DNA of 64,000 nt, taken from Natronorubrum sediminis (lineage in GTDB: Archaea; Halobacteriota; Halobacteria; Halobacteriales; Natrialbaceae). Positions 1 to 64,000 of this stretch are shown here, one piece after another (within the stretch, counting starts at the first letter, position 1; every line of letters starts with the position of its first letter). Under the pieces are notes generated by a model. The model worked only from the letters and a program-made list of their open reading frames with translations, searched no databases and had not been told where the DNA came from. The translations under genes were made by a program, and so were the position numbers. Location: positions 868,001 through 932,000 of the forward strand of contig NZ_FNWL01000001.1 of assembly GCF_900108095.1 (NCBI RefSeq), in the 5' to 3' direction.

Positions 1-349
1 CACGATTTCGGTCGGCGGAACCGGAACGATCAGCGTCGCCGCGAACGTCGAACCCGAACTAACCTGTGCGATGGTCGGTGCCGCACTCGACGGGGATTAT
101 GCACGGGCACAGAAAATTCACCACGAACTCGGCGACCTCTTTCGCGAACTCTTCGTCGAGACCAACCCCATTCCGGTCAAGGAAGCGATGGAGATCCGCG
201 GCTATGGACCCGCCCGGATGCGTTCACCCCTCAGCCGACTCTCCGAAGAGTATCGCGACGACCTCGAGGCCGTCCTCGACGACCTCGAGACGACCGCGCC
301 CGCGACGGCAGACGACTCCAGCGTCGAGCCCGCCGCGGAGGGTGAGTAA
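1..349 (+). CDS. dapA: 4-hydroxy-tetrahydrodipicolinate synthase, C-terminal part (partial at window start)
   Basis: The last ~116 codons of a gene that enters from the left edge. The reading frame opens at base 2 and reads TISVGGTGTISVAANVEPEL, then MVGAALDGDYARAQ, typical of the C-terminal half of the DapA/NAL TIM-barrel family (GxxGxISVxAN, then the region packing with small helices, PVKEAM). DapA condenses pyruvate with aspartate semialdehyde, the first step dedicated to lysine/DAP. The stop codon directly abuts the dapB start at 350, and the following genes continue the same pathway, so the identity is well supported even though the catalytic Lys lies outside the window. The Ala/Asp/Glu-rich tail after residue ~90 of the visible part is a usual haloarchaeal acidic extension. 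Confidence 0.93.
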   Translation, partial: TISVGGTGTISVAANVEPELTCAMVGAALDGDYARAQKIHHELGDLFRELFVETNPIPVKEAMEIRGYGPARMRSPLSRLSEEYRDDLEAVLDDLETTAPATADDSSVEPAAEGE

Positions 350-1117
350 ATGACGGCGCGGGTCGGCGTCACCGGCGCAACCGGCCGGATGGGCCGTGAA
401 GTCATCGACGCCGTCGGCGACCACCCAGAGTGCGAAGTCGTCTTCGCGGTCAACCGTGAGCCCGACGGCGAGACGGTCGCGGGCGTCGAAATCGAGCCAG
501 CGAGCGAGTTCGGCTCCCTCGTCGACGAGCGCGAGCCAACCACTGTCGTCGACTTCACCGGTCCCGAGTCGGCCATCGAGTACCTCGAGACCTGTGCGGC
601 CGCCGACGTCGCGTTCGTCACCGGGACGACGGGCTTTAGCGACGCCCAAGAAGGCGCGCTCGAGGAGGCGAGCACCGACATCCCCGTACTTCACGCGCCG
701 AATTTCGCCCGCGGCGTACAGGCACTCTTGAACGTCGTCGGCGAGGCTGTCCAGAATCTTCCGGGCTACGACGTGGAACTCGTCGAGACCCACCACAACG
801 CGAAGCGCGACGCCCCGAGTGGCACCGCGAATCGGTTGCTCGAAGAGATCGAGTCGAACGGCGAGTTCACCGAGCGCACGCACGGCCGCGAGGGAGACGA
901 TCCCCGCGAAACGGGAGAAATCGGCGTCCACGCGCTCCGCGCAGGAAACGTCACGGGCGAACACGAGGTCGTCCTCGCGGGCAACCACGAGGAGGTTCGT
1001 CTCACTCACCGCGCCGAGGATCGCGGCGTCTTCGCCGCTGGCGCAGTCGACGCTGCGGTGTGGATCGCTGGACAAAAGGCAGGTCGCTACGAGTTTGCGG
1101 ACGTGATCAACGAATGA
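350..1117 (+). CDS. dapB: 4-hydroxy-tetrahydrodipicolinate reductase
   Basis: 255 residues, the usual DapB length. Reduces the DapA product to tetrahydrodipicolinate with NAD(P)H in the cytoplasm. The N-terminus carries the Rossmann motif GVTGATGRMG (residues 6-15); around residue 147 is THHNAKRDAPSGTA, which contains the family catalytic HH and Lys and the substrate-binding SGTA. The start ATG follows the dapA stop with no spacing, and the stop overlaps dapD (ATGA), so the genes are translationally coupled. Identity rests on family motifs plus operon context. Confidence 0.96.
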   Translation: MTARVGVTGATGRMGREVIDAVGDHPECEVVFAVNREPDGETVAGVEIEPASEFGSLVDEREPTTVVDFTGPESAIEYLETCAAADVAFVTGTTGFSDAQEGALEEASTDIPVLHAPNFARGVQALLNVVGEAVQNLPGYDVELVETHHNAKRDAPSGTANRLLEEIESNGEFTERTHGREGDDPRETGEIGVHALRAGNVTGEHEVVLAGNHEEVRLTHRAEDRGVFAAGAVDAAVWIAGQKAGRYEFADVINE

Positions 1118-1950
1118 GCACGCTCGAACGCGATATTTCGGAGCTGTGGAGCCGGTATCAGGACGACGAGATCGACGCCGATTCGGCCGACGAAGACGCC
1201 TATGCGACGCTCGAGGCGTTCCTCGAGGCGCTCGAGGCGGGCGACGCTCGCGCGGCCGAAAAGCAGGGTAACACCTGGGAAGCCAACGAGTGGGTCAAGC
1301 AGGGTATCTTGCTCAACTTCGGGCTGCGCTCGATCGGCCAGTACGAACACGGCAGCGTCACGTACAACGACGTCCTGCCCCTCGCGGACTCGAGTGAGTA
1401 TGGCGAGCGCGGCAGCCGAAACACGCCGGACGGCACCGTCGTCCGTCAGGGAGCCCACATCGGCTCGGACTGCATCCTGATGAGTCCGGCGTTCGTCAAC
1501 ATCGGCGCACACGTCGGCGACGGCACGCTCGTCGACTCCTGTGACACGGTCGGCTCCTGTGCACAGATCGGGGAGAACGTCAAACTCGGCGCGAACACCC
1601 TCATCGGCGGCGTCCTCGAGCCAGTCGAGAACGCCCCCGTCATCGTCGAGGACAACGTCTCCCTCGGCGCTGGCTGTCGGGTCACCTCCGGCTTCGTCGT
1701 CGGCGAGAACAGCGTCGTCGGCGAAAACACGCTGCTCACGCCGCGTATTCCCGTCTACGACCTCGTCGAAGAGGAGGTCGTCTACGGCGAACTGCCCGCG
1801 AACCGTCGGGCGTTCACCCGATTCGTCGAGTCCTCGATCAGCGACCACGACCTCTTCGAGGGCGGCGCCTACAAGCCCGCCGTCGTCGCCACTGACCTCG
1901 AGACGGAGACCCTCGAGGCGACCGAGCGCGAGGACGCGCTGCGCGAATAG
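1114..1950 (+). CDS. dapD: 2,3,4,5-tetrahydropyridine-2,6-dicarboxylate N-succinyltransferase
   Basis: 278 residues from the ATG that overlaps the dapB stop (ATGA at 1114); a start further upstream is possible but would run through dapB coding. DapD transfers succinyl from succinyl-CoA to tetrahydrodipicolinate, opening the succinylase branch. After a helical N-terminal part, residues ~105-235 show left-handed beta-helix hexapeptide repeats (GAHIGSDC, NIGAHVGDGTLVDSCDTVGSCAQIGENVKLGANT). WVKQGILLNFGLR matches the conserved DapD segment before the helix. With dapE downstream this fixes the route as the succinylase variant rather than the dehydrogenase or aminotransferase variants; the transaminase (dapC/argD-type) is not in the window. 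Confidence 0.95.
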   Translation: MSTLERDISELWSRYQDDEIDADSADEDAYATLEAFLEALEAGDARAAEKQGNTWEANEWVKQGILLNFGLRSIGQYEHGSVTYNDVLPLADSSEYGERGSRNTPDGTVVRQGAHIGSDCILMSPAFVNIGAHVGDGTLVDSCDTVGSCAQIGENVKLGANTLIGGVLEPVENAPVIVEDNVSLGAGCRVTSGFVVGENSVVGENTLLTPRIPVYDLVEEEVVYGELPANRRAFTRFVESSISDHDLFEGGAYKPAVVATDLETETLEATEREDALRE

Positions 1951-2007
1951 CGACGTCGACGCATCGAATCCAAACGTTTGAATCAACACGATCACTTTGC
2001 CAAAACG

Positions 2008-3381
2008 ATGACTGCGCTCGTGGAGTCGCCGCCGATCCGCCGCCTCGCCGACTGGGACCCGACGCGTCTCGAGTCCCTCGCCCAGGACTACGGCTCGCCG
2101 CTTTACGTCCTCGACCTCGAGCGCGTCCGCGAGAACTATCGTCGCCTCGAGTCGGCGTTTCCCGACGCCGAAATCCTCTACGCGGTGAAAGCGAACGCGC
2201 TTGGTGACGTTCTCGAGACGCTTCGTGCGGAGGGGGCGGGCCTCGAGTGTGCCTCCGCCGGCGAAGTCGAACGCGCGCTCGCGGCCAGCGAATCTGTGGC
2301 CGGGAACGGCGCGACGGGCGCGAACGTCCACTACACCGCGGTCAACCCGCCAGCACGCGACCTCGAGTGGGTCGTCGACGCCTGGGAAGAGTACCCAGAC
2401 CTGACGATCACCGTCGGTGCCGAGGACACCATCGACCGTCTCGAGGAACGGGGCTACGACGGCCGACTCTGCTTGCGAGTCAACCCCGGTATCGGCGCGG
2501 GTCACCACGAGAAGGTTCAGACCGGCGCTGCCGCGAAGTTCGGCGTCCCGGCGGAGCGCGCCGTCGACGTCCTCGCCGACGCCGCCAGCCGAGGCTTCGA
2601 CGTCGTCGGCATCCACGCCCACGTCGGCTCCGGCGTCTCGAGCGATCAACTCGACGACCACCGCGAGTTCGTCTCGCGGATGGGTGACCTCGCTCGAGAC
2701 GTGAACAAGGCGCTCGAGGGCGACGGCGGCCTCGAGTTCGTCGACGTCGGCGGTGGCTTCGGCGTTCCTTACCGCGAGGAAGACCAGCCACTGGATCTCG
2801 AGGCAGTCGGCGACGCGACCCGCGACGCACTCGGCGACGTCGACGCCAGGCTGACGATCGAACCCGGCCGGTACTTCGTCGCGGACGCGGGCGTCCTCCT
2901 GACGGCGGTCAACACCGTCAAGGAGGCCCGTGATACCCTCGCGGTCGGCGTCGACGCCGGCATGACGGCACTCTTGCGACCCGCGATGTACGACGCCTAC
3001 CATCCGATTCGGAACCTGACGGCCGCCATCGAAGGCGAGCAATACGGCGCGAGCGACAATGGAGGAGGCCGCGAAACGGTCGCACAGACTATCGCCGGCC
3101 CGATTTGTGAGAGCGGAGACGTTTTCTGTGAGAACCGTCACTTACCCGTAAGTGAGCGCACGGACGTGCTCGCGATCGGCAACGCGGGGGCCTACGGCTA
3201 CGAAATGGCGAACCAGTACAACTCACGACCACGGCCTGCATCGATCGTCCTCGAGGGCGAGGACGTTCGACTCGTCCGCCAACGCGAGACGCTCGAAGAC
3301 GTAACTCGTCTCGAGCGGGAGGCCCGCGATTCCGAACCGAGCGCGAACCACGAGACTCATGCCGAGCACGACACACGATAG
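2008..3381 (+). CDS. lysA: diaminopimelate decarboxylase
   Basis: 457 residues from the ATG at 2008 (MTALVESPP); the frame is open from a TTG at 1978, but that would add an atypical extension. PLP enzyme of fold type III that converts meso-DAP to lysine. Seen: ILYAVKAN with the PLP Lys near residue 61, HAHVGSGVS near 204, the GGGFG phosphate loop, EPGRYFVADAG, CESGDVF near 367 (active-site Cys from the partner subunit) and GAYGYEMANQYNSRPRPA. The C-terminus carries an extra acidic/His tail of about 25 residues. A 57-base gap separates it from dapD and it precedes dapF by 4 bases. Confidence 0.96.
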   Translation: MTALVESPPIRRLADWDPTRLESLAQDYGSPLYVLDLERVRENYRRLESAFPDAEILYAVKANALGDVLETLRAEGAGLECASAGEVERALAASESVAGNGATGANVHYTAVNPPARDLEWVVDAWEEYPDLTITVGAEDTIDRLEERGYDGRLCLRVNPGIGAGHHEKVQTGAAAKFGVPAERAVDVLADAASRGFDVVGIHAHVGSGVSSDQLDDHREFVSRMGDLARDVNKALEGDGGLEFVDVGGGFGVPYREEDQPLDLEAVGDATRDALGDVDARLTIEPGRYFVADAGVLLTAVNTVKEARDTLAVGVDAGMTALLRPAMYDAYHPIRNLTAAIEGEQYGASDNGGGRETVAQTIAGPICESGDVFCENRHLPVSERTDVLAIGNAGAYGYEMANQYNSRPRPASIVLEGEDVRLVRQRETLEDVTRLEREARDSEPSANHETHAEHDTR

Positions 3382-3385
3382 CACG

Positions 3386-4216
3386 ATGACTGTCCCATTC
3401 CAGAAGTACCACGGCACCGGCAACGACTTTCTAATCATTCCTGCGGACGAGTACGTCTCCAACCGCGGTGCGCTCGCCGAACGCGAGTGCGACCGCGAGG
3501 AGGGCGTCGGTGCCGACGGTATCCTCTATCTCGCACTCGAGGAACGGTTCTCTCCGCCACGCGTCGTCATGACGCTCGTCCAACCCGACGGCGCGACGGC
3601 CCCGATGTGTGGCAACGGCGCGCGCTGTGCCGCCGAGTGGGCCATGCGTCGAACCGGCGCGGACAGCGTCATGATCGACACCCAAGCGGGTACGCTCCGG
3701 GCTGATCGCACCGACGGCGACATTACCATCGAGATGGGGACGCCGACGTTCGATCCGAAAGACGTGCCCGTCAGAGCCGACGAACCCGTTTTCGAGCAGG
3801 AGATCGAAGGCCTCGAGGTGACGATGGTCAACACCGGCGTCCCCCACGCTGTCGCCTTCGTCGACGACGTCGACGACGTCGACCTCGAGACGGTCGCGCC
3901 GCCGATTCGCTACGGTGACGAGTTCCCGGCCGGGACGAACGTGACGATTGCGAGTCCCGACGGAGAAGGCGGCTTCGACCAGCGATCCTACGAGCGAGGC
4001 GTCGAGGCCGAAACCGATTCCTGTGGAACCGGCGCGGTCGGCATCGCCGTCGTCGCTCGCCGCCTCGGGCGGACCGACGCCGATCCGGTCGACGTGCACC
4101 CACCGGGTGGCCACCTGCGAGTGAGTTTCAACGATCGCGGGAACGCCACGCTAACCGGCCCCGTCGAGCACGAATTCGACGGCGAAGTTGCCATCGAGTC
4201 CCCGACAGAACTGTGA
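3386..4216 (+). CDS. dapF: diaminopimelate epimerase
   Basis: 276 residues from ATG 3386 (MTVPFQKYHGTGNDF, the normal DapF N-terminus); an ATG at 3359 inside lysA is in frame and would add nine residues. PLP-independent racemase converting LL-DAP to meso-DAP. Both catalytic cysteines are visible: MCGNGARC (Cys ~75) and DSCGTGAVG (Cys ~213). NTGVPHAV and GDEFPAGTNV are family segments. It overlaps dapE by four bases (GTGA), continuing the coupled operon. Confidence 0.95.
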   Translation: MTVPFQKYHGTGNDFLIIPADEYVSNRGALAERECDREEGVGADGILYLALEERFSPPRVVMTLVQPDGATAPMCGNGARCAAEWAMRRTGADSVMIDTQAGTLRADRTDGDITIEMGTPTFDPKDVPVRADEPVFEQEIEGLEVTMVNTGVPHAVAFVDDVDDVDLETVAPPIRYGDEFPAGTNVTIASPDGEGGFDQRSYERGVEAETDSCGTGAVGIAVVARRLGRTDADPVDVHPPGGHLRVSFNDRGNATLTGPVEHEFDGEVAIESPTEL

Positions 4217-5421
4217 GCAGAGACGACCCATCCGGAACGGCTCCGGCCGAGAGCGAGTCGACGGGCAGCGCCGACACTCCGTCCCCCGCGTTCGACCCCG
4301 TTTCGTTCCTCGAGACGGCCGTACAACACCCCTCCCACGAGGATATCGGACCGATGCGGGAGTTGCTGTGTGAGACGCTCGAGGCAAACGGCGTCGACCC
4401 ACACGTCGACGAGCACGGAAACGTCCTCGCGACGCGAGGCCAGGTCGATGCGGACACGCACGTCGTATTGAACACGCACATCGACACCGTCTCGCCCCAC
4501 GTCCCGTTCGAGCGGGAGATCGACGGAAGCGATGGATACCCCGAAACTGACGGCGAGATCATCTGTGGCCGTGGCTCCTGTGACGCGAAGGGACCCCTCG
4601 CCGCCATGCTCGCGGCCTTCTTCGCGGTCGACCTCTCGAGTGGGGCCGGCCGCGTGACACTCGCGATCACGCCCGACGAGGAGGTGCTTTCGATCGGCGC
4701 GTACGAACTGGTCTCGAGTGCGAACTCGCCGACGCGAGACGCCGACGCCGTGATCGTCGGCGAACCGACCGACCTCGACGTCTGTACGGCAGCGAAAGGT
4801 CGGTTTCAGGGAACGATTCACCTGACGGGTGCGAACGCCCACGCCGCCGAACCCGAAACCGGGATCAACGCCGTCGCTGCCCTCGAACCCGTCCTCGAGA
4901 CGATCCGGACGTTCGACGAGCGCGACGACGCCCCGCCGACGCACCCCCAACTCGGTGGGGCGACGCTCACGCCGACCGTCGTATCCGGTGGTGAGGCGAC
5001 CAATCAAGTGCCCGCCGACTGCGCGCTGACGGTCGACCGACGAAGCGTCCCGCCCGAAACGGCGGAGGACTTCCACGCCGCGTTGACGGACCAACTCGAG
5101 GCTGCGGTTCCGACGGGAGTCGGCGTCGAGTTCCACTTTACCGACCGACCGACACCGTTCCTCGAGGCGTGGGATACCGACCCCGACGCACGGATCGTCG
5201 ACGTGCTCGCCGACGCCGCGGGCGGTAACGTCCGACCGTTTTCGGCGGCGACGGAGGCGTCGTACTTCGCACAGGACGCGCCGACGGTCGTCTTCGGACC
5301 CGGCGTGCTCGCCGACGAGAACGGTGCCGTCGCCCACGCTCCTCGAGAGTACGTCCGAGTCGAAGCCGTCCGCGAGGCCGCACGCGCACTCGAGGAGACG
5401 CTACAGACGGTTCTCGAGTGA
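4213..5421 (+). CDS. dapE: succinyl-diaminopimelate desuccinylase (M20 metallopeptidase family)
   Basis: 402 residues, GTG start overlapping the dapF stop. Removes succinate from N-succinyl-LL-DAP with two zinc ions. M20 features: NTHIDTVSPH (first His ligand and catalytic Asp), RGSCDAKGPLAAML (bridging Asp), PDEE (catalytic Glu and ligand), VGEPTDLDV (ligand), and a C-terminal AHAPREYV with the last His ligand. The dimerisation insert (RFQGTIHLTGANAHAAEPETG to about residue 305) is also present. An acidic/Ser-rich N-terminal extension of ~25 residues precedes the fold. M20 enzymes are broad, so specificity comes from the operon. Confidence 0.9.
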   Translation: MSRDDPSGTAPAESESTGSADTPSPAFDPVSFLETAVQHPSHEDIGPMRELLCETLEANGVDPHVDEHGNVLATRGQVDADTHVVLNTHIDTVSPHVPFEREIDGSDGYPETDGEIICGRGSCDAKGPLAAMLAAFFAVDLSSGAGRVTLAITPDEEVLSIGAYELVSSANSPTRDADAVIVGEPTDLDVCTAAKGRFQGTIHLTGANAHAAEPETGINAVAALEPVLETIRTFDERDDAPPTHPQLGGATLTPTVVSGGEATNQVPADCALTVDRRSVPPETAEDFHAALTDQLEAAVPTGVGVEFHFTDRPTPFLEAWDTDPDARIVDVLADAAGGNVRPFSAATEASYFAQDAPTVVFGPGVLADENGAVAHAPREYVRVEAVREAARALEETLQTVLE

Positions 5422-5461
5422 CTCGATTGTTAGAGGACTTCACTACCTCGTCTCACTCGTC

Positions 5462-5578
5462 TCACTCGTCCCACTGCGTCGAAATGTACAATAGCGCGAT
5501 CATCCCCAGAATAGCGATCGTAAAGAGGGCGATGGTCGCGATTTCGGGGAAGAGGTACTCGAGTAACGCCTCGCTCAT
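5462..5578 (-). CDS. small single-span membrane protein (38 aa)
   Basis: Short ORF read on the minus strand: starts MSEALLEYLFPEIA and ends LLYISTQWDE. Residues ~13-32 form one hydrophobic helix (ATIALFTIAILGMIALLYI). The ATG lies 132 bases from the divergent membrane-protein gene at 5711. Its stop is 41 bases beyond the convergent end of dapE. Codon choice (GAG, CTC, ATC, GCG) fits the genome. No function can be assigned; small membrane proteins of this type are often missed in annotation. It could be a regulatory micro-protein or simply a chance ORF, though the clean TM-plus-charged-ends layout argues for a gene. Confidence 0.6.
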   Translation of the reverse strand: MSEALLEYLFPEIATIALFTIAILGMIALLYISTQWDE

Positions 5579-5710
5579 ACGAGAGCGTTGAACGTGCCCG
5601 CTCAAAGCGGTGTTGGTCGCTGACTGGAAAACGGGCGTCCCCAGCGGTCACTCACAGCCCCTCGTTTCGATCGTTTTTTGTCGATACTGCCGAAGGAATA
5701 GGGCACACTC

Positions 5711-6433
5711 GTGTTTCCAGTTGCCGCCAGCGTGTCGTTCGAGCAGACAGCTTCGACGACCGTCTCGAGTCTTACACGGCTACTCTTCGTTGCGGGTATC
5801 GACCTCCCGCAGCCAGTCGTGTTTAGTCTCGCCGTAGTCGTCATCGCTGGGGTCCTCGGTGCCGTGTTGGTCGTCGGTACGCCATCGTTCACGCGCTCGG
5901 TCAGTGCTGAAATCGGTTTGCACCCCGATCGAACGTTCACGATCGGGTTTCTGGGCTTCTTCGGCGTTCTGGTCGTCGTTTCCTCCCCGTTGATCGTCAC
6001 GACGGTGTACGAACACGCGAGTCTCGTGGCGTTGGCCGGGATCGTCTCACTTCCCGGCCTGTTCTTCTGGGGACTCCTGTTGGCCTTCGGCGCAACGCTC
6101 GGTGCGCTCGCCGTGAGTCACCACCTCCTCGAGACCGCCACCGGCGGCGAGCCGTCGCTCGGGTGGGCGCTCTTCGTCGGCGCACTCGGCCTCGCATCGA
6201 GTCAACTGATTCCGATTCTGGGGGCCCTCGTCGCGATGGGGCTCGCGACCGTCGCAATCGGAGCGATTCTTCGCCAGCGCACCGACCTTGAGCAACGGCT
6301 GTTCGACGAACCAAACGAGGATCGAACCTCGAGAGCCGAATTGGTCGACCAGCCACGGTGGGCTGAAACGACCTCCGCAGGTCTCGACGACACTTGTGGC
6401 GACGATTCAATTCGGGACGAACGAGAGCTGTAG
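5711..6433 (+). CDS. polytopic membrane protein of unknown function
   Basis: 240 residues, GTG start chosen because it gives the longest frame with an N-terminal hydrophobic segment. Hydropathy shows roughly five or six membrane segments: about residues 20-35, 36-58 (VVFSLAVVVIAGVLGAVLVVG), 76-98 (GFLGFFGVLVVVSSPLIV), 100-132 (SLVALAGIVSLPGLFFWGLLLAFGATLGALAV) and 148-186. The last ~50 residues are charged and cytoplasm-like. I do not recognise a named family. It is divergent from the 38-residue membrane ORF and convergent with the CPBP protease gene, so it is probably a single-gene unit. Confidence 0.75.
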   Translation: MFPVAASVSFEQTASTTVSSLTRLLFVAGIDLPQPVVFSLAVVVIAGVLGAVLVVGTPSFTRSVSAEIGLHPDRTFTIGFLGFFGVLVVVSSPLIVTTVYEHASLVALAGIVSLPGLFFWGLLLAFGATLGALAVSHHLLETATGGEPSLGWALFVGALGLASSQLIPILGALVAMGLATVAIGAILRQRTDLEQRLFDEPNEDRTSRAELVDQPRWAETTSAGLDDTCGDDSIRDEREL

Positions 6434-6500
6434 GAGGGGAACGCCGGCACCTCGAGTCGGGGAGCGAACTCGATCGGGGGAACGAGCGTCGGACGAGTTC

Positions 6501-7271
6501 TCAGGCGTACGTGACGTAGTTCGAGTAGTAGACGAGGGCGTTGTATCCGCCGTGAATGAGTGCGGGGACGACGAGGGTATCGGAGAGTTCGTAGAGGATA
6601 CCGAGGTAGAGTCCGAGTGCGAACACCGTGCCGAGACTGACGAGTACGGCACCGAACTCCTCGCCCATGTACACCGGGAGGTGGACGGCTGCGAAGACGA
6701 GCGACGAGAGGAGAACGGCGAGCGACGACGGGAACGCCTCGCCGAGACGTGACTGAACGACGCCGCGATAGAGCAGTTCTTCGCCAGGGCCGGTCAGAAA
6801 GAGGGCGATCGGGATGGCGACCAAGAAGAGCGACGGGTACTGCCGCCCGTCTTCGATCGACGAGTGTGTCTCGCCCTCACCACCCGTTCCAAACGGATCG
6901 ACGAACTCGATGAACACCTGATACCCCATGACGACGGCAAACGCCCCCCACAGCCCGACGGCGATCCACAGCATGTCCCAGATCGTCGGCTTACGAATTC
7001 GAAGAAACTCGAGGACGAACGGCAGGTCGAACCCGTTTCGACGGACGATGAGGTACGTGAGCGCGACCCCAGCAGCGCCGACGACGTTGAACGCGACCGA
7101 CGAGCCGATCTGCATAATCGCCCGAATATCGTAGCCAGCGGCGAGGACGTGGAGTTCGACACCCAGCGTCGCGGCGAATCCGGTCAGCCAGCCACCGATC
7201 GCGAGAGCGAAACAGAGCCCCAGCACGCGAAGTCGGTGAGAGATCGCCGTCGAACGCCTGCTCGAGGCCAT
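6501..7271 (-). CDS. CPBP family intramembrane metalloprotease (CAAX prenyl protease 2-like)
   Basis: 256 residues with about seven or eight membrane segments. The CPBP/Abi catalytic signature is present: GPGEELLYRGVVQSRL (EExxxR, near residue 163), then FAAVHLPVY (second motif, His near 193) and a C-terminal region LVVPALIHGGYNALVY (third motif with His/Asn). Such proteins are membrane glutamic/metallo-type proteases; known roles are processing of prenylated proteins or peptide immunity, but the substrate here is unknown. A second, distantly similar CPBP protein is encoded at 33433-34551. Upstream lies a long A+T-rich intergenic region shared with the divergent response regulator gene. Confidence 0.88.
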   Translation of the reverse strand: MASSRRSTAISHRLRVLGLCFALAIGGWLTGFAATLGVELHVLAAGYDIRAIMQIGSSVAFNVVGAAGVALTYLIVRRNGFDLPFVLEFLRIRKPTIWDMLWIAVGLWGAFAVVMGYQVFIEFVDPFGTGGEGETHSSIEDGRQYPSLFLVAIPIALFLTGPGEELLYRGVVQSRLGEAFPSSLAVLLSSLVFAAVHLPVYMGEEFGAVLVSLGTVFALGLYLGILYELSDTLVVPALIHGGYNALVYYSNYVTYA

Positions 7272-7332
7272 ACCTGTCCGTTCACACCTCCGGTAAAAAT
7301 AGGTTCGAGATCCGGAGTGCGTGTTGATTGGT

Positions 7333-7359
7333 GTCTATGAACAACGTATTTTCATAGAC
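7333..7359. promoter_or_regulatory. 9-bp perfect inverted repeat, likely operator
   Basis: Arms GTCTATGAA (7333-7341) and TTCATAGAC (7351-7359) are exact reverse complements separated by nine bases. The site lies in the A+T-rich ~200 bp region between the divergent CPBP protease (start 7271) and the HalX response regulator (start 7468). Arm-to-arm centre spacing is 18 bp, about two helical turns, as for a dimeric HTH protein. It sits about 60-90 bp upstream of the protease start, more than 100 bp from the regulator. Protein unknown. Confidence 0.5.
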
Positions 7360-7467
7360 TGGTTGGTGTAAATATGTATTTCCGTGGATAGTCGCGAGTT
7401 TTATCATACAGGGAAAGAATTCATTGATCATGACTGTGATGGATGAGACGAACCGAGGGGAAAGTAA

Positions 7468-8043
7468 GTGAGCACCAAACCAGACATCCTCGTCGTCGAC
7501 GACGAGAATCGACTTGCCGATCTGTACACCGAGTGGCTTCAACAAGACGGATGGTCCGTCGAGACGGCCTACAACGGCGAAACAGCCCTCGAGAGGCTCA
7601 CGGCGTCCATCGAAATCGTTCTGTTAGACCGTCGGATGCCGGATCAAACCGGCGAGGATGTCCTCGAAACGATTCGAGACGGCGGATACGACGCACGCGT
7701 CGTCATGGCGACGGCGGTCGATCCCGACTTCGACATCATCGAAATGGGCTTCGACGACTACTTGGTCAAACCCATCTCACAAACGGAACTCCTCACCGCG
7801 GTCGATCACGTCACACAACGTGCTACCTACGAGTCGGATATGCAGACGTACTACACGCTCGTCTCGAAGAAAGCGCTACTTGAGTCAAAAAAACCCGCTT
7901 CAGAACTGGACGGTAACGAAGAATATCAGACGCTCTGTACACGCGTCGAAGAACTCGAGGAACAGACCGACGCGACCGTCTCGAGCCTTCGAGATCACGA
8001 CGAGTTCGTCGGCGTCTTCCGGGACATCTCATCCGAAAACTAA
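7468..8043 (+). CDS. response regulator with receiver and HalX domains
   Basis: 191 residues, GTG start (MSTKPDILVVDDENRLAD). Residues ~5-120 are a CheY-like receiver: the acidic pair in VVDDE, the phospho-acceptor Asp ~54 in VLLDRRMPD, Thr in MATAV and Lys ~101 in LVKPIS. The C-terminal part (~125-190, MQTYYTLVSKKALLESKK...LEEQTDATVSSL) matches the haloarchaeal HalX domain, a predicted coiled-coil/helical module without DNA-binding HTH. No histidine kinase is adjacent, so it is an orphan regulator. It would act in the cytoplasm in phospho-signalling; output partner unknown. Confidence 0.9.
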   Translation: MSTKPDILVVDDENRLADLYTEWLQQDGWSVETAYNGETALERLTASIEIVLLDRRMPDQTGEDVLETIRDGGYDARVVMATAVDPDFDIIEMGFDDYLVKPISQTELLTAVDHVTQRATYESDMQTYYTLVSKKALLESKKPASELDGNEEYQTLCTRVEELEEQTDATVSSLRDHDEFVGVFRDISSEN

Positions 8044-8112
8044 CGGGTTCCGTTCGCTTCGCTCGTTTTCCCAACCTGATACCGAAACGTTCGTCTCGTT
8101 CGCTGGCGCTGT

Positions 8113-9270
8113 TTAGCTCCTCGGTGCCTGCCCGTAGATCAGGTTTCGCTGGATTTCGTTCGATCCCTCGTAGATGACTGGAATGCGCACGTCGCGATAG
8201 ACGCGAGCGATTCGGCGCTCGTCGAGTATCGACCGCCCACCGTGAAACTGCATGCCTCGTTCGGCGACGTCGACCGCCATCTCCGTCGCGTTCGTCTTCG
8301 ACAACGCCGCCCAGTATCCCACGTCGTCGCCATTCTCGACCTTCCGGCAGGCACGCCAGGTGAGTGCTCGAGCGCGTTCGAAGGCCATCAACATCTCCGC
8401 GAGGCCGTGTTGGACCGCCTGAAAGTCGCTGATCGACCGGCCGAACTGCTCGCGGTCGTGGACGAACGCCCAAGTTTCCTCGATCGCTGCCGCTCCCAAT
8501 CCCAGGCCGTGTGCCGAGACGACGATACGGCCGTGATTGAAGAATTCGGCGAGCAGCCAGAAGCCCGCACCTTCCGCACCGATTAGGTTTTCCGCGGGGA
8601 TACGACAGTCCTCGAGTTCGATGTGAGCCTGCTTCGAGGCGCGCATCGCCATCTTCTCGGGGATGTGCTCGGCGTCGTACCCGTCGGTATCGGTCGGAAC
8701 GATGAACAGCGAGTGGTTGCCGTAGCGGTTGGTCTCGTCGTCGTCCGTCCGCGCGTAGAGGGTGACCCAGTCCGCTTCGACGCCGTTTCCGATCCAGTAC
8801 TTCTCGCCGTTGAGGACGTACTCCTCGCCGTCTCGTTCCGCGGTGGTCTCCATACCCGTGAGGTCGCTGCCGGTGTCGGGCTCTGAAACCGCGAGCCCCG
8901 AACGCATCTCCCCCTCGGCAACCGGGCGAACGAACTCCTCGCACTGTTCGTCGGTGCCGTGTTCGTACGTGATCTCACAGCCGAAACTCGCCAGTTGGAG
9001 CGTCAACGCGATGCCCGCGTCCGCCCGATAGAACTCCTCCGTCAGTGCGAGCAGTTGGGGGAGGTCGAACCCGCGTCCACCCCATGCTTCCGGAATATCC
9101 TGTGCAACGAGACCCGCCTCCTGGCCCGCCTCGAGGATCTCCTCCGGATACGTTCCCTCCTGAAAGTGCTCCTGTGCGTTGGGTTCGATGTGTTCACGCG
9201 CGAACTCGCGGGCTTCGGCTTTGACGTCGCGTGCGTGCTCCGGGACGACACTGTCCTCGAGTAACTCCAT
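8113..9270 (-). CDS. acyl-CoA dehydrogenase
   Basis: 385 residues, the normal length of the medium/short-chain acyl-CoA dehydrogenase family. It would oxidise an acyl-CoA to the enoyl-CoA, passing electrons to ETF through FAD. Seen: LAVSEPDTGSDLTG near residue 130 (substrate and flavin contacts), YVLNGEKYWIGNG, a QFGRSISDFQAVQHGLAEM segment near 275, and the C-terminal RDVRIPVIYEGSNEIQRNLI holding the catalytic-base Glu (YEG) near 367. Chain-length specificity cannot be read from the sequence. It stands alone: no thiolase, enoyl hydratase or etf genes adjoin. Confidence 0.92.
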   Translation of the reverse strand: MELLEDSVVPEHARDVKAEAREFAREHIEPNAQEHFQEGTYPEEILEAGQEAGLVAQDIPEAWGGRGFDLPQLLALTEEFYRADAGIALTLQLASFGCEITYEHGTDEQCEEFVRPVAEGEMRSGLAVSEPDTGSDLTGMETTAERDGEEYVLNGEKYWIGNGVEADWVTLYARTDDDETNRYGNHSLFIVPTDTDGYDAEHIPEKMAMRASKQAHIELEDCRIPAENLIGAEGAGFWLLAEFFNHGRIVVSAHGLGLGAAAIEETWAFVHDREQFGRSISDFQAVQHGLAEMLMAFERARALTWRACRKVENGDDVGYWAALSKTNATEMAVDVAERGMQFHGGRSILDERRIARVYRDVRIPVIYEGSNEIQRNLIYGQAPRS

Positions 9271-9376
9271 GCATCACTACACGATAGTGTGTCAGAAATA
9301 GTCACACCACAACAGTGCAAGTCCGAACGGAAGTACGAGGTTGTCCTCGGCCTCGAGCGGCCGAGAGGTCACCCGC

Positions 9377-9751
9377 TCACCCGGCGAATCCGGAGAGCAG
9401 TCGCTCGTCGTCGCCGTTTTCGTCACCGATACTGGGCGCGCTGACGAGGACGAACGCGCTCTCTTCGTCGCCGTTTCGAATCTGACGCGTCGATTCCGGC
9501 GGAAGCCAGAGTGCATCGCCGGTCTCCATCTCGACCGGTTCGTCGTCGACGACGACGGTCGCAGCGCCCTCGATCAGGACGTACACCTCCTCGTGCTCGT
9601 TGTCGGTGTGGTCGTGTGGTTTGCTGTTCCAGCCCGGATCACACCGTGCGACCGTCACGCCGACCTGCTCGGTCTCGAGCGGATCGCTCAGGAAGTGCAT
9701 CGCACTCGAGACCTGATCGACATCCTCGTAGTTCACTTTCCGATAGGTCAT
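9377..9751 (-). CDS. cupin-domain protein
   Basis: 124 residues forming a single small beta-barrel. Cupin motif 1 is clear around residues 44-63 (PHDHTDNEHEEVYVLIEGAATVVVDDE, with His and Glu metal ligands) and motif 2 near 74-95 (ETGDALWLPPESTRQIRNGDEESAFVLVSAP), in which the usual His is not obvious (PPESTR). The N-terminus MTYRKVNYEDVDQVSSAMHFL is common in haloarchaeal cupins. Likely a metal-binding or sugar/acid-binding protein; no reaction can be named. Monocistronic, between the acyl-CoA dehydrogenase and nikR. Confidence 0.82.
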   Translation of the reverse strand: MTYRKVNYEDVDQVSSAMHFLSDPLETEQVGVTVARCDPGWNSKPHDHTDNEHEEVYVLIEGAATVVVDDEPVEMETGDALWLPPESTRQIRNGDEESAFVLVSAPSIGDENGDDERLLSGFAG

Positions 9752-9900
9752 GTGTACACATTGGGCGGGACCCCAGTAAAACTACGCGTTCCGGGACGAT
9801 TCGCGAGAACGTCTCACCCCCATCAGTTTCACCGCTCGGCGCGACATCGTAATGATGGGGTAGTAACGCAGAACGCCGAGAGTACTCGAACCGCTGACCG

Positions 9901-10329
9901 TCACCCGTCCTGAGAAATCGGATCGAAACTGTCGACCGGGATTACCGAATAGTCGACCGTCAACGCGTCCTTCGTCGCTCGAATTTTCCCGACGAACGTC
10001 GAGATATCCTCGAGTTCGCCCTCGAGGACGAACAGTTCCATGCAGTAGTGGTCGCCGACGTGGCTGTGGAAGTTCGAGGCGACGAGATCCTCGTGTTCGT
10101 GTCGAAGGTGCATCATCCGCTCTTCGACGCTCGTGGTTTCGTAATCGAAGAGCACGGTGACGATTCCCATCAGTTCGCGTTCCTCGAGACGGGTGTCCTC
10201 GAACTCGCCGAGGAGGTTTCGAGACGCCTCTCTGACGACTTCGCTGCGGCCGGTGTAGCCGTGGTCATCTGCAAACTGATCGAGTCGCTCGAGAAGTTCG
10301 TCCGGCATCGAGACGCTGACGACTGCCAT
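9901..10329 (-). CDS. nikR: NikR-type nickel-responsive CopG/RHH transcriptional regulator
   Basis: 142 residues from the ATG at 10329 ([19 protein letters not shown]); the frame extends 13 codons upstream but the ribbon-helix-helix begins at this Met. Residues 1-45 form the RHH DNA-binding domain ([17 protein letters not shown]). Residues ~60-135 form an ACT-like ligand domain. All four square-planar nickel ligands of the NikR family align: a His in MHLRHEH, then HSH eleven residues later, then Cys in [11 protein letters not shown] eight residues after the first His of HSH. The upstream region is A+T-rich (TAAGGATTATTATTCTAAGG on the minus strand) and could hold an operator. No nickel transporter or nickel enzyme gene is in the window. 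Confidence 0.88.
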
Positions 10330-10448
10330 GTAATAACTCAGCCGCCTTAGAATAATAATCCTTATCATCTCGAGGGCGCGCCTGACGACGGCGAGCCCTG
10401 CGGTTTGAAGAACGAAATCCGGCGAAACGGCCGATGAAGAGGCGAGTA

Positions 10449-11834
10449 CTATTCGATCTCGTCGACCAACTCGTCCGCAACCCCCGTATAGCCCGTCGGC
10501 GTCAGCGCGTGGAGTTCCTTGCGAACGTCTTCGTCGACCGCGAGTTCGTCGAACATGTCACGGAAGTCCTCGAGCGTAACGTCCTTTCCGCGCGTGACGG
10601 CTTTGACCTTCTCGTAGGCGTCTTCTTGGCCTTCCCGGCGGAGGATCGTCTGGACGGCCTCGCCGATGATTTCGGGCGTCGACTCGAGGTCGTCGCGCAT
10701 GACGGCTTCGGTCGGGACGACCTTCTCGAGACCGGATTCGGTTTTGCGGTAGCCGATCAAACAGTGAGCGAAGGCCGCGCCGATATTTCGCTTGACCGTC
10801 GAATCGGAGAGATCCCGCTGGAGTCTCGAGGTCGTGATGTAGTCGGCGAGGAAGGTGAGATCCGAGTTCGCCTTCGAGAGGTTGCCCTCGCTGTTCTCGA
10901 AGTCGATCGGGTTAACCTTGTGGGGCATCGTCGAGGAGCCCGTTTCACCCTCGACGGCCTCCTGTCCGAGGTAGCGATCCGAGACGTAGAGCCACATATC
11001 CAGATCGAGATCGAGGAGCACGTCGTTCGCCCCGCGGAAGGCGTCGAAAACGGCCGCGAGGTCGTCACAGGGGTTGACCTGCGTCGTGAGCGATTCGAAC
11101 TCGAGTCCGAGATCCGTCACGAACTCTTCGGCGAATGCCGGCCAGTCGACGTCCGGGTACGCGGCGTGGTGGGCAGCGTACGTCCCCGACGCACCGCCGA
11201 GTTTCCCGCGGAGTTCGTCCGTCGCCTGCCGAATACGACCCGTCGTGCGACCCAATCGGGCGGCGTAGACGGCCATCTCCTTGCCGAAGGTCGTCGGCGT
11301 CGCGGGCTGACCGTGAGTTCGTGCGAGCATCGGGAGGTCGCGGTAGTTCTGTGCCATCTCAGCGAGCCAATCTCGAACGTCGTACAGCGCCGGGAGGAGT
11401 ACTTCGTCGACTGCATCGCGGACGAGCAGTCGATGTGCCAAGTTGTTCACGTCCTCGCTGGTCAACCCGAAGTGGATCCACGCCGAGGCGTCGCTGTCCT
11501 CGGCCAGCCGATGGCGGATGAAGTACTCGACGGCTTTGACGTCGTGATTGGTCGCCTCGAACTCGGCGTAGCCCTCCGTCTCGAGCGTCTTGATCAATCG
11601 TGCGTCTTCCTCCGCGAAGTGTTCGTACAGGCCTCGAAGCTGGTCGCGTTCGTCGGCGTCGATCTCGAGTGGCGTCGCCGCTACGTCGGCGAGTGCGAAC
11701 AGGTACTCGACTTCGACGCGGACGCGTGCACGCATGAGCGCGGCCTCGCTGACGTACGGCGACAGTGGCGCAGTCCGGCTGCCGTAGCGGCCGTCGAGTG
11801 GCGAAACGGCGTACAGGGCGTCGGTTTCGGTCAT
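10449..11834 (-). CDS. purB: adenylosuccinate lyase
   Basis: 461 residues from the ATG at 11834 ([20 protein letters not shown], the standard PurB start); the longer open frame upstream overlaps purNH and is not coding. Catalyses two fumarate-releasing steps, SAICAR to AICAR and adenylosuccinate to AMP. Seen: the fumarase/ASL signature [16 protein letters not shown] near residue 300, [17 protein letters not shown] near 170, and [17 protein letters not shown] near 115. It is divergently transcribed from purNH across a 177-bp spacer, which probably holds both promoters. Confidence 0.96.
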
Positions 11835-12011
11835 GCTGGAATGCTTTTCCCAGACAGTGCAAAAGGGTGTCGAAGTCGACCCCGGACAGGGCCACGAGCG
11901 TGCATATCTCGAGCATTGTCGTCGGAAATACTGCCGTAGAAATGCATATTCGTGTATACTCCAGTCAACGAGACCGCAACCACTTTGCCCCTCGCGGGCG
12001 GGCATCAGCAT

Positions 12012-13649
12012 ATGACGCGAATCGCCGGGATGGCCGGCAACCGAGGGCGCAACCTGTTGAACATCGCCGACCGACGACCGGGAGGAGCCGACCTCGCCGT
12101 CGTCCTCACGAACAATGACGACGCGCCGGTGCTCGAGGCCGCCGCCGAGCGCGATATTCCGACCGAAGTCGTCCCGGTCGAGGACGGGATGGATCGAGCG
12201 ACCCACGAAGAGGCCGTCCTCGAGGCCCTCTCGGGGTACGACTTCGACCTCGTCTGTCTCGACGGCTACATGCGGATCCTCTCGGAGACGTTCCTTTCGG
12301 AGGCTCCAACGACGCTGAACGTTCACCCCTCCTTGCTGCCCGCGTTCCCCGGCATGGACGCCTGGGGCGACGCACTCGAGGCGAACGTCTCCGTGACGGG
12401 TTGTACGGTCCACGTCGTCACCGACGCAACGGACGCAGCTGGGGAAATTCTCGAGAGCGAGGTCGACGCCGGCCCGATCGTCACGCAGGAGCCGATTCCG
12501 GTCTACGAGGGTGACGACGAGGAGAGTCTGAAGGAGCGGGTCCTCTACGAAGGCGAGTTCCGCGCGTACCCGCGGGCGGTGAAGTGGTTCGCCGAGGGCG
12601 CTGTAGATGTTCATACGGCCACAGGAGAGGTCACCGTCGACGCCGACGTAGCGAGCACGGACGCAGACGACCACGACGGCCTCCCAGCCCGACGCCTCGT
12701 CTCCGACGACCGAGCGGATACGCTCCGATACGGCGAAAACCCACATCAGGACGCCGCGGTCTACGCAGACTACACCACCGACGAGGCCAGCGTCGTCCAC
12801 GCCGATCAGTTGAACGAGGGCGCAAAGGCGCTCAGTTACAACAACTACAACGACGCTGACGGCGCACTGAACCTGATCAAAGAGTTCGACGAGCCCGCAG
12901 CGGCAGTCATCAAACACACCAACCCCGCAGGCTGTGCTACGGCGGACAACCTGGCCGAGGCCTACGAGAAGGCCCTCTCGACGGATCCGATGAGCGCCTT
13001 CGGCGGCATCGTCGCGCTCAATCGGGAGTGTGACGCCAAAACTGCCGAATTGGTCATCGACTCCTTTAAAGAGGTCGTCGTCGCACCCGGGTACACCGAC
13101 GACGCCCTCGAGGTGCTCTTCGAGAAAGACAATCTCCGAGTACTCGATGTTGGCGAGTTAGGTGAGCGCACGGAACGCTTTACCGAGAAGCCCCTCGTCG
13201 GCGGCCGACTCGTTCAGGAACGCGACCTGCAGTCAATTTCGGTCGACGACCTCGAGGTCGTCACCGAGCGCGAGCCAAGCGACGAGGAACTCGAGTCGAT
13301 GGTCTTCGCCTGGCAGACGCTCAAACACGTGAAATCGAACGGCATCCTCTTCGCAGACGGAACGGAGACGGTCGGCGTCGGGATGGGACAAGTCTCTCGA
13401 GTCGACGCGGTTCGCCTCGCGGCGATGAAAGCGGACGAACACGCCGAAGGCAAGGACGCCGAGGGTGCGGTCATGGCCTCGGATGCGTTCTTCCCGTTCC
13501 CGGACGGGATCGAAGAGGCTGCGAAGGCTGGTATCGAGGCCGTCGTCCAGCCCGGCGGGTCGGTCAACGACGACGACGTGATCGAGGCGGCAGACGAACA
13601 CGATATTGCGATGGCGTTTACGGGCCAGCGGTCGTTCCGTCACGATTAA
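12012..13649 (+). CDS. purNH: PurN-PurH fusion: GAR formyltransferase plus AICAR formyltransferase (no IMP cyclohydrolase domain)
   Basis: 545 residues from ATG 12012. Residues ~1-190 are a PurN-like formyltransferase: LNVHPSLLPAFPGMDAWGDAL (the catalytic Asn/His pair) and VDAGPIVTQEPIPV (catalytic Asp). Residues ~230-545 are the AICAR transformylase half of PurH: LRYGENPHQ, KALSYNNYNDADGA, IKHTNPAGCA (catalytic Lys-His), SAFGGIVALNRE and the terminal MAFTGQRSFRH. The bacterial PurH IMP cyclohydrolase (MGS-like) domain is absent; in archaea that step is normally done by PurO, which is not in this window. The linker (~190-230) is acidic. It would carry out two formyl transfers in purine synthesis. 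Divergent from purB and followed by a terminator hairpin. Confidence 0.93.
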   Translation: MTRIAGMAGNRGRNLLNIADRRPGGADLAVVLTNNDDAPVLEAAAERDIPTEVVPVEDGMDRATHEEAVLEALSGYDFDLVCLDGYMRILSETFLSEAPTTLNVHPSLLPAFPGMDAWGDALEANVSVTGCTVHVVTDATDAAGEILESEVDAGPIVTQEPIPVYEGDDEESLKERVLYEGEFRAYPRAVKWFAEGAVDVHTATGEVTVDADVASTDADDHDGLPARRLVSDDRADTLRYGENPHQDAAVYADYTTDEASVVHADQLNEGAKALSYNNYNDADGALNLIKEFDEPAAAVIKHTNPAGCATADNLAEAYEKALSTDPMSAFGGIVALNRECDAKTAELVIDSFKEVVVAPGYTDDALEVLFEKDNLRVLDVGELGERTERFTEKPLVGGRLVQERDLQSISVDDLEVVTEREPSDEELESMVFAWQTLKHVKSNGILFADGTETVGVGMGQVSRVDAVRLAAMKADEHAEGKDAEGAVMASDAFFPFPDGIEEAAKAGIEAVVQPGGSVNDDDVIEAADEHDIAMAFTGQRSFRHD

Positions 13650-13650
13650 C

Positions 13651-13681
13651 AGCTGCGAACGAAGTGAGTGAGCAGCTTTTT
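13651..13681 (+). terminator. intrinsic-type terminator after purNH
   Basis: Two bases after the purNH stop, AGCTGC (13651-13656) and GCAGCT (13672-13677) form a perfect 6-bp stem, immediately followed by a run of T (13677-13681). The loop contains the haloarchaeal-style GAACGAAGTGAGT filler. Hairpin plus oligo-T fits termination of the plus-strand transcript. Confidence 0.6.
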
Positions 13682-13713
13682 GGACTCTTCGCGAACGGAG
13701 TAAGCGAAGGTCA

Positions 13714-13745
13714 GCGAGAGCGATGCTCTCGCCAAACAGATTTTT
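13714..13745 (+). terminator. second hairpin plus T-run downstream of purNH
   Basis: GCGAGAGC (13714-13721) and GCTCTCGC (13725-13732) are a perfect 8-bp stem with a 3-base loop, followed eight bases later by five T (13741-13745). It may be a backup terminator or part of the repetitive GCGAACGGAGTAAGCGAAGG-type filler common between haloarchaeal genes. Confidence 0.45.
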
Positions 13746-13791
13746 GCGCGAGGGTGAGCGAAGCGAATCCGAGCGGAAAAAGGTGGATGCC

Positions 13792-13823
13792 GCGTTTACG
13801 GGCCAGCGGTCGTTCCGTCACGA
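13792..13823 (+). repeat. 32-bp exact copy of the purNH 3' end
   Basis: Bases 13792-13823 are identical to 13614-13645 inside purNH (codons for AFTGQRSFRH). The copy lies 178 bp downstream, outside any gene, and is followed by TGA where the gene has TAA, so the duplicated fragment even keeps a stop in register. This suggests a duplication or recombination scar that included the gene end and its terminator region. Confidence 0.9.
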
Positions 13824-14013
13824 CTGAACTTCCACGAGCGAACGGGCGAGCGAGCGGGTTTTTTGGTCGATCTGTTTCGAAGAGTGTGACCGAACGCAAG
13901 CAGAAACGGCCGATCCCACGTTGGTGTTTGCGGATAGCAGTCCGTTAGCGACCACTGGGCGTTCTCTCCAATCACCGAACCAGTCCGGCCGCGCCGCTCG
14001 GTCCCGCAACGAA

Positions 14014-14178
14014 CTACTCGTCGGCCGCGGCGAACGCGTCCCCGAACGACTCGGGGAGGTGCCGTTCCTCCCACGCTCGCCGTCCCGCCGCGTCGAGTCG
14101 GGCTGGCCAGACGAGCAACAGAACGAGTCCCGCTGATTCAGATCCAGAATCTAAGCTGTACAGCCGGGAAGAGGCCAT
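14014..14178 (-). pseudogene. possible C-terminal gene remnant (54-codon ORF)
   Basis: Minus-strand frame MASSRLYSLDS...AGLVLLLVWPARLDAAGRRAWEERHLPESFGDAFAAADE. The second half has strongly coding-like codon use for this genome (GAC, GCG, CTC, GAG) and a plausible membrane segment followed by a charged tail, whereas the first ~15 codons do not. That pattern fits the 3' end of a lost membrane-protein gene joined to unrelated DNA. It lies in the rearranged region that also carries the purNH 3'-end copy and faces the lipoprotein promoter. It could also be a chance ORF. Confidence 0.3.
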
Positions 14179-14190
14179 ATAAATTATATA
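14177..14190 (+). promoter_or_regulatory. TATA box of the lipoprotein gene at 14214
   Basis: ATATAAATTATATA at 14177-14190 stands 24-37 bases upstream of the ATG at 14214. The spacing fits an archaeal TATA element giving a leaderless or nearly leaderless transcript. The surrounding 60 bases are the most A+T-rich in this part of the window. Confidence 0.65.
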
Positions 14191-14213
14191 GATTTGGGAG
14201 AATGTCAAAATAG

Positions 14214-15317
14214 ATGCAACGAAGAACGGTACTCGGAACGTCCGTCGCCGTCCTAGCGGCGCTGGCCGGTTGTAGCGAAACGAGCGAAGAGTCGGAGAAC
14301 GGGACCGATGACACCGACGACGGTGACGGGGATGAACTGACGATCGAGACATTCGATTATCCGGAAGGGGTAGACGAGGACGGGTTCGACAGTAATCTAG
14401 CGAGCGTACAGCAAGACTATCTTTCGGAAGCCGAATCAGTGACGGTGACTCGAGAGTCGACGTTCGAAATGGGCGATCACGAGTCGGATCCCTCGGTAGA
14501 GACTGCCGAAATAGAGGGAGACCAAGCGCTACTGTCGACTGAGCAGGGAGGGACAGCCCAGGAAATGTGGATCGATTCGATGAGCGAGGAGAATCCCGTT
14601 CTCCTCCGCAGTGACGACGGGTCGAACGTTCGGTATCTGGTGAGCGAGCACCTACACGAGATCGCCGACGACGCAGATGGAATCGCCATGCTCGACGCGA
14701 TGGTGAACGCCGCATCGTTCGATGCGACCGAACTCGATGACAGCGACGATACGCCGGGCGTGGTGTTCGAGTCGGCTGAACTGACCGACGAGGAGTCGCT
14801 TCGAGACCTCGAATACTTCGACGAGTACGACGCGTTCGATGCAAGCGCCACGGTATCGACGGACGGCCTCGTCGAGTACGAGTACGAACTGGAAGGGGCG
14901 ACCGGTGATCAAATGGCAGTGTCAACCGAGGCGATAACGGTCGAGAACCTCGGTGAGACCGATCTCGGGGAGCCGGAGTGGCTCGACGAAGGACTCGAGG
15001 ATGCAGTCGAAATGACGATCGAGCTGACGGATGACGAGTCGGCGGTCGCACTGACGATGGAAGCGGGTGAAACGATTCCGGAGGGTTCGTTCGTTCACCT
15101 CCATACCGATCGATCCCTCGACGGTATCCTCGATCAGACCGTGTCCGAGGGAGAGACGCTCTACCTCTACAGCGATGGCGAAGAACTTCGCACGGCGGTC
15201 GACGAGGAACCCGAGACAGATTCGACGTTCGACAGCCAACACTTCTTCGTCGACGTTCGCCTCGAGACCGGTGCGCCCGCCTACGAGGGCGAATACATGC
15301 CGTTCGACGCACCCTAA
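14214..15317 (+). CDS. Tat-exported lipoprotein of unknown function
   Basis: 367 residues. The N-terminus MQRRTVLGTSVAVLAALAGC is a twin-arginine-like signal with a lipobox (LAGC, Cys 20), so the protein should be exported folded and anchored by lipid outside the cell. A Glu/Asp/Thr-rich linker (~21-45) follows, then an acidic globular region without a family I can name. Around residues 70-260 there are beta-rich segments resembling an LppX/LolA-like fold (ESVTVTRESTFEMGDH..., EMWIDSM, VRYLVSEH), which is only a guess. The C-terminal ~90 residues (TIELTDDESAVALTMEAGETIPEGSFVHLHTD) look like an immunoglobulin-like beta domain. Monocistronic with its own TATA box. Confidence 0.85.
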   Translation: MQRRTVLGTSVAVLAALAGCSETSEESENGTDDTDDGDGDELTIETFDYPEGVDEDGFDSNLASVQQDYLSEAESVTVTRESTFEMGDHESDPSVETAEIEGDQALLSTEQGGTAQEMWIDSMSEENPVLLRSDDGSNVRYLVSEHLHEIADDADGIAMLDAMVNAASFDATELDDSDDTPGVVFESAELTDEESLRDLEYFDEYDAFDASATVSTDGLVEYEYELEGATGDQMAVSTEAITVENLGETDLGEPEWLDEGLEDAVEMTIELTDDESAVALTMEAGETIPEGSFVHLHTDRSLDGILDQTVSEGETLYLYSDGEELRTAVDEEPETDSTFDSQHFFVDVRLETGAPAYEGEYMPFDAP

Positions 15318-15488
15318 AATCGAGTCGCCGATTCCTCGGCTTCTCGGTCGAGTGCGAAACGAGGAGCACAGTTCTTCGGGCGAAGCGCTCCGTGAGAGTG
15401 GCGATCTGTGCGTAGACTGGACTAACCCAGGTCAGGGAAACGGATTGCCAGAAAACGAAGTACAAATTTCGAAATCCGCAGGTCGGCG

Positions 15489-16565
15489 TCAGTCGTCGGC
15501 GGGAACGGCAGTCGTCGCTCGAGCGTCGGCCATCGCGAGGACGTCGTCGAAGAAGTCGAGGGTGTCCTCTGGGCCGGGGTTGGCTTCGGGGTGGTACTGA
15601 CGCGTGATGATGTCGTAGTCGACGCCGTCGAGGCCTTCCGGCGTGTCATCGTTGACGTTGATCTGGGTGACCTCGAGGTGGTCACCGGGTTCGGCGACGG
15701 TGTAGCCGTGGTTCTGGGTCGTCATGACGACCTGCCCGGACTCTAAGTCGAGGACGGGTTGGTTGACGCCGCGGTGACCGAAGGTCATCTTTTCAGTGGC
15801 GCCGCCGAGGGCTTCGGCGACGATCTGCTGGCCGAGGCAGATGCCGGCGACGGGCGTCTCTTCGGCGAAGTTCTGGACGAGGTCGATCGCGTTCTCGTAG
15901 TTCGCCGGATCGCCGGGGCCGTTCGAGATGAAGAGCACGTCCGGCTCGAGCGCGTCGACATCGTGGGCGCTCGCGTCGTGTGGGAGGACGTGAACCGTCG
16001 CGTTGCGAGCGAGCAGCGAGTCGACGATCGATCCCTTCGCACCGCAGTCGACCAGTGCGACGGTCTCGCCGTCGTTGTCCGCTCCGTAGGTCGTCTGTTC
16101 GTCGACGCTGACCTGTTCGCCGATCTCCGTGTGCTCGCTCATGGCCTTACAGGCCTCGAGTTCGGCGAGTGCATCTTCTTCGGTGACGTCCTCGCCGACG
16201 GCGATTCCGCACTTCATCGCGCCGCTGTCGCGGATGTCGGTGACGACGTCTCGGGTGTCGAGACGGTCGACTGCCGGAACGCCCTCGCTCGCGAGCCAGT
16301 CGGCGACGTCCTCGGTGAGTTCCTTCGCGAGGACGGCTCGTGGGTGGACGCGGTCGGACTCGAATCGTTCCTCTCGGACGCCGTAGTTCCCGATCAGTGG
16401 GTACGAGAAGGTCAGGATCTGCTCCTCGTAGGATGGATCGGTGAGACTTTCTTCGTATCCGGTGTACGCCGTCGTGAAAACGAGTTCGCCACGAGCCGTT
16501 CCCGGAGCACGACCACGCGCCTCGAGTACGTGGCCACCCTCCAGTGCAACGTAGGCAGCTGTCAT
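15489..16565 (-). CDS. carA: carbamoyl-phosphate synthase small (glutaminase) subunit
   Basis: 358 residues, full length. Hydrolyses glutamine to give ammonia to the large subunit CarB for carbamoyl phosphate (arginine and pyrimidines). The N-terminal CPSase_sm_chain domain (AYVALEGGHVLEARG, FTTAYTGYEESLTDPSYEEQIL) precedes a class I GATase with the nucleophile Cys ~241 in PVAGICLGQQI and the His-Glu pair near 324 in YHPEANPGPEDT. ISNGPGDP is the oxyanion-loop motif. carB is not adjacent. The divergent neighbour is an Lrp/AsnC regulator; a palindrome between them may control both. Confidence 0.96.
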   Translation of the reverse strand: MTAAYVALEGGHVLEARGRAPGTARGELVFTTAYTGYEESLTDPSYEEQILTFSYPLIGNYGVREERFESDRVHPRAVLAKELTEDVADWLASEGVPAVDRLDTRDVVTDIRDSGAMKCGIAVGEDVTEEDALAELEACKAMSEHTEIGEQVSVDEQTTYGADNDGETVALVDCGAKGSIVDSLLARNATVHVLPHDASAHDVDALEPDVLFISNGPGDPANYENAIDLVQNFAEETPVAGICLGQQIVAEALGGATEKMTFGHRGVNQPVLDLESGQVVMTTQNHGYTVAEPGDHLEVTQINVNDDTPEGLDGVDYDIITRQYHPEANPGPEDTLDFFDDVLAMADARATTAVPADD

Positions 16566-16616
16566 TACGATCTACGTATTGGATCGACCATCATAAGTGT
16601 TGTCTTCGAAGCTGAG

Positions 16617-16631
16617 TTACGAAATTCGTAA
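16617..16631. promoter_or_regulatory. 15-bp palindrome between carA and the Lrp gene, likely Lrp operator
   Basis: TTACGAAATTCGTAA has perfect 7-bp arms (TTACGAA/TTCGTAA) around one base. It lies 52 bp upstream of the carA start (16565) and 37 bp upstream of the regulator start (16668). Likely TATA elements flank it on each side: CATAAG-type sequence at 16590-16598 for carA and GGTAAAT at 16634-16640 for the regulator. The placement just upstream of both promoters fits shared or auto-regulation. Confidence 0.6.
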
Positions 16632-16667
16632 TCGGTAAATGGGGGTCGATCGTAGGTTCGCATCTCC

Positions 16668-17081
16668 ATGGACGATCTGGACCGACAGATCCTCGATATG
16701 CTCCGGCGAGACGCGCGAACGCCATACACCGAAATCGCCGACGAGGTCGGAACGAGCGAGGGGACTGTCCGCAACCGCGTCGAAGGAATGATGGACGACG
16801 ACGTCATCGAACGGTTTACGATTACCACGCGGACGGGCAACGTACAGGCGATGCTCGAGATCAGCGTGGCAGTCGATGTCGATACCAAGGCCGTCTCCGA
16901 GCGGATGGCCGAGTGGGAAGAAGTCGACCTCGTCTGGATGGTTTCGGGGGAACAGGACATCGTGCTCGTCGTCGACGCGGCGGACACGCGCGGGGTCAAC
17001 GACCTGATCACCAAAGCCCGCGATCAAGAGGAGGTCGTGAGCACGAAAACGCGACTAATCCTCGAGAAACAACTCGGTTGA
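16668..17081 (+). CDS. Lrp/AsnC family transcriptional regulator
   Basis: 137 residues. Residues 1-50 form the winged HTH (MDDLDRQILDMLRRDARTPYTEIADEVGTSEGTVRNRVEGM). Residues ~65-137 form the RAM/AsnC ligand-binding domain (AMLEISVAVDVDTKAVSERMAEWEEVDLVWMVSGEQDIVLVVDAADTRGVNDLI). Such proteins form octamers that sense amino acids. The divergent arrangement with carA and the palindrome between them suggest control of carbamoyl-phosphate supply and of itself; the effector is unknown. Confidence 0.93.
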   Translation: MDDLDRQILDMLRRDARTPYTEIADEVGTSEGTVRNRVEGMMDDDVIERFTITTRTGNVQAMLEISVAVDVDTKAVSERMAEWEEVDLVWMVSGEQDIVLVVDAADTRGVNDLITKARDQEEVVSTKTRLILEKQLG

Positions 17082-17120
17082 GGCCGGCGTTCGTGGAGTC
17101 ACTCGTTCCGTCGTCGAGTT

Positions 17121-18239
17121 TCAACTCGAGTCCGTCTCCCGGTTGTATCGGTTGTACAGCGATCTCCCGGTTTCGACGAGTTTCCAGGTCGGTCCAGTGC
17201 CCCGTTCCCAATAGATGTTCGGGACGAGTTCGCCGCCGAACTCCTCTTTGAACTGGAACGCACCGTCTTCGAAATCCGCACCGCCACCGCCGAAGTCGTA
17301 CTTTTCGTAGCCCTCGTCGATTGCCCACTGGAATAAGTAGTCGTAGAGCAGTTCCGAGGCGTGATACTGGAATGACTCGGAGGGGACGCCGGCGAAGAAG
17401 CCGTGGACGACGTCCTGTTCGTCGTTGAGTAGTTCGAGGAAGCCGCCGGCGTACTCGCCCTCGACGTAGAGCATCAACAGCAAAATCCGATCCTCCATAG
17501 CGGCGAGTTCCTCGAAGAACTCGAAGGGGTAGACGATCCCACCGACGCTTTTCATGTGCTGTTCGTACTTCTTGTAGAAGCGCTCCAGATTGACCTGTGA
17601 GAGATCTGCCTCGACGATTTCGTGGTCGGTTTCCCGCCCACGTCTGATCGCCCGCCGCTTAGAGCTGTCCATCTCCTCGAAAATCGTGTCGTAGCCTTTC
17701 TCGAGGTTCACGACGAAGCGGCCACCGACGCGACTCGAGTCGTAGCCCTCGGCCTCGAGGAAGTCGTTGTACCGGAGGAAGTTCGTGTTGCAGGCCCTAA
17801 TCTCGTGGACGATCGTTCGGTTGTCACAGAGTTGGGGGACTACGTCGAGGACGGTCGAGAGCGACTCGGTGACGTCGGTCGTCATCAAGGGGCCACCGAA
17901 TCCGGGATAGATCGACGTGAGTCGGTAAAACGGTGTTTTCGGTATCTCGGCGACGAAATTCGGAAAGAGACCGATCGGATTCGTATCCTTCTCGACCACG
18001 ATGTGTCTGGCCGGATAGTTGAGCGCGTTTTCGACGGCCTGGAGCCACTCGTAGCGATGGAACACCGTTCCGAGTTCGGAACGCTCGACGAGGTCGTTCC
18101 ATCGGGACCGATCTTTCATCGCCACCGTGTCGATGACGTTTACCGTCAGGCCCGATTGGTCGTCCGTCATCGTCTGGACGGTTCTCCCAGTCGTTTCGTC
18201 GCGTTTCGAGTGCGTACTTCCACTAGCGTGCTGGGCCAT
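17121..18239 (-). CDS. FemAB/BioF2-like GNAT acyltransferase
   Basis: 372 residues; an internal Met at residue 24 (MTDDQSGLTVNV) could be the true start. Residues ~40-330 match the FemAB-like double-GNAT layout: SRWNDLVERSELGTVFHRYEWLQAV (substrate-side start), GLFPNFVAEIPK, then a second lobe SSKRRAIRRGRE...FYKKYEQHMKSVGG...ILLLMLYVEGEYAGGFLELLNDEQ, and the terminal YDFGGGGADFEDGAFQFKEEFGGELVP, typical of this family. Members transfer aminoacyl or acyl groups to cell-envelope precursors or lipids; in haloarchaea the substrate is not known. It is convergent with the Lrp gene (39-bp gap). Confidence 0.82.
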   Translation of the reverse strand: MAQHASGSTHSKRDETTGRTVQTMTDDQSGLTVNVIDTVAMKDRSRWNDLVERSELGTVFHRYEWLQAVENALNYPARHIVVEKDTNPIGLFPNFVAEIPKTPFYRLTSIYPGFGGPLMTTDVTESLSTVLDVVPQLCDNRTIVHEIRACNTNFLRYNDFLEAEGYDSSRVGGRFVVNLEKGYDTIFEEMDSSKRRAIRRGRETDHEIVEADLSQVNLERFYKKYEQHMKSVGGIVYPFEFFEELAAMEDRILLLMLYVEGEYAGGFLELLNDEQDVVHGFFAGVPSESFQYHASELLYDYLFQWAIDEGYEKYDFGGGGADFEDGAFQFKEEFGGELVPNIYWERGTGPTWKLVETGRSLYNRYNRETDSS

Positions 18240-18570
18240 CTGTTGTCTATCGAGTTCTCTCCGGGCAGAAGCGGGTTAAGTTATTTTAGCCTACAGACAC
18301 ACATCAACGAGCACAACCGTCCGTATCAGTCACGTACGTGGGATCCAGTACCACGCCATTATCAGCGCTCGAAAACGATTGATTATCGGACGGTCACCGA
18401 TGCGAACAACTGCACGTGTATCGAACGCGACGACGTACGGGAAGATTACTACCCTGAAACAGTGTTCTCGGTCGGGAAATCGTGTGAATGGGTGACGTTC
18501 GACCGTGAGAAGTGCCAATCACTCGTAAAGAGACGACACTGGTTTCACACCGCTCCAGAATGATGCGAAT
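18240..18570. other. 331-bp intergenic region without a supported gene
   Basis: Divergent spacer between the FemAB-like gene and idi. It is A+T-richer than the neighbours. Several short frames cross it but none has haloarchaeal codon use or a plausible start. It presumably contains both promoters (TTAAGTTATTTTAG near 18277-18290 could be a promoter element for the minus-strand gene). No repeat or RNA gene was seen. Confidence 0.5.
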
Positions 18571-19140
18571 ATGACCACACCACCGGACGACGAACGTCCA
18601 CACGAAAACGCGAACCAGGACGTAATCGCTGTCGACCCAGATGACACCGCACTCGAGACCGTCAACCGACTCGATGCCCACACCGGCGATGGCGTTCGCC
18701 ATCGAGCGTTTACCTCGCTCGTGTTCGACGGCGACGGAAACGTCCTGCTCGCCCAACGAGCACCCGAGAAACGCCTCTGGGGGACGTACTGGGACGGAAC
18801 CGTCGCCTCCCACCCCGTCGAGGGTCAGAGTCAGGAAGAAGCCACGCGAGAACGACTCGAGGACGAACTGGGAATCATACCCGAGCAGTACGACGACCTG
18901 CGACTCACCGACCGCTTCGAGTACAAACGATACTTCGAGGACGCCGGCGTCGAACACGAAGTCTGTGCAGTGTTGAAACTGACGCTCACGGATCGCACGC
19001 TCGAGCCGAACGAAGCGGAGGTTGCGGGCCTCATGTGGGTTCCCTACGAGCGACTTCACGCCAATCCATCGTGGTATCGTCAGCTCAGGCTCTGTCCGTG
19101 GTTCGAAATCGCGATGCGACGAGACGTTCGCGGCGAGTGA
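18571..19140 (+). CDS. idi: isopentenyl-diphosphate delta-isomerase, type I (Nudix fold)
   Basis: 189 residues. Isomerises IPP to DMAPP for archaeal isoprenoid lipids and carotenoids. Seen: RHRAFTSLVFDGDGNVLLAQRAPEKRLWGTYWDGTVASHPVEGQS (metal His and pyrophosphate region), Nudix-box-like EEATRERLEDELGI, GVEHEVCAVLKL (Glu residues corresponding to E. coli Glu114/116) and CPWFEIAM. The catalytic Cys of the E. coli enzyme (in CGHP) aligns with Ala in VASHP, so the proton donor/acceptor differs or my alignment is off by one. The N-terminal ~25 residues are an acidic extension. Confidence 0.88.
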   Translation: MTTPPDDERPHENANQDVIAVDPDDTALETVNRLDAHTGDGVRHRAFTSLVFDGDGNVLLAQRAPEKRLWGTYWDGTVASHPVEGQSQEEATRERLEDELGIIPEQYDDLRLTDRFEYKRYFEDAGVEHEVCAVLKLTLTDRTLEPNEAEVAGLMWVPYERLHANPSWYRQLRLCPWFEIAMRRDVRGE

Positions 19141-19266
19141 TCGGGTTGACGACCACGGCGAATCACCCGACTCCGGCAAGCGACGCACGGTAACACGCGA
19201 CAAGGTTTATTACAACGCCGTTCGTAGCGTCGCCCAAGGGCCGACGAAATCGGTCCGTGTGACGTA

Positions 19267-19596
19267 ATGAGTTCTCCACAACCGGAAACAGAAACGCACG
19301 AAGTGACGCTCTCCAGAGACGAACAGTGGGTCGTCCACAGTGTCCTCGCGAACGAAATCGACGGGGCGATCGACGACGACGAATCACCTGCCGAGTGGAC
19401 GCTCGAGGCACTCGAGACGCTCGAAACGGCCGGTGAGACGACAGTATTTACCGTCTATCAGGCCCAGACACTCGTCGACCGACTGACGTCGTACCTCGCG
19501 CGTGTGGACACTCCAGAAGACGATATCGTCCACGGATCGGCCGTCGTCGAGCGACTCGAAACTCGCCTCGAGTCACGCGAATCGCCACCCCAATAA
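19267..19596 (+). CDS. conserved haloarchaeal small protein, function unknown
   Basis: 109 residues, acidic (MSSPQPETETHEVTLSRDEQWVVHSVLANEIDGAI). Predicted mostly helical: ~14-35, ~43-58 (WTLEALETLETAG) and ~62-80 (FTVYQAQTLVDRLTSYLARV). The pattern LSRDEQWVVHSVL...L..Ar.d.p.....h is one I associate with a haloarchaea-specific DUF, but I am not certain of the family number. No signal peptide or membrane segment. Located 127 bp after idi in the same direction; convergent with the membrane protein at 19617. Confidence 0.75.
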   Translation: MSSPQPETETHEVTLSRDEQWVVHSVLANEIDGAIDDDESPAEWTLEALETLETAGETTVFTVYQAQTLVDRLTSYLARVDTPEDDIVHGSAVVERLETRLESRESPPQ

Positions 19597-19616
19597 CGAC
19601 CGAGTTTTTCGTTCGG

Positions 19617-19961
19617 TTACGGACGCGTCGTCGCCCACACTGCGGTGACGGCGAGGAAAAACGCCGGGAACAGTGGCAAGGTCAAGAGTGCGAAGCGATA
19701 GCCGACGCCCGGCGGCCAGAACGTGATCGCCACCGGGGCGACGATAAACGCGAGGACGATCATACCGACGACGGTCCACCCTCGCCAGTCGAATTCCCGG
19801 TCGGCCGCCTCGGGATGGTCCGGGTTCCGAACCCAGTCGTCGTCCTCAGGCGACGCTGTTCGCGTTCCGTCCTCGTCGAACGCGCCCGGGTCGTGAACGT
19901 AGCCGCCGTCGTCGCTCGAACTCACACTCGAGTGTTTCGAGTCCGTGGTCAAAGCCCTCAC
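19617..19961 (-). CDS. small two-span membrane protein, haloarchaeal
   Basis: 114 residues. The first ~55 are hydrophilic and acidic (HDPGAFDEDGTRTASPEDDDWVRNPDHPEAADREFDWRGW), followed by two membrane helices (~58-80 VVGMIVLAFIVAPVAITFWPPG and ~87-110 FALLTLPLFPAFFLAVTAVWAT). A hydrophilic N-terminal domain joined to two TM helices suggests a membrane-anchored accessory protein. No named function. The ATG at 19961 is the only start that keeps the whole acidic domain. Confidence 0.72.
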   Translation of the reverse strand: MRALTTDSKHSSVSSSDDGGYVHDPGAFDEDGTRTASPEDDDWVRNPDHPEAADREFDWRGWTVVGMIVLAFIVAPVAITFWPPGVGYRFALLTLPLFPAFFLAVTAVWATTRP

Positions 19962-20033
19962 GGTTCACGGCTCACAATTCACGGTTCGTCAGTGCGGAGA
20001 AAAACGCGCCGCGACGTGGAGTGGGGGCGGGAG

Positions 20034-21059
20034 CTACAGTTCGCTATCCGGCCGGACGACGACCTTGCCGAAGCCTTCTCGGTTCTCGATGATTTCGTGA
20101 GCGCGTGCGGACTCGCTCATCGGCAGTTCCTCACGAATCGCGGGCTCGAACGTGCCGTCCCAGACGAGTTCCATCACGTCGTCAACCTGATCGGGCGTGG
20201 CCATCGTCGACCCGATGATCTCGAGTTGGTTCCAGAAGATCCGCGGGATGTCCGTCTCGGGGGCACCGCCGCCAGTGCCGCCGCAGGTGACGAGTCGCCC
20301 GCCCTTCGTCAGGCTCGCAAGTGAGTCCTGCCACGTCGGCGCGCCGACGTGCTCGACGACGACGTCGACCCCGCGGCCGTCGGTCTCCGCTTGCACCCAC
20401 TCCGCGAAGTTCTCCTCCTCGTAATTGCAGACGTGATCTGCGCCGTGTTCTTTCGCGTACTCGAGTTTCTCCTCGGTGCTGCCCGTTGCATACACTTCCG
20501 CGCCCGCGTGGTCGGCAATCTGGAGGGCTGCGTGGCCGACGCCGCCGCTGGCTCCAAGGACGAGGACCTTCTCGCCAGCCTCGAGGTCGGCGCGTTCGAT
20601 TAGCATGCGCCAGGCCGTCTGGAAGACGAGACAACTCGAGCCGGCGACCTCCCAGTCGACGTGCTCGGGAACGGGAATCAGGTTCTCCTCGGGAATCGCG
20701 GCGTACTCGGCGTGAATGCCGGGCACGTGCTCGCCGATAATGTAGTAGTGTGGGTCGAGCGTCGGGTCGTCCATCCGCAAGTCGCCACAGCCAGCCGAGA
20801 GGGCGACGCGATCGCCCGCCTCGAATCGAGTGACGTCCTCACCGACCTCCTCGACGATTCCCGCGCCGTCGCTGCCCGGAATGTGGGGCATCTCGAGGTC
20901 CAATCCGGGCATTCCGCGTCGCGTCCAGATGTCGAGGTGATTGAGCGCCGCCGCTTTCACGTCGACCAGCACGTCGGTGCGGCCGATTTCGGGGTCAGGA
21001 TGGTCCCCGTAGTCGATGACATCGGTGTCGCCGTGTTCGGTGATTGTGACTGCCTGCAT
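20034..21059 (-). CDS. zinc-binding dehydrogenase (MDR alcohol dehydrogenase superfamily)
   Basis: 341 residues from ATG 21059 (MQAVTITEHGDTDVIDYGD); six more in-frame codons upstream are unlikely. GroES-like domain ~1-150: AAALNHLDIWTRRGMPGLDLEMPHIPGSDGAGIVEEVGEDV, with substrate-site residues; Rossmann domain ~150-290 with VLVLGASGGVGHAALQIADHAGA (NAD(P) loop). C-terminal IREELPMSESARAHEIIENREGFGKVVVRP is typical. NAD(P)-dependent oxidation/reduction of an alcohol, aldehyde or quinone; the substrate cannot be named. AGCGDLRMDD includes a Cys that might belong to a partial structural zinc site. Confidence 0.87.
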   Translation of the reverse strand: MQAVTITEHGDTDVIDYGDHPDPEIGRTDVLVDVKAAALNHLDIWTRRGMPGLDLEMPHIPGSDGAGIVEEVGEDVTRFEAGDRVALSAGCGDLRMDDPTLDPHYYIIGEHVPGIHAEYAAIPEENLIPVPEHVDWEVAGSSCLVFQTAWRMLIERADLEAGEKVLVLGASGGVGHAALQIADHAGAEVYATGSTEEKLEYAKEHGADHVCNYEEENFAEWVQAETDGRGVDVVVEHVGAPTWQDSLASLTKGGRLVTCGGTGGGAPETDIPRIFWNQLEIIGSTMATPDQVDDVMELVWDGTFEPAIREELPMSESARAHEIIENREGFGKVVVRPDSEL

Positions 21060-21162
21060 ACGCGTACACAGACGCAAACGCCGTCCATAACAGTTGGGCT
21101 CCGTCTCCGAATCAAATCTCCCAGTGAGCAGGTTTTACCCGCCGGCCCGTCGAACCACGTTC

Positions 21163-21822
21163 ATGGCCGATTCGGACTCGAGTCGACGTGAGGAGAGCCA
21201 GCACGGACGCGGAACACGTAACGCCGAGAACGCAGACGATCCGCAACTCTGTGCCGGTGTCGTGACGATTTCGACCGATCGAACGCTCGAGTCCGACGCC
21301 GCTGGCGGTGCCATCGTAACGGCGCTCAAGAAAGGTGGACACGAGGTGGCGACGCGAGAGCACGTCGGTGCCGACCTCGATCGCGTCCAGGGCACCGTCT
21401 CTCGATTGATCGACCGTGACGACGTCGATATCGTCGTTACGGCCGGTGCGACGAGCGTCGAACCCGACGATATCGCCATCGAAGCGATCCGACCGCTTCT
21501 CGGGAAGGAACTCCCCGCGTTCGCGGACGTCTTTACCAGCCTCTCGTTCGACAACGTCGGGACTCGAGTGATCGCTGCACGACCGCTCGCGGGCGTTGCC
21601 GACGGTGTTCCAGTCTTTTGTCTCCCCGGAGACGAAGACGCGGCCCGCCTCGGAGCCGAGGAGATCATCCTCCCCGAAGTGACCCACCTCGTCAGCCTCG
21701 CCCGCGAGGAACTCGAGGAAACGCGGTGGACGAGTGACGACGAGGGCGCGGACGCAAACGGTGCAGTCGACACCGACAACGCCGACGCGGAAACGACCGA
21801 CCACGAGAACGGAGAGCACTAA
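21163..21822 (+). CDS. MoaB/MogA-like molybdopterin-binding-fold protein with altered motif
   Basis: 219 residues from ATG 21163 (MADSDSSRREE). Residues ~30-190 match the MoaB/Mog fold: LCAGVVTISTDRTLESDAAGGAIVTALKKGGHEV, DLDRVQGTVSRLIDRDDVDIVVTAGATSVEPDDIAIEAIRPLLGKELPAFADVF, LSFDNVGTRVIAARPLAGVADGVPVFCLPG. In the active family the loop reads TGGTG...D and here it is AGATSVEPDD, so molybdopterin adenylylation activity is doubtful; it may be a paralogue with another role. Acidic N- and C-terminal tails are haloarchaeal. It is followed after 19 bp by the MTHFS-like gene. Confidence 0.8.
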   Translation: MADSDSSRREESQHGRGTRNAENADDPQLCAGVVTISTDRTLESDAAGGAIVTALKKGGHEVATREHVGADLDRVQGTVSRLIDRDDVDIVVTAGATSVEPDDIAIEAIRPLLGKELPAFADVFTSLSFDNVGTRVIAARPLAGVADGVPVFCLPGDEDAARLGAEEIILPEVTHLVSLAREELEETRWTSDDEGADANGAVDTDNADAETTDHENGEH

Positions 21823-21841
21823 CAGAACGGAGACCAGCAAG

Positions 21842-22726
21842 ATGGACGAGACAGACCTGAATACGGACAAGACCGAGGCAACCACGGACGAGACCGAGCC
21901 AACCACAGACGAAACCGAGGCAACGATGGACGACACTGAGACGCCGTCGACTGAGCCGGTGGAACCGAGCGACAAAGAATCGATTCGCGAACGCGTCTGG
22001 GACGACCTCGAGGAGAGCGGAACGGCCAGATTCCCATTTCCGCCCCACGGTCGGATTCCGAACTTCGACGGTGCGGACGAGGCAGCGGAGCGACTCGCCG
22101 AGCAGCAGGCGTGGCGAGACGCATCGACGATCAAAGCCAACCCCGACGCACCACAGCTCCCGGTTCGACGCCGCGCGCTGAAAGCCGGGAAGACGGTCTA
22201 CATGGCCGTTCCACGACTCGCCGACGAGCGGTGTTTCCTGAAACTGGACCCAGACGAACTCGAGGACTACGATGCGGCGACGACGGTTTCGGGGTCGTCG
22301 GAACACGGCGAACAAGTCGGTCCCGAAGCGGTCCCAGAAATTGACCTGATCGTTTCCGGCAGCGTGGCAGTGAGTGTGGATCGCAACGCGGCGGAGACGG
22401 CAAGCAGCGCTAGCCACGAGTCCGTCGAGGGCGGTCGAATCGGCAAAGGCGAGGGCTACAGCGACCTCGAGTTCGCGCTGTTGGCCGAATTTGACCTCGT
22501 CGACGAGACGACCACGGTTGCGACGACGGTACACGAACGACAGCTAGTCGACGACGCGGTTTCGCTCGGTGATCACGACGTCTCGATGGACCTGATCGTC
22601 ACACCCGAGCGAACGATTCGACCGGACGGTGCCGAGCAGCCGTCTGGAATCGACTGGGATCTCCTCTCGGCGCAGCGACTCGAGGAGATTCCGGTATTGG
22701 AGCGACTCAGCGACGCAGGCGACTAG
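21842..22726 (+). CDS. 5-formyltetrahydrofolate cyclo-ligase (MTHFS) family protein
   Basis: 294 residues from ATG 21842; the start is uncertain because residues ~3-35 are a low-complexity TDETEPTTDETEA repeat and a later ATG (21926) is possible. From ~45: IRERVWDDLEESGTARFPFPPHGRIPNFDGADEAAERL...W, KANPDAPQLPVRRRALKAGKTVYMAVPRL, and the diagnostic GRIGKGEGYSDLEFALLAEF near residue 205, then HDVSMDLIVTPERTI. The family converts 5-formyl-THF to 5,10-methenyl-THF using ATP; haloarchaeal members may use folate or a pterin relative. Co-oriented with the MoaB-like gene. Confidence 0.83.
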   Translation: MDETDLNTDKTEATTDETEPTTDETEATMDDTETPSTEPVEPSDKESIRERVWDDLEESGTARFPFPPHGRIPNFDGADEAAERLAEQQAWRDASTIKANPDAPQLPVRRRALKAGKTVYMAVPRLADERCFLKLDPDELEDYDAATTVSGSSEHGEQVGPEAVPEIDLIVSGSVAVSVDRNAAETASSASHESVEGGRIGKGEGYSDLEFALLAEFDLVDETTTVATTVHERQLVDDAVSLGDHDVSMDLIVTPERTIRPDGAEQPSGIDWDLLSAQRLEEIPVLERLSDAGD

Positions 22727-23250
22727 TCGACGGCGCAGTCGATGCGTCTCGCGAAAGTGGCGATCGATTAGCTAGTAGAAGCAGTCGCTTTTGATGTGGC
22801 TATTCAGAACGGAGACGAGCCACTGACGAGTGCAGTGTCGATGTGCGTAGAAACCCAGCAAAGAAGCGCGTCGGGTTGACGCGCCTCGAAATTGCCTACC
22901 GTAGCCGACACGGACTGGTGCAAGAGCCCGTGTCAGTTAGAAAACGGTGTGGCAATGGTGGGGAAGGGTGCTGTGGTGGGGTTGCTGGAAGTCACGGGAA
23001 TAGGCATAATGCCTTGGTGGGGTCTGCCCGTCGACCTCCATCTCATCCAATCAGCGGCGTGCACTTCAACCGGGGCGATGGTAGCAGTGTCTTACACCGG
23101 ATTCCACCGAATTTAGCCCAGTTTTATTCGGCTAAATCTCCGCTCGAGATCGATTACAGTTCAGGGATTGTGATTGTTTTCCGTTTCACTGTCCGTCGTG
23201 TGTGCGACATGTGTCCGTACCGCTCGTGAAAAAGAGCGACAGCGCCGACG
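22727..23250. other. 524-bp gap with hairpins; candidate ncRNA or decayed sequence
   Basis: No frame here has convincing coding character. Two perfect hairpins occur close together: GCGCGTC/GACGCGC (22866-22884, 5-base loop) and GACACGG/CCGTGTC (22907-22934, 14-base loop). A third small one, AGGCA/TGCCT, lies near 23004-23016. The G-rich stretch 22943-22995 (GGTGTGGCAATGGTGGGG...) can in part pair with CTTACACCGGATTCCACC near 23092-23110. Composition is lower in G+C than the genes around. I looked for SRP RNA (GGAAGG helix-8 loop) and RNase P RNA signatures and did not find them. Confidence 0.45.
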
Positions 23251-23580
23251 TTAGTCGGTCAGTTCCTCGGCGACGAGCGAGGCGTCCATCAGCTTCGGAT
23301 CGATCGCGATGTCCAGTTGCCCCTTGACGAACTCCGGAACGGTTCTGCGAGCGTAGACGACCGTCCGAACGTCGTCCGTGAGATCACAGACGATTGGAAT
23401 CGTCGTCGCCTGCCCGATATCCGTCAGTACGTACAGATCGGCCTCGACGATGCCAGCTTCTTCGAGAACGGGCCGGGTTACCACGCCGTTGAGGCGGGTG
23501 ACGGTGGCTCCTTCGGCCTCGAGTGCGGGCGTGATCTCGTCTTCGTCAGGACCGACGACGACCGCGTTCAGTTCCGTCAT
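23251..23580 (-). CDS. conserved haloarchaeal protein with NAD-binding-like fold, downstream of guaAb
   Basis: 109 residues. The pattern [67 protein letters not shown] resembles the first half of a Rossmann/TrkA-N domain (beta-alpha-beta, then [17 protein letters not shown]). Homologues in haloarchaeal genomes are often labelled CTP synthetase, which reflects the neighbour pyrG and not this sequence: it has none of the synthase motifs. Its start overlaps the guaAb stop by four bases, so it is translated with pyrG-guaAb. A role sensing or regulating nucleotide synthesis is inference. Confidence 0.78.
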
Positions 23581-24494
23581 TCGTACTCGATCGTCGCGGG
23601 TGGCTTGTGCGTCACGTCGTAGACGACGCGAGCGACGGTTTCGTTCTCGCCGGTGATACGCGACTGAATTCGCTGGAGCGTCTGCCAGTCGATTTCCTGA
23701 GCGCGGGCGGTCATGCCATCACGGGAGTCGACCGAGCGAACGGAGACGACCCAGCCGTGAACCCGATTGTCACCTTTGACACCGGTCGCCTTCCCGATCA
23801 CGGCGGCGAGGGCTTGCCACGGCTCGTACTCCTCGAGTTCGTCCTCGACGACGTGACAGGCGTGACGCGCGACCTCGAGTTTCTCGTCGGTGACTTCGCC
23901 GATGACGCGCACGGCGAGACCGGGGCCGGGGAACGGCATCCGCTCGGCGACGATTTCGTCGAGGCCGAGGTGGCGTGCGACCTCGCGAACTTCGTCCTTG
24001 TAGAGGTCGCGGACGGGTTCGACGATGCCGTCGAAATCGACGACATCGGGGAGGCCGCCGACGTTGTGGTGGGACTTGATTCCCCCCTCGCTCTCGATCC
24101 GGTCGGGATAGATCGTCCCCTGGACGAGGTAGTCAGCGTCGGCCTCGGTTGCCTCACGCTCGAACTCCCGGATGAACTGTTCGCCGATGATGTGTCGTTT
24201 CTCCTCGGGGTCCGTGACGCCGGCAAGAGCCTCGAGGAACCGATCTTTCGCGTCGACGATCCGCAGCGACTCCATGTAGTCGAACGTCTCGCGGATCTGG
24301 TCGGTCTCGCCTTTGCGCATCAATCCGGTATCGACGTAGACCGGCGTGAGCTGGTCGCCGATCGACTCGTAGGCGAGTGCGGCGGCGACCGAGGAGTCGA
24401 CCCCGCCCGAAAGCGCGATGACGGCGTTCGAATCGCCGATTTCGTCGCCGATCTCTGCAACTGCCTCTGGAACGAATGTCTCTGTTTCTACCAT
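23577..24494 (-). CDS. guaAB: GMP synthase (glutamine-hydrolysing) subunit B, ATP pyrophosphatase
   Basis: 305 residues. Amidates XMP to GMP using ammonia from a separate GATase subunit, as usual in archaea. Seen: the PP-loop [41 protein letters not shown] (residues ~23-62), [47 protein letters not shown], and C-terminal dimerisation motif [18 protein letters not shown]. No glutaminase domain is fused, so this is subunit B; subunit A is not in the window. Its ATG overlaps the pyrG stop by one base. Confidence 0.95.
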
Positions 24495-26176
24495 CAGTGA
24501 GTAACCTCCGTTTCCGTATCGTTCGTCGTGTCGCCGTTCGCTTCCGTCTCGTCCGCTCCGTCCCCGGCGATTGCCTCGATGAGACCGAGGAACGGCGGAC
24601 TCGGCTGGCCGGGTCGGGACGTGTACTCGGGGTGGAACTGCGTCCCGAGGAAGTAGGGGTGGTCCTCGAGTTCGAGGATCTCCATTCGGTTTCCTGCCGT
24701 CCCCGAGAACGTCAGCGGTTCGTCCTCGAAGTCATCGAAGTACTCCGGATTGACCTCGTATCGGTGGCGGTGGCGCTCCGTACAGGACGTGTCGTCGTAG
24801 AGGTCGTAGGCGAGCGTCTCAGGTTCGATCACGGTCGTGTGCTCGCCGAGACGCATCGTCCCGCCCATGTCCTCGACTTCGTACTGTTCGGGCAGAATGT
24901 CGATAATCGGATGTGGTGTATCCTCGACCATTTCGGCCGAGTGAGCGTCCTCGAGTCCCAGCACGTTCCGGGCGTACTCGACGACGGCCATCTGGAAGCC
25001 AAGACAGAGCCCGAGGAACGGAACGTCGTGCTCGCGGGCGTAGCGAACGGCCTCGATTTTGCCCTCCGAACCGCGCATGCCGAAGCCACCGGGGACGATA
25101 ACGCCCTCCATTCCCTCGAGTTGGCCGTCGTGGCCGTCGGCCATCTCGTCGGCCGACACCCAGTGGACGTTCACATCGACACCGACCTCGAAGCCGGCGT
25201 GTTTCAGCGACTCGTGGATGGACATGTAGGCGTCCTCGAGGTCGTACTTTCCGACGAGTGCGACATCCACGTTCCCGTCTTTCTCGGTCGTGACGATCTC
25301 GCGCCAGTCGTTCGTTCGCTCGCCGGTCGCCAGCGCCTCGTCGGCCATCCCGAAGTGCTCTAAGACGTACTGGTCGAGTCCTTCCTCTTCGACCATCAGC
25401 GGGACGTGATAGACGTCCTCGACGTCGGGGTTCGAGAACACCGCGTCGGTCGGGATGTCACAGAACAGCGCGATCTTCTCTTTCGTCTCGGGGTCGAGTC
25501 GATCCTCACAGCGGCCGACGATGATGTCCGGCTGGAGACCGATCGAACGGACCTCCTTGACGGAGTGTTGGGTCGGTTTCGTCTTCTGCTCGCCGTTTTT
25601 CGAGTAGGGCACGAGGGTGACGTGCGTGAAGAGGACGTTCTCCTCGGGTTCCTCGTGGGCGAACTGGCGCAAGGCCTCGAGGTAGGGCATCCCCTCGATG
25701 TCACCGACGGTGCCACCGACTTCGATGATGCAGACGTCGGTTCCCTCGGCGGCTTCCCGAATGCGCCGTTTGATGTCGTCGGTGATGTGCGGGATAATCT
25801 GGACGGTTTTCCCGAGATAGTCGCCCGCACGCTCCTTCTCGATGACGTGTTGGTACGTCTTCCCGGTGGTGATGTTGTGGTCCGAGGTCATGTCGATATC
25901 GAGGAAGCGCTCGTAGTTCCCCAGATCGAGGTCGACCTCGCCGCCGTCCTCGAGGACGTACACCTCTCCGTGTTGGTACGGATTCATCGTCCCCGCGTCG
26001 ACGTTGAGATACGGGTCGATCTTCACGGCAGTCACGTCGAACCCGGCCGTTTTGAGGAGTCGGCCGGTGCTCGCGGCCGTGATCCCCTTGCCGAGTCCCG
26101 ACATCACGCCGCCGGTGACGAAGATGAACTTGTTCCCCAGGGAAGGGTCATAATGAGTGTCCGATTCCGTCGGCAT
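24494..26176 (-). CDS. pyrG: CTP synthase (glutamine-hydrolysing)
   Basis: 560 residues from ATG 26176 ([31 protein letters not shown]); the open frame extends upstream without coding character. Converts UTP to CTP. The amidoligase domain (~15-275) has the P-loop [48 protein letters not shown] and [20 protein letters not shown]. The GATase domain (~300-545) has [13 protein letters not shown], the nucleophile Cys in [14 protein letters not shown], and [20 protein letters not shown] with His and Glu. It heads the operon pyrG-guaAb-23251. Confidence 0.97.
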
Positions 26177-26315
26177 ACCGAGTGTCCGCGTGAGCGGTTG
26201 AAAACGATTTCGGGACCGGTCTGCCTCGAGACGGACTAGCACCCCTCGATCGAGATGCCGACGAACTCCACCAGCGAGACCGAACCGCGGTGTGACGGCG
26301 AAATCGCTCGAGGGG

Positions 26316-26666
26316 TTAGGAACTCTCGGCGCGTACGTCGACGATTTCGGCGTGCTCGAGGGTCGTCGTTTCCGCACCCAATTGCAACTGGATTGACCGC
26401 CCGGGGAGGTCCCGTTCGTCCGCATCGATCGACTCCTGCGAGACGGAGATGGCAGTGACGCCGTCGACCGTGATTGAGCGTCGCTGGATCGGATCATCCT
26501 CGTATTCGACGGTCTCCCACGTCTCGACGTCCAGTTCGTCCATCTCGGTGCCGAAGTAGTCCTCCGCGTCCGGATTGACCGAGTCCTCGGTTTGGGACTC
26601 GCCGGTCGTTCGGTTGTCGTCGAACTGCACCTCCTCGTGTTTGTACTGGGTCAAGCGTGCGAACAT
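26316..26666 (-). CDS. acidic haloarchaeal protein of unknown function
   Basis: 116 residues from [17 protein letters not shown]; a Met eight codons further upstream (26690) is also in frame. Predicted as a small beta-rich domain: [65 protein letters not shown]. Acidic composition and codon bias are those of a real gene, but no family was recognised. It is divergent from the membrane protein at 26846 (180-bp spacer) and follows pyrG's upstream region in the same direction. Confidence 0.68.
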
Positions 26667-26845
26667 GCGACGAGCCACCACGAACAGCATGTTAATCCTT
26701 GCTGGGGTTCGGAGTCATTCGTGACCGATCTCGGTCGACCGACACGACTGCTCGCAGACGACAGCGGCGGCGTTCGCTCGATCACCACCGAGATGAACGA
26801 TAGCAGACAGAATCGTTTAGTAACAGTGTCACATCTTTTCGGTAG

Positions 26846-27754
26846 ATGCTCTCCCGCGAGCGACAGTCCGTCCCCAAACCCGCCGGGAGCGACGGTATCG
26901 ACCTCGGTTTCAAGGTCGGTATCGGCTTCTACCTCGGCCTCGTCGTCGCGGGATTCGCGACGGTCGGTGGGATTGCCGCTGACGCCTCGACGGCGACGCT
27001 CCTCGCAACCGCACCAAGCACGGTTACCGGCGTCTTGCTCGTAACCCTCGTCTTCGGGAATCGACTCGAGGGCGTCCCCGAACGACTCGGCCAGAACCGT
27101 CTCCGGCGATCGCTCTGGTACGTTCCAGCGATGGCGTTCGCGGGAGTGCCACTCGGTGCGTGGCTGGGACAGATTAGCCTCTCTCCGCAACTCGTCGCGA
27201 CCGCGGTCGGATTCGCGATAATTACGATCGCGATCGCGATTGGCCTCTCCCAGATGACTCGCAACCGATACATTGCAGCGGTAACTGGCGAGCCGACTAT
27301 CGAGTGGACCTGGCAGACCACACGATTCGACGGTCCTGGCTGGAGTATCGCGATCGCCGGTTCCGGCGTCTTGTTCGTACTCACTGGTCTCCAGGCAGCG
27401 TTTTCGGAGGGGGGATCCGGGGCGCGCCTTCTCGGTTATGGCTCGATTCTCCTCTTGTTGTGGGTCGGACAGCGCCGCGAGTGGGGCGCTTTCGAACAGC
27501 CGGAAGCCGACTCTCGATGGGGCGGGGCCACGCTTCAGGCATACGACGCCGGCCTCGTCGTCGATCGATTCAACTCCAAGCTGATCCCGTGGGATCGAAT
27601 TGGCACGATCGAGCTGACCGACGAGGAACTCGTCATTGAGCGCAATCGCTGGTTCGACGTTCGCTGTGACCAAGAAGAAATCGACGATCCCGAGGGTGTA
27701 CTCGAGGGGGTCGAACGCGTTCGCTCACGCGAGATCGACGCGCCGCGCCAATAG
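26846..27754 (+). CDS. membrane protein with C-terminal PH-like domain
   Basis: 302 residues. The first ~200 hold about six hydrophobic helices (GFKVGIGFYLGLVVAGFATVGGIAA, TGVLLVTLVFG, SLWYVPAMAFAGVPLGAWLG, VATAVGFAIITIAIAIGL, WSIAIAGSGVLFVLTGLQAA, YGSILLLLWVG). Residues ~215-295 (ATLQAYDAGLVVDRFNSKLIPWDRIGTIELTDEELVIERNRWFDVRCDQEEIDDPEGVLEGVERV) resemble bacterial-type PH/YdbT-like beta domains, often found attached to membrane helices. Function unknown. Ends 80 bp before the cyclophilin-like gene. Confidence 0.75.
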   Translation: MLSRERQSVPKPAGSDGIDLGFKVGIGFYLGLVVAGFATVGGIAADASTATLLATAPSTVTGVLLVTLVFGNRLEGVPERLGQNRLRRSLWYVPAMAFAGVPLGAWLGQISLSPQLVATAVGFAIITIAIAIGLSQMTRNRYIAAVTGEPTIEWTWQTTRFDGPGWSIAIAGSGVLFVLTGLQAAFSEGGSGARLLGYGSILLLLWVGQRREWGAFEQPEADSRWGGATLQAYDAGLVVDRFNSKLIPWDRIGTIELTDEELVIERNRWFDVRCDQEEIDDPEGVLEGVERVRSREIDAPRQ

Positions 27755-27834
27755 ATCCAGTAGACCTCGGAATCGTTGCTAACGGACCCAACGCACCACG
27801 GACACTGAAGTATCGACGGCGTCTGGCACAGCGT

Positions 27835-28215
27835 ATGGCCGACCTCACCGTCTTCGTCGACGATCACGCCCTCGAGGCGACCTGGACCGGCGACGCGCCG
27901 AAAACGCAGGCTGCACTCGACGCCGTACTCCCCGTCGGTGGCGATGCCGTCCGCTGGGGCGACGAGCTCTATATCGATGTCGCACTCGACGTACCGCCGG
28001 AAAACGCTCGAGACGTCGTTCCCGAGGGTGCACTCGCCTACTGGCCGGCGGGCGACAAACTGTGTCTGTTCTGGGGCCCGACTCCCGCCAGTGAAACCGA
28101 CGAACCACGCGCCGCCGCACCGGTGTCCGTCGTCGCACGACTCGAGGACGCGTCGGCGCTCGCCGGAGTCGAGGGCGGGGCGCGTCTCCGCCTCGAGTCA
28201 CGAACCGAGTGCTGA
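27835..28215 (+). CDS. cyclophilin-like (TM1367-type) domain protein
   Basis: 126 residues. The segment ADLTVFVDDHALEATWTGDAPKTQAALDAVLPVGGDAVRWGDELYIDV...ARDVVPEGALAYWPAGDKLCLFWGPTPASETDEPRAAAPVSVVARLED is typical of the archaeal/bacterial cyclophilin-fold family (TM1367-like), with the GDELYF-type strand, WPxGxxLCLFWGPTP and a central variable loop. Peptidyl-prolyl isomerase activity has not been shown for this subfamily, so the role is open. Cytoplasmic, no signal. Confidence 0.8.
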   Translation: MADLTVFVDDHALEATWTGDAPKTQAALDAVLPVGGDAVRWGDELYIDVALDVPPENARDVVPEGALAYWPAGDKLCLFWGPTPASETDEPRAAAPVSVVARLEDASALAGVEGGARLRLESRTEC

Positions 28216-28325
28216 CTCGCGACGAACGTGAACCCCTTCCGATCCGCTCAATCGGTTTCTGGCTCGGTTTCCAACACTCGAGTGTCGAGAAGAAGCGAGG
28301 AGATGCGAGGAGAAGCGAAACGAGG

Positions 28326-29282
28326 TTAGACTCCGTCGGATTGCTGCGCTGGCGACTCTGGTGAGTGGCGGTCGTCGTCTACCGATTGGGAAACGAATTC
28401 AGTTGGATCAATGTCGCCGAATTCCTCGGGTAAGGGCTTCCCGGTTGCGTGGTAGTACAGCGCCGTTTTTGCGACGCCGGTTGCAGCCTGATACGTCGCC
28501 AATGCGATTCCGACGAGGACGAGCGTTGGTGCAGCCGTTATCGTGAGCACGGTTCCCGGTTCCTCGAGCAAAAGTGCCGGCGCACCGATCCCGACGAATC
28601 CGATGATCGCGATCAACGGAAACATCACGAGCCCAACTCCGAGGTTGATCACGGCTGCCTCGCCCCAGGTCTGACGGAATATCTCGAGACTGTTTCGAAC
28701 TGATTCGCGGAGACCACCTTCTTGAAAGACGATCACGGGAACGATGAAAAACGTCATCGCAGACCACGCGAATCCGAGCGTGGATTGGACGAACCGAGAG
28801 CCACGCCCCGTCCGATTTTCGAGGATCCGAATAACCATTCCGACGACCGCACCGACGCCACCCCACGCGAGAATCGTTCGTTTCGCACCCCACGCCCCCG
28901 CGAGTCCGTCGCGGACTCCCGTCTGTTCGTCTGTGAAGATGTTCCCGACGGAGTGGACCAGTGTGGCGCTGAAAAACGTCGCGACGGAGGACGTAATGAA
29001 CAAGAACACCGCGGACGAGGCGAACAACACTGCCATCGCAACGTCGTCGGCCGTGCCTTCGGGGAGTGACACGAATGACTCGAGTGCTGCGAGCGCGTAT
29101 CCCGCGGCGATCAACGCGACGAAAATCCCACCGAGGATGATACCGAGACCGACGACCCACGTTAGACCGTACAAGATCGGAAAGGCGAACAACCACTTTC
29201 GTTGTCGAAGCGTCCGAAACGAACCGCGCGTGATAGCGACACCCATTCGCAACCGGTCTCGAAGGGATAATTGAGCAGCCAT
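28326..29282 (-). CDS. DUF6159-type polytopic membrane protein
   Basis: 318 residues with about six or seven TM helices. It begins RLRMGVAITRGSFRTLRQRKWLFAFPILYGLTWVVGLGIILGGIFVAL, a layout I associate with DUF6159 (N-terminal GxxxxxxSxxxLxxxxxLxxFP then helices). The mid part (SALTFFIVPVIVFQEGGLRESVRNSLEIFRQTWGEAAVINLGVGL) has a conserved-looking EGGLRESVRNS loop. A hydrophilic C-terminal tail follows. Function unknown. Upstream is A+T-rich (TTTACATTTAATG about 20-30 bases before the ATG), which likely is its promoter. Confidence 0.75.
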   Translation of the reverse strand: MAAQLSLRDRLRMGVAITRGSFRTLRQRKWLFAFPILYGLTWVVGLGIILGGIFVALIAAGYALAALESFVSLPEGTADDVAMAVLFASSAVFLFITSSVATFFSATLVHSVGNIFTDEQTGVRDGLAGAWGAKRTILAWGGVGAVVGMVIRILENRTGRGSRFVQSTLGFAWSAMTFFIVPVIVFQEGGLRESVRNSLEIFRQTWGEAAVINLGVGLVMFPLIAIIGFVGIGAPALLLEEPGTVLTITAAPTLVLVGIALATYQAATGVAKTALYYHATGKPLPEEFGDIDPTEFVSQSVDDDRHSPESPAQQSDGV

Positions 29283-29384
29283 AATTAATTTTCACACATT
29301 AAATGTAAAAGCTTACTTGTTTTGGCACCGGTTTGATGCTTGAGCGTCGATTACGAGCGCAAAAGTAGATATGGGCTGTATCGT

Positions 29385-30497
29385 TCAATTCGATCCAGAC
29401 TTTCGAATCCGACGAATTCGTGGAAGACGTAACCGATTTCGCTCGAGCGCACCGAGTTTTTGTGCGGCGATGTAGACGAGTAACGCGCCGAAGAACGTCG
29501 CCCAGAGCAGTAGGAGGTGCCACGCGAGCGTGTTACCAATATCGTATCCGAGCACTCGGAGAGCCTCATCGAAGCGCTCGAGTGGGTACAATACGGCCGG
29601 ATGAACGACGTAAATGCCGACAGCGTACTTCCCCCAGGATGGCAACGGCGTTCCCTTTCCCAGGTTCGGTCGCGAGAGGAGGTACATAAACAAGAAGAAC
29701 GTGGCTAACGCGGTGCCGATCGTATAGCTCGAGACGTACACCTCCTGTGTGATCGCATCGCCCGTGAGCACGTATCCGAGCACGTATCGCTCGCCGACGT
29801 GGACGGCGGTGAACAGCACGGTCAACCCGAGGTAGATCGTGCTGTGATCTCGGCGCGGAGTCAACCCCCGCGAGTAGATGACGTATCCGAGACTCGTGTA
29901 GAAGAACCCGAAGAATACGGCGTCTCGCACCTCGAGTGGAATATCGACGAACATCGTGTAACTCGCTCCCAACAATCCGACGAGGTGAACGGCGATCGAA
30001 ATGGGAAGCAGATACGCGGTTTTGTCCGTTCGAACGAAACCGTAGACGAACGCCAGCGAGAACGCCAATGCCGGGAGGAACCACAAAATGACGGACACCG
30101 AGTCTCCGTAATAGAGCAATCCGAGTGGCGAGATGAATCCCGCGAACTCACTGAAAAGAACGTCGAGGACGTACGGATTGTCGACCCCCGTTTCGATGGC
30201 AGCGCCAGCCAGAAACACCGGCGCGGCGAGTAACAGCCCGAACACGTAGAGGGAGGCGATAGTCACCATTCGGTCGACCAAGTAGGCCTTGGGGTCTCCA
30301 TGCATCGTTTTGAGCGCGAAGAGGTACCCCGAGGTCATGAAGAAAAACGGAACGACGAATCGCCCAGCCGAATCGATCACGAAGTTCGCGACGTTGCCGT
30401 ACGCGCCGAGGCCCCTGAAGAGATTCGTGTGAATCGCGACGACGAACACCATCGCGACGATCCGCATCGAATCCAGACTGTAGATTCGACTGGCCAT
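29385..30497 (-). CDS. membrane O-acyltransferase (acyltransferase_3 family)
   Basis: 370 residues from MASRIYSLDSMRIVAMVFVVAIHTNLF (ATG 30497); a Met eight codons earlier is in frame. About ten TM helices. The family hallmarks are the early R in SMRIVAM with the His in AIHTNLF, FVVPFFFMTSGYLFALK (TM with SGY), and WFLPALAFSLAF; the C-terminus has GIYVVHPAVLYPLERF. Members acylate sugars of surface polysaccharides, glycolipids or glycoproteins from acyl-CoA. The substrate here is unknown; no glycan locus adjoins. Codon use is slightly more A+T-rich than neighbours. Confidence 0.85.
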   Translation of the reverse strand: MASRIYSLDSMRIVAMVFVVAIHTNLFRGLGAYGNVANFVIDSAGRFVVPFFFMTSGYLFALKTMHGDPKAYLVDRMVTIASLYVFGLLLAAPVFLAGAAIETGVDNPYVLDVLFSEFAGFISPLGLLYYGDSVSVILWFLPALAFSLAFVYGFVRTDKTAYLLPISIAVHLVGLLGASYTMFVDIPLEVRDAVFFGFFYTSLGYVIYSRGLTPRRDHSTIYLGLTVLFTAVHVGERYVLGYVLTGDAITQEVYVSSYTIGTALATFFLFMYLLSRPNLGKGTPLPSWGKYAVGIYVVHPAVLYPLERFDEALRVLGYDIGNTLAWHLLLLWATFFGALLVYIAAQKLGALERNRLRLPRIRRIRKSGSN

Positions 30498-30726
30498 TGC
30501 CCGAGGCCATTTCGGTAGCACCTATGATTCTTTTGGATCGTCTGGTTATCGTATAGTTCAATCATGTGTTCGTCCCGAATAGTACAATACGGAGACAGTA
30601 TGTCGACTATCGTTTCGGATAGGCTCAATTATTCAACTCGAAAGTATGCGCCGTTATCGGGATCGAATCGAGGCAAAATCGCACAAACTCGAGTTGAGAC
30701 GCGTCAATCCAGTTGAAGACGGTCGG

Positions 30727-32526
30727 TTACTTGCCCCAGAACGGGTCGCGACTGCGTTGTTTGTCGAGGTACATGTTCAGCGCCTCGAGTTCGTCGCCGG
30801 GAATTTCGCTGGTCAACTCCTGTTCTAAGATCTTCGCGTGTTTCTCCGGAATTTCGATCCAGAGTTCGTCGTCCTCTTCGATCTGGCGGCCAACAGTGGG
30901 GCCGTCGATAGCGACCGAGACGCGGTTTCCGGCGCGGGCCTCGTCGACGTCCTCGCCCTGTTCTTGAATGCCTTTGACCTGACCGACGCGTTCTGGCTCG
31001 TTGTTCTCGTATTTGACGACGTTCGCATTGTTCTGGACGGTTCCCGAGTTCACCTCGACGCCGACGACGGCGGGGTCGTTCTGACGGAAGGTGTGATCCG
31101 GCAGGATGCGGAATCGTGCCGGTCGCACGATGTTCTCGAGAATGGTGTCTTGTTGTTCGCGCTCGAGTTCGTCGACGAACTCCTCGTACTCCTCGATGAG
31201 TTGGTAGATCACGTCGTCCGTGAAAATCCGCACGTCGTCGTTCTCGGCGCGCTGGTCGGCATCACCGAGCACGTCGACGTTGAAGCCGAGGATGACCTGC
31301 TGTTTCTGGTCTTCTGCGGTGGAGGCGACCGACACGTCCCGCGGTGCGACATCACCGACTTCCGCGCGGACGATGGGAAGTTCAGTCTCCTCGAGTGCGT
31401 CGGCCATGGCCTCGAGACTGCCGAGCGTATCGGCTTTGACGACGACGCCCTGCTCGTCGGTATCGACGGCGATATCCGCGAGTTCGGCTTCGACTTCGTC
31501 GACGACGTCCTCGAGTGGACGGTCACGGACGACACGGACTGGTGCACCGGCCATGGCGTCTGCAAGGTCGGGCGCGGCAACTTTGATCCCCGTCGCCGCC
31601 GAGACCGACTCGACCTTTTCGAACCGACTCTCGGTTCGAATTTCCGCGAGCGGACGGGGTTGGAGCAAAGCCCGGACATCGGTGACGATCGGATCGTTTT
31701 GCCCACCGACGACGAGCGTATCGTCGTCCCGAATCGTTCCGTCGTAGAGGACGGTGTCGATGGTCGTTCCGAAGCCTTTCTCCTCTTTGACCTCGAGGAC
31801 GGTCCCGACGCCGGGGCCGGTGACGTCGATTTCCATCTCCTCTTTCATGTAGCGCTGGGAGAGTCCCATCATCACCGTCAGGAGGTCGGGGACGCCCTCG
31901 CCAGTCATCGCTGAGACGGGGACGACGCCGACGTTGCGCTGGAAGTTCTGGACCCGCCAGTACAGGTCCGCAGAGAGGTCCTCGTCACTGAGGTTACCGA
32001 TGATCTCGTAGAGACTCTCGTCGAGGCGAGAGCGAACGCGATCCGACTGGGACTCGTACGTCTCGGTGATCGGCGCGTCCTCGGTCGCGTTCCAACCCGG
32101 AACGGTATCGATCTTGTTCGCCGCGACGATAAACGGTGTCTGGGAGCGTTTGAGGATTTCGAGGGCCTCGAGTGTCTGTGGCTGGAAGCCGTCGTTGACG
32201 TCGACGACGAGGATAGCGATGTCGGCGAGGGCACCGCCGCGAGAGCGAAGCGTCGTGAAGGAGTGATGGCCCGGCGTGTCGATAAAGAGGAGGCCGGGCA
32301 GGTCGAAGTCGTCGGGATCGACGAGATCACCTGCAATCGAAGAGATGATATCCAGCGGGACGGCTGTTGCGCCGATGTGCTGGGTGATCGCTCCTGCTTC
32401 GCCCTCGATAACCGCAGAGCCACGGATTTTGTCGAGGAGACTGGTCTTGCCGTGATCGACGTGTCCGAGGACGGCGACGATCGGTGTTCTGAGAGATGTT
32501 GGGTCGCGCGTATCCGTATTCGACAT
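30727..32526 (-). CDS. infB: translation initiation factor aIF5B (IF-2)
   Basis: 599 residues, the usual archaeal length. GTPase that places initiator tRNA and promotes subunit joining. G-domain: VAVLGHVDHGKTSLLDKIRG (G1), DTPGHHSFTTLRSRGG (G3), VAANKIDTVPGW (G4). Domains II-IV follow: RPARFRILPDHTFRQNDPAVVGVEVNSG near residue 475, typical of the archaeal/eukaryal C-terminal beta barrels. No intein. Transcribed divergently from PRC-barrel/nob1. Confidence 0.97.
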   Translation of the reverse strand: MSNTDTRDPTSLRTPIVAVLGHVDHGKTSLLDKIRGSAVIEGEAGAITQHIGATAVPLDIISSIAGDLVDPDDFDLPGLLFIDTPGHHSFTTLRSRGGALADIAILVVDVNDGFQPQTLEALEILKRSQTPFIVAANKIDTVPGWNATEDAPITETYESQSDRVRSRLDESLYEIIGNLSDEDLSADLYWRVQNFQRNVGVVPVSAMTGEGVPDLLTVMMGLSQRYMKEEMEIDVTGPGVGTVLEVKEEKGFGTTIDTVLYDGTIRDDDTLVVGGQNDPIVTDVRALLQPRPLAEIRTESRFEKVESVSAATGIKVAAPDLADAMAGAPVRVVRDRPLEDVVDEVEAELADIAVDTDEQGVVVKADTLGSLEAMADALEETELPIVRAEVGDVAPRDVSVASTAEDQKQQVILGFNVDVLGDADQRAENDDVRIFTDDVIYQLIEEYEEFVDELEREQQDTILENIVRPARFRILPDHTFRQNDPAVVGVEVNSGTVQNNANVVKYENNEPERVGQVKGIQEQGEDVDEARAGNRVSVAIDGPTVGRQIEEDDELWIEIPEKHAKILEQELTSEIPGDELEALNMYLDKQRSRDPFWGK

Positions 32527-32675
32527 GGTGAACCACCCGAGAAGGTCTTATCTAACGCGTCGGGAGAGCGGTAGTTAAACCCATCGTCATCGACCCTCGA
32601 GTCGCTCCTCGAGCGGTAGTGGAGCGTTCGTGTGAGAGACGATCCACCTGTGACGACACCCCACCAACCCCGTGA

Positions 32676-32684
32676 TTTTTAATA
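32676..32684 (+). promoter_or_regulatory. TATA box of the PRC-barrel gene
   Basis: TTTTTAATA at 32676-32684 ends 24 bases before the ATG at 32709. This spacing implies transcription starting at or next to the start codon, so the gene is probably leaderless. nob1, five bases downstream, would share the promoter. Confidence 0.6.
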
Positions 32685-32708
32685 CCGACTAGGTAAATAC
32701 TGGTACAC

Positions 32709-32954
32709 ATGAGCGATATACTCGCTGAGAATCTCTCGGGGAAGTCCGTCATGGGGTCTGACGGAACTGAACTGGGATTGCTCTACAACATTACGATGGA
32801 CCTCAAGTCCGGACAACTGAACGATCTCGTCATCGAACCCGACGAAGAACTTCCCGTCCGGTCGATCGACTTCAGTCGCGACGATGAGGGTCGGTTCCTC
32901 GTCCCCGTGAGCCGTGTCCAAGCGGTTAAAGATTACATTGTGGTCCAGCGATAA
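32709..32954 (+). CDS. PRC-barrel domain protein
   Basis: 81 residues, entirely one PRC-barrel: LAENLSGKSVMGSDGTELGLLYNITMDLKSGQLNDLVIEPDEELPVRSIDFSRDDEGRFLVPVSRVQAVKDYIVVQR. In archaea, such short proteins are found beside RNA-processing and translation genes, and the PRC-barrel of RimM assists ribosome assembly. The stop lies four bases before the nob1 ATG, so the pair is co-transcribed; a role in ribosome maturation is inference from the neighbour. Confidence 0.92.
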   Translation: MSDILAENLSGKSVMGSDGTELGLLYNITMDLKSGQLNDLVIEPDEELPVRSIDFSRDDEGRFLVPVSRVQAVKDYIVVQR

Positions 32955-32958
32955 CGGT

Positions 32959-33417
32959 ATGTACATTCTCGACTCCTCGGCGTTTATCCACGACTTCCAC
33001 ACGACAGAACAGACTGCAACGATCCCGCTCGTCCGCGAGGAACTCGAGGACGAGAGCGCCTACCGATTCGACGCGATGGAAGGCTCTGGGATGCACATTC
33101 ACATTCCGAACGAAGATACCACCGAAAAGGTCCGACGGGCGGCCAAAGAGTCCGGCGACCTCGACGTGCTCTCGGACACCGACATTCGACTCGTCGCGGC
33201 GAGTTTCGAACTCGACGGAACGCTCGTGACCGACGACTACGCGATGCAAAACGTTGCCGAGAAACTCAACGTCGCCGTCGAAGTGATCGCTCGCGATGGC
33301 ATCGAAGAGCAACGTCACTGGCACTACCAGTGTCAGGGCTGTGGTCGCGAGTTCGACGAGCAAAAAGATCGCTGTCCGATCTGTGGCTCGGAACTGGCCC
33401 GTAAGAACCCGTCGTAA
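32959..33417 (+). CDS. nob1: rRNA maturation endonuclease Nob1
   Basis: 152 residues from ATG 32959 (MYILDSSAFIHDF); an earlier in-frame Met lies inside the PRC gene. PIN domain ~1-110 with acidic residues in ILDSSAFI, an internal Glu (VREELED) and LSDTDIRLVAASFEL...LVTDDYAMQNVAEKL. C-terminal zinc ribbon CQGCGREFDEQKDRCPICGSEL (two CxxC). Cleaves the 3' end of pre-16S rRNA. The length fits archaeal Nob1. PRC-nob1 divergent from infB is a familiar haloarchaeal arrangement. Confidence 0.94.
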   Translation: MYILDSSAFIHDFHTTEQTATIPLVREELEDESAYRFDAMEGSGMHIHIPNEDTTEKVRRAAKESGDLDVLSDTDIRLVAASFELDGTLVTDDYAMQNVAEKLNVAVEVIARDGIEEQRHWHYQCQGCGREFDEQKDRCPICGSELARKNPS

Positions 33418-33432
33418 GAGTCCTCCGTCTTC

Positions 33433-34551
33433 TCACAAAACGACGAACGAGACGACGACGGCGTTGTAACAGCCGTGTGCGAGCGCCGGAACCAGGAGGT
33501 TCTCCGTCCGCACGTAGAGCCAGCCCAGAATCAACGAGAGCACGAAGAGTAACGACAGACTCGCGAGTATTTCTCCCGCACCCGCGGTCGCGTACGCGAT
33601 GATGTGGACTACCGTGAACACGACGCTCGCGACGACGACCGCACCGGCCCGCGAGAACCTGCCGTAGAGGGACTTCTGAACGACGTTTCGATAGAGGAGT
33701 TCCTCGAACGGCCCGACGATCAACACCATCGCTGGGACGATGATCACCAGCAAGGACGGGTTCTCGAGAATGTCCTGTGTCAGTGAGTGCTCGGAGCCTT
33801 CGATACCGGCGAAGGTCATCAATGCGGAGGCACCGATGTTCACGCCGATAATGAGGAGAGAACCGACAACGATCCAGGCGACCGTCCAGCGCGTCGGCCA
33901 CTCGAGGTCGATGAACGACCAGTCGTGCTCGCGATAAGCGAGGTAGCCGGCGGCGACGGCACCGAGGCCGACGCCGGTCGCGAGGTACTCGAGGGTCATT
34001 TGCTGTGTCGCCGTGGGTTCGCCGACGACGAGCATGATCGGCAACTCGAGAAAGAGGTAGGCGATGGACATTCCAAAGAGCCCGACGACGGCGAGTGCGA
34101 TCATCTCGACTGTCAGGGTCAGCCGGCCGACCAGTTCACGCCCCGAGAGATGGGCGTATTCGGCGACGCCGACACCGACGACCCCTGCGCCGACGAAAAA
34201 CGCCGCGAACAGCGACGAGACGGACCACTCGAGACCGGGGAGGACGACCGAGCCGAGCGTCCCCTGCATGATCGCGAAGGCCGAGAGCGCGACGACCAGC
34301 AGGCTCGAGCCAGCGCCGATGGGGCCCGCGACGGCTCGCTCGAGGAAGCCGTACCGACTGGCGAGAAAGGCACCGGTCGCCACGAGTGCGCCAACTGCCC
34401 CACCCCAGAGCACCGCACTCTCGGGTCCGCGAGTGAGTGAGAGCAAGAGGAAACCGAGGGTAACGGCCGAGAGAACGGCCCCCAGCGACGAAACGACGGC
34501 TGCGGACGCCGGTTCGTCGCCGTTGTCGACACGCTGAACGGATTCGCTCAT
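33433..34551 (-). CDS. CPBP family intramembrane metalloprotease
   Basis: 372 residues, about ten TM helices, longer than the CPBP protein at 6501-7271 by an N-terminal membrane region. Catalytic block: VGPFEELLYRNVVQKSLYGRFSRAGA (EExxxR), VVFTVVHIIAYATAG (His), and the C-terminal LLVPALAHGCYNAVVVSF (His, Asn). Membrane-embedded protease; substrate unknown. It ends 15 bp from nob1 (convergent). Its upstream region contains a 32-bp tandem repeat. Confidence 0.88.
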   Translation of the reverse strand: MSESVQRVDNGDEPASAAVVSSLGAVLSAVTLGFLLLSLTRGPESAVLWGGAVGALVATGAFLASRYGFLERAVAGPIGAGSSLLVVALSAFAIMQGTLGSVVLPGLEWSVSSLFAAFFVGAGVVGVGVAEYAHLSGRELVGRLTLTVEMIALAVVGLFGMSIAYLFLELPIMLVVGEPTATQQMTLEYLATGVGLGAVAAGYLAYREHDWSFIDLEWPTRWTVAWIVVGSLLIIGVNIGASALMTFAGIEGSEHSLTQDILENPSLLVIIVPAMVLIVGPFEELLYRNVVQKSLYGRFSRAGAVVVASVVFTVVHIIAYATAGAGEILASLSLLFVLSLILGWLYVRTENLLVPALAHGCYNAVVVSFVVL

Positions 34552-34608
34552 ACGTGGACTTTCGAGTGCGGACCCAAAGGCGAATCGAATTGTGCAACCG
34601 AGACGGTG

Positions 34609-34692
34609 GACTCGAGTGTCGACGTGGCGCTTACCGAGATGACTCGAGCGTTGATGTGTCGCTTACCGAGGTGACTCGAGCGTCGACGTGTC
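34609..34692. repeat. 32-bp imperfect tandem repeat (about 2.6 copies)
   Basis: Units at 34609-34640 (GACTCGAGTGTCGACGTGGC...), 34641-34672 (GACTCGAGCGTTGATGTGTC...) and a partial one from 34673 (GACTCGAGCGTCGACGTGTC). The unit core is GACTCGAGYGTYGAYGTGKC followed by GCTTACCGAG. It is intergenic, between the pgi 3' end and the start of the CPBP gene. The third unit diverges after ~20 bases. Confidence 0.85.
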
Positions 34693-34755
34693 TCCTTCTG
34701 AAACGTAAACTCGAGCGGCCAACGAGCAGTCAGCCAGACGGTGACGACCGATTCG

Positions 34756-36057
34756 TTAGCGTTCGATCCGTAGCTCCGTCTTCTCGGCGACGGCGTCGGC
34801 TTCCTCGAAGTCGCCGCCGCCGAGGAGCCCTCGAGTCGCCTTCTTCGCCCACTCGACGGCGGGCTGTTCGAACGTGTTGACGGCGTAGAGTTCGCCCGCG
34901 AGGACGCAGGCCGCCTCCATGCCGTAGAGCAAGCCACCGAGTTCGTACTCGTCGACGCCGTCGAGTTCGACTCTGACGTTCGGCCGACCGGCGGCGGCGA
35001 GGCTCGCTTCGGTGGCCTCGAACTCGGCCTCGAGCAGGTCCGCGAGCGTGGCGTCGCTGAGGTAGGCCAGTTCGTCGACGCCAGTGTCGGGGATCGGGCG
35101 ATCAGCGAGGTCACCCGGCGAGACGAACGTGACGAGTTTGTCCCGCGGCCCGGCACGGTAGAGCTGGAGTTGGGAGTGTTGGTCGGTAACGCCGAGGGCG
35201 CGAACGGGGGTCTGCCCGAGGTCGTCCTTGCCGAGGCTCTCGGCCCACAACTGGGCGAACCACTCGGCGTACGTCTCGAGCGATTCGGCGTAGGGAACCA
35301 TCGCGTTGATTCCCGCGCCGCGCTGATCGAGGGCGTAGGTCGTCGCGCCGTAGGCGTACGCCGGACACTCGAAGAGTGATCCGGAGAGCGTCTCGGCTTC
35401 AGCCGCCGCGCCGTCGAGCAGGGCCTCGAGGTCGTGCCCACAGACTGCCGCCGCGACGAGGCCGACGGCTGACAGTGCGGAGAATCGTCCGGGGACGCCG
35501 TCGGGAACCCGCAGAGAGGGGAGGTCGTGACGGTCGGAGAGATTCCGGAGGGGACCCGATTCGCCGGTCGTCACGATGGTCCGTTCGGTCCAGTCGACGT
35601 CCGCCGACTCGAAGGCGTCTCGGACGACCAGAAAGTTCGCCAGCGTCTCGGCGGTCGTTCCCGAACGCGAGACCACGTTGATCGCCGTGTTCTCGAGCGA
35701 GCGGTTCTCGAGGTGTTGGGAGATCCACACCGGATCGACGTTGTCGAGATAGATGGCCTCCGTGTCGCTCTCGGCTGCGAGGGCGTCCGTGATCGTCGCT
35801 GCACCGAGTGCACTGCCGCCGATCCCAATCGTAAGCAAGGTCTCGGCGTCTGCGACGGGTTCGACGGCTTCCCTGATCTCCGATGGATCAGTCCGTTGTG
35901 GCAGGTTCAGTGCTTCGTAGCCGTGTTCCGCGTCGGCCATTCCCTGCTCGATTCGCTCGTGGGCATCTCCGACCTGGTCGTTGAGGCGCTCGAGTGACTC
36001 CCTCGAGACGCCCGGTGAGGCGACCGAGGCGAGCGCGTTCCCGATATCGACGTTCAT
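34756..36057 (-). CDS. pgi: glucose-6-phosphate isomerase
   Basis: 433 residues from ATG 36057 (MNVDIGNALASVASPGVSRE); the upstream open frame is not coding-like. Interconverts glucose-6-P and fructose-6-P. SIS-fold sugar-phosphate motif LLTIGIGGSALGAATITDAL, NVVSRSGTTAETLANFLVVRDAF, GVPGRFSALSAVGLVAA, TDQHSQLQLYRAGP (catalytic His region) and FEQPAVEWAKKATRGLL with the conserved Lys. This is the bacterial-like PGI superfamily, not the cupin-type PGI of some Euryarchaeota. Confidence 0.93.
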   Translation of the reverse strand: MNVDIGNALASVASPGVSRESLERLNDQVGDAHERIEQGMADAEHGYEALNLPQRTDPSEIREAVEPVADAETLLTIGIGGSALGAATITDALAAESDTEAIYLDNVDPVWISQHLENRSLENTAINVVSRSGTTAETLANFLVVRDAFESADVDWTERTIVTTGESGPLRNLSDRHDLPSLRVPDGVPGRFSALSAVGLVAAAVCGHDLEALLDGAAAEAETLSGSLFECPAYAYGATTYALDQRGAGINAMVPYAESLETYAEWFAQLWAESLGKDDLGQTPVRALGVTDQHSQLQLYRAGPRDKLVTFVSPGDLADRPIPDTGVDELAYLSDATLADLLEAEFEATEASLAAAGRPNVRVELDGVDEYELGGLLYGMEAACVLAGELYAVNTFEQPAVEWAKKATRGLLGGGDFEEADAVAEKTELRIER

Positions 36058-36240
36058 ACGCGAGCAGGCGACCGCTAGGGGTAAAGGCGTTCCGTGATCG
36101 GTATCACCGAGTTGACGGACCGCAGTGTAGTACGCTTCGCACACAGCTGTAATCACTGGAGGCACGCCACTCGAGTCTGAACCACAACATATGTAGGGAC
36201 TACCCTTACCCGGACGACACCGATAAATAAGAGTACTACA

Positions 36241-36693
36241 ATGAGCAGCTACAAGCCTACCGAGCCGATCGACATCTTGCTCGTCGAAGACAATCCCGGT
36301 GACATTCGCCTGACGCAGGAGGCGTTCAAATCGATCGAGAGTGAGATCAAGTTTCACACCGTCACGAACGGCGAGGAGGCCACGAGGTACTTCGACGTCT
36401 GTGAAACGGATAACAGAAGTACCGATCCCGATCTGGTATTGCTCGATTTGAACCTGCCACGCGTCGACGGGTTCAGAGTCCTCGAGATTTTGAGCGAACA
36501 ACTCGAGTACCCGCCGCCACCAGTGTTGGTTCTCTCGAGTTCGGAGACGGAAGAAGACATTGCCAAGAGTTACGACCGGGCAGCGAACGCGTACCTGACG
36601 AAACCCAAAAGTCCCGACGAGTTCGACACGCTGGCACAGGCCATCGAAGACTTCTGGATCGACTCGGCGCGGCATCCGCCCGAACCGACCTAG
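36241..36693 (+). CDS. single-domain response regulator (Rcp1-like receiver)
   Basis: 150 residues, receiver only: ILLVEDNPGDIRLTQEAFKSIESE (acidic pocket), phospho-acceptor Asp ~68 in LVLLDLNLPRVDGFRVLEIL, Ser in VLVLSSSETEEDI and Lys near 121 in NAYLTKPKSPDEF. The NPGD-x-RL pattern is that of receivers paired with phytochrome-like or haloarchaeal sensor kinases. There is no kinase or output domain nearby, so the partner is unknown. Confidence 0.9.
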   Translation: MSSYKPTEPIDILLVEDNPGDIRLTQEAFKSIESEIKFHTVTNGEEATRYFDVCETDNRSTDPDLVLLDLNLPRVDGFRVLEILSEQLEYPPPPVLVLSSSETEEDIAKSYDRAANAYLTKPKSPDEFDTLAQAIEDFWIDSARHPPEPT

Positions 36694-36863
36694 CGCTCGT
36701 CGAATCCGCACACGTACCGGTAGCCGAAGTTTTCGAGGGAAGGCGACAAAGCGACACGAACGACGGGCACTCACATGGTATCGAAAGCGCGCAAATCGGG
36801 ACCCCACTGATGAATTCGGCGAAAGCCGAAACGTGGAAACCGTCCCTCTCCATATAGGTAGGC

Positions 36864-37337
36864 ATGAACGAAACGACGGGAACCTTCGTCGTCACGCACG
36901 CCGAAGACGACTCGGCTGTCGTCCGTGACGTGGAGACCGCACAGGTTCACACGCTCGCGTCGAACCCCGGCATCGAGGTCCACGACGTTCTCGAAGCGAC
37001 TGTCGCACCCGATCCGCCACTCGAGGTGACGTGGCAGGTCGTCGACGTCGACGGTCGACGGTCGATCGAACTGGTCGACAGCGACCTCGAGCCGACCCAA
37101 CACGCGAAAGAACTGGCTGCTGACGCCGATATCGGCGAGTTGATTCAGGAGGAACGAGCCGGAACGGGTGAGATCCACGTCTTTCGGCTACCCGAGGAGG
37201 ACGTCGAAGCGGCCGCGACGGACGTTCTCGAGGACGAGGAGACTGTCGCGCGGGCGGCGCGACTCGAGGCGGTTCGCGTCGAAGTTCGGCGCGATGTGGG
37301 CGGCGGCGTTTTGAGCGTTCGATACCTGCCCGATTGA
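36864..37337 (+). CDS. DUF5812 family protein
   Basis: 157 residues. TGTFVVTHAEDDSAVVRDVETAQVHTLASNPGIEVHDVLEATVAPDPPLEVTWQVVDV, then GELIQEERAGTGEIHVFRLPEEDVEAAATDVLEDEETVARAARL and VGGGVLSVRYLPD. This arrangement is the haloarchaeal DUF5812 family, which is often encoded just before secF-secD, as here. It has no signal or membrane segment. A connection with the Sec system is suggested only by gene order. Confidence 0.85.
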   Translation: MNETTGTFVVTHAEDDSAVVRDVETAQVHTLASNPGIEVHDVLEATVAPDPPLEVTWQVVDVDGRRSIELVDSDLEPTQHAKELAADADIGELIQEERAGTGEIHVFRLPEEDVEAAATDVLEDEETVARAARLEAVRVEVRRDVGGGVLSVRYLPD

Positions 37338-37416
37338 GCGCTCGTTCGAATTGGTTGGCAAATGTGGTATACAAATTGGGAAGGCTTACTTTTCCGGACT
37401 GCCAGAGGTTGGACAC

Positions 37417-38301
37417 ATGGCGAATTTCGACGTACCGGAGTTCGACTATACCCGGTACAGCAACCGCCAACTCGCGGCAGTGCCGCTTGCGGTGCTCGCG
37501 GTTGCACTACTCGTTCTCACCGGTTCGTTTCTCGCGACGGGCGCACCCGTTCAGCTCGGAATGGACTTCGCTGGCGGATCCGAACTGACCGTGCAGACGA
37601 CCTCTTCTGAAGAAGAGATCGAGCAGGCGTTCGACGAGGAGCCCGAGTCGGTACAGGAGGTGACGGCCCCGGAGACGGAGAACCAGTACATCGTGCAGTT
37701 CACCACGACCGACCTCGAGTCACTCACTGAGCAAGCCGAGTCTAACTTAGAACAAGACGGTGACGCGGACGTCGTCCAACTCGAGTCGACCGTCTCCGAG
37801 AGCTTCGGCGAGCAGACCCAACAGACGGCACTGCTTGGCATCGCCGTCGCCTTCCTCGGGATGAGCGTCATCGCGTTCTTGCTCTTTCGGACGTTCGTTC
37901 CGTCGATCGCGATCGTGTTGTCGGCATTTTCGGATATCGTGATTCCGCTCGCGTTCATGGCGGTAACCGGCATTTCGCTCTCGCTCGGAACCGTCGCCGC
38001 ACTGTTGATGCTGATCGGGTATTCCGTCGACTCGGATATCCTGTTGAACAACCACATTCTGCGCCGACAGGGTGAGTTCTACGAGAGTACGAATCGAGCG
38101 ATGCAGACCGGTGTCACGATGACGGTGACGTCGATGGCCGCGATGCTCGTCATGGGGATCGCCGCCTGGCTCTTCGGCGTCGAGTTGCTCGCCTCGATCG
38201 GAATCATCCTCTTCGTCGGCCTCGCAGCCGACCTCATGAACACCTACATGCTCAATCTAAGCCTGCTTCGCTGGTACAAATTCGAGGGGGTGAGATCCTG
38301 A
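37417..38301 (+). CDS. secF: protein-export membrane protein SecF
   Basis: 294 residues from ATG 37417 (MANFDVPEFDYTRYSNRQLAAVPL); the frame opens earlier without coding character. Partner of SecD, using the proton motive force to aid protein export. Structure: TM1 at ~22-42, LGMDFAGGSELTVQTT (SecDF P1-like start), a short extracellular domain to ~140, then TM2-TM6 including IVLSAFSDIVIPLAFMAVTGISLSLGTVAALLMLIGYSVDSDILLNNHI (the GYSVxDxxL motif) and GLAADLMNTYMLNLSLLRW. Stop overlaps the secD ATG by one base. Confidence 0.94.
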   Translation: MANFDVPEFDYTRYSNRQLAAVPLAVLAVALLVLTGSFLATGAPVQLGMDFAGGSELTVQTTSSEEEIEQAFDEEPESVQEVTAPETENQYIVQFTTTDLESLTEQAESNLEQDGDADVVQLESTVSESFGEQTQQTALLGIAVAFLGMSVIAFLLFRTFVPSIAIVLSAFSDIVIPLAFMAVTGISLSLGTVAALLMLIGYSVDSDILLNNHILRRQGEFYESTNRAMQTGVTMTVTSMAAMLVMGIAAWLFGVELLASIGIILFVGLAADLMNTYMLNLSLLRWYKFEGVRS

Positions 38302-39926
38302 TGGGACCGAAACGCTTCATCCTCGAGTACTGGCGACTCATGTTGTTGCTCGTCTTCGTTAGCGTCGCCCTCGTCGCCCTCTTCATCCCCGGCGGGATCA
38401 TGGCCGACGACAGCTACGTCGACGACGAGAGTATCGACGACAATCCGACGAACCTCGAGTACGGACTCGGCTTAGACGGCGGCACGCGTATTAGCGCCCC
38501 AGTCGTCGGGATGGTCGCCGAGGACATCGAGACTGACGCGACCGACGAGGAGGAAGGAACCGTCGACAGGGAACGGCTCAACGAAATCGAGACCGCCCTC
38601 TACGACGAACTCGACCTCGACACGGGGAACGCGAGCGTCGATCACGACGACAGCGGGAACGTCCACGCGGAGGTGTTCACCGACGAGGTGACCCAAGAGG
38701 AGTTCGCCGCGGTCCTGAGCGACGAGACAGGTCACGAAGTCGATCCCGACGACGACGTTCGTGATGGCGTCTCGGATCAGACGCGCGCTCAGATGGTCGA
38801 CACGATCGAGTCGATGATCAACGAAGCCGGCCTCTCCGGCGGCGACACCTACCAATCCGAACAGGTCGGCGGCGAGCACTACGTCGTCACCGAAGTACCG
38901 GACATGGACCCCGATGAACTCCGAGAGTTGCTCTCGGATCGTGGCATCGTCGAGGTCGTCGCCTACTATCCAGACGACGACGGCCAGGCGAATCAGACGG
39001 TACTCGAGGGTGACGACATCGCGACCGTCGATCCGCCGGAGCCATCCGAGCGTGGGAGCGGGTACGACGTTCCAGTCGAAGTCGACAGCAACGCCGCACC
39101 CGACTTTCAGGAGGATCTGAACGACCTCGGATTCACCGACGAAGGACAGCAGATGTGCTCGCTCGAGCCCGACGAAGACACGATCGACTTCGACCACAGC
39201 GACGAGCAGTACTGTCTGCTCACGGTCGTCGACGGTGAGCCAATCGACGCCCACAGCATGGGTCCAGAGTTGGGCGACAACATGAACCAGGGCGACTGGG
39301 CCTCCGACCCATCCTTCCAGATGGGGGCCCAGAACCAAGAGCAGGCACAGGGGCTCTCAGTGAGTCTGCAAGCCGGTGCGATGCCCGCACCACTCGACTT
39401 CAGCGAGGAACAGACGTACTCGCTGTCACCCGCACTCGCCGATCAGTTCAAGCTCTACTCGCTGCTCATCGGCGGGCTGTCAGTGTTGACCGTCAGCGGG
39501 ATGGTCTTCCTGCGCTATCGCGACGTGCGAGTCGCCACGCCGATGATCCTCACCGCGATGGCGGAGGTGGTCATCCTCCTCGGGTTCGCGGCGCTGATAC
39601 GCATGCCGCTGGATCTCTCCCACGTCGCCGGGTTCATCGCCGTCGTCGGGACGGGGGTGGACGACCTCATCATCATCGCCGACGAGGTGATGGACGAAGG
39701 CGACGTCAGCTCCCAGCGGGTGTTCGAGTCCCGCTTCCGCAAGGCCTTCTGGATTATCGGGGCCGCCGCGGCGACGACGATCATCGCCATGTCGCCACTG
39801 GCCGTCATGAGCCTCGGGGACCTCCAAGGGTTCGCGATCATCACCATCCTCGGCGTCCTGATTGGCGTCCTCATCACCCGTCCAGCCTACGGGGACATCC
39901 TCCAGCGGCTGATGACGGACAAGTAA
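38301..39926 (+). CDS. secD: protein-export membrane protein SecD
   Basis: 541 residues. N-terminal TM then LEYGLGLDGGTRISAPVVGMV (P1 domain start), a long acidic extracellular region (~35-380), and C-terminal TM helices with LLIGGLSVLTVSGMVFLRYRDVRVATPMILTAMAEVVILLGFAALIRMPLDLSHVAGFIAVVGTGVDDLIIIADEVMDEG (SecD TM4 with conserved Asp). The extracellular domain is strongly acidic. Translationally coupled to secF. Confidence 0.94.
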   Translation: MGPKRFILEYWRLMLLLVFVSVALVALFIPGGIMADDSYVDDESIDDNPTNLEYGLGLDGGTRISAPVVGMVAEDIETDATDEEEGTVDRERLNEIETALYDELDLDTGNASVDHDDSGNVHAEVFTDEVTQEEFAAVLSDETGHEVDPDDDVRDGVSDQTRAQMVDTIESMINEAGLSGGDTYQSEQVGGEHYVVTEVPDMDPDELRELLSDRGIVEVVAYYPDDDGQANQTVLEGDDIATVDPPEPSERGSGYDVPVEVDSNAAPDFQEDLNDLGFTDEGQQMCSLEPDEDTIDFDHSDEQYCLLTVVDGEPIDAHSMGPELGDNMNQGDWASDPSFQMGAQNQEQAQGLSVSLQAGAMPAPLDFSEEQTYSLSPALADQFKLYSLLIGGLSVLTVSGMVFLRYRDVRVATPMILTAMAEVVILLGFAALIRMPLDLSHVAGFIAVVGTGVDDLIIIADEVMDEGDVSSQRVFESRFRKAFWIIGAAAATTIIAMSPLAVMSLGDLQGFAIITILGVLIGVLITRPAYGDILQRLMTDK

Positions 39927-39994
39927 CGCTCGAGTTCGCGTTCTGCGTGTCGTTTCCGCGTTTCCAGTTCGAACCCACTTCTCGCCAGCGTCGT

Positions 39995-41005
39995 TCAGGT
40001 CGGCACGACGTCCGAGAGTCCGACGCTCTCGAGGAGTAGCCAGACGACGAAGACGCCGTAGAGCGCGAGCAGGGTCCACGCTTCGGGGACGGTCAGTCGC
40101 ATCTCGGTGCGAACGATGGTGAAGAAGACGATCGTCGCGAGGATCAGGAAGGCCATCATCGGCACGATGTGGGCGAACGTGATCGACAGCGTCCCGGCGA
40201 CGAGGATCCCAACCGGGATAGCCACGAGCAAGTCGAAGACGTTGCTTCCGAGCACGTTCGCAAGGCTGACCGACGCTCGACCGGACCGAGCGGCGGCGAT
40301 ACTGACGAACGCGTCGGGAAAACTCGAGCCGGCGGCGACGATGGTCATCCCCCAGAGGAAAGCGGGGGTTCCGAAGGCGTCACCGAGTCCGAGCGCGGCC
40401 AGAACGAGTCCTTCGACGCCGACGATGATGACTACTAACCCGAGACCGAACCAGAGCCAGGCGCGGCCGATATCGACCGTCGCGTCGCCCACACCTTCGT
40501 GCTCCGCGGCATCGAGGTACTGCGTGAACACGTAGAGGCCGTACAGAATCAGCGGGAACAACGCGAGCGGGCGGGTGACGGCACCCTGCAGTCCCTCGCC
40601 CTCGAGTGGGTAGTAGATCACCGCGAGCGAGAACGTCAACAGGAGCGACGCGACGGCGAGCATGTAGAATAGGGACTCCTTGTACACCAAATCACGATTC
40701 GTCGCCATCCCCCCGTTGCCGACCAGCACCGACGCAGCGGGGATGACGAGCAGGTTGAACACCGCGGAGCCGACGATTGCACCGACGCCGAGTTCGAACG
40801 CGCCGTGGCGCAGCGTGGCGACGATCACGCTCACCAGTTCCGGCATGCTCGAGCCCACGGCGGCGATGACCGCTCCCTGTACCACGGCTGGGACGCCGTA
40901 GCCCACCGCGAGTTGGTCCGCGGACGCCTCGAGCCACTGGCTCCCCCGCCAGAGGACGGCCGTCGCGAGGATTGCGAGCCCGAGGTAGACGAGCACGTCG
41001 AACAT
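39995..41005 (-). CDS. calcium/sodium antiporter (Na+/Ca2+ exchanger family)
   Basis: 336 residues, two homologous halves of five TM helices. Each half carries the alpha-repeat: first AAVGSSMPELVSVIVATLRHGAFELGVGAIVGSAVFN (near residue 50), second AGSSFPDAFVSIAAARSGRASVSLANVLGSNVFDLLVAIP (near 220). These GxSxPE/GNxFN motifs form the ion-binding site of YrbG/CaxA-type exchangers. Whether calcium or another cation is carried is not determinable. Likely leaderless from a TATA element at 41031-41037. Confidence 0.92.
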   Translation of the reverse strand: MFDVLVYLGLAILATAVLWRGSQWLEASADQLAVGYGVPAVVQGAVIAAVGSSMPELVSVIVATLRHGAFELGVGAIVGSAVFNLLVIPAASVLVGNGGMATNRDLVYKESLFYMLAVASLLLTFSLAVIYYPLEGEGLQGAVTRPLALFPLILYGLYVFTQYLDAAEHEGVGDATVDIGRAWLWFGLGLVVIIVGVEGLVLAALGLGDAFGTPAFLWGMTIVAAGSSFPDAFVSIAAARSGRASVSLANVLGSNVFDLLVAIPVGILVAGTLSITFAHIVPMMAFLILATIVFFTIVRTEMRLTVPEAWTLLALYGVFVVWLLLESVGLSDVVPT

Positions 41006-41030
41006 GACTCACTCGTGCACCGTGTGTGCG

Positions 41031-41037
41031 TATAAAT
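41031..41037 (-). promoter_or_regulatory. TATA box of the exchanger gene
   Basis: On the minus strand the sequence CCATTTATACGC lies with the TATA core at 41031-41037, 26-32 bases upstream of the start codon (41005). The spacing predicts a leaderless mRNA. The 33-bp tandem repeats begin immediately upstream of it. Confidence 0.65.
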
Positions 41038-41038
41038 G

Positions 41039-41137
41039 GGATGCCGGCTGAATCTGCGCGTGGATGGCGGAGGATGCAGGTCGAATCTGTGCGTCGGCGG
41101 TGGGGGATGCAGGCAGAATCTACGCGTCGACGGCGGG
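41039..41137. repeat. 33-bp imperfect tandem repeat, three copies
   Basis: Three contiguous units of 33 bp: 41039-41071, 41072-41104 and 41105-41137. Each starts GGATGCMGG and contains GAATCTRYGCGT followed by a G-rich end (GGCGG). They lie between the rnhB 3' end and the promoter of the exchanger gene. Because 33 is a multiple of three, the frame stays open through the array, but no real gene is implied. Confidence 0.9.
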
Positions 41138-41160
41138 GTGAAACAGACTGGGAGGACGCG

Positions 41161-41859
41161 TCAGAACTGCTCGAGGCCCGTCTGCTGGGACTCCGCGAGT
41201 ACCGTCTCGCAGGTCGACCAGGACTCGCGAGCGCACGGTGGCAGTTCGCCGTGTTCGCCGACGTAGGACGCGAGAAATTCCCGCGTCGTCGGATCGCTCG
41301 GATAGCCGCTGCCAATCTGGCCGTACTCCTCGGCGAGCGCGGCGACGTGGGCGTCCCGTTCGACTTTCGCGACGATGCTGGCTGCGCCGACGAGTGGCGA
41401 CTCGTCGTCGGCCCCGTGACGAGCGTCGACCTCGAGGCGCTCGAGAAACGAGGGTTCGGTACCCGCTACGGACGAACAAGCGTCTGCGACGCGGCGAGCG
41501 AACCGATCCGCATCGGTGTCGCATGCGTCACAGAGCCCCGATATCGGCGTCGACTCGAGTGCGTCGGCTGCGAGTTCGTCGTGAGCTGCGGCGATGGCTT
41601 CGGCGTGAGCCGCGACCGCGAGGGAGTTCATGTCCGTCTCCGGATCGTCGATCCGCGCCGGCGTGATCTCGGCGACGCCGACGTGGATTCGGTCGTCTTC
41701 GCGAAGCGTCGACGCCAGTTCCTCGCGTCGCTCGGGTGCGAGTCGCTTCGAGTCCGCGATGCCCCTGGGCAGCGTTGTGGGATCCTCGAGCGAGACGGAC
41801 GCGGCGAACATCGAGCCGAGCGCGGGCCCCTTACCGGCTTCGTCGACGCCGAATTGCAT
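41161..41859 (-). CDS. rnhB: ribonuclease HII
   Basis: 232 residues. Cleaves RNA in RNA-DNA hybrids. N-terminal MQFGVDEAGKGPALGSMFAASVSL gives the DE pair; SKRLAPERREELA follows; third acidic residue in LEVDARHGADDESPLVGAASIVAKVERDAHV; then YGQIGSGYPSDPTTREFL, all family motifs. The first metal-binding motif, the middle insert and the length fit archaeal RNase HII. Divergent from the VapBC-like pair. Confidence 0.94.
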   Translation of the reverse strand: MQFGVDEAGKGPALGSMFAASVSLEDPTTLPRGIADSKRLAPERREELASTLREDDRIHVGVAEITPARIDDPETDMNSLAVAAHAEAIAAAHDELAADALESTPISGLCDACDTDADRFARRVADACSSVAGTEPSFLERLEVDARHGADDESPLVGAASIVAKVERDAHVAALAEEYGQIGSGYPSDPTTREFLASYVGEHGELPPCARESWSTCETVLAESQQTGLEQF

Positions 41860-41906
41860 ACGCCGAGCATCTGTGGCTACCCGCTAAATCGTTGCGTTGT
41901 TCGCAC

Positions 41907-41937
41907 AACACCTTTGGTGTTAGATGTACAATGTACA
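41907..41937 (+). promoter_or_regulatory. operator-like inverted repeats of the VapBC-like pair
   Basis: Two palindromes in 31 bp directly before the antitoxin gene: AACACC-TTT-GGTGTT (41907-41921) and TGTAC-AAT-GTACA (41925-41937). The second ends four bases before the ATG at 41942. Antitoxins of the RHH type typically bind inverted repeats at their own promoter, so autoregulation is likely. The position also favours the 41942 start over the ATG at 41924, which lies within the palindrome. Confidence 0.65.
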
Positions 41938-41941
41938 CACG

Positions 41942-42244
41942 ATGAGCTCGGAAAAGAAGCGAGTGCAGTTTCGGGCACCCCATCAACTCGTTGACAGAGC
42001 AGATGCACTTGCAACAGTTTTCGGTTCGGATCGAACGGATATTCTCGTTACCGCTTTGAGAGAGTATCTTCGTGAAGCGGCCCACGACGACGAACTCAAA
42101 CAAGAAATCGCCGCGGCCTATTACGACGATGAGATTACGTTCGATCAGTTGACTGAACTCGTCGGCCGTGAGGAGGCAGCCAACTTTCGTGTACTCAAGC
42201 AGCAACTCAACGACGAGTATATCGACGAAATCGCTGATCTATAA
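41942..42244 (+). CDS. antitoxin-like ribbon-helix-helix protein
   Basis: 100 residues from ATG 41942 (MSSEKKRVQFRAPHQLVDRADALATVFGSDRTDILVTALREYLREAA). Residues ~7-45 fit an RHH DNA-binding fold (RVQFRAPHQLVDRADAL...RTDILVTALREYL). The remaining helices (DELKQEIAAAYYDDEITFDQLTELVGREEAANFRVLKQQLNDEYIDEI) probably neutralise the partner PIN protein. The two genes are adjacent with no spacing. Codon use is more A+T-rich than the neighbours, which fits mobile toxin-antitoxin modules. Confidence 0.82.
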   Translation: MSSEKKRVQFRAPHQLVDRADALATVFGSDRTDILVTALREYLREAAHDDELKQEIAAAYYDDEITFDQLTELVGREEAANFRVLKQQLNDEYIDEIADL

Positions 42245-42754
42245 ATGACCGAGGTGATCGCAGATACGTCGGCGCTCGTTAGTCTCGGAATTGCCGACGG
42301 TTGTGGATCCCCGCTTCGCCTACTGGAAACGGAATACGATTTATCGGTCCCAGACACCGTCTATGGTGAACTCGAAGAGACAGCACTGTACGACGACGTT
42401 CACGGACAGGCAGCATCTCGAGTCCTCGAGTTACTCACGACGGACCAGTGTCAGTCAGTCGAACTCGATCAAAAATTTCCGCTCGACGATGGTGAAAACG
42501 CAGCAGTGAGTCTCGCAAATAGCCAGAATGCTGAGATACTGCTTTGTGACGAGTTCAATAGCCTCGGGTTGATCCACGCATCGCTTGCCGATACCCGACT
42601 CGTGACGACGCCGGTACTTCTCTCGTCGTTCAGTCGCAACGAGCTACTTACGCCAGCGCAATCGATTACGCTTCTCGATTCGATTGCTGCAAAACGAAGT
42701 TGGGAAGAGAACAGCTACGTGCAACGGACACGAGCTCGCCTCGAAACGGACTAA
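42245..42754 (+). CDS. PIN-domain toxin-like ribonuclease
   Basis: 169 residues. PIN fold: VIADTSALVSLGIADG (first Asp), VPDTVYGELEETALYDD (Glu in the GELEE helix), DDGENAAVSLANSQNAEILLCDEFNSLGLIHASL with the usual acidic pair (DD/E, CDE). The C-terminal helices (LLSSFSRNELLTPAQSITLLDSIAAKRSWEENSYVQR) are longer than a minimal VapC. As a toxin it would cleave RNA (often tRNA or rRNA) when the antitoxin is lost; that is inferred from the family and gene pairing. Its 3' end overlaps pus10 by four bases, convergent. Confidence 0.83.
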   Translation: MTEVIADTSALVSLGIADGCGSPLRLLETEYDLSVPDTVYGELEETALYDDVHGQAASRVLELLTTDQCQSVELDQKFPLDDGENAAVSLANSQNAEILLCDEFNSLGLIHASLADTRLVTTPVLLSSFSRNELLTPAQSITLLDSIAAKRSWEENSYVQRTRARLETD

Positions 42755-44118
42755 GAGTCGATACTCTCGTCTGACGTGTCGATTTCGTCGCGGAAGAACG
42801 CCTCCAGTTCGAACGGCTCGTCCTCACCCTGGACACCCGTCACGTCGAGTGCCGTCACCTCGGCCGCTGTCTCGAGCACGCCGGCCAGACTCGGGACGGT
42901 ACGGCCCTCGTCGCTGCTGACCAGTTCCTTGACGTAGAGCCCGCCCTCGCCGTGGATACGGACCTCGGCCCGAGTGGGCTCGAGTAACTCGCCGTCCATG
43001 TCGTAGACGGTTCGCTCGCGCGTGAGGGCTGCGCGCCGGTGGTCGACGCGCTGGGGCGTGTCCTGATCGACGGTCGTCCCGGTGAGTTCCTCGAGTGCGG
43101 ACTCGAACGCCGCTTCGTCGACCGAGTCGCCAAATTCGACGTCGGCGCGGTAGTGTTTGCTCGCGTCGTGTTCCTTGACGCGCTCGACCATGTCGTAGGT
43201 CGCGAGGCGCAGGCCTTCGACTTCGACTGCTCCCTCGGCAGCCTCGTTGATCTCTCGCTCGAGGGCGTCGACGTCCGTCTCGCGCGTCTGTGGCCGCGTC
43301 ACTTCGAGGACGAACGGGCGACCCTCCTCGAGCATTCGGGCGTCGACGTCCTCGCGACCCGCGCCGTGGAACGTTCCCTCGTCGCCCTCGAGCGCGTCGA
43401 CGACGTGCGGACGGACGACCTGTTCGACGCTCGTGTCGTACATGTACCCCGAGCCGCCACAGTAGTCACAGGGCTCTTCGCCGCTGTCAGCGAGTTGCGT
43501 GCCGCTGCCGCCACACTCTCGACAGGGCCACTCGGTCTGTGGAATGTCTCGCTCGAGTTTTCGGTAGCGGCCGTAGACGAACGCGGCGTTGACCTGCACG
43601 TCGACTGCGTGGCTCGTGATAGACCCCGACTCGAGGGCCTCGAGCGGGTCGAATCCCTCGAGGTCGACGACGGCGAGTACGTCGGGTCGGTCGAAGTCCA
43701 CGTCGGTTCCCGTCTTCGCGCCGACGCGACGCCCAACTTCGCGGTTGACGTCGCGTTTGATCGCTTCGCCGGCGTCGGGTTCGAGATCGGCGTCCTCGCG
43801 CAGGAGGAGGTCGTTTTCCTCGACCAGCGGCGGCACTCGCGTCCCGACCTGGTAGGTGTCGAACTCGACGTCGGCGAGGGCGTCGACGATGGTCTCCGCG
43901 AGGGCGTCGTAGGTGCCACTGTATCCCTCACAGACCCAACACTCCGCCGGTTCGGTCGGGTCGTAATCCTCGTCGTCGGCCATCGCAATCGTCGTTCGAA
44001 GCGCGCGGCCGCGCTCGTCGTTCGTGAGGCCGAAGCTTCGCTCGGCGAAGGGCCGCCCCAGACAGGAGTCGCAAACGGGCCCCGTCTCGAGTAACGCGCG
44101 GGCGTCTTCCGTGATCAT
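42751..44118 (-). CDS. pus10: tRNA pseudouridine synthase Pus10
   Basis: 455 residues. Makes pseudouridine 54 (and often 55) in the archaeal T-loop. THUMP-containing N-terminus with zinc Cys: GPVCDSCLGRPFAERSFGLTNDERG and ECWVCEGYSG. The catalytic domain has FHGAGREDVDARMLEEGRPFVLEV (Asp ~251) and the C-terminal ELLEPTRAEVRIHGEGGLYVKELVSSDEGRTVPSL. Between ~200 and 235 there is a second Cys-rich insert CRECGGSG...CDYCGGSG, possibly a zinc knuckle not shared by all Pus10. TrmY is encoded 2.3 kb downstream. Confidence 0.93.
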   Translation of the reverse strand: MITEDARALLETGPVCDSCLGRPFAERSFGLTNDERGRALRTTIAMADDEDYDPTEPAECWVCEGYSGTYDALAETIVDALADVEFDTYQVGTRVPPLVEENDLLLREDADLEPDAGEAIKRDVNREVGRRVGAKTGTDVDFDRPDVLAVVDLEGFDPLEALESGSITSHAVDVQVNAAFVYGRYRKLERDIPQTEWPCRECGGSGTQLADSGEEPCDYCGGSGYMYDTSVEQVVRPHVVDALEGDEGTFHGAGREDVDARMLEEGRPFVLEVTRPQTRETDVDALEREINEAAEGAVEVEGLRLATYDMVERVKEHDASKHYRADVEFGDSVDEAAFESALEELTGTTVDQDTPQRVDHRRAALTRERTVYDMDGELLEPTRAEVRIHGEGGLYVKELVSSDEGRTVPSLAGVLETAAEVTALDVTGVQGEDEPFELEAFFRDEIDTSDESIDS

Positions 44119-44270
44119 ATGACAGCAAACGGGCGGCCGCGGGTAACACGTTTTCCCTTTGGCGGCCTGGAATCACCGCGGATGAACGTCCTCGGATCCA
44201 GCTGATGATATCGACGTGTCAACACTCGAGAGTCCGGAGGTTCAAATGGGTCGCTTCCTATTCCACCAGT

Positions 44271-45374
44271 ATGAACGACCCCACACTGGATCGGCGAGGG
44301 CTGCTCACGCTCGCCGGAACGGCAGCGGCCGGTGTCCTCGCTGGCTGTGCCGAACCCCGTTCGGAGAACACTATGGAGGGAAGTTCTTCGAACACGTACG
44401 ACCCGGACAACGTCGCCGACGGCTCGGTTTACACCGAAATTTACGAGGACGTCATCGACTCGGTGACGCAGGTCCAGGTCTCGGGCATCGATACCGGTCT
44501 CGGTAGCGACGGCGAGGGACAGGGCTCCGGCTTCCTCATCGACGACACGCACCTCGTCACGAACGAACACGTGATCGCAGACGGCACCGAAGTCGACCTC
44601 CAGTACATCAACGGCGACTGGACGAGCACGACCGTCGTCGGTGCCGACGCCTACAGTGATTTGGCCGTCCTCGAGGCCCACCACGTCCCCGAGGAGTCCT
44701 CGCCGCTCTCGCTCTCCGAGGAGTACCCCGTCGTCGGCCAGCAGGTACTCGCGATCGGCAACCCGCTCGGACTCGAGGGAACGATGACCGAAGGGATCGT
44801 CAGCGGCGTCGATCGAACGCTCGAGACGGCCGACCGCGACTTTTCGCACTCGAACGTGGTTCAGACCGACGCCGCAGTCAACCCGGGGAACAGTGGCGGC
44901 CCGCTCGTCGATCTCGACGGGAACGTCGTCGGCGTCATCAACGCCGGCGGCGGGGATAACATCGGTTTCGCCATCTCGGCGGCCATCACGAGCCGCGTTG
45001 TCCCGTCGATCATCGAGACGGGCGAGTACGAGCACCCGTATCTCGGGATCGAACTCGCCACCGTCGACCGACAGATTGCGGACGAAAACGACCTCGAGGA
45101 AGCCGCAGGCGTCATGGTCGTCGACGTCGTAGACGGTGAGCCAGCGGACGGCGTCCTCGAACCGGCGTCGATCAGTAGGCAAGGCGAGCCACTGCCGATT
45201 GGCGGCGACGTGATCCGGGAAATCGACGGCGAGGCAATTCCCGACCAGCACGCCCTCTCGAGGTACCTCGAACTAGAGCGAAGTCCCGGAGATACGATCG
45301 AAATCGGTCTCTTGCGAGACGGAACAGAGGCCACGGAGTCGCTCACGCTCGGTGCCCGACCGTCGATGGAGTAA
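44271..45374 (+). CDS. HtrA-like trypsin-type serine protease with PDZ, Tat lipoprotein
   Basis: 367 residues from ATG 44271 (MNDPTLDRRGLLTLAGTAAAGVLAGC), which gives a twin-Arg signal and lipobox; the longer frame lacks these. Protease domain (~60-260): GFLIDDTHLVTNEHVI (His), DAYSDLAVLEAH (Asp) and DAAVNPGNSGGPLVDLDGNVVG (Ser). C-terminal ~265-365 is PDZ-like (YLGIELATVDRQIADENDLEEAAGVMVVDVVDGEPADGVL). Degrades or refolds damaged extracytoplasmic proteins at the cell surface. Its intergenic upstream is shared with divergent pus10. Confidence 0.93.
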   Translation: MNDPTLDRRGLLTLAGTAAAGVLAGCAEPRSENTMEGSSSNTYDPDNVADGSVYTEIYEDVIDSVTQVQVSGIDTGLGSDGEGQGSGFLIDDTHLVTNEHVIADGTEVDLQYINGDWTSTTVVGADAYSDLAVLEAHHVPEESSPLSLSEEYPVVGQQVLAIGNPLGLEGTMTEGIVSGVDRTLETADRDFSHSNVVQTDAAVNPGNSGGPLVDLDGNVVGVINAGGGDNIGFAISAAITSRVVPSIIETGEYEHPYLGIELATVDRQIADENDLEEAAGVMVVDVVDGEPADGVLEPASISRQGEPLPIGGDVIREIDGEAIPDQHALSRYLELERSPGDTIEIGLLRDGTEATESLTLGARPSME

Positions 45375-45662
45375 CACCCTATCTGCGTTAACTCGAGTCG
45401 AGTCCACTTTCGTCGAAATCGGATCGTGTAAACGGTTACAATACTCACGTACACGGATAGGTTCGCCGCTGTCGCACACAGGAAATACCGTAATCGCGGC
45501 GTACACCCACGAGACGATTTCGTTCACGGCAGCGTGAATAACCGAGCGAAACTCGAACGAAAATGAACGCAATCGACACCGTTCAGCGGATTAGCAGGTC
45601 GATAACAATAGGGTATTCGGCGCTAGCAGCAGGTAGCGCGATTCCACGATCGCCTGTCACCG

Positions 45663-45851
45663 ATGAACACGAATGCCGACTCACACCACGCCGAAAGCGA
45701 ACCGACGACGCTTGATTCCGTCACCATCGAGAACGATGACGCCCCCGACGAGTGTGCGATTTTCCCGCGAGGCGTGAGTGACGACATCCTCACAACCACC
45801 TGGATCACGGCCCAAGCGGACTCGTTTGTCTCGCTCGAATCGATGCGCTAA
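45663..45851 (+). CDS. small DUF7511-like haloarchaeal protein
   Basis: 62 residues. The pattern ESEPTTLDSVTIENDDAPDECAIFPRGVSDDILTTTWITAQADSFVSLESMR is typical of a small haloarchaeal family (DDAPDECAIFPRxxxDDxxxTTWITAxxxSFVSLxxMR) that I believe is DUF7511. A Cys lies near residue 32. No function is known. The next gene begins four bases after the stop, so the pair is likely one unit. Confidence 0.78.
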   Translation: MNTNADSHHAESEPTTLDSVTIENDDAPDECAIFPRGVSDDILTTTWITAQADSFVSLESMR

Positions 45852-45855
45852 GACA

Positions 45856-46047
45856 ATGAACCGCCACCTGAACCACACAATCACTGCCGCAGGATTCTGG
45901 CTCGGCACGCTCTTGCCGGTCGCCTACCTGCCGGTTTTCCTCGCCGGAATCGATTCGGCGAGCACGTTCTTGGTCCTCGTTGGCCTCCTCTCGGTCCACG
46001 CGCTCGCGCTGATCGTCGGACACGAGTACCCGGGTTCGCAACCGTAA
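45856..46047 (+). CDS. small two-span membrane protein
   Basis: 63 residues from ATG 45856, four bases after the DUF7511-like stop. MNRHLNHTITAAGFWLGTLLPVAYLPVFLAGIDSASTFLVLVGLLSVHALALIVGHEYPG contains two hydrophobic helices (~10-31 and ~38-56) joined by a short loop. Haloarchaeal codon use throughout. Function unknown; tight spacing to the previous gene suggests they work together. Confidence 0.72.
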   Translation: MNRHLNHTITAAGFWLGTLLPVAYLPVFLAGIDSASTFLVLVGLLSVHALALIVGHEYPGSQP

Positions 46048-46108
46048 GTCGCAATTCGCGGTTCGTCGCCGCCTGCATTCGCTACTCGCGATTTCTTCGC
46101 CGCGCCTC

Positions 46109-46282
46109 TCACCACAACTGTGCGTGTGGCGTCTCGCAATCGGTGCAGATCACCGCGCGATTGTCCTTGTAGACGCCTTCCTCGAGCGTTCCCGATTCGC
46201 AGTAGGGACACGCTCTGCCGTCGAGATGTGCAAGGAGTCCTGACTCATCGCCTTTCGCTGGTGACGACTGAGATTTTGCCAT
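46109..46282 (-). CDS. small zinc-finger protein (HVO_A0556-type)
   Basis: 57 residues read directly from the minus strand: MAKSQSSPAKGDESGLLAHLDGRACPYCESG, then TLEEGVYKDNRAVICTDCETPHAQLW. Two CxxC pairs (CPYC at ~25-28 and CTDC at ~46-49) should bind one zinc. The layout CPYC...G.YK.N.AV.C..C.TP.AQ.W resembles small haloarchaeal zinc-finger proteins of the HVO_A0556 type. Codon choice and a defined start support a real gene. Role unknown, perhaps regulatory. Confidence 0.75.
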   Translation of the reverse strand: MAKSQSSPAKGDESGLLAHLDGRACPYCESGTLEEGVYKDNRAVICTDCETPHAQLW

Positions 46283-46463
46283 GTCCGTATCCCACTCTCG
46301 AGAGACGCGAAACGGTTGGCCATGCCTATGCCAGCCAATTCGGTGTGCACGTCGCTGCGGGCTGATTTCGGCGGGGTGAGCCGTTCGTCGAGTCCGACTG
46401 TACTCGAGCCATCTCGGCGGGTCGAATCGTGGAGGCTATCCCATCGGCCGCTCACCTGCGAGT

Positions 46464-47060
46464 ATGCGCCAGTTCGTATGCATCGGTCACGAAATTCCGA
46501 CCGACGCCGACTTTTCGCTCGACGACCTCGCGGGCGGTGCCGGTCGTTTAGACGCCCTCTGTCGATCGATTACCGCCTCGTTCGTCACCTCACACGGTAT
46601 TCGCGAAGACGTTCGCACCCACCTCATCGTACAGGACGAACTCACGATCACCTTCGACGGCAGCGAGCTTCGTCGGCTGAACCCCGACGAACGAAGCACG
46701 GCCGCCCTGGTTCGCAACGCCCTCGAGCACCGCGAGGAAGCCATCGGCGCACTTCCCGCAGAACCGAGCCCCGGAATCGAAGTCTATCGTCGCGGATTCG
46801 AGGCGACGCTCGAGGAACTCGCAGACGACGGCACCGTCGTGCAACTCCACGAGGACGGGGAGTCGGTCGGAGACGTCGAAGAACTCGAGGACCCCATCTT
46901 CGTCCTCTCGGATCACCAGAATTTCACCGACGAGGAAGTCGAGTTGCTCGAGGACGTTGTCGACCGGCGGCTTCGACTGGGGCCGTCGCTGTTACACGCC
47001 GATCAGGCGATTACGGTGGCACATCACTATCTGGATACGGACGGGTACGAGACATTTTGA
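46464..47060 (+). CDS. trmY: tRNA (pseudouridine(54)-N(1))-methyltransferase
   Basis: 198 residues, standard for TrmY (SPOUT superfamily). Methylates pseudouridine 54 to m1-psi54 with SAM. Seen: MRQFVCIGHEIPTDADFSLDDLAGGAGRLDALCRSITASFVTSHGIREDVRTHLIV, FDGSELRRLNPDERSTAALVRNAL, FVLSDHQNFTDEEVELLED and the C-terminal knot LGPSLLHADQAITVAHHYLD. pus10, which makes its substrate, is 2.3 kb away in the same window. Monocistronic. Confidence 0.95.
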   Translation: MRQFVCIGHEIPTDADFSLDDLAGGAGRLDALCRSITASFVTSHGIREDVRTHLIVQDELTITFDGSELRRLNPDERSTAALVRNALEHREEAIGALPAEPSPGIEVYRRGFEATLEELADDGTVVQLHEDGESVGDVEELEDPIFVLSDHQNFTDEEVELLEDVVDRRLRLGPSLLHADQAITVAHHYLDTDGYETF

Positions 47061-47085
47061 TCGGCGGGTCGAACCCTCCCTCTCC

Positions 47086-47493
47086 TCAACTCGAGTCCTG
47101 TGCGTCGACGACTTCGTCGATGCGGATACGTAAGATGACGCGTTCGCTTTCGATGGGCATCTGGTACTCGTCCGCGTCGGTGTAGCGGCGAGCGAGTTCG
47201 TCGATGTGTTCTCGAGCGCCGTCGGTGGTGAGCTCGTCGACTTCGCCCATGACGGAGAGTCGGCGATAGGGGTTGTCCGGATCGGTCATGCTGACGCCGA
47301 CCGATGGATCGTCCTCGATGTTCCGGACCTTCCGGCGCGCTCGCTCGGTGTTGACCAGTATTCGGTCGTCCTCGGCGTCGTAGTCGACCCAGACTGGAGT
47401 AACGTGTGGTGTCTGTTCGTCGCCGACGGTTGCGACGTGGGCGATCGTTCGCTTCTCGAAGAGGTCTTGGAAGTCGTCGGGAACGGATGCCAT
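47086..47493 (-). CDS. pyridoxamine 5'-phosphate oxidase-fold (PPOX/F420-type) protein
   Basis: 135 residues. Split-barrel flavin/F420-binding fold: FEKRTIAHVATVGDEQTPHVTPVWVDYDAEDDRILVNTERARRKVRNIEDDPSVGVSMTDPDNPYRRLSVMGEVDELTTDGAREHIDELARRYTD. This layout is that of PPOX-class F420-dependent oxidoreductases or haem/flavin-reductase relatives. Cofactor (F420, FMN or none) is unresolved. Convergent with trmY. Confidence 0.85.
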   Translation of the reverse strand: MASVPDDFQDLFEKRTIAHVATVGDEQTPHVTPVWVDYDAEDDRILVNTERARRKVRNIEDDPSVGVSMTDPDNPYRRLSVMGEVDELTTDGAREHIDELARRYTDADEYQMPIESERVILRIRIDEVVDAQDSS

Positions 47494-47659
47494 AGGATTA
47501 GTTCACCGAGCCACGGTTTTGTTGTGGTGCCTACATGGGGAGGTTCCTCGAGGACGGGCGCGCGTCGCATCGACCGACCTAAGGTCTTCCCGTACGCGCG
47601 AATCAACCACGCGAGTGTCGGCTGGTGGCTTTTCAGCGCTCGAGGCTATCGTACTGGTA

Positions 47660-48070
47660 ATGACTCGAAACCGACAGTCACGACGACGGCTGCTCCAGTT
47701 GGCCGGGGCCACAGCGTCGACGGCGCTACTGGCCGGCTGTGGCGGCCCGGGACAGGAAGAAGAGGAAGATCCCGAGGAGCCAGCCGGCCCCGAAGAGGAC
47801 GAGGACCCCTCGGCGGAGGAAGGGACGGGCAACGGCCAGGAACGAGAAGACGAGGACGAGGAGGACACTGAGGACGAAGACCCCGAGGATGAAGAGGACA
47901 CGGACGACAGCGACGAGGATATCGCCGGAAACGGCGAGGGTGAAGAAGACGACGAAATCGAAGGTGACGTCGGAGACGAGGATATCGACGACGATGACGG
48001 AGGCGATGCCGAAGACGACGGAGACGACGCCGAAGACGACGGAGACGACGGTACCGGCGAAAACGGCTGA
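47660..48070 (+). CDS. Tat lipoprotein with highly acidic tail, probably truncated by stop codons
   Basis: 136 residues from ATG 47660. MTRNRQSRRRLLQLAGATASTALLAGC is a twin-arginine signal with lipobox Cys ~27. The mature part is nearly all Asp, Glu, Gly and Pro (EEEEDPEEPAGPEEDED, DEDEEDTEDEDPEDEED, DDGGDAEDDGDDAEDDGDD) and has no fold; such tails bind cations and stay soluble in salt. Reading on after the TGA at 48068 in the same frame gives NGENC ENG, a second TGA (48095), then NGGSRENEDE and TAG at 48128. The repeat continues through both stops, so they may be recent nonsense mutations. Confidence 0.75.
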   Translation: MTRNRQSRRRLLQLAGATASTALLAGCGGPGQEEEEDPEEPAGPEEDEDPSAEEGTGNGQEREDEDEEDTEDEDPEDEEDTDDSDEDIAGNGEGEEDDEIEGDVGDEDIDDDDGGDAEDDGDDAEDDGDDGTGENG

Positions 48071-48130
48071 AACGGCGAAAACTGCGAAAACGGCTGAAAC
48101 GGCGGAAGCCGCGAAAACGAGGACGAGTAG
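48056..48130 (+). repeat. short tandem repeat (GAAAACGGC-like, 9-bp) over the lipoprotein end
   Basis: Imperfect repeats of GGCGAAAAC / GGCTGAAAC run from about 48056 to 48118 (GGCGAAAACGGCTGAAACGG..., then GCGAAAACTGCGAAAACGGC...). In the lipoprotein frame they encode Gly-Glu-Asn units with two TGA interruptions. The array is a slippage-prone sequence. Confidence 0.75.
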
Positions 48131-48233
48131 CCGTCTCACCCGACGATGCGCGCATCCACACGATAGGGACACGCCGTCTCGACAGTCGTGTATTTCGCAC
48201 ATAACAACCCTTCATCGGGTCGAACCGACGGGC

Positions 48234-49568
<1,335 letters not shown>

Positions 49569-49629
49569 GGACGGTTAGCGCGCAGCGATCGCCAGAATTC
49601 CATCGGTTCGTCTACTCGAGTCGACCACT

Positions 49630-50280
49630 GCCACTCACTCGAGGGAGCCGAGTACCTCGAGTTGACAGAGAAGGGTTACACGGAACGCATCCGACAGCAC
49701 ATGCGTTCGCGACAGACGCTGCCACGACAGTTTTCGGAGATGGCGTACAAAACGGCGGCGTTTACGGCTAATCCGTGGACCTCTCGGGACGTCAACGTCG
49801 ACCGGGATTTCGATCACTTCGAAGACTTCGTGGACGTGAATCTCGCCAACGGACTCGTCGACGGTGGGTCGGACCAGCGAAACGTCGTCACCGACGGCGT
49901 GACAACACTGTTCAACTGGTACCAGAGACAGGATACGTTCGTCGACTGGGAGTCGTTCTCCGACGACAGTCAGGCGTGACTCGCCGACGCAGCGTCGCCC
50001 TACTTCCGCTGGGTTTTCCTCGTCGACGTCCATATGCCACACCTTCCGCCCGCCGAATACCGCTCGCGGTCGCGATTGCTGAGCTATCTCGTGAACGCTT
50101 CCTGTTCGCCAGTCAGCACGAGTTGCCCTTCGAGTCGGTGTTTCAGGACGTGCTAGTCGACTCCTACGACGACACGATTCAGTATACGGACGCCTTTCTC
50201 GAGCAACTTCTCGACGATCTCGAGGTCGAGATCGAGGTTAGAGAAGCGGACGAGAACGAGGGCGGAGGCGACCGAATCGA
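49630..50280 (+). pseudogene. decayed gene of unknown family (in-frame stop and frameshift)
   Basis: Three stretches with coding-like codon use lie end to end. First frame: HCHSLEGAEYLELTEKGYT, then IRQHMRSRQTLPRQFSEMAYKTAAF and on to FVDWESFSDDSQA, TGA at 49977. The same frame continues LADAASPYFRWVFLVDVHMPHLPPAEYRSRSRLLSYL until about 50085. Then the +1-shifted frame gives ELSRERFLFASQHELPFESVFQDVLVDSYDDTIQYTDAFLEQLLDDLEVEIEVREADE. Together they resemble one protein of ~210 residues broken by one nonsense and one frameshift. YLELTEKGYTERI could be the wing of a winged-helix domain. No family recognised. Confidence 0.55.
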
Positions 50281-50398
50281 TCGCCGGGCAGGCCGCGCTG
50301 TAGCTATCGGCTTGTTCGCTCGCCTCCACCGCGTCGGGTGGGTGTTTCTCGATTCCCGAGACGCAAGGGGTATCGCCCTCGAGTCCCTCACTCGAACA

Positions 50399-51166
50399 AT
50401 GACCAACGGGAGCGAGGAGAGCGACGAAATCGGCGGAACTGACGGACTCGAGGCGGCCGTCGACGGGATGGACGACATCGCCCAGCGACGCGACGAACTG
50501 GCCGCGCGCGTCCGAGCACACGCCGGCGAGATCGCGCGGGAACTCGCCGTGTTACAGGGCGGCGACTACGGCCAGGAGACGTTCGACACCGACGCCGGGT
50601 CGTGGACGCTCAAGTACGACGCGGGCGACGTGCAGTACCTTCGATTCGACCCCAAATCGGGCGCGGAGACGTACGTCGTCTCGAGCAAGCAGCCACCGGA
50701 GCCGGAACCGCTCGAGACCGCGATGGCCGACTACGGCGCGTTCGTCGCAACGTACAACGAGTACGTGCGCTCGTTCGACGGGCTGCTCGAGGACGTTCCC
50801 GACGAGTTTCCGGAAATCGAGTCGACGGCGGAGCTAGTCGCCGAACGCGACCGAATCGTCGAACGGATTCGCGAGGTCGGAAACGCGATGGCGAGCGAAC
50901 TCTATCGCTACGAGGGCGACTACGGCACGTACGCGACGACGGTTTCGGGGACGCGCTGGGAGCTCAAGTGGGACGAGGGGGCGGTCTCGTACCTCCGGGT
51001 CGGCGGCTCGGACGGAACGTACCTCATCTCGCAGTACAGCCCGCCCTCGGCCCCTGAAGTGCGCCGACTCGCCGACGACGTCGGCACGTTCGTCGATGCG
51101 TTCAACGAACATGTCAGGGGACTCGAGGCGGATCTGTCGCAGGTCTCTCTGGGTGAAGATGGGTAA
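50399..51166 (+). CDS. acidic protein with an internal duplication, unknown function
   Basis: 255 residues from ATG 50399 (MTNGSEESDEIGG). An N-terminal coiled segment (~17-53, LEAAVDGMDDIAQRRDELAARVRAHAGEIARELAVL) precedes two similar modules: residues 55-130 (GDYGQETFDTDAGSWTLKYD, AGDVQYLRFDPKSG, SSKQPPEPEPLETAM, YGAFVATYNEYVRSFDGLL) and 173-245 (GDYGTYATTVSGTRWELKWD, EGAVSYLRVGGSDG, SQYSPPSAPEVRRL, VGTFVDAFNEHVRGLEADL). The modules are joined by another helix. Period is 118 residues. No signal peptide, so cytoplasmic. Function unknown. Confidence 0.82.
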   Translation: MTNGSEESDEIGGTDGLEAAVDGMDDIAQRRDELAARVRAHAGEIARELAVLQGGDYGQETFDTDAGSWTLKYDAGDVQYLRFDPKSGAETYVVSSKQPPEPEPLETAMADYGAFVATYNEYVRSFDGLLEDVPDEFPEIESTAELVAERDRIVERIREVGNAMASELYRYEGDYGTYATTVSGTRWELKWDEGAVSYLRVGGSDGTYLISQYSPPSAPEVRRLADDVGTFVDAFNEHVRGLEADLSQVSLGEDG

Positions 51167-51321
51167 GGGCAGCGGTGTTCGGTGACGATACTCGAATGTA
51201 GGAAAGCCGTTCGATCAGTTACGGACACTCTACACAGCGTTTGACCGAGTAAACGAAGCGACAATCAGGCTAACTGACTAACCGGTTTTTCCCGATTTCG
51301 CCCTCCATTCGTTATCGTAGT

Positions 51322-52644
51322 ATGACGCTATCACGACGAACGACAATCAAGGCAATCGGTGTCGCTGGCGCAGGGTCGGCACTGACTGGAACGGCTCTGG
51401 CCATCAACCAGGACGACGTCGACGATGACGACGGCGGAGTGGGCGCGATTCGCGTCGGACACTTCTCACCGGACGCACCCGACGTGGACGTCTACATCGC
51501 CAATCAGCAGGTCCTCTCGGATGTCGGCTACGACGAACTCTCGCCGTACCTCGACATCGCCCCCGGTACGTACACGATGACGATAACGGAGGCCGGCGAC
51601 GACGAGCCCATCTACGAGGACTCCATCACGGTCGACACGGACTACTACACGGTCGCTGCAATCGGCGAGTACGGCGACGAAACGGCTGAAACCGCCTCGT
51701 CGATTCAGGAAGAGGAAGACGAGTACGACGACGATGACGACTACGGTGAAGACGACGACTACGACGCTGACGACGACCCGGTGGACGAGCCCGAAGCGGA
51801 GCCCGAGGACGACCTTGAGGACGACGTAGAAGACGAACCCGAGGACGACCTCGAGGACGATGACGACCTCGACGATGATCTCGAGGACGACGACGACCTC
51901 GAAGACGAAGACGACGACCTCGAGGACGAAGACGAGATCACCGACGACGGTGAGTTCGAAGTTCGGATGCTCTACGACGCAGGCCCCGACGACGTCGAAG
52001 AGGAATCCCAGCTTCGCGTCTTCAACGCCTCGCCGAACTCGCCCGAACTGGACGTCACGGAGGAAGAAGACGGATACACCATCTTCGAAAACGTCGCCTA
52101 CGCCGAGCCACCGGGATACGCGCCGATCGACTCCGGCTCCCGGACCATCCAACTCTTCGAATCGGACGACGACGACCTCGAGGCAGGCGACGATGACGAA
52201 GACTTCGGTGACGTCATCGCACAAGAAGACCCACTCGCCGCCGCCGAAGCCGACCTCGAGGAAGGAACCGCGTACACGGTGTACGTGATCGGCTACTTCG
52301 AAGAGGGAGACGGCGACGGTGCGACCGCAGAGGGCGACCGACCGTTCGAAATGCGAGTCGCCGTGGACGGCGGCGAAGAGGACGTCGACGGCGAACCTGA
52401 AGAAGCTGAGCCGGACGAAGAGGAAGTCGACGACGACGAAGACGACCTCGAGGACGAGCCAGAAGACGAACTCGACGACGATGAAGAACTCGAGGACGAC
52501 CCCGAAACCGATCCGGAAACCGACCCCGAGGAGGAACCGGAGGCTGAACCCGAGGAGGAGCCAGAGGCCGACCCCGAGGACGATTACGCCGACGAAGACG
52601 ACCCAGCCGACGGCGAAGAAGAGCCGATGCCGGCCGACGACTAA
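51322..52644 (+). CDS. exported DUF4397-domain protein with acidic linkers
   Basis: 440 residues. MTLSRRTTIKAIGVAGAGSALTGTALA is a Tat signal (RRTTIK). DUF4397-like segments follow: VGAIRVGHFSPDAPDVDVYIANQQVLSDVGYDELSPYLDIAPGTYTMTITEAGDDEPIYEDSITVDTDYYTVAAIGEY (~38-115), and after an acidic linker (~130-210, EDDLEDD repeats) a second half, ESQLRVFNASPNSPELDVTEEEDGYTIFENVAYAEPPGYAPIDSGSRTIQLFE, then AYTVYVIGYF. The domain is thus split by, or duplicated around, the acidic insert. The C-terminal ~80 residues are a DPETDPEEEPEAEPEE tail. Surface or secreted protein, role unknown. Confidence 0.85.
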   Translation: MTLSRRTTIKAIGVAGAGSALTGTALAINQDDVDDDDGGVGAIRVGHFSPDAPDVDVYIANQQVLSDVGYDELSPYLDIAPGTYTMTITEAGDDEPIYEDSITVDTDYYTVAAIGEYGDETAETASSIQEEEDEYDDDDDYGEDDDYDADDDPVDEPEAEPEDDLEDDVEDEPEDDLEDDDDLDDDLEDDDDLEDEDDDLEDEDEITDDGEFEVRMLYDAGPDDVEEESQLRVFNASPNSPELDVTEEEDGYTIFENVAYAEPPGYAPIDSGSRTIQLFESDDDDLEAGDDDEDFGDVIAQEDPLAAAEADLEEGTAYTVYVIGYFEEGDGDGATAEGDRPFEMRVAVDGGEEDVDGEPEEAEPDEEEVDDDEDDLEDEPEDELDDDEELEDDPETDPETDPEEEPEAEPEEEPEADPEDDYADEDDPADGEEEPMPADD

Positions 52645-52830
52645 CCTCGTGTAGACTCACGCGCCATCCACCCACCTCGTTTTTTCGCGTCAACGCACCG
52701 GTGAGCAGTTGCGAGACGACTATCCACAGAAATTGCAGATACGTCTCCGCAGAGACAACGGACGGAGTAACAGTGTGGAGCCACGGCTCTCGTGACGATT
52801 GGATCGGCTGTGAAGAGCAGTCAGGAGGTG

Positions 52831-53106
52831 TTAGACGTCGACGTACTGGTCGACCCACTCCTGACGGCGCTGTAGGGTGCGTCTCCCTTTCGGGGTCAAT
52901 GCGTAGTAGTTCGTCCGCCGATCGAGTTGGCCTTTCTCGACGAGTTCCTTCTCGACTAAGGTGTCGAGATTCGGATACAGCCGGCCGTGCGTGACCGGTT
53001 GGTCAATATAGCGATTGACGTCGTCGAGTATCTCCTGTCCGGACGGACGGTCTTTACCGGCGATTACGTACAGCAAGTCTCGTTGGAAGCCTGTGAGCTG
53101 ATCCAT
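52831..53106 (-). CDS. PadR family transcriptional regulator
   Basis: 91 residues. Winged-helix: LTGFQRDLLYVIAGKDRPSGQEILDDVNRYIDQPVTHGRLYPNLDTLVEKELVEKGQLDRRTNYYALTPKGRRTLQRRQEWVDQYV. The pattern YPNLDTLVxKxLVxKGxxDxRTNxYxLTxKG is the PadR N-terminal domain; the C-terminal dimer arm is short, as in haloarchaeal PadR proteins. TATA-like TCTATAAC lies at 53146-53152 (minus). Target unknown; next to the Nudix hydrolase gene. Confidence 0.9.
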   Translation of the reverse strand: MDQLTGFQRDLLYVIAGKDRPSGQEILDDVNRYIDQPVTHGRLYPNLDTLVEKELVEKGQLDRRTNYYALTPKGRRTLQRRQEWVDQYVDV

Positions 53107-53283
53107 GGATCACCCTCTGAATGACGACGTTCACCGATCTGTGGCTTTGTTATAGAGCAGGTACGAGCGCTCGGCAAACCAGAACGCAGGACATAGGGCC
53201 GACGGGCGGAGACGGTGCGTCTCGTCGCTCGAGAGCGACGCCGAGACGGCGCGTTTTTTGCAGAGACCGGCGTACGGGCCGAT

Positions 53284-53838
53284 ATGACGAACGATCCGCT
53301 CTCCTGGATGACGACGAATCAACAGGTAGCCTACTCCTGTCCGGGCTTCGACGTCGTTAACGAGTCCGTTCAGTTACCCGACGGCACCGAAACCGAGTTC
53401 GATTACGTCTCCGAACCGGAGAGCGTCTGCATCCTCCCCTTTACCCCCGACGGAGACATCGTCTGCATCGACGAGTGGCGGCAGGCCGTCTCTCGAGTCA
53501 ACCGCGGCATCCCCGTCGGCGGGACCGAACCCGACGACGACTCGATCGAGGCGGCCGCCCGGCGCGAACTCGCCGAAGAGACGGGCCACGAAGCGGACTC
53601 GCTCGAGTCGCTGGTAACCGTCGAACCGGCGAACGGCCTCGCCGATTCGGTCCTCCACGTCTTCGTCGCCACCGGCTGTCGACCGACGGCCGAACAGCGA
53701 CTCGATCACAACGAGAGCATCCGCGTGACCCACTGGAGCGAATCGGACGCGCTCGAGGCCGTCCGCGAGGGAGACGTCCGCGACGGACGACTGGTGCTCG
53801 CGCTGTCGTACTACCGGCTCTTCGAAGCCGAAAGCTGA
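53284..53838 (+). CDS. Nudix hydrolase (ADP-ribose pyrophosphatase-like)
   Basis: 184 residues from ATG 53284 (MTNDPLSWMTTNQQVAYSCPGFDVVNE). Nudix box: GGTEPDDDSIEAAARRELAEETGHEADSLESL (GX5EX7REUXEEXG) near residues 78-105. The preceding VCILPFTPDGDIVCIDEWRQAVSRVNRGIPVGG resembles ADP-ribose pyrophosphatase family members (xxRQYR-like segment here EWRQAV). Hydrolyses a nucleoside diphosphate derivative; the substrate needs testing. Divergent from the PadR gene, 177 bp apart. Confidence 0.9.
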   Translation: MTNDPLSWMTTNQQVAYSCPGFDVVNESVQLPDGTETEFDYVSEPESVCILPFTPDGDIVCIDEWRQAVSRVNRGIPVGGTEPDDDSIEAAARRELAEETGHEADSLESLVTVEPANGLADSVLHVFVATGCRPTAEQRLDHNESIRVTHWSESDALEAVREGDVRDGRLVLALSYYRLFEAES

Positions 53839-53956
53839 AAACCGAAACGGAGAATCGGCTACCCGAAACTACTCGTCGTCCCTGCCGACGACGCCTGTCT
53901 CTTCGTCATCGCCATCTTCGCCGTCGTCCACATCAGCGACGTGATGTCCGAAATCC

Positions 53957-54148
53957 TCACCCACTCGCCATCAACGGTTTCCTCCTCGACCCGTCGTCAT
54001 CTTTCCGGATAGTCGACGCGGGTTGTTCTTCGGTATCGGTGTCGTTCTCAGCGTCGCTGCTCTCCCGGAGTTCCTCCGCAATCTCGCCGTCGACATCGGA
54101 ATTTTCGACGGGTGTCCCAGGAGGGTACCGAGCTACTCTGATGTTCAT
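53957..54148 (-). pseudogene. short acidic ORF, possibly a frameshifted gene
   Basis: Minus-strand frame of 63 codons (MNIRVARYPPGTPVENSDVDGEIAEELRESSDAENDTDTEEQPAS...). Its start looks like a real acidic haloarchaeal protein. The frame ends at TGA soon after KPLMASG, while the +1 or -1 frames beyond it read DGEWVRISDIT and then an acidic GEDGDDEETGVVGRDDE ending at a stop. Two acidic ends and a middle in another frame suggest one short gene broken by a frameshift. The whole gap 53839-54222 has no other gene. Confidence 0.35.
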
Positions 54149-54222
54149 CGATCCGCCAGCGTGGGAGAAAGCGGGCGCTCGAGCGGCGGCAGTGCGAAGA
54201 AAAGTACGGAGGGGCGCCTGAA

Positions 54223-55689
54223 TTAGATCAGGGACGCACTTGGGAGGAGTCCGTCGTCGTCTTCGTCATCCTCGGTGTCCTCGTCATCGTCCTCGTCGTC
54301 GCCGTTGAGGAGTCCGTTGTCTTCGTCTTCAGCGTCTTCGTCTTCAGCGTCTTCGTCGTCAGCGTCTTCATCGTCCGCTTCCTCGAGTTCGCTTGCGTCG
54401 GCGAGCGTGATTGAGTCTGCGCTCGCGTCACCGATGTCGATCATGGATGCAGAGGCCTGCGTGACGGTCTCTTCGTCAGCGTCCTCGTCATCCATGTCGT
54501 CGTTCTCGTCGTCCTGGACGGCGGCGTCAGTTTCCGCTTCGTCGTTGTCGTTGTCCGCAGCGTCGTCAGCACCGTTGTCGTCGGCGTCAGCGTCCGCATC
54601 AGCGTCGTCGTCTGCGTCGTCAGCCTCCTCTTCGTTGGCTTCGTCGACGGTCATCGAGTCGATGGTAATCTCGTCGACATCGAACTGCTCGATGGTGAGC
54701 TGACCGAGTTCTTCAGTTTCGCCGTTAGCGTCTTCGTCGTCAGCGTCCTCGTCAGCATCCTCATCGTCCGCTTCCTCGTCGTCCATGTCGTCGTTCTCGT
54801 CGTCTTGGACGACAGCGGCAGTTTCTGCCTCGTCGTTGTCGTTGTTCTCAGCGTCGTCGGCACCGTTCTCGTCGTCAGCGTCCTCATCAGCTTCGTCATC
54901 GTCGTCAGCCTCCTCGTCGTCAGCTTCGTCACCGACGGTTAGCTCGTCGATGGTCAGCGTCTCGACATCCATCGTCTCGATGGTGAGCTCTTCGACGGTG
55001 ACCTCGCTAGCGTCCTCGTCGATCAGATCCTGTCCGTTTGCAGCGTCTTCGTCGTCAGCGTCTTCGTCGTCAGCGTCCTCGTCGTCAGCGTCCTCGTCGT
55101 CTGCCTCGTCGTCTTGGACCACTGCGGCAGTCTCTTCCTCGTCGTTGTCGTTCTCATCAGCGTCGTCAGCGCCGTTCTCGTCGTCAGCGTCCTCATCGTC
55201 TGCGTCGTCAGCGTCCTCGTCGTCTTCGTCGAGTTCGAGGTCCTCGATGGAGACATCCTGTAGCTCGAGTTGCTCGAGTTGGATGTCGGAGATCGTCACT
55301 TCTTCACCGTTTTCTGCCTCGTCGTTGTCGTCAGCTTCCTCGTCTTCCTCGTCGTCTTGGACGACTGCAGCAGTTTCTTCCTCGTCGTTGTTCTCAGCGT
55401 CGTCGTTCTCGTCGTCGGCGCCGTTCTCGTCGTCAGCGCCGTCGAGTTCCTCTTCGAGTTCGGTCGTGTCAGCGTCGAAGTTCTCGACGTTCAGCTCTTC
55501 GATCGTCGCGTCTTCGACGGTGGCATCATCGAGCTCGAGTGTTTCAACGTCTGTATCTTGAATCGTTGCGCTCATGTCGCCGGCATCGTCGGTCGCACCT
55601 GTCGACGCACCCGCGAGGGCAGGACCCCCCGAGAGAGCAACCATCAGAGCGACGAATACGACACCGAGTTTCTGCGATCGTGAATCCAT
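54223..55689 (-). CDS. secreted modular acidic protein with five short beta-like blocks
   Basis: 488 residues. Signal peptide MDSRSQKLGVVFVALMVALSGGPALAGA (cleavage ~27). The mature protein alternates five short hydrophobic blocks with acidic linkers. Blocks at ~47-78, 129-154, 228-254, 328-352 and 407-434 show a period of five with aliphatic residues at positions 1 and 3 (VTVEE LTIET MDVET LTIDE LTVGD), like turns of a pentapeptide-type beta-helix. Linkers of 70-75 residues are Asp/Glu-rich and share ETAAVVQDDE (at 105, 186, 289 and, as ETDAAVQDDE, 386). No membrane anchor at the C-terminus. The Asp-repeat DNA (GACGCTGACGACGAA) is slippage-prone. Function unknown; a cation-binding surface or matrix polymer is inference. 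Confidence 0.85.
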   Translation of the reverse strand: MDSRSQKLGVVFVALMVALSGGPALAGASTGATDDAGDMSATIQDTDVETLELDDATVEDATIEELNVENFDADTTELEEELDGADDENGADDENDDAENNDEEETAAVVQDDEEDEEADDNDEAENGEEVTISDIQLEQLELQDVSIEDLELDEDDEDADDADDEDADDENGADDADENDNDEEETAAVVQDDEADDEDADDEDADDEDADDEDAANGQDLIDEDASEVTVEELTIETMDVETLTIDELTVGDEADDEEADDDDEADEDADDENGADDAENNDNDEAETAAVVQDDENDDMDDEEADDEDADEDADDEDANGETEELGQLTIEQFDVDEITIDSMTVDEANEEEADDADDDADADADADDNGADDAADNDNDEAETDAAVQDDENDDMDDEDADEETVTQASASMIDIGDASADSITLADASELEEADDEDADDEDAEDEDAEDEDNGLLNGDDEDDDEDTEDDEDDDGLLPSASLI

Positions 55690-55794
55690 GCGTCCAGTGC
55701 TATCGGCAGATCACGGGCTAAAACGAGCCGACTGTTACGAGATTATCGCAGCGAAAGTCGCAGTTTGCACTCGTGTAACGGTCGCTAATCGCTG

Positions 55795-55828
55795 ATTCAC
55801 TCCCTCGAGTGAATGAGCGTTCTCGCTC
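55795..55828. other. two adjacent hairpins between the acidic protein gene and tgtA
   Basis: ATTCACT-CCCTCG-AGTGAAT (55795-55814) is followed directly by GAGCG-TTCT-CGCTC (55815-55828), then GAAAAATACC. Both stems are perfect. They lie in the 328-bp divergent spacer, 106-139 bp upstream of the acidic-protein start (55689) and about 190 bp upstream of tgtA (56018). They could be regulatory sites or an RNA element. Confidence 0.45.
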
Positions 55829-56017
55829 GAAAAATACCACCCCCGGTAGACGTGGTTTGTAGTTGTGCCTGCACTCGCCGATATCAGCCGACACTGACGC
55901 CGTAACGGATGGTTTTGTTTGCTCAGCACCGTCCTCAAGAGCGGGAGAAGACAAACGACCGACACGTCCCGGGCGAAACCTTCACTGACTTACGTCGGAC
56001 GGCCCAACCCACGTTCG

Positions 56018-57499
56018 ATGCGCGAGTGCTTCGAAGTCCGGGACACGGACGCCGGTGGGCGAATCGGCGAGTTGACCGTTCCGCGAGCAGACGTTACCGT
56101 CGAGACGCCGGCGCTGTTGCCGGTGATCAACCCGAATCTGGATACGATCGCCCCCCGTCGACTGGCCACGGAGTTCGGCGCTGAAATCCTCATCACGAAC
56201 TCGTATATCATCCACGGGACCGAAGACGTCCGCGAGGAGGCCCTCGAGGACGGCCTCCACGACCTGCTCGATTTCCCCGGCGCGATCATGACCGATTCGG
56301 GTTCGTTCCAGCTCTCGGAGTACGGCGAGATAGACGTGACGACCGAAGAGATCCTCGAGTTCCAGCACGAGATCGGCTCGGACATCGCGACGCCGGTCGA
56401 TATCCCGACTCCGCCGGACGTCCCCCGCGAGCGCGCCGAGGACGAACTCGAGACGACCCAGGAACGCCTCGAGTTAGCCGAAACCGTCGAGACGGGAGAC
56501 ATGCTCGTCAGCGCGCCCGTCCAGGGCTCGACGTACCCGGATCTTCGCGAGCGGGCGGGTCGTCACGCCGACGCGACGAATCTGGACGTGTTTCCGGTCG
56601 GTGCGGTCGTCCCGCTGATGAACGACTACCGCTACGACGACATGGTCGACGCCGTCGCGGGGGCCAAACGCGGTCTCGGCGCCGACGCCCCGGTGCACCT
56701 CTTCGGTGCCGGCCACCCGATGATGTTCGCCCTCGGCGTCGCAATGGGCTGTGACCTCTTCGACTCTGCAGCCTACGCGCTCTACGCCCGCGACGATCGC
56801 TACCTGACGGTTCGTGGCACTCGCCACCTCGAGGACCTCGAGTATCTGCCCTGTTCGTGTCCCGTCTGTACCGAGCACTCGCCCGACGAACTGCGCGCGC
56901 TGCCCGACGACGCACGCGAGACGGAACTCGGCGCGCACAACCTCCACGTCACCTTCGAAGAGATCCGCCGGATCAAGCAAGCCATCCGCGCGGGGAACCT
57001 CCTCGAACTCGTCGAGCAACGCGCCCGCGCCCACCCGACGATGCTCGACGGCTACCGAACGCTGCTCGATCACGCCGACCAACTCGAGCGAAGCGACCCC
57101 GTCTCCAAGGGCGCGTTCTTCTACACCTCCCACGAGAGTGCCCGCCGACCCGAAGTCCGTCGCCACCATCGGCGCCTCGAGCGCCTTTCCGTACCGGACT
57201 CGCTGTTTCTCACGGAAGGGAATTCCGCACGGACCGATGAGTTCGACGACTCCTGGCGCGTCCAACCGCCGTTTGGCCCCTTCCCCCGCGCGCTCTCGAA
57301 GAGCTATCCGCTCACTGCGGAAGTACCAGATCGAACGGATCGCGCGGCCCTCGAGGCCGCGGCAGACGGCGTCAGCCGACTCGTAGAGGCGAATCCCGAC
57401 GCGGCGATCACGTTGGGCCATCGGGGCTGGCCGGAGGGTGTGCTCGAGCGGGTCCCCGAGGACGTGGTGTTGACCGATCTCTCTGACGATCGGCCCTGA
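56018..57499 (+). CDS. tgtA: archaeosine tRNA-guanine transglycosylase
   Basis: 493 residues from ATG 56018 ([22 protein letters not shown]); the frame is open earlier but that part is not family-like. Swaps guanine-15 of tRNA for preQ0, the first archaeosine step. Seen: [54 protein letters not shown] (catalytic Asp), [53 protein letters not shown], and zinc site [14 protein letters not shown] with downstream HNLHVT. No PUA domain follows, so it is the single-domain haloarchaeal TgtA. arcS, the next enzyme, begins at 63042. Confidence 0.95.
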
Positions 57500-57599
57500 T
57501 TGTGCGGTAGGTCGACAACTGTTCGTTTCTGGTCTTCCGCACAACCCGTTCTAGAGACGGACCAGTCCGTATATTCCGACGTAACTCCAAGCAGCAGTT

Positions 57600-59537
57600 G
57601 TGCCCGCTCTCTCCACAACCAGGGTCGTTCTGGGCGCGTTCATCGTCGTCGTCCTCGGTGCCGCGGGATTGTTCGTCGTCGACGCCGGTTCGACGTCACC
57701 GGACCCAGTCGCGTTCGACGAAACGGTTCACAGCGGGATCACGCTCGAAGCCGAACGCGAACTCGACGACGACGTTGAGCTTCCCCGAGCGCAAGTGTTC
57801 TATTCTCAGTATCAGTACGTCGTCGGCTACTACGGCGTCGAGACGTTTGCCGACGACCAGCAACAGCCAGAACACGAGCAGCGGTTCGGACACCCACTGA
57901 CGGTGTACGTCACCGACTACAGCGGGACTGGCGTCGAACTGGACGACGACGGGTATCCGACGACGGACGGCTCTCCGGAGTGGACCGACGCCGAAACGGC
58001 GTGGTACGTCCTCGAGAGCGACGCGGAGACGCCGGCTGGAACGACCGTCGTTCCGTTTACCGATCGCGACGACGCCGACGCGTTCGCCGACGAGTACGGC
58101 GGCGACGTTCGCGGTTGGGAGTCGGTTCTCGAAGCCACGTACGACCGGGACGATGCGGCGGTCGCGCGCGATCGCGTCGACAGCCACCGACAACTCGCCG
58201 ACGGTCGGGTCGAACAGACAGCTGAGTTCACGGAGCGACCGACATCGTCGGTCGTCGGTTCCGACGCGGATACGATTCAGGAAGCGATCGACGAGGCTCC
58301 CGCCGACACGACGGTCCGCGTCCCGAACGGAACGTACGAAGAGACCGTCGAGATCGATCGTCCGCTGACGATCGTCGGTGACGAGGACGTGACGATTCGC
58401 GGTGACGGAAACGGCTCGGTGGTCACCGTCACTGACGAGCGTGTCGCGGTCCAAAACGTCTCGATCGACGGCGTCGGCGAAACGACGAGAGGTGACGGCG
58501 ACGTCGATATCGACGTTGACGACGAGGAGCTTGGCGCGACGTTCATGCGGAACTACGCGAGCACTGACGCGGGCATCGCAGCCTACAGTGCCGACGAATT
58601 GCTGGTGCAGGACGTCCACATCGACACCCCGGCGAGCGGAATCCTTACGCACGGAACCGACGACGCCGCCGTTCGAAACGCGACGGTCGTTGGACCGGAT
58701 GACCCCACGGACGGCCTCGCTGGCATATTGTTGCTCCAGTCGAATGCAGTGATCGAGACTTCGACGGTCGACGGAACGACAAACGGCGTGTACCTGTACC
58801 GGTCCCCGTCGACGGTCGTCCGGTCGAACTCGGTCACGGGTAACCAGCTAGGCGTCCACCTGATGCACACGGACGAGTCGCTTGTCACGGACAACGAGAT
58901 ACACGGCCAGACAAACACCGGTGTGTACATCATGACGGGGCCAGAGCGAAACGCGATCGTCGGAAACACGATCCGAGACACCGAAACTGGCCTCAGTCCG
59001 GGCGGCAGCGACACTTACGTTGCGGACAACCGCATCGAGAACTCGAACGTCGGTCTTCGTGTCGATACGGCCTCGTCGATCTACGAGGGGAACGTCGTCG
59101 CCGGCAACGAGGTGGGAGCAGACGTGACCGGGATGTTACCGACGAACCGCGTCGTCGGCAACGACTTTGTCGCAAACGAAGAGCACGCGACGGTCACCAG
59201 CGGACCGCTACGAATCTGGAGCGACGATGGAGGTGGAAACTACTGGCAAGGCGCTGCCGGCGTCGCCAGCGGTGACTACGCCGATCGGTCGTACACGCCG
59301 ACGGACGACGTCGACAAGCGACTACACACGACCGACGGCACGCCGACGCTCGTCCAAGCACCGGCGCTCGAGGGCCTCGCCGGGCTCGAAGGAACGGTTC
59401 CGGGAATGCGGACCGGCAGTATCACCGACAACTACCCGGCCTGTGAACCGATCAACGCGGACCGGCTCGAAGCGACCGGCTGGGACGACCAGGCGTGGAC
59501 GTGCTACGAAACGACGCGTACACCGACCGATGACTGA
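57600..59537 (+). CDS. nosD: NosD-type periplasmic copper/N2O-reductase accessory protein with NosL-like N-terminal domain
   Basis: 645 residues, GTG start (MPALSTTRVVLGAFIVVVLGAAGLFVVDAG, an exported N-terminus). Residues ~40-200 resemble NosL, with the block TTVVPFTDRDDADAFADEYGGD; the same motif (DDADAFADEYGGD) occurs in the NosL protein at 61293. Residues ~210-600 are a right-handed beta-helix of the NosD/CASH type (SDADTIQEAIDEAPADTTVRVPNGTYEETVEIDRPLTIVGD, then ~22-residue repeats such as NAVIETSTVDGTTNGVYLYRSPSTVVRSNSVTGNQLGVHLM). NosD helps deliver sulfur or copper to N2O reductase with NosF/NosY. The stop overlaps nosF. nosZ is not here. Confidence 0.85.
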   Translation: MPALSTTRVVLGAFIVVVLGAAGLFVVDAGSTSPDPVAFDETVHSGITLEAERELDDDVELPRAQVFYSQYQYVVGYYGVETFADDQQQPEHEQRFGHPLTVYVTDYSGTGVELDDDGYPTTDGSPEWTDAETAWYVLESDAETPAGTTVVPFTDRDDADAFADEYGGDVRGWESVLEATYDRDDAAVARDRVDSHRQLADGRVEQTAEFTERPTSSVVGSDADTIQEAIDEAPADTTVRVPNGTYEETVEIDRPLTIVGDEDVTIRGDGNGSVVTVTDERVAVQNVSIDGVGETTRGDGDVDIDVDDEELGATFMRNYASTDAGIAAYSADELLVQDVHIDTPASGILTHGTDDAAVRNATVVGPDDPTDGLAGILLLQSNAVIETSTVDGTTNGVYLYRSPSTVVRSNSVTGNQLGVHLMHTDESLVTDNEIHGQTNTGVYIMTGPERNAIVGNTIRDTETGLSPGGSDTYVADNRIENSNVGLRVDTASSIYEGNVVAGNEVGADVTGMLPTNRVVGNDFVANEEHATVTSGPLRIWSDDGGGNYWQGAAGVASGDYADRSYTPTDDVDKRLHTTDGTPTLVQAPALEGLAGLEGTVPGMRTGSITDNYPACEPINADRLEATGWDDQAWTCYETTRTPTDD

Positions 59538-60264
59538 GACACAACCGATACTCGAGGCGACGGGAATCGATCACGATTACGGGGCGGTCTCCGTCCTGCA
59601 GGACGTTTCACTGACGGTTCCGCGGGGGAACGTAACGGCGATCATCGGCCCGAACGGGGCCGGCAAGACGACGCTGATTCGCGCACTCGCGGGACTCCAC
59701 GAACCGACCGGTGGCGAGATCACGTACCACGGGCCCGAGACGGCCAGGCGGATCGGCTATCTGCCCCAACACCCCGCGTTTCGACCAGGATTCACGTGCC
59801 GCGAGACGCTCCAGTTCTACGCGTCGCTCGTCGGCGACGACGACGCCGCGATAGAGAGACTCGCTCGCGTCGGTCTCGAAGACGCGGCCGACCGGAACGT
59901 CGAAGCGCTCTCCGGCGGGATGACGCGACTGCTCGGCGTCGCCCAGGCGACGATCGGCGACCCGCCGATAATCGTCCTCGACGAACCCGGAAGCGGTCTC
60001 GACCCGGGGATGAGCATGCACGTCTTCGACGTCGCGTCGGCGCTCGCCGATGAGGGAACGTCGATCCTGCTGACGTCTCACGACCTCGAGTTAGTCGAAC
60101 GAATCGCCGACAAAGTGCTGGTGCTGTCCGACGGCCAATTCGTCCAGCACGGAGCGACGACCGAACTCAGAGAACGCTTCGGCGTCGACTCGCTGTGGTC
60201 CGTCTACGAGAACGCGATCGAAGGCGACCTCGACACCGTCAGCGTTCAGGGTGAGCACGCATGA
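59530..60264 (+). CDS. nosF: NosF-type ABC transporter ATP-binding protein
   Basis: 244 residues from ATG 59530, overlapping the nosD stop by eight bases. Walker A GPNGAGKTT, Q-loop PQHP, signature LSGGMTRLL, Walker B IIVLDEPGSGLDPGM and switch His in LLTSHDLELV. The variant LSGGM and the GSGLDPG following Walker B are common in Nos/ABC-2 drug families. It powers the NosY permease. Translational coupling (overlap) with nosD and nosY shows one operon. Confidence 0.92.
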   Translation: MTETQPILEATGIDHDYGAVSVLQDVSLTVPRGNVTAIIGPNGAGKTTLIRALAGLHEPTGGEITYHGPETARRIGYLPQHPAFRPGFTCRETLQFYASLVGDDDAAIERLARVGLEDAADRNVEALSGGMTRLLGVAQATIGDPPIIVLDEPGSGLDPGMSMHVFDVASALADEGTSILLTSHDLELVERIADKVLVLSDGQFVQHGATTELRERFGVDSLWSVYENAIEGDLDTVSVQGEHA

Positions 60265-61139
60265 GCGACGAACGCTCGACCTCGAGTCGATCGACGCCGG
60301 TACGCGAAACCGAAACGCGGACAGCACCGGGTCCGAGACACCGCCTCAAAACGATCGTCCGGCGCGAACTGCGGACGGTCGTTCGAACGCGCACGTTTTT
60401 CGTGCTGGCGCTGGCGTTCGCCGCCGTCGTCCTCGGAATCGCCGTGGTCGGAGAGAGCATCCAGGCGGGCTACGTGCCGACGCTCGTCGACCTCCTCACG
60501 CCGCTCGAGTTGCTCGTTCCGGTACTCGCTGTCGCGTTCGGCTACCGTGCCATCCTCGGCGACGACCAGCGAGGCGAACTCGACGTCCTCGAGACGTACC
60601 CCGTCTCGGGCCGCGAACTCGTCCTCGGGGTTTATCTCGGTCGCGCGATCGGACTCCTCGCCACAGTTGTCGTGCCACTTGTGATCGTCGCGGTCGCGGT
60701 CGCCGTGACCGAAGGCAGTCAGCTGTCCATCTACGCGACGCACTCCGGAGCCGATTCTCCGGTGCTGTTCGGCCGGTTCGTCGTGCTGACGGCGTTGTTC
60801 GCGCTCTCGGTCCTCGCAATCGCGATCGCGATTTCGTCGGTCGTCAGCGGGACCCGCAGCGCACTCGCCCTCGCTGTCGTCGCCCTCGTCATCCTGCTCG
60901 TCGGGATGGATCTGGCGATTGCGTACGGCTTCTCGATCGGCATTATCGGCGACTCGGAACTCGTCTACACGCTCGTGCTCAGTCCGCTCAGCGCGTTTCG
61001 CGGACTCGTCTTCGAAAGCGCCGTCGTCGTCGCTTCCGGTACCGGGCCGGACGTCGCCGCGCCGATCTCGAGTCTGGTGAGTCTCGTCGGCTGGACGGTC
61101 GGCTCGCTTGGCGTCGCGACGTGGGCACTGAATCGGTAG
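60261..61139 (+). CDS. nosY: NosY-type ABC transporter permease
   Basis: 292 residues, starts four bases before the nosF stop. About six TM helices: TFFVLALAFAAVVLGIAVVG, LLVPVLAVAFGYRAILG, GLLATVVVPLVIVAVAVAVT, FVVLTALFALSVLAIAIAISSVVSG, LALAVVALVILLVGMDLAIAYGF and LVSLVGWTVGSLGVATWAL. The loop DDQRGELDVLETYPVSGRELVLG between TM2 and TM3 is typical of NosY/ABC-2 permeases. With NosF it forms the transporter that works with NosD. Convergent with nosL. Confidence 0.88.
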   Translation: MSDERSTSSRSTPVRETETRTAPGPRHRLKTIVRRELRTVVRTRTFFVLALAFAAVVLGIAVVGESIQAGYVPTLVDLLTPLELLVPVLAVAFGYRAILGDDQRGELDVLETYPVSGRELVLGVYLGRAIGLLATVVVPLVIVAVAVAVTEGSQLSIYATHSGADSPVLFGRFVVLTALFALSVLAIAIAISSVVSGTRSALALAVVALVILLVGMDLAIAYGFSIGIIGDSELVYTLVLSPLSAFRGLVFESAVVVASGTGPDVAAPISSLVSLVGWTVGSLGVATWALNR

Positions 61140-61292
61140 CAGTTCCGAACGATATCAGCCGTCACACGCCGTCAACAATCGTACTGTTCGGCAGGAACCC
61201 ATCCGGCTATCGGTGACAAAACGGGATTCTGATCGGGTTCCGACGAAACGGGGCCGTAACCGAGTCGCGACAGAACTGTCGGCGAGTCGGGC

Positions 61293-61889
61293 TTAACTCT
61301 GCATTAGCGACATTACCAGCTCCTGCGTAATCTCGTCGTGATCTTCCCTGTCGCCGCCGTACTCGTCGGCGAACGCGTCGGCGTCGTCGGCGTCACTGAA
61401 CGGAATAATCGAGGCGCCCATCGCGCCTTCGACCTCGCTGTCGACCACCATCGTGAGTTCCGTCGCGTCTCCGAACGCGTCGGCCTCGAGGTGACGACCA
61501 ATGACGGGTGAGTCGTCGTCTTCTTCCACCGACTCCTCGACGACCGAGTAGTCGGTTAGGTACATCACTTCGGGTTCGGCTTCGTCTTCGTTATCGAACG
61601 TGAACGCGTACGTACAAAGCGAACTGCAGAACCGAGCCGGTCGGTCGTCGCCGACGGTATCCGACGGGTCCTCGTAGTGAGCCTGACCGGCCGGCCCAGG
61701 ATGATCAGCGATGCGCATCGTACACTGGTCACAGTCGTGTTCGTCCTCAATCTCGACCGCTGCTGGAGTGTCCGCGCCGTCGTCGAGGCATCCGGCAATT
61801 GCGCCCAGGGAGGCCGTTGCTACTCCGCCGAGGACGGCTCGACGGGAAACGAGATGGGGGGGAACGGTCGATAAAGTCGACGGGTCCAT
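61293..61889 (-). CDS. nosL: NosL family copper-binding lipoprotein
   Basis: 198 residues from ATG 61889. MDPSTLSTVPPHLVSRRAVLGGVATASLGAIAGC is a Tat signal with lipobox Cys ~34. NosL features: DEHDCDQCTMRIADHPGPAGQAHY (CxxC-M copper site), RFCSSLCTYAFTFDNED (second Cys pair), MVVDSEVEGAMGASIIPFSDADDADAFADEYGGD (typical C-terminal block). Delivers copper to apo-N2O reductase outside the cell. Upstream TTATTGT... A+T-rich promoter. It faces nosDFY (154-bp convergent gap), so it is not in that operon. Confidence 0.9.
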   Translation of the reverse strand: MDPSTLSTVPPHLVSRRAVLGGVATASLGAIAGCLDDGADTPAAVEIEDEHDCDQCTMRIADHPGPAGQAHYEDPSDTVGDDRPARFCSSLCTYAFTFDNEDEAEPEVMYLTDYSVVEESVEEDDDSPVIGRHLEADAFGDATELTMVVDSEVEGAMGASIIPFSDADDADAFADEYGGDREDHDEITQELVMSLMQS

Positions 61890-62006
61890 GTGTAATATTG
61901 GAAGGACCACAATATACCCCGTCTGGTACAGTTCACGAACGCCCGAAGTGAACGTACCGTGACTGTGGCGTGGTACTCGGCAGCGATCACAACGACTCGA
62001 TGGCAA

Positions 62007-62336
62007 TTAGACGTCGGTTCGAGCGCTGTCGCCTGACTCGACGCGAGCGGCTGTCGATTTGGAGACCGCTGTCCCATCGATCGCAATCTCGAGGCCGTTC
62101 TCGACCTTGACGACGATGTCGTGTCCGTCGTAGCTGAATTCGAGGTGACCAGAGCGGGAGCCGTGTCGTCGGGTCGGTTCGAACAGGGCGTCCAGCGAAT
62201 CGGGATCGATCCACTCGTACAGTGGTGGGAGTTCGGTTACGGGAACTTCCCGTCGGTCCGCGACCGCTGTGACGACCGCGACGCTTACGGATTCATCGAG
62301 GCCGCTCTCAGTCGAACCGATGGATAGATCGCTCAC
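62007..62336 (-). CDS. HalOD1 output-domain protein
   Basis: 109 residues. SVAVVTAVADRREVPVTELPPLYEWIDPDSLDALFEPTRRHGSRSGHLEFSYDGHDIVVKVENGLEIAID matches the haloarchaeal HalOD1 domain (xVxxAVAxxxgvdpxxLxPLYxxIDPDALDxLF...G.v.FxYxGxxVxVxxxG.v.i). These small proteins occur beside two-component genes, but none is present here. A TATA-like ACATTTTTCCC lies ~27 bases upstream on the minus strand. Confidence 0.88.
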   Translation of the reverse strand: MSDLSIGSTESGLDESVSVAVVTAVADRREVPVTELPPLYEWIDPDSLDALFEPTRRHGSRSGHLEFSYDGHDIVVKVENGLEIAIDGTAVSKSTAARVESGDSARTDV

Positions 62337-62599
62337 GCTTCACCCCAACGTTCGGGAAGGGAAAAATGTAGTGGCCGTGTGTCATGATTGATCAGCGGTT
62401 TAGATGTCCCTGTATCGCTGTGAATTCGCCAGTAGTGGGTCGTTCTCGCTACAATAATTCCAACATCACAGCACTCGAGGTCGATTCCGGCGAGCGACTC
62501 GAGGGACGCTCGAGAGGCAGGCAGTTCGAACTGGCCGGATCGAGTCGAATCCGTCGGAGATCAGAAACAGCAAAGACGACCGCGACACCTGCATCGACT

Positions 62600-62962
62600 A
62601 TGTTCGAGGTAACGTCGCTCGCTTTCGGCCTCCTCATCACCGTGTTGTTCGGTTCGTGGCTCGTGAACCGAGTACGTGGGGGGAGCAACTCGTCGGATCG
62701 ACAGCAATCGTACGAACGTCACCGGGACGCTCAACAACGTGAAGCGCCGGTCGAAATCGGTGACAGCCACGACGTTGCCGTCCAGGAGTTTACCGAACAC
62801 CACACCGGCGAGCGACAGGCCGTCTGCAAGGTCCAGGGATTCGTTGTCTTCGTCGAGAACATTCCCGACGGCCTCGCCGTCGGCGACGTAATCGAAGTCA
62901 CGATCCTCTCGTTCAACCGCGGACACACCTCCGCGACGGCGACCTTCGAGCGCCGCGCCTGA
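62600..62962 (+). CDS. membrane-anchored TRAM-domain protein
   Basis: 120 residues from ATG 62600 (MFEVTSLAFGLLITVLFGSWLVNRV, one N-terminal TM). The C-terminal half is a TRAM domain: PVEIGDSHDVAVQEFTEHHTGERQAVCKVQGFVVFVENIPDGLAVGDVIEVTILSFNRGHTSATATFERRA. TRAM binds RNA and in haloarchaea occurs as small single-domain proteins and attached to RumA/MiaB-type enzymes. The TM-TRAM combination suggests an RNA-binding protein at the membrane. The frame upstream to 62384 is not coding-like. Confidence 0.85.
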   Translation: MFEVTSLAFGLLITVLFGSWLVNRVRGGSNSSDRQQSYERHRDAQQREAPVEIGDSHDVAVQEFTEHHTGERQAVCKVQGFVVFVENIPDGLAVGDVIEVTILSFNRGHTSATATFERRA

Positions 62963-63041
62963 TTCGTCGCTGCCTGAATGGTCCCTCCTCCCGATGATCG
63001 CTATCGACAGCCTCTTTCGCGCGCCCCCGCCATAATCGAGT

Positions 63042-64000
63042 ATGACCGATTACTTCGAAGTCCACGAGCGCGACGGGGCCGCTCGAGTGGGCGAACTCCG
63101 CCTCGAGTCGTCCGTGACGACCCCGGCGCTCGTCGACGATGTCCTCGCTGACGCCGGCTCGCTCTGGAGCGGCGAACGGGAGGTCCCTACGGGAGACGAC
63201 TCCCAACTCACCGTACTCCCCCACCGGGCGTTCCCCGGCGGGACGGCCGACGAGGTTCAAGAATCGTTCGCCGTCGACCATCCGGACGTCGACTACCCGA
63301 GCGTCGCCGTCGTCTCGAGCGAGCACGTGAGGGCCCAAGAGACCGACGCCTACGCCGTCTCCGACGTGCAGTCGATTACGGGCCACGGGGCGGCGCTCGT
63401 CGACGCCGTCGTCTCCGTCCGCGAGGAGATTCCGACCGACACCGCGCTCTTTTTCTCCGGTGTCGCTACGCCTCGAAACGTTGCCCTCCTCGCCTACGCG
63501 GGCGTCGATTTGTTCGACGAGACCGCGGCCGTCGTGAAGGGAACCGAGGGACGGTATCTCACCACCGACGAGGCCTACTTCCTCGAGGACCTCGCGGAAC
63601 TGCCGTGCTCGTGTCCGGTCTGTCAGAAACCACGCGAGGAGTTCACTCGACAGGACTGTGCCGAACACAACGCCAACGCGCTCGCGGCCGAACTCGCCAT
63701 CGTCCGCCGTCGGATTCGAGACGGGCGACTCCGCGATTACGTCGAAGGACAGGCCCGCCAGGACCAGTGGCTCACCGCCGCCATGCGCGAACTCGATTCC
63801 CAGTGGGGCTACCTCGAGGAGCGAACCCCAATCTTGCGAGACGCCGAGATTTCGGCGGCGACCGAGGACACCCTGCGTCGCGTCGAGATCCAGCGCTACG
63901 CGGATCGCGTGACGAGTCGCTACCGCAACCGGTTCAAGAACCCGCTCGTTCTCGTCCCCTGCTCGGCCGCCAAACCCTACAGCGAGTCCCAGAGCCACCG
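63042..64000 (+). CDS. arcS: archaeosine synthase ArcS, N-terminal part (runs off the window)
   Basis: About 320 codons visible from ATG 63042 (MTDYFEVHERDGAARVGELRLES); no stop before the right edge. A degenerate TGT-like domain (TTPALVDDVLADAGSLWSGE..., [87 protein letters not shown]) carries the CSCPVC zinc site, and the visible end PLVLVPCSAAKPYSESQSH is the ArcS-specific PCSxxKPYSxSxSH motif. ArcS amidates preQ0-15 of tRNA to archaeosine, following TgtA (56018). Symbol also written tgtA2. Confidence 0.93.
   Translation, partial: MTDYFEVHERDGAARVGELRLESSVTTPALVDDVLADAGSLWSGEREVPTGDDSQLTVLPHRAFPGGTADEVQESFAVDHPDVDYPSVAVVSSEHVRAQETDAYAVSDVQSITGHGAALVDAVVSVREEIPTDTALFFSGVATPRNVALLAYAGVDLFDETAAVVKGTEGRYLTTDEAYFLEDLAELPCSCPVCQKPREEFTRQDCAEHNANALAAELAIVRRRIRDGRLRDYVEGQARQDQWLTAAMRELDSQWGYLEERTPILRDAEISAATEDTLRRVEIQRYADRVTSRYRNRFKNPLVLVPCSAAKPYSESQSH

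Follow-up and report, generated by a model that had tools for sequence, protein, structure and literature searches.

To our knowledge, haloarchaea have few RNA families that are defined by covariation, and most of their known small RNAs were identified by RNA-seq of just one or two species. Two kinds of bacterial RNAs are relevant for comparison, namely the C-rich sRNAs of Firmicutes (RoxS/RsaE type), in which unpaired C-rich segments can pair with G-rich initiation regions, and the protein-titrating RNAs CsrB/RsmZ, in which CsrA binds to numerous GGA motifs located in loops. Archaeal RNase P RNA and SRP (7S) RNA resemble the RNA described here in being structured and of comparable size, but are encoded at separate loci in the same genome. 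Other RNAs that are likewise haloarchaeal and intergenic, lack a long ORF and fall in a similar size range are sRNA132 and s479 from Haloferax volcanii and the itsRNAs of halite communities (PMC7002113). The passages of the latter source that were consulted mention itsRNAs conserved across Halobacteria, without a function, and none of the three Natrialbaceae genus names that were searched for. Given that covariance searches match no genome from other families of the order, the present RNA is not homologous to the known Haloferax or Halobacterium RNAs, within the reach of these searches; it is not named in the titles and abstract openings of the open literature searched, and an RNA-seq report of its transcript may exist elsewhere.

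The locus is a 524-nt gap (22727-23250) in a 64,000-nt stretch of Natronorubrum sediminis DNA (hereafter the window). The gap is flanked by two stop codons, that of the MTHFS-like gene on the plus strand (ending at 22726) and that of the DUF7126 gene on the minus strand, i.e., the two genes are convergent (see the table). An earlier, sequence-only reading had described the gap as a gene-free region of lowered G+C content with clustered hairpins, and these elements are indeed found: the G+C content is 0.53-0.59 compared with about 0.60-0.67 on both sides, and there are two perfect 7-bp hairpins (GCGCGTC, 22866-22872, with GACGCGC, 22878-22884, and GACACGG, 22907-22913, with CCGTGTC, 22928-22934) as well as an AGGCA/TGCCT hairpin. 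An additional perfect hairpin, of 8 bp (ATTTAGCC/GGCTAAAT, 23111-23118 with 23130-23137), was absent from that reading and is located within the promoter-like region. Compared with shuffled sequences, the fold of the 524-nt gap has a z of -2.68 on the plus strand and -4.79 on the minus strand. No tRNA or tmRNA was detected in the window. The MTHFS-like protein contains an acidic, repetitive N-terminal extension (window 21842-21990, TTDETE repeats) ahead of the conserved domain.

Features of the locus, with coordinates in the window
Feature	Coordinates	Strand	Evidence or remark
DUF7126 gene	23251..23580	-	PF23443, E 1.8e-44; upstream neighbour of the RNA
MTHFS-like (5-formyltetrahydrofolate cyclo-ligase family) gene	21842..22726	+	PF01812, E 1e-21; convergent neighbour
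Predicted structured ncRNA gene	22860..23098	-	Covariance-model homologues, fold z, pair counts
TATA-like box 1	23122..23126	-	T, A, A invariant in 85/85 homologues (A4)
TATA-like box 2	23111..23116	-	One A invariant in 85/85 homologues (A4)
Helix P1, 5' arm (UGGAGGUCGACGGG)	23027..23040	-	98.0% of cells paired; 1 pair with double change
Helix P1, 3' arm (CCCGUGACUUCCA)	22986..22998	-	Pair counts and G.U:A.C counts
Hairpin P2 (AGGCA/UGCCU in the window), within P1	23002..23014	-	64.8% of cells paired over homologues
C-rich, largely unpaired segment, CACC repeated	22945..22985	-	Near-invariant in alignment A4; CACC counts
Tentative helix P3 (22945-22954 with 22893-22901), encloses H2	22893..22954	-	87.7% of outer and 67.9% of inner cells paired; present in window fold
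Hairpin H2, GCACC in loop	22907..22934	-	Double compensatory changes in 9/9 pairs
Terminal hairpin H1	22861..22889	-	Double compensatory changes in 9/10 pairs

Comparison of homologous loci leaves very little doubt that a conserved, structured RNA is encoded in this region; its length of about 240 nt follows from predicted ends (the 5' end at 23087-23098 and the 3' end just past H1). The proposal of a structured RNA made in the sequence-only reading, which had set covariation, conservation in relatives and a transcript as tests in advance, is backed by the first two, position and sequence being conserved family-wide. The main alignment, A4, comprises the 85 distinct loci among 121 that bear the motif (identical 120-nt cores were collapsed, and L108, which lacks the motif, was dropped). 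Over these 85 homologues, the whole structure includes 165 double-compensated cells compared with 60.7 ± 10.7 in shuffles, which ignore relatedness, and with 48-78 double-change cells when the structure is slid along the alignment. Helices H1 and H2 covary, whereas P1 is near-invariant. A covariation scan without a prior structure is dominated by shared ancestry; the top pairs that coincided with real helices belonged to H1 and H2, and the scan was therefore not used to add helices. On its own, the 241-nt window RNA, read from the minus strand, has a fold z of -5.22 and forms P1, P2, P3, H2 and H1, with the minimum-energy structure identical to the centroid structure; the end of the C-rich segment doubles as the 5' arm of P3. 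In the alignment of the first loci (A1 and A2, which include 28 of the first 30, L028 and L030 being omitted for long insertions), long invariant runs are broken by one-base indels. Alignment A5 (33 of the 85 homologues) and the set used for statistics on folding and motifs (31 of the 85) were each hand-picked to span genera. The comparison of homologues does not support pairing of G-rich with C-rich segments over about 150 bases, as the sequence-only reading had suggested: the G-rich stretches of the plus strand correspond to the unpaired C-rich stretches of the minus-strand RNA, and the true longer helix is P1.

The RNA, the strand of which the sequence-only reading had left open, can be assigned to the minus strand with high confidence. 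A wobble pair in an RNA encoded on the minus strand appears as a G.U cell, whereas in an RNA encoded on the plus strand it would appear as an A.C cell; P1, H1 and H2 together contain 276 G.U and 50 A.C cells, which favours the minus strand. P2 and P3, the least well aligned helices, point the opposite way (68 G.U vs 107 A.C cells), so that the case for the minus strand depends on P1, H1 and H2. The mean fold z of the 31 representatives is -2.65 on the minus strand and -0.82 on the plus strand. RNAalifold also yields a plus-strand alternative with long-range pairing rich in G.U. A plus-strand RNA was considered as the main reading and rejected because the changes in these long-range helices are almost wholly one-sided, C/T opposite an invariant G-rich strand, the asymmetry in H1, H2 and P1 is the opposite one, and the single-sequence z favours the minus strand. 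The same observations bear on the idea that the conserved unit is a DNA element, e.g., a protein-binding or replication site, and not an RNA. A chromosomal location, presence in one copy in the window's genome and strong sequence conservation would all be compatible with such a site, but neither the predominance of G.U cells over A.C cells in H1, H2 and P1 nor the strand-specific folding stability is expected for DNA, which makes this interpretation very improbable.

The claim that the gap contains no gene holds for proteins: no frame of either strand is protein-like (the best z is 1.41, with stops in 14 of 67 rows), whereas DUF7126, used as the positive control, has a z of 7.82 and stops in 0 of 79 rows (the test used 67 and 60 of the 85 rows, gapped rows being left out, and 79 rows for the control). 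A small protein encoded on the plus strand, by an ORF of 128 or 74 aa, was a promising candidate given an HLNGGDG-like pattern in close relatives that is open in many of 28 relatives, but it failed this frame test, has no Pfam match, and its conserved G-rich part falls in different frames across species; a coding function is thus scarcely credible. The conserved G run varies by single bases, so that the same conserved DNA lies in different frames in different species.

The RNA is conserved in the family Natrialbaceae. The covariance model R1, built for the core, matches 115 of 125 Natrialbaceae genomes and, in an order-wide set, 64 of 70 genomes of the family and none of the 223 genomes of other families. 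A second model, R2, which was built with divergent members, matches 19 of the 392 genomes in a phylum-wide set, all of them Natrialbaceae, with none outside the family; the E-values of both models are rough. R2 improves the match in G019, one of the most divergent genomes (from E 2.5e-7 to E 1.1e-13), and gains no genome outside the family. One genome, G035, matches R1 only (E 6e-4) and not R2, so that the family count of 115 may be 114. The 10 family genomes without a match come from three genera (6, 2 and 2 genomes, the last two incomplete). A blastn search with the gap in the first set of 61 genomes found matches in 33 of 37 family genomes; the single match outside the family (28 nt, in G058) lies outside the core and was taken as chance, as were two weak R2 matches at other places (E 0.16 and 0.38) in a search of 23 genomes with E up to 1. 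Among 84,980 genomes, an exact pattern is found at 42 loci, all in Natrialbaceae records or Natrialbaceae MAGs, of genera that include Natronorubrum, Natrinema, Natrialba, Natronococcus, Halopiger and Halovivax; five loci from the genus of the window (L003, L005, L007, L008 and L009) have cores identical to those of Natronorubrum records. At the site adjacent to guaAb/DUF7126 in 21 match-free genomes, the C-rich motif is found only at 3 edits or worse and GACTTCCAGCA is absent. In the window's genome the RNA is single-copy. The strong constraint and single copy, together with the lack of a plasmid match and of an exact-pattern match in virus contigs, speak against the decayed insertion that had been put forward as the other explanation of the gap. 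Two genera seemingly lack the RNA, namely g9 (G281, G017, G310, G273, G270, G311) and g6 (G014, G309), and DUF7126 is likewise missing beside guaAb in G310, G273, G270 and G017, four of the six genomes of g9. In one locus (L112 in G106, with the same core as L064 from Natrinema pallidum DSM 3751), the 5' domain of the RNA is partly duplicated in tandem (about 78 nt), with the extra copy immediately preceding the full one (962-1040 and 715-899 on the minus strand).

A search of Rfam 15 at the gathering threshold gives no match in the window or in 20 homologous loci, and at a low threshold the region is hit by a single chance miRNA model (E 5). Signatures of RNase P and SRP RNA, which the sequence-only reading had sought by eye to no avail, are indeed absent from the locus, which neither model matches; both RNAs are found elsewhere in the same genome (RF00373, C1:1235922-1236372, 116 bits, and RF01857, C1:404156-404467, 180.8 bits, respectively, where the window begins at C1:868001). 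The absence of Rfam matches also bears, indirectly, on guide RNAs with C/D boxes or with the pocket and ACA of H/ACA hairpins; by eye, P1 looks continuous and has no guide pocket. Thus, by these comparisons the supposedly empty gap appears to contain a non-coding gene of an uncatalogued RNA family.

The genomic context of the RNA is well conserved. Among the 85 distinct loci, 79 have DUF7126 with the RNA directly downstream and co-directional, and in 72 the RNA both follows a co-oriented DUF7126 gene and is followed by an oppositely oriented MTHFS-like gene; in the available DNA, 6 loci lack DUF7126 and 7 lack the MTHFS-like gene, in some cases merely for a short flank. In the first 30 loci, DUF7126 adjoins the match in 29 and the MTHFS-like gene in 28. 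This arrangement, along with the covarying GC-rich hairpin at the end of the RNA, would fit a cis element, that is, a structured 3' UTR with a terminator (or a processing/stability element) of the pyrG-guaAb-DUF7126 transcript, which perhaps also insulates it from the convergent MTHFS-like gene. However, the RNA is intact where an unrelated ORF lies upstream (L015/L073) and where DUF7126 and guaAb are missing from 1.4 kb (L036), the constraint on the unpaired C-rich sequence exceeds the needs of a terminator, and the TATA-like boxes are located between the RNA and DUF7126, so that a cis element appears unlikely. These boxes are candidate promoter elements, and the RNA probably forms its own transcription unit, which would be transcribed as a discrete molecule of about 240 nt.

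The best explanation overall, which we favour with some reserve, is a Natrialbaceae ncRNA gene on the minus strand that most likely has its own promoter and acts in trans; the apparent viability of g6 and g9 without the RNA is a point against it. An action in trans is suggested by sequence features. The most constrained part of the RNA is unpaired and C-rich. Each RNA contains 4-10 copies of the tetranucleotide CACC (7.5 on average compared with 4.0 in dinucleotide-shuffled sequences; mean z 2.3, a moderate excess), and GCACC is present in all 31 representatives, partly in hairpin loops. Under a possible mechanism, the ncRNA, whose minus-strand gene separates the pyrG-guaAb-DUF7126 genes from the convergent MTHFS-like gene, would expose through its rigid helices unpaired C-rich segments containing CACC, and these might bind G-rich (GGUG-type) sites, e.g., near the points where translation of target mRNAs begins. 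The RNA would then behave as a C-rich regulatory sRNA. Base pairing through the CACC segments is only tentatively proposed. The parallel with the RoxS/RsaE type is limited to the mode of action, with unpaired C-rich segments and possible pairing to G-rich sites in common and no homology: unlike these sRNAs, the Natrialbaceae RNA belongs to archaea, is a fixed part of the chromosome within a single family and is far more structured. The most conserved 14-mer was used to search for antisense targets, and in 8 of 8 genomes its complement had fewer near-matches than the reversed control. Given this lack of extended complementarity to the 14-mer, RNA targets, if any, would be short seeds, the alternative being a protein partner. 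Separately, GGGTGGTGTAGTGG, which presumably resembles the 5' part of a tRNA gene, occurs as paired nearby copies in several genomes (G030:C1:1440424 and 1440706; G016:C11:113688 and 113992; G034:C1:2195366 and 2195972; G021:C1:1638598 and 1641505).

The same repeats, and the failure to find extended complementary targets in the 8 genomes, could also be accounted for by a protein-titrating RNA, in which the repeated CACC segments would hold an RNA-binding protein in the manner of CsrB/RsmZ, although the merely moderate excess of CACC and the lack of a known protein partner render this version rather doubtful. Again, the likeness is one of mode of action, a short motif repeated in loops, but the motif is CACC, not GGA, and GGAG occurs just 1.3 times per RNA. 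Should this uncatalogued RNA class, confined to one archaeal family, prove to form a stable RNP or a protein-titrating hub via the repeated CACC, which we regard as a long shot, it would represent a type of global post-transcriptional regulator as yet undescribed in archaea. The RNA could become a new Rfam entry, which would give some hundred genomes an annotated gene in place of an 'empty' gap, and it occurs in cultivable strains, so that its transcript, its targets and the phenotype of a knockout are directly testable.

Follow-up and report, generated by a model that had tools for sequence, protein, structure and literature searches.

PENTAPEPTIDE repeat proteins are defined by at least eight contiguous repeats with an L/F-centred consensus, given in 2019 as (A/C/S/V/T/L/I)(D/N/S/K/E/I/R)(L/F)(S/T/R/E/Q/K/V/D)(G/D/E/N/R/Q/K) (PMC8145042). 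Loops of 8 and 12 residues leave the solenoid of QnrB1, and Rfr32 has a signal peptide (PMC8145042). Here, we analysed a stretch of 64,000 nucleotides from Natronorubrum sediminis (the window), which encodes a very acidic protein built on pentapeptides. The gene, a single copy in this genome, occupies 54223-55689 exactly, on the minus strand (55689..54223), as an ORF of 488 aa with an ATG start, and the plus-strand frame of the same interval is broken by stops. The original prediction of a 488-residue product with a signal peptide and without a membrane anchor was borne out. A Sec-type signal, MDSRSQKLGVVFVALMVALSGGPALA followed by GA, is kept across the family alignment, the putative cleavage site being placed by inspection; the mature chain has no Cys and hence no lipobox cysteine, and no C-terminal membrane segment was seen by eye, the C-terminus being a short DDDGLLPSASLI tail. 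The window protein thus carries neither the lipobox Cys nor the C-terminal anchor signal of haloarchaeal lipoproteins and sortase/PGF-CTERM-anchored proteins. In many relatives (e.g., L036, L037, L042, L048), a short hydrophobic tail of the form QPSIAVLN or LPSIAALS recurs after a very acidic stretch and resembles no known anchor signal. Asp and Glu make up 48% of the 488-aa chain, in agreement with the Asp/Glu-rich linkers first proposed, and the mature protein contains no K, R, H, C, W or Y. Because it lacks Lys and Arg, it offers trypsin no cleavage site and would escape standard proteomics, a possible reason why such proteins stayed uncharacterised.

In the mature chain, aliphatic residues formed 30 pairs at lag 5 and 27 at lag 10, where 11.8 and 10.2 were expected (z 6.6 in both cases), and pairs at lags 4, 6, 9 and 11 were depleted. 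For the null, residues were shuffled within 20-residue stretches, and none of 2000 shuffles reached the observed counts. The proposed repetition with period 5 was therefore upheld in the lag analysis, but the five strings that had been quoted as five blocks follow one another as pentapeptides within one block (residues 230-254). In total, 25 pentapeptides are grouped in five separate blocks of 7, 5, 5, 4 and 4 (Table 1), with the consensus [LVMAI]-[TESD]-[IVL]-[ED]-[DESNTQ], and 97% of the pentapeptides in the family carry aliphatics at i-2 and i. In 51 members compared, the blocks keep a constant length (sd 0-1.7 aa) and show a mean column entropy of 1.08 bits with no gaps; the linkers between them measure 19-129 aa, with 1.92 bits and 29% gaps. 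Some block residues are invariant across genera in the family alignment, and dN/dS against the sister genome G001 is 0.10 in the blocks and 0.18 in the linkers. Each block is 51-66% identical to the block at the same position in other species (block 5, the least conserved, shows 51% identity to its orthologues), while blocks within one protein share only 17-28% identity. This comparison of sequences indicates that the five blocks are of old origin, each tied to its position, and that the recent duplications are those of the linkers.

Table 1. Features of the five-block gene and its surroundings, in window coordinates
Feature	Position	Strand	Basis
Whole gene, type A of the family	54223..55689	minus	ORF; relatives in 31 of 60 other genomes
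Sec signal peptide, residues 1-26, putative cleavage between ALA and GA	55612..55689	minus	family alignment; site by inspection
Block 1, residues 41-75, 7 pentapeptides ATIQD TDVET LELDD ATVED ATIEE LNVEN FDADT	55465..55569	minus	fixed length, low column entropy, register
Linker motif ETAAVVQDDE, copy 1, residues 105-114	55348..55377	minus	sequence
Block 2, residues 131-155, 5 pentapeptides VTISD IQLEQ LELQD VSIED LELDE	55225..55299	minus	entropy, model, register
Linker motif ETAAVVQDDE, copy 2, residues 186-195	55105..55134	minus	sequence
Block 3, residues 230-254, VTVEE LTIET MDVET LTIDE LTVGD	54928..55002	minus	entropy, model, register
Linker motif ETAAVVQDDE, copy 3, residues 289-298	54796..54825	minus	sequence
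Block 4, residues 331-350, LTIEQ FDVDE ITIDS MTVDE	54640..54699	minus	entropy, model, register
Linker motif ETDAAVQDDE, copy 4, residues 386-395	54505..54534	minus	sequence
Block 5, residues 412-431, ASASM IDIGD ASADS ITLAD	54397..54456	minus	entropy, model, register
C-terminal hydrophobic tail GLLPSASLI, counterpart of the ...QPSIAVLN tail in many relatives	54226..54252	minus	tails of 51 members
Decayed relic of copy B, between the window gene and the NUDIX gene	about 53839-54129	minus	blastn to intact B of sister G001 (L084:4739-5857)
NUDIX hydrolase, conserved neighbour, side opposite tgtA	53215..53838	plus	Pfam NUDIX 1e-11; 37 loci
PadR-like regulator, conserved neighbour, median 95% identity	52831..53106	minus	Pfam PadR 2.7e-13; 37 loci
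tgtA (TGT family tRNA-guanine/archaeosine transglycosylase), conserved neighbour	55919..57499	plus	Pfam TGT 4.9e-85; flanks the family in about 29 loci

The linkers occur in two flavours, either Asp/Glu-rich or dense in N-x-S/T sequons. Those of Natronorubrum, Natronococcus and others are 50-67% Asp+Glu and nearly free of sequons, and those of Natrinema, Haloterrigena, Halovivax and others have an acidic share of 20-42% and as many as 41 N-x-S/T sequons. The more acidic the linkers, the lower their sequon density tends to be (rho -0.84), and 496 sequons were observed against 121 expected from shuffled linkers. Judging from composition, acidity and sequons may be two routes to a hydrated or charged linker. 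The trade-off is phylogenetically clustered, following clades, and may reflect the expansion of NET-type repeats, which would itself create sequons. The linkers of L048 (11779-13467), L017 and L019 contain long tandem units of regular sequence, for example ENDVEEDE or DNGVADD, suggesting expansion by slippage.

In the window protein, the three copies of ETAAVVQDDE and the one of ETDAAVQDDE begin at residues 105, 186, 289 and 386, so that the spacings of 81, 103 and 97 in the original prediction are exact. It is one form of a broader motif class, AAxxQ[DE][DE/N], which occurs 71 times (3.3 after shuffling) in 24 of 102 proteins and is present in the neighbouring DUF4397 protein as well. A stretch of 194 nt occurs three times in the gene at 72-78% identity, with spacings of 291 and 309, indicating that linker DNA was duplicated or homogenised. 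The idea of a DNA unit duplicated several times thus holds for the linkers but not for the blocks, whose low mutual identity marks them as old and distinct and rules out recent duplication of block-plus-linker units. The DUF4397-containing secreted protein (51322-52644, plus strand, E 4.3e-32) has long acidic linkers of its own with the same motif class (ETASSIQEEE, ALAINQDD), and its relatives also have wholly different linkers, for example NGYDNGNG repeats in L085. A secreted-looking ORF at 47739-49568 (plus strand), polysaccharide-deacetylase-like by eye, contains a run of more than 20 consecutive Asp.

No match to the window protein was found in Pfam or NCBIfam at E<=10, in keeping with the earlier remark that its layout fits no described family. 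Among the papers returned by literature searches on haloarchaeal pentapeptide repeat proteins, acidic secreted proteins and Natrialba secretomes, no title or abstract described the family, plasmid records gave no match, and a sequence-profile search of the PDB returned only 3pet at E 1.9, which is not meaningful. Relatives were found by whole-genome search in 31 of 60 related genomes, nearly all of the same family, and the 43 loci from a scan of named genomes were all from Natrialbaceae except two from Halorussus. The window protein shows the signal peptide, the five ordered blocks of fixed length, the variable linkers and the site between tgtA and NUDIX/PadR that characterise these relatives. 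Overall, the five-block family is real, undescribed, widely conserved in its clade and structurally odd.

The site is fixed in Natrialbaceae, in the order tgtA, A, (B), NUDIX and PadR. Many genomes carry two copies in tandem, A beside tgtA and B beside NUDIX; in some Natrinema (L038, L045) the copies lie apart, one with tgtA and the other with NUDIX/PadR. A conserved amphipathic insert of the GILDQIGDFFEGLF type between blocks 3 and 4, of the form G[IVL]LDQIGDFFEGLF (e.g., L032:11602-12774, L054:11552-12646), was present in B and never in A in 13 of the 13 tandem pairs tested, and most single-copy relatives carry it. From its sequence, this insert is a possible membrane- or partner-binding helix. 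The window gene is of type A, and a relic of B lies beside it, with blastn segments at 53839-53907 (81%) and 53939-54111 (73%) and the intervening parts of B missing. The window genome has lost its partner copy B, and the degraded remnant on site rules out that B is missing through assembly loss. Among eight genomes without a convincing match, the tgtA-NUDIX interval was short and held no family gene in six, and no family match was present in the fetched region of the other two (G014, G017). Since several related genomes have no copy at the site or match elsewhere, the window gene appears dispensable. A NosD/NosL fusion with both Pfam matches (57600-59537, plus strand), followed by ABC transporter genes, adjoins tgtA in only a few relatives. 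An ORF of 1132 aa in L053 (6111-9509) merges an antisense tgtA frame with a family gene and is an ORF-calling artefact, a hazard of high-GC genomes.

Outside Natrialbaceae, Halorussus and several other genera encode proteins with the same kind of ordered blocks. The remote relatives examined mostly terminate in an Ig-like domain, for which the CARDB match in L073, the only one tested, had an E-value of 1.2e-3, below the cut-off. They sit between methionyl aminopeptidase (map) and asparaginase/isocitrate dehydrogenase (icd), a site common to several haloarchaeal families, and the map/icd site is present without a family gene in the window genome and in two further Natrialbaceae. The two sites could be accounted for by a relocation in which the Ig-like domain was lost, or by different paralogues having been kept. 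In Halorussus and in L093/L123, blocks 1 and 2 are joined by a few residues and blocks 2 and 3 by about 15, and three of the five Halorussus blocks are nearly contiguous, as expected if the linkers are insertions into a continuous solenoid. This arrangement suggests either that linkers were inserted into a nearly continuous repeat region in Natrialbaceae or that they were lost in Halorussus.

The mature window protein was modelled with AlphaFold2 using 51 sequences, and the model showed confident strand blocks and disordered linkers. In the full model the decile pLDDT reached about 94 in blocks and was <50 in most of the linkers, with a mean pLDDT of 58.5, a pTM of 0.51 and over half of the chain disordered. 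DSSP assigned nearly every block residue to a strand or bridge, and the model strand of block 1 covers residues 53-73. A pTM of 0.51 despite the disorder implies that the blocks are placed relative to one another, since a far lower score would be expected from five blocks of 20-35 residues that were independent of one another. Moreover, at four pentapeptides per coil a block of 20-25 residues overlaps itself by only about 5 residues, so strand partners would come from other blocks. A compact three-block Halorussus fragment of 119 aa gave a moderate model (pLDDT 76.6, pTM 0.63). Taken together, pTM and DSSP point to contacts between blocks, and the models suggest that the five blocks stack into one beta-solenoid with the linkers looped out. 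The proposed single turns of a pentapeptide-type beta-helix were thus supported in kind, as seen from the aliphatics at i-2 and i, the model strands and the sub-threshold Pentapeptide_4 matches, but not in the isolated turn as the unit, given 25 pentapeptides in five blocks that are likely one stack. Foldseek found no significant match in the PDB for the full or the Halorussus model, which leaves the fold class unconfirmed, and none in BFVD for the full model; VIA-align returned nothing significant. The weak Foldseek hits of the full model were mostly right-handed beta-helices of the pectate-lyase or NosD type (E 1.5-10, TM about 0.05).

We then compared the blocks with the published definition. 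No uninterrupted run in the window protein exceeds 7 pentapeptides, one short of the eight contiguous repeats of the definition (PMC8145042), and remote relatives with near-contiguous blocks get nearer to it but retain breaks. Of 1271 family pentapeptides, only 10% match the 2019 consensus; the chief reason is a centre occupied by I/V in 65% and by L/F in 22%. The curated cut-off of the Pfam pentapeptide models (38 bits) was not reached by any score, the best among the matches listed being about 22 bits; the linker-free blocks scored 14 bits and a remote relative 21.8 bits. Pentapeptide_4 recurred below threshold in several members (best 1.9e-4). Other sub-threshold Pfam matches of the linker-free blocks, among them DUF6046, Glyco_hydro_49 and Phage_spike, were for the most part not shared between members and were discarded as repeat-driven noise. 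As for the quadrilateral beta-helix with four repeats per coil, the blocks are predicted strands and the monomer is modelled as one unit, and the PDB gave no match. An ordinary pentapeptide-repeat protein with loops (Rfr fold, Pfam clan of PF00805/PF13599), Qnr-like but larger, would account for the period of 5, the paired inward positions and the Pentapeptide_4 matches, and known members do have loops that leave the solenoid, as in QnrB1 (PMC8145042). However, the run length, the consensus fit, the I/V centre, the Pfam scores and the lack of any pentapeptide protein among the Foldseek hits in the PDB make this explanation improbable. No known family with a fixed fold and no linkers was matched either. 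In its workings the window protein resembles a pentapeptide-type solenoid, but it departs from the published consensus and contiguity; until a structure is solved, it is a variant of that solenoid and not a new principle.

Belief and doubt are about evenly poised, in our judgement, over the reading that the window protein is an exported member of an undescribed family, whose five blocks form one short beta-solenoid and whose disordered brush, looped out from it, holds water and cations. The protein would be exported by Sec, as its signal suggests by inspection, and, with no lipid or C-terminal anchor, would be released from the cell or held at its surface. The five ancient blocks of 4-7 pentapeptides would fold together into a solenoid, probably a rigid rod, which would have some six coils if each coil takes four pentapeptides and would be the conserved scaffold of the family. 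The four linkers of about 20-130 residues would loop out as a brush, strongly polyanionic or, in some genera, studded with sequons, which may evolve by repeat expansion under selection on composition rather than sequence. We infer cleavage and export, glycosylation, brush function and location; the role that we judge most likely for the brush is to retain water and cations in a layer that would lie at the cell surface or within the extracellular matrix. The amphipathic helix of B copies is a candidate attachment element, and A and B may split free and attached forms, of which the window organism kept only A. We propose more tentatively that the family forms a split beta-solenoid rod from five conserved blocks with polyanionic or N-glycosylated loops, a bottle-brush without positive charge, in which the I/V-centred pentapeptide would be a new solenoid subclass and provide an extracellular hydration or ion layer across haloarchaea.

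The blocks might also act between chains, as intermolecular beta stickers separated by soluble linker spacers in an extracellular gel or fibre. Such a polymer would be in keeping with beta blocks that are short and strongly hydrophobic within a chain free of positive charge, with the extra short hydrophobic islands AAxxQDD inside linkers and with the recurrent hydrophobic C-terminal tail, and high salt would screen the linker charge. However, blocks so unlike one another, each conserved in its own position, better suit a fixed order within one chain than interchangeable stickers, and together with the monomer pTM and the near-contiguous Halorussus blocks they render this arrangement rather unlikely. 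That the protein is a low-complexity acidic by-product of salt adaptation, with no folded parts or specific function, might be argued from linkers that are of low complexity and freely variable, from the gene's absence at the site in several relatives and from the decay of copy B in the window genome. Such a view can hardly be reconciled with invariant block residues across genera, the low block dN/dS, fixed synteny, a difference that recurs consistently between paired copies and the occurrence of remote relatives in other families of haloarchaea, and we consider it very improbable.

If the solenoid with looped-out linkers is correct, a beta-solenoid would be able to accommodate, after roughly each coil, an unstructured insert of 20-130 residues, and in these inserts a physical property (charge or glycans) would be preserved even though all sequence identity is lost. 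An undescribed extracellular family would also be added to haloarchaeal surface biology, and its paired copies and fixed gene neighbourhood make it genetically testable.

Among known systems, pentapeptide repeat proteins (PF00805, PF13599; the right-handed quadrilateral beta-helix of MfpA, Qnr and Rfr32) share with the window family the five-residue period, the inward i-2 and i positions and an expected beta-solenoid from whose coils loops may project, and Rfr32 shares a signal peptide (PMC8145042). In contrast, the window family has an I/V centre and large aliphatics at i-2, its blocks are interrupted by acidic or sequon-rich linkers of 20-130 residues, and it lies below the Pfam cut-offs with no significant structural match. 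Most Foldseek hits of the full model, none of them significant, were right-handed parallel beta-helices of the pectate-lyase/NosD type, but these have no sequence relation to the window protein and their coils are not built of pentapeptides. CARDB-containing secreted proteins of haloarchaea resemble the remote relatives (Halorussus L072/L073, L093, L124, L126), in which the block region is followed by a CARDB-like domain, a weak match in L073, the one protein tested; the window protein and its Natrialbaceae relatives are without this domain. Halomucin, a protein secreted by the haloarchaeon Haloquadratum, is likewise very acidic and is presumed to maintain a hydrated layer. It is much larger, and no sequence relation to the window protein is claimed.
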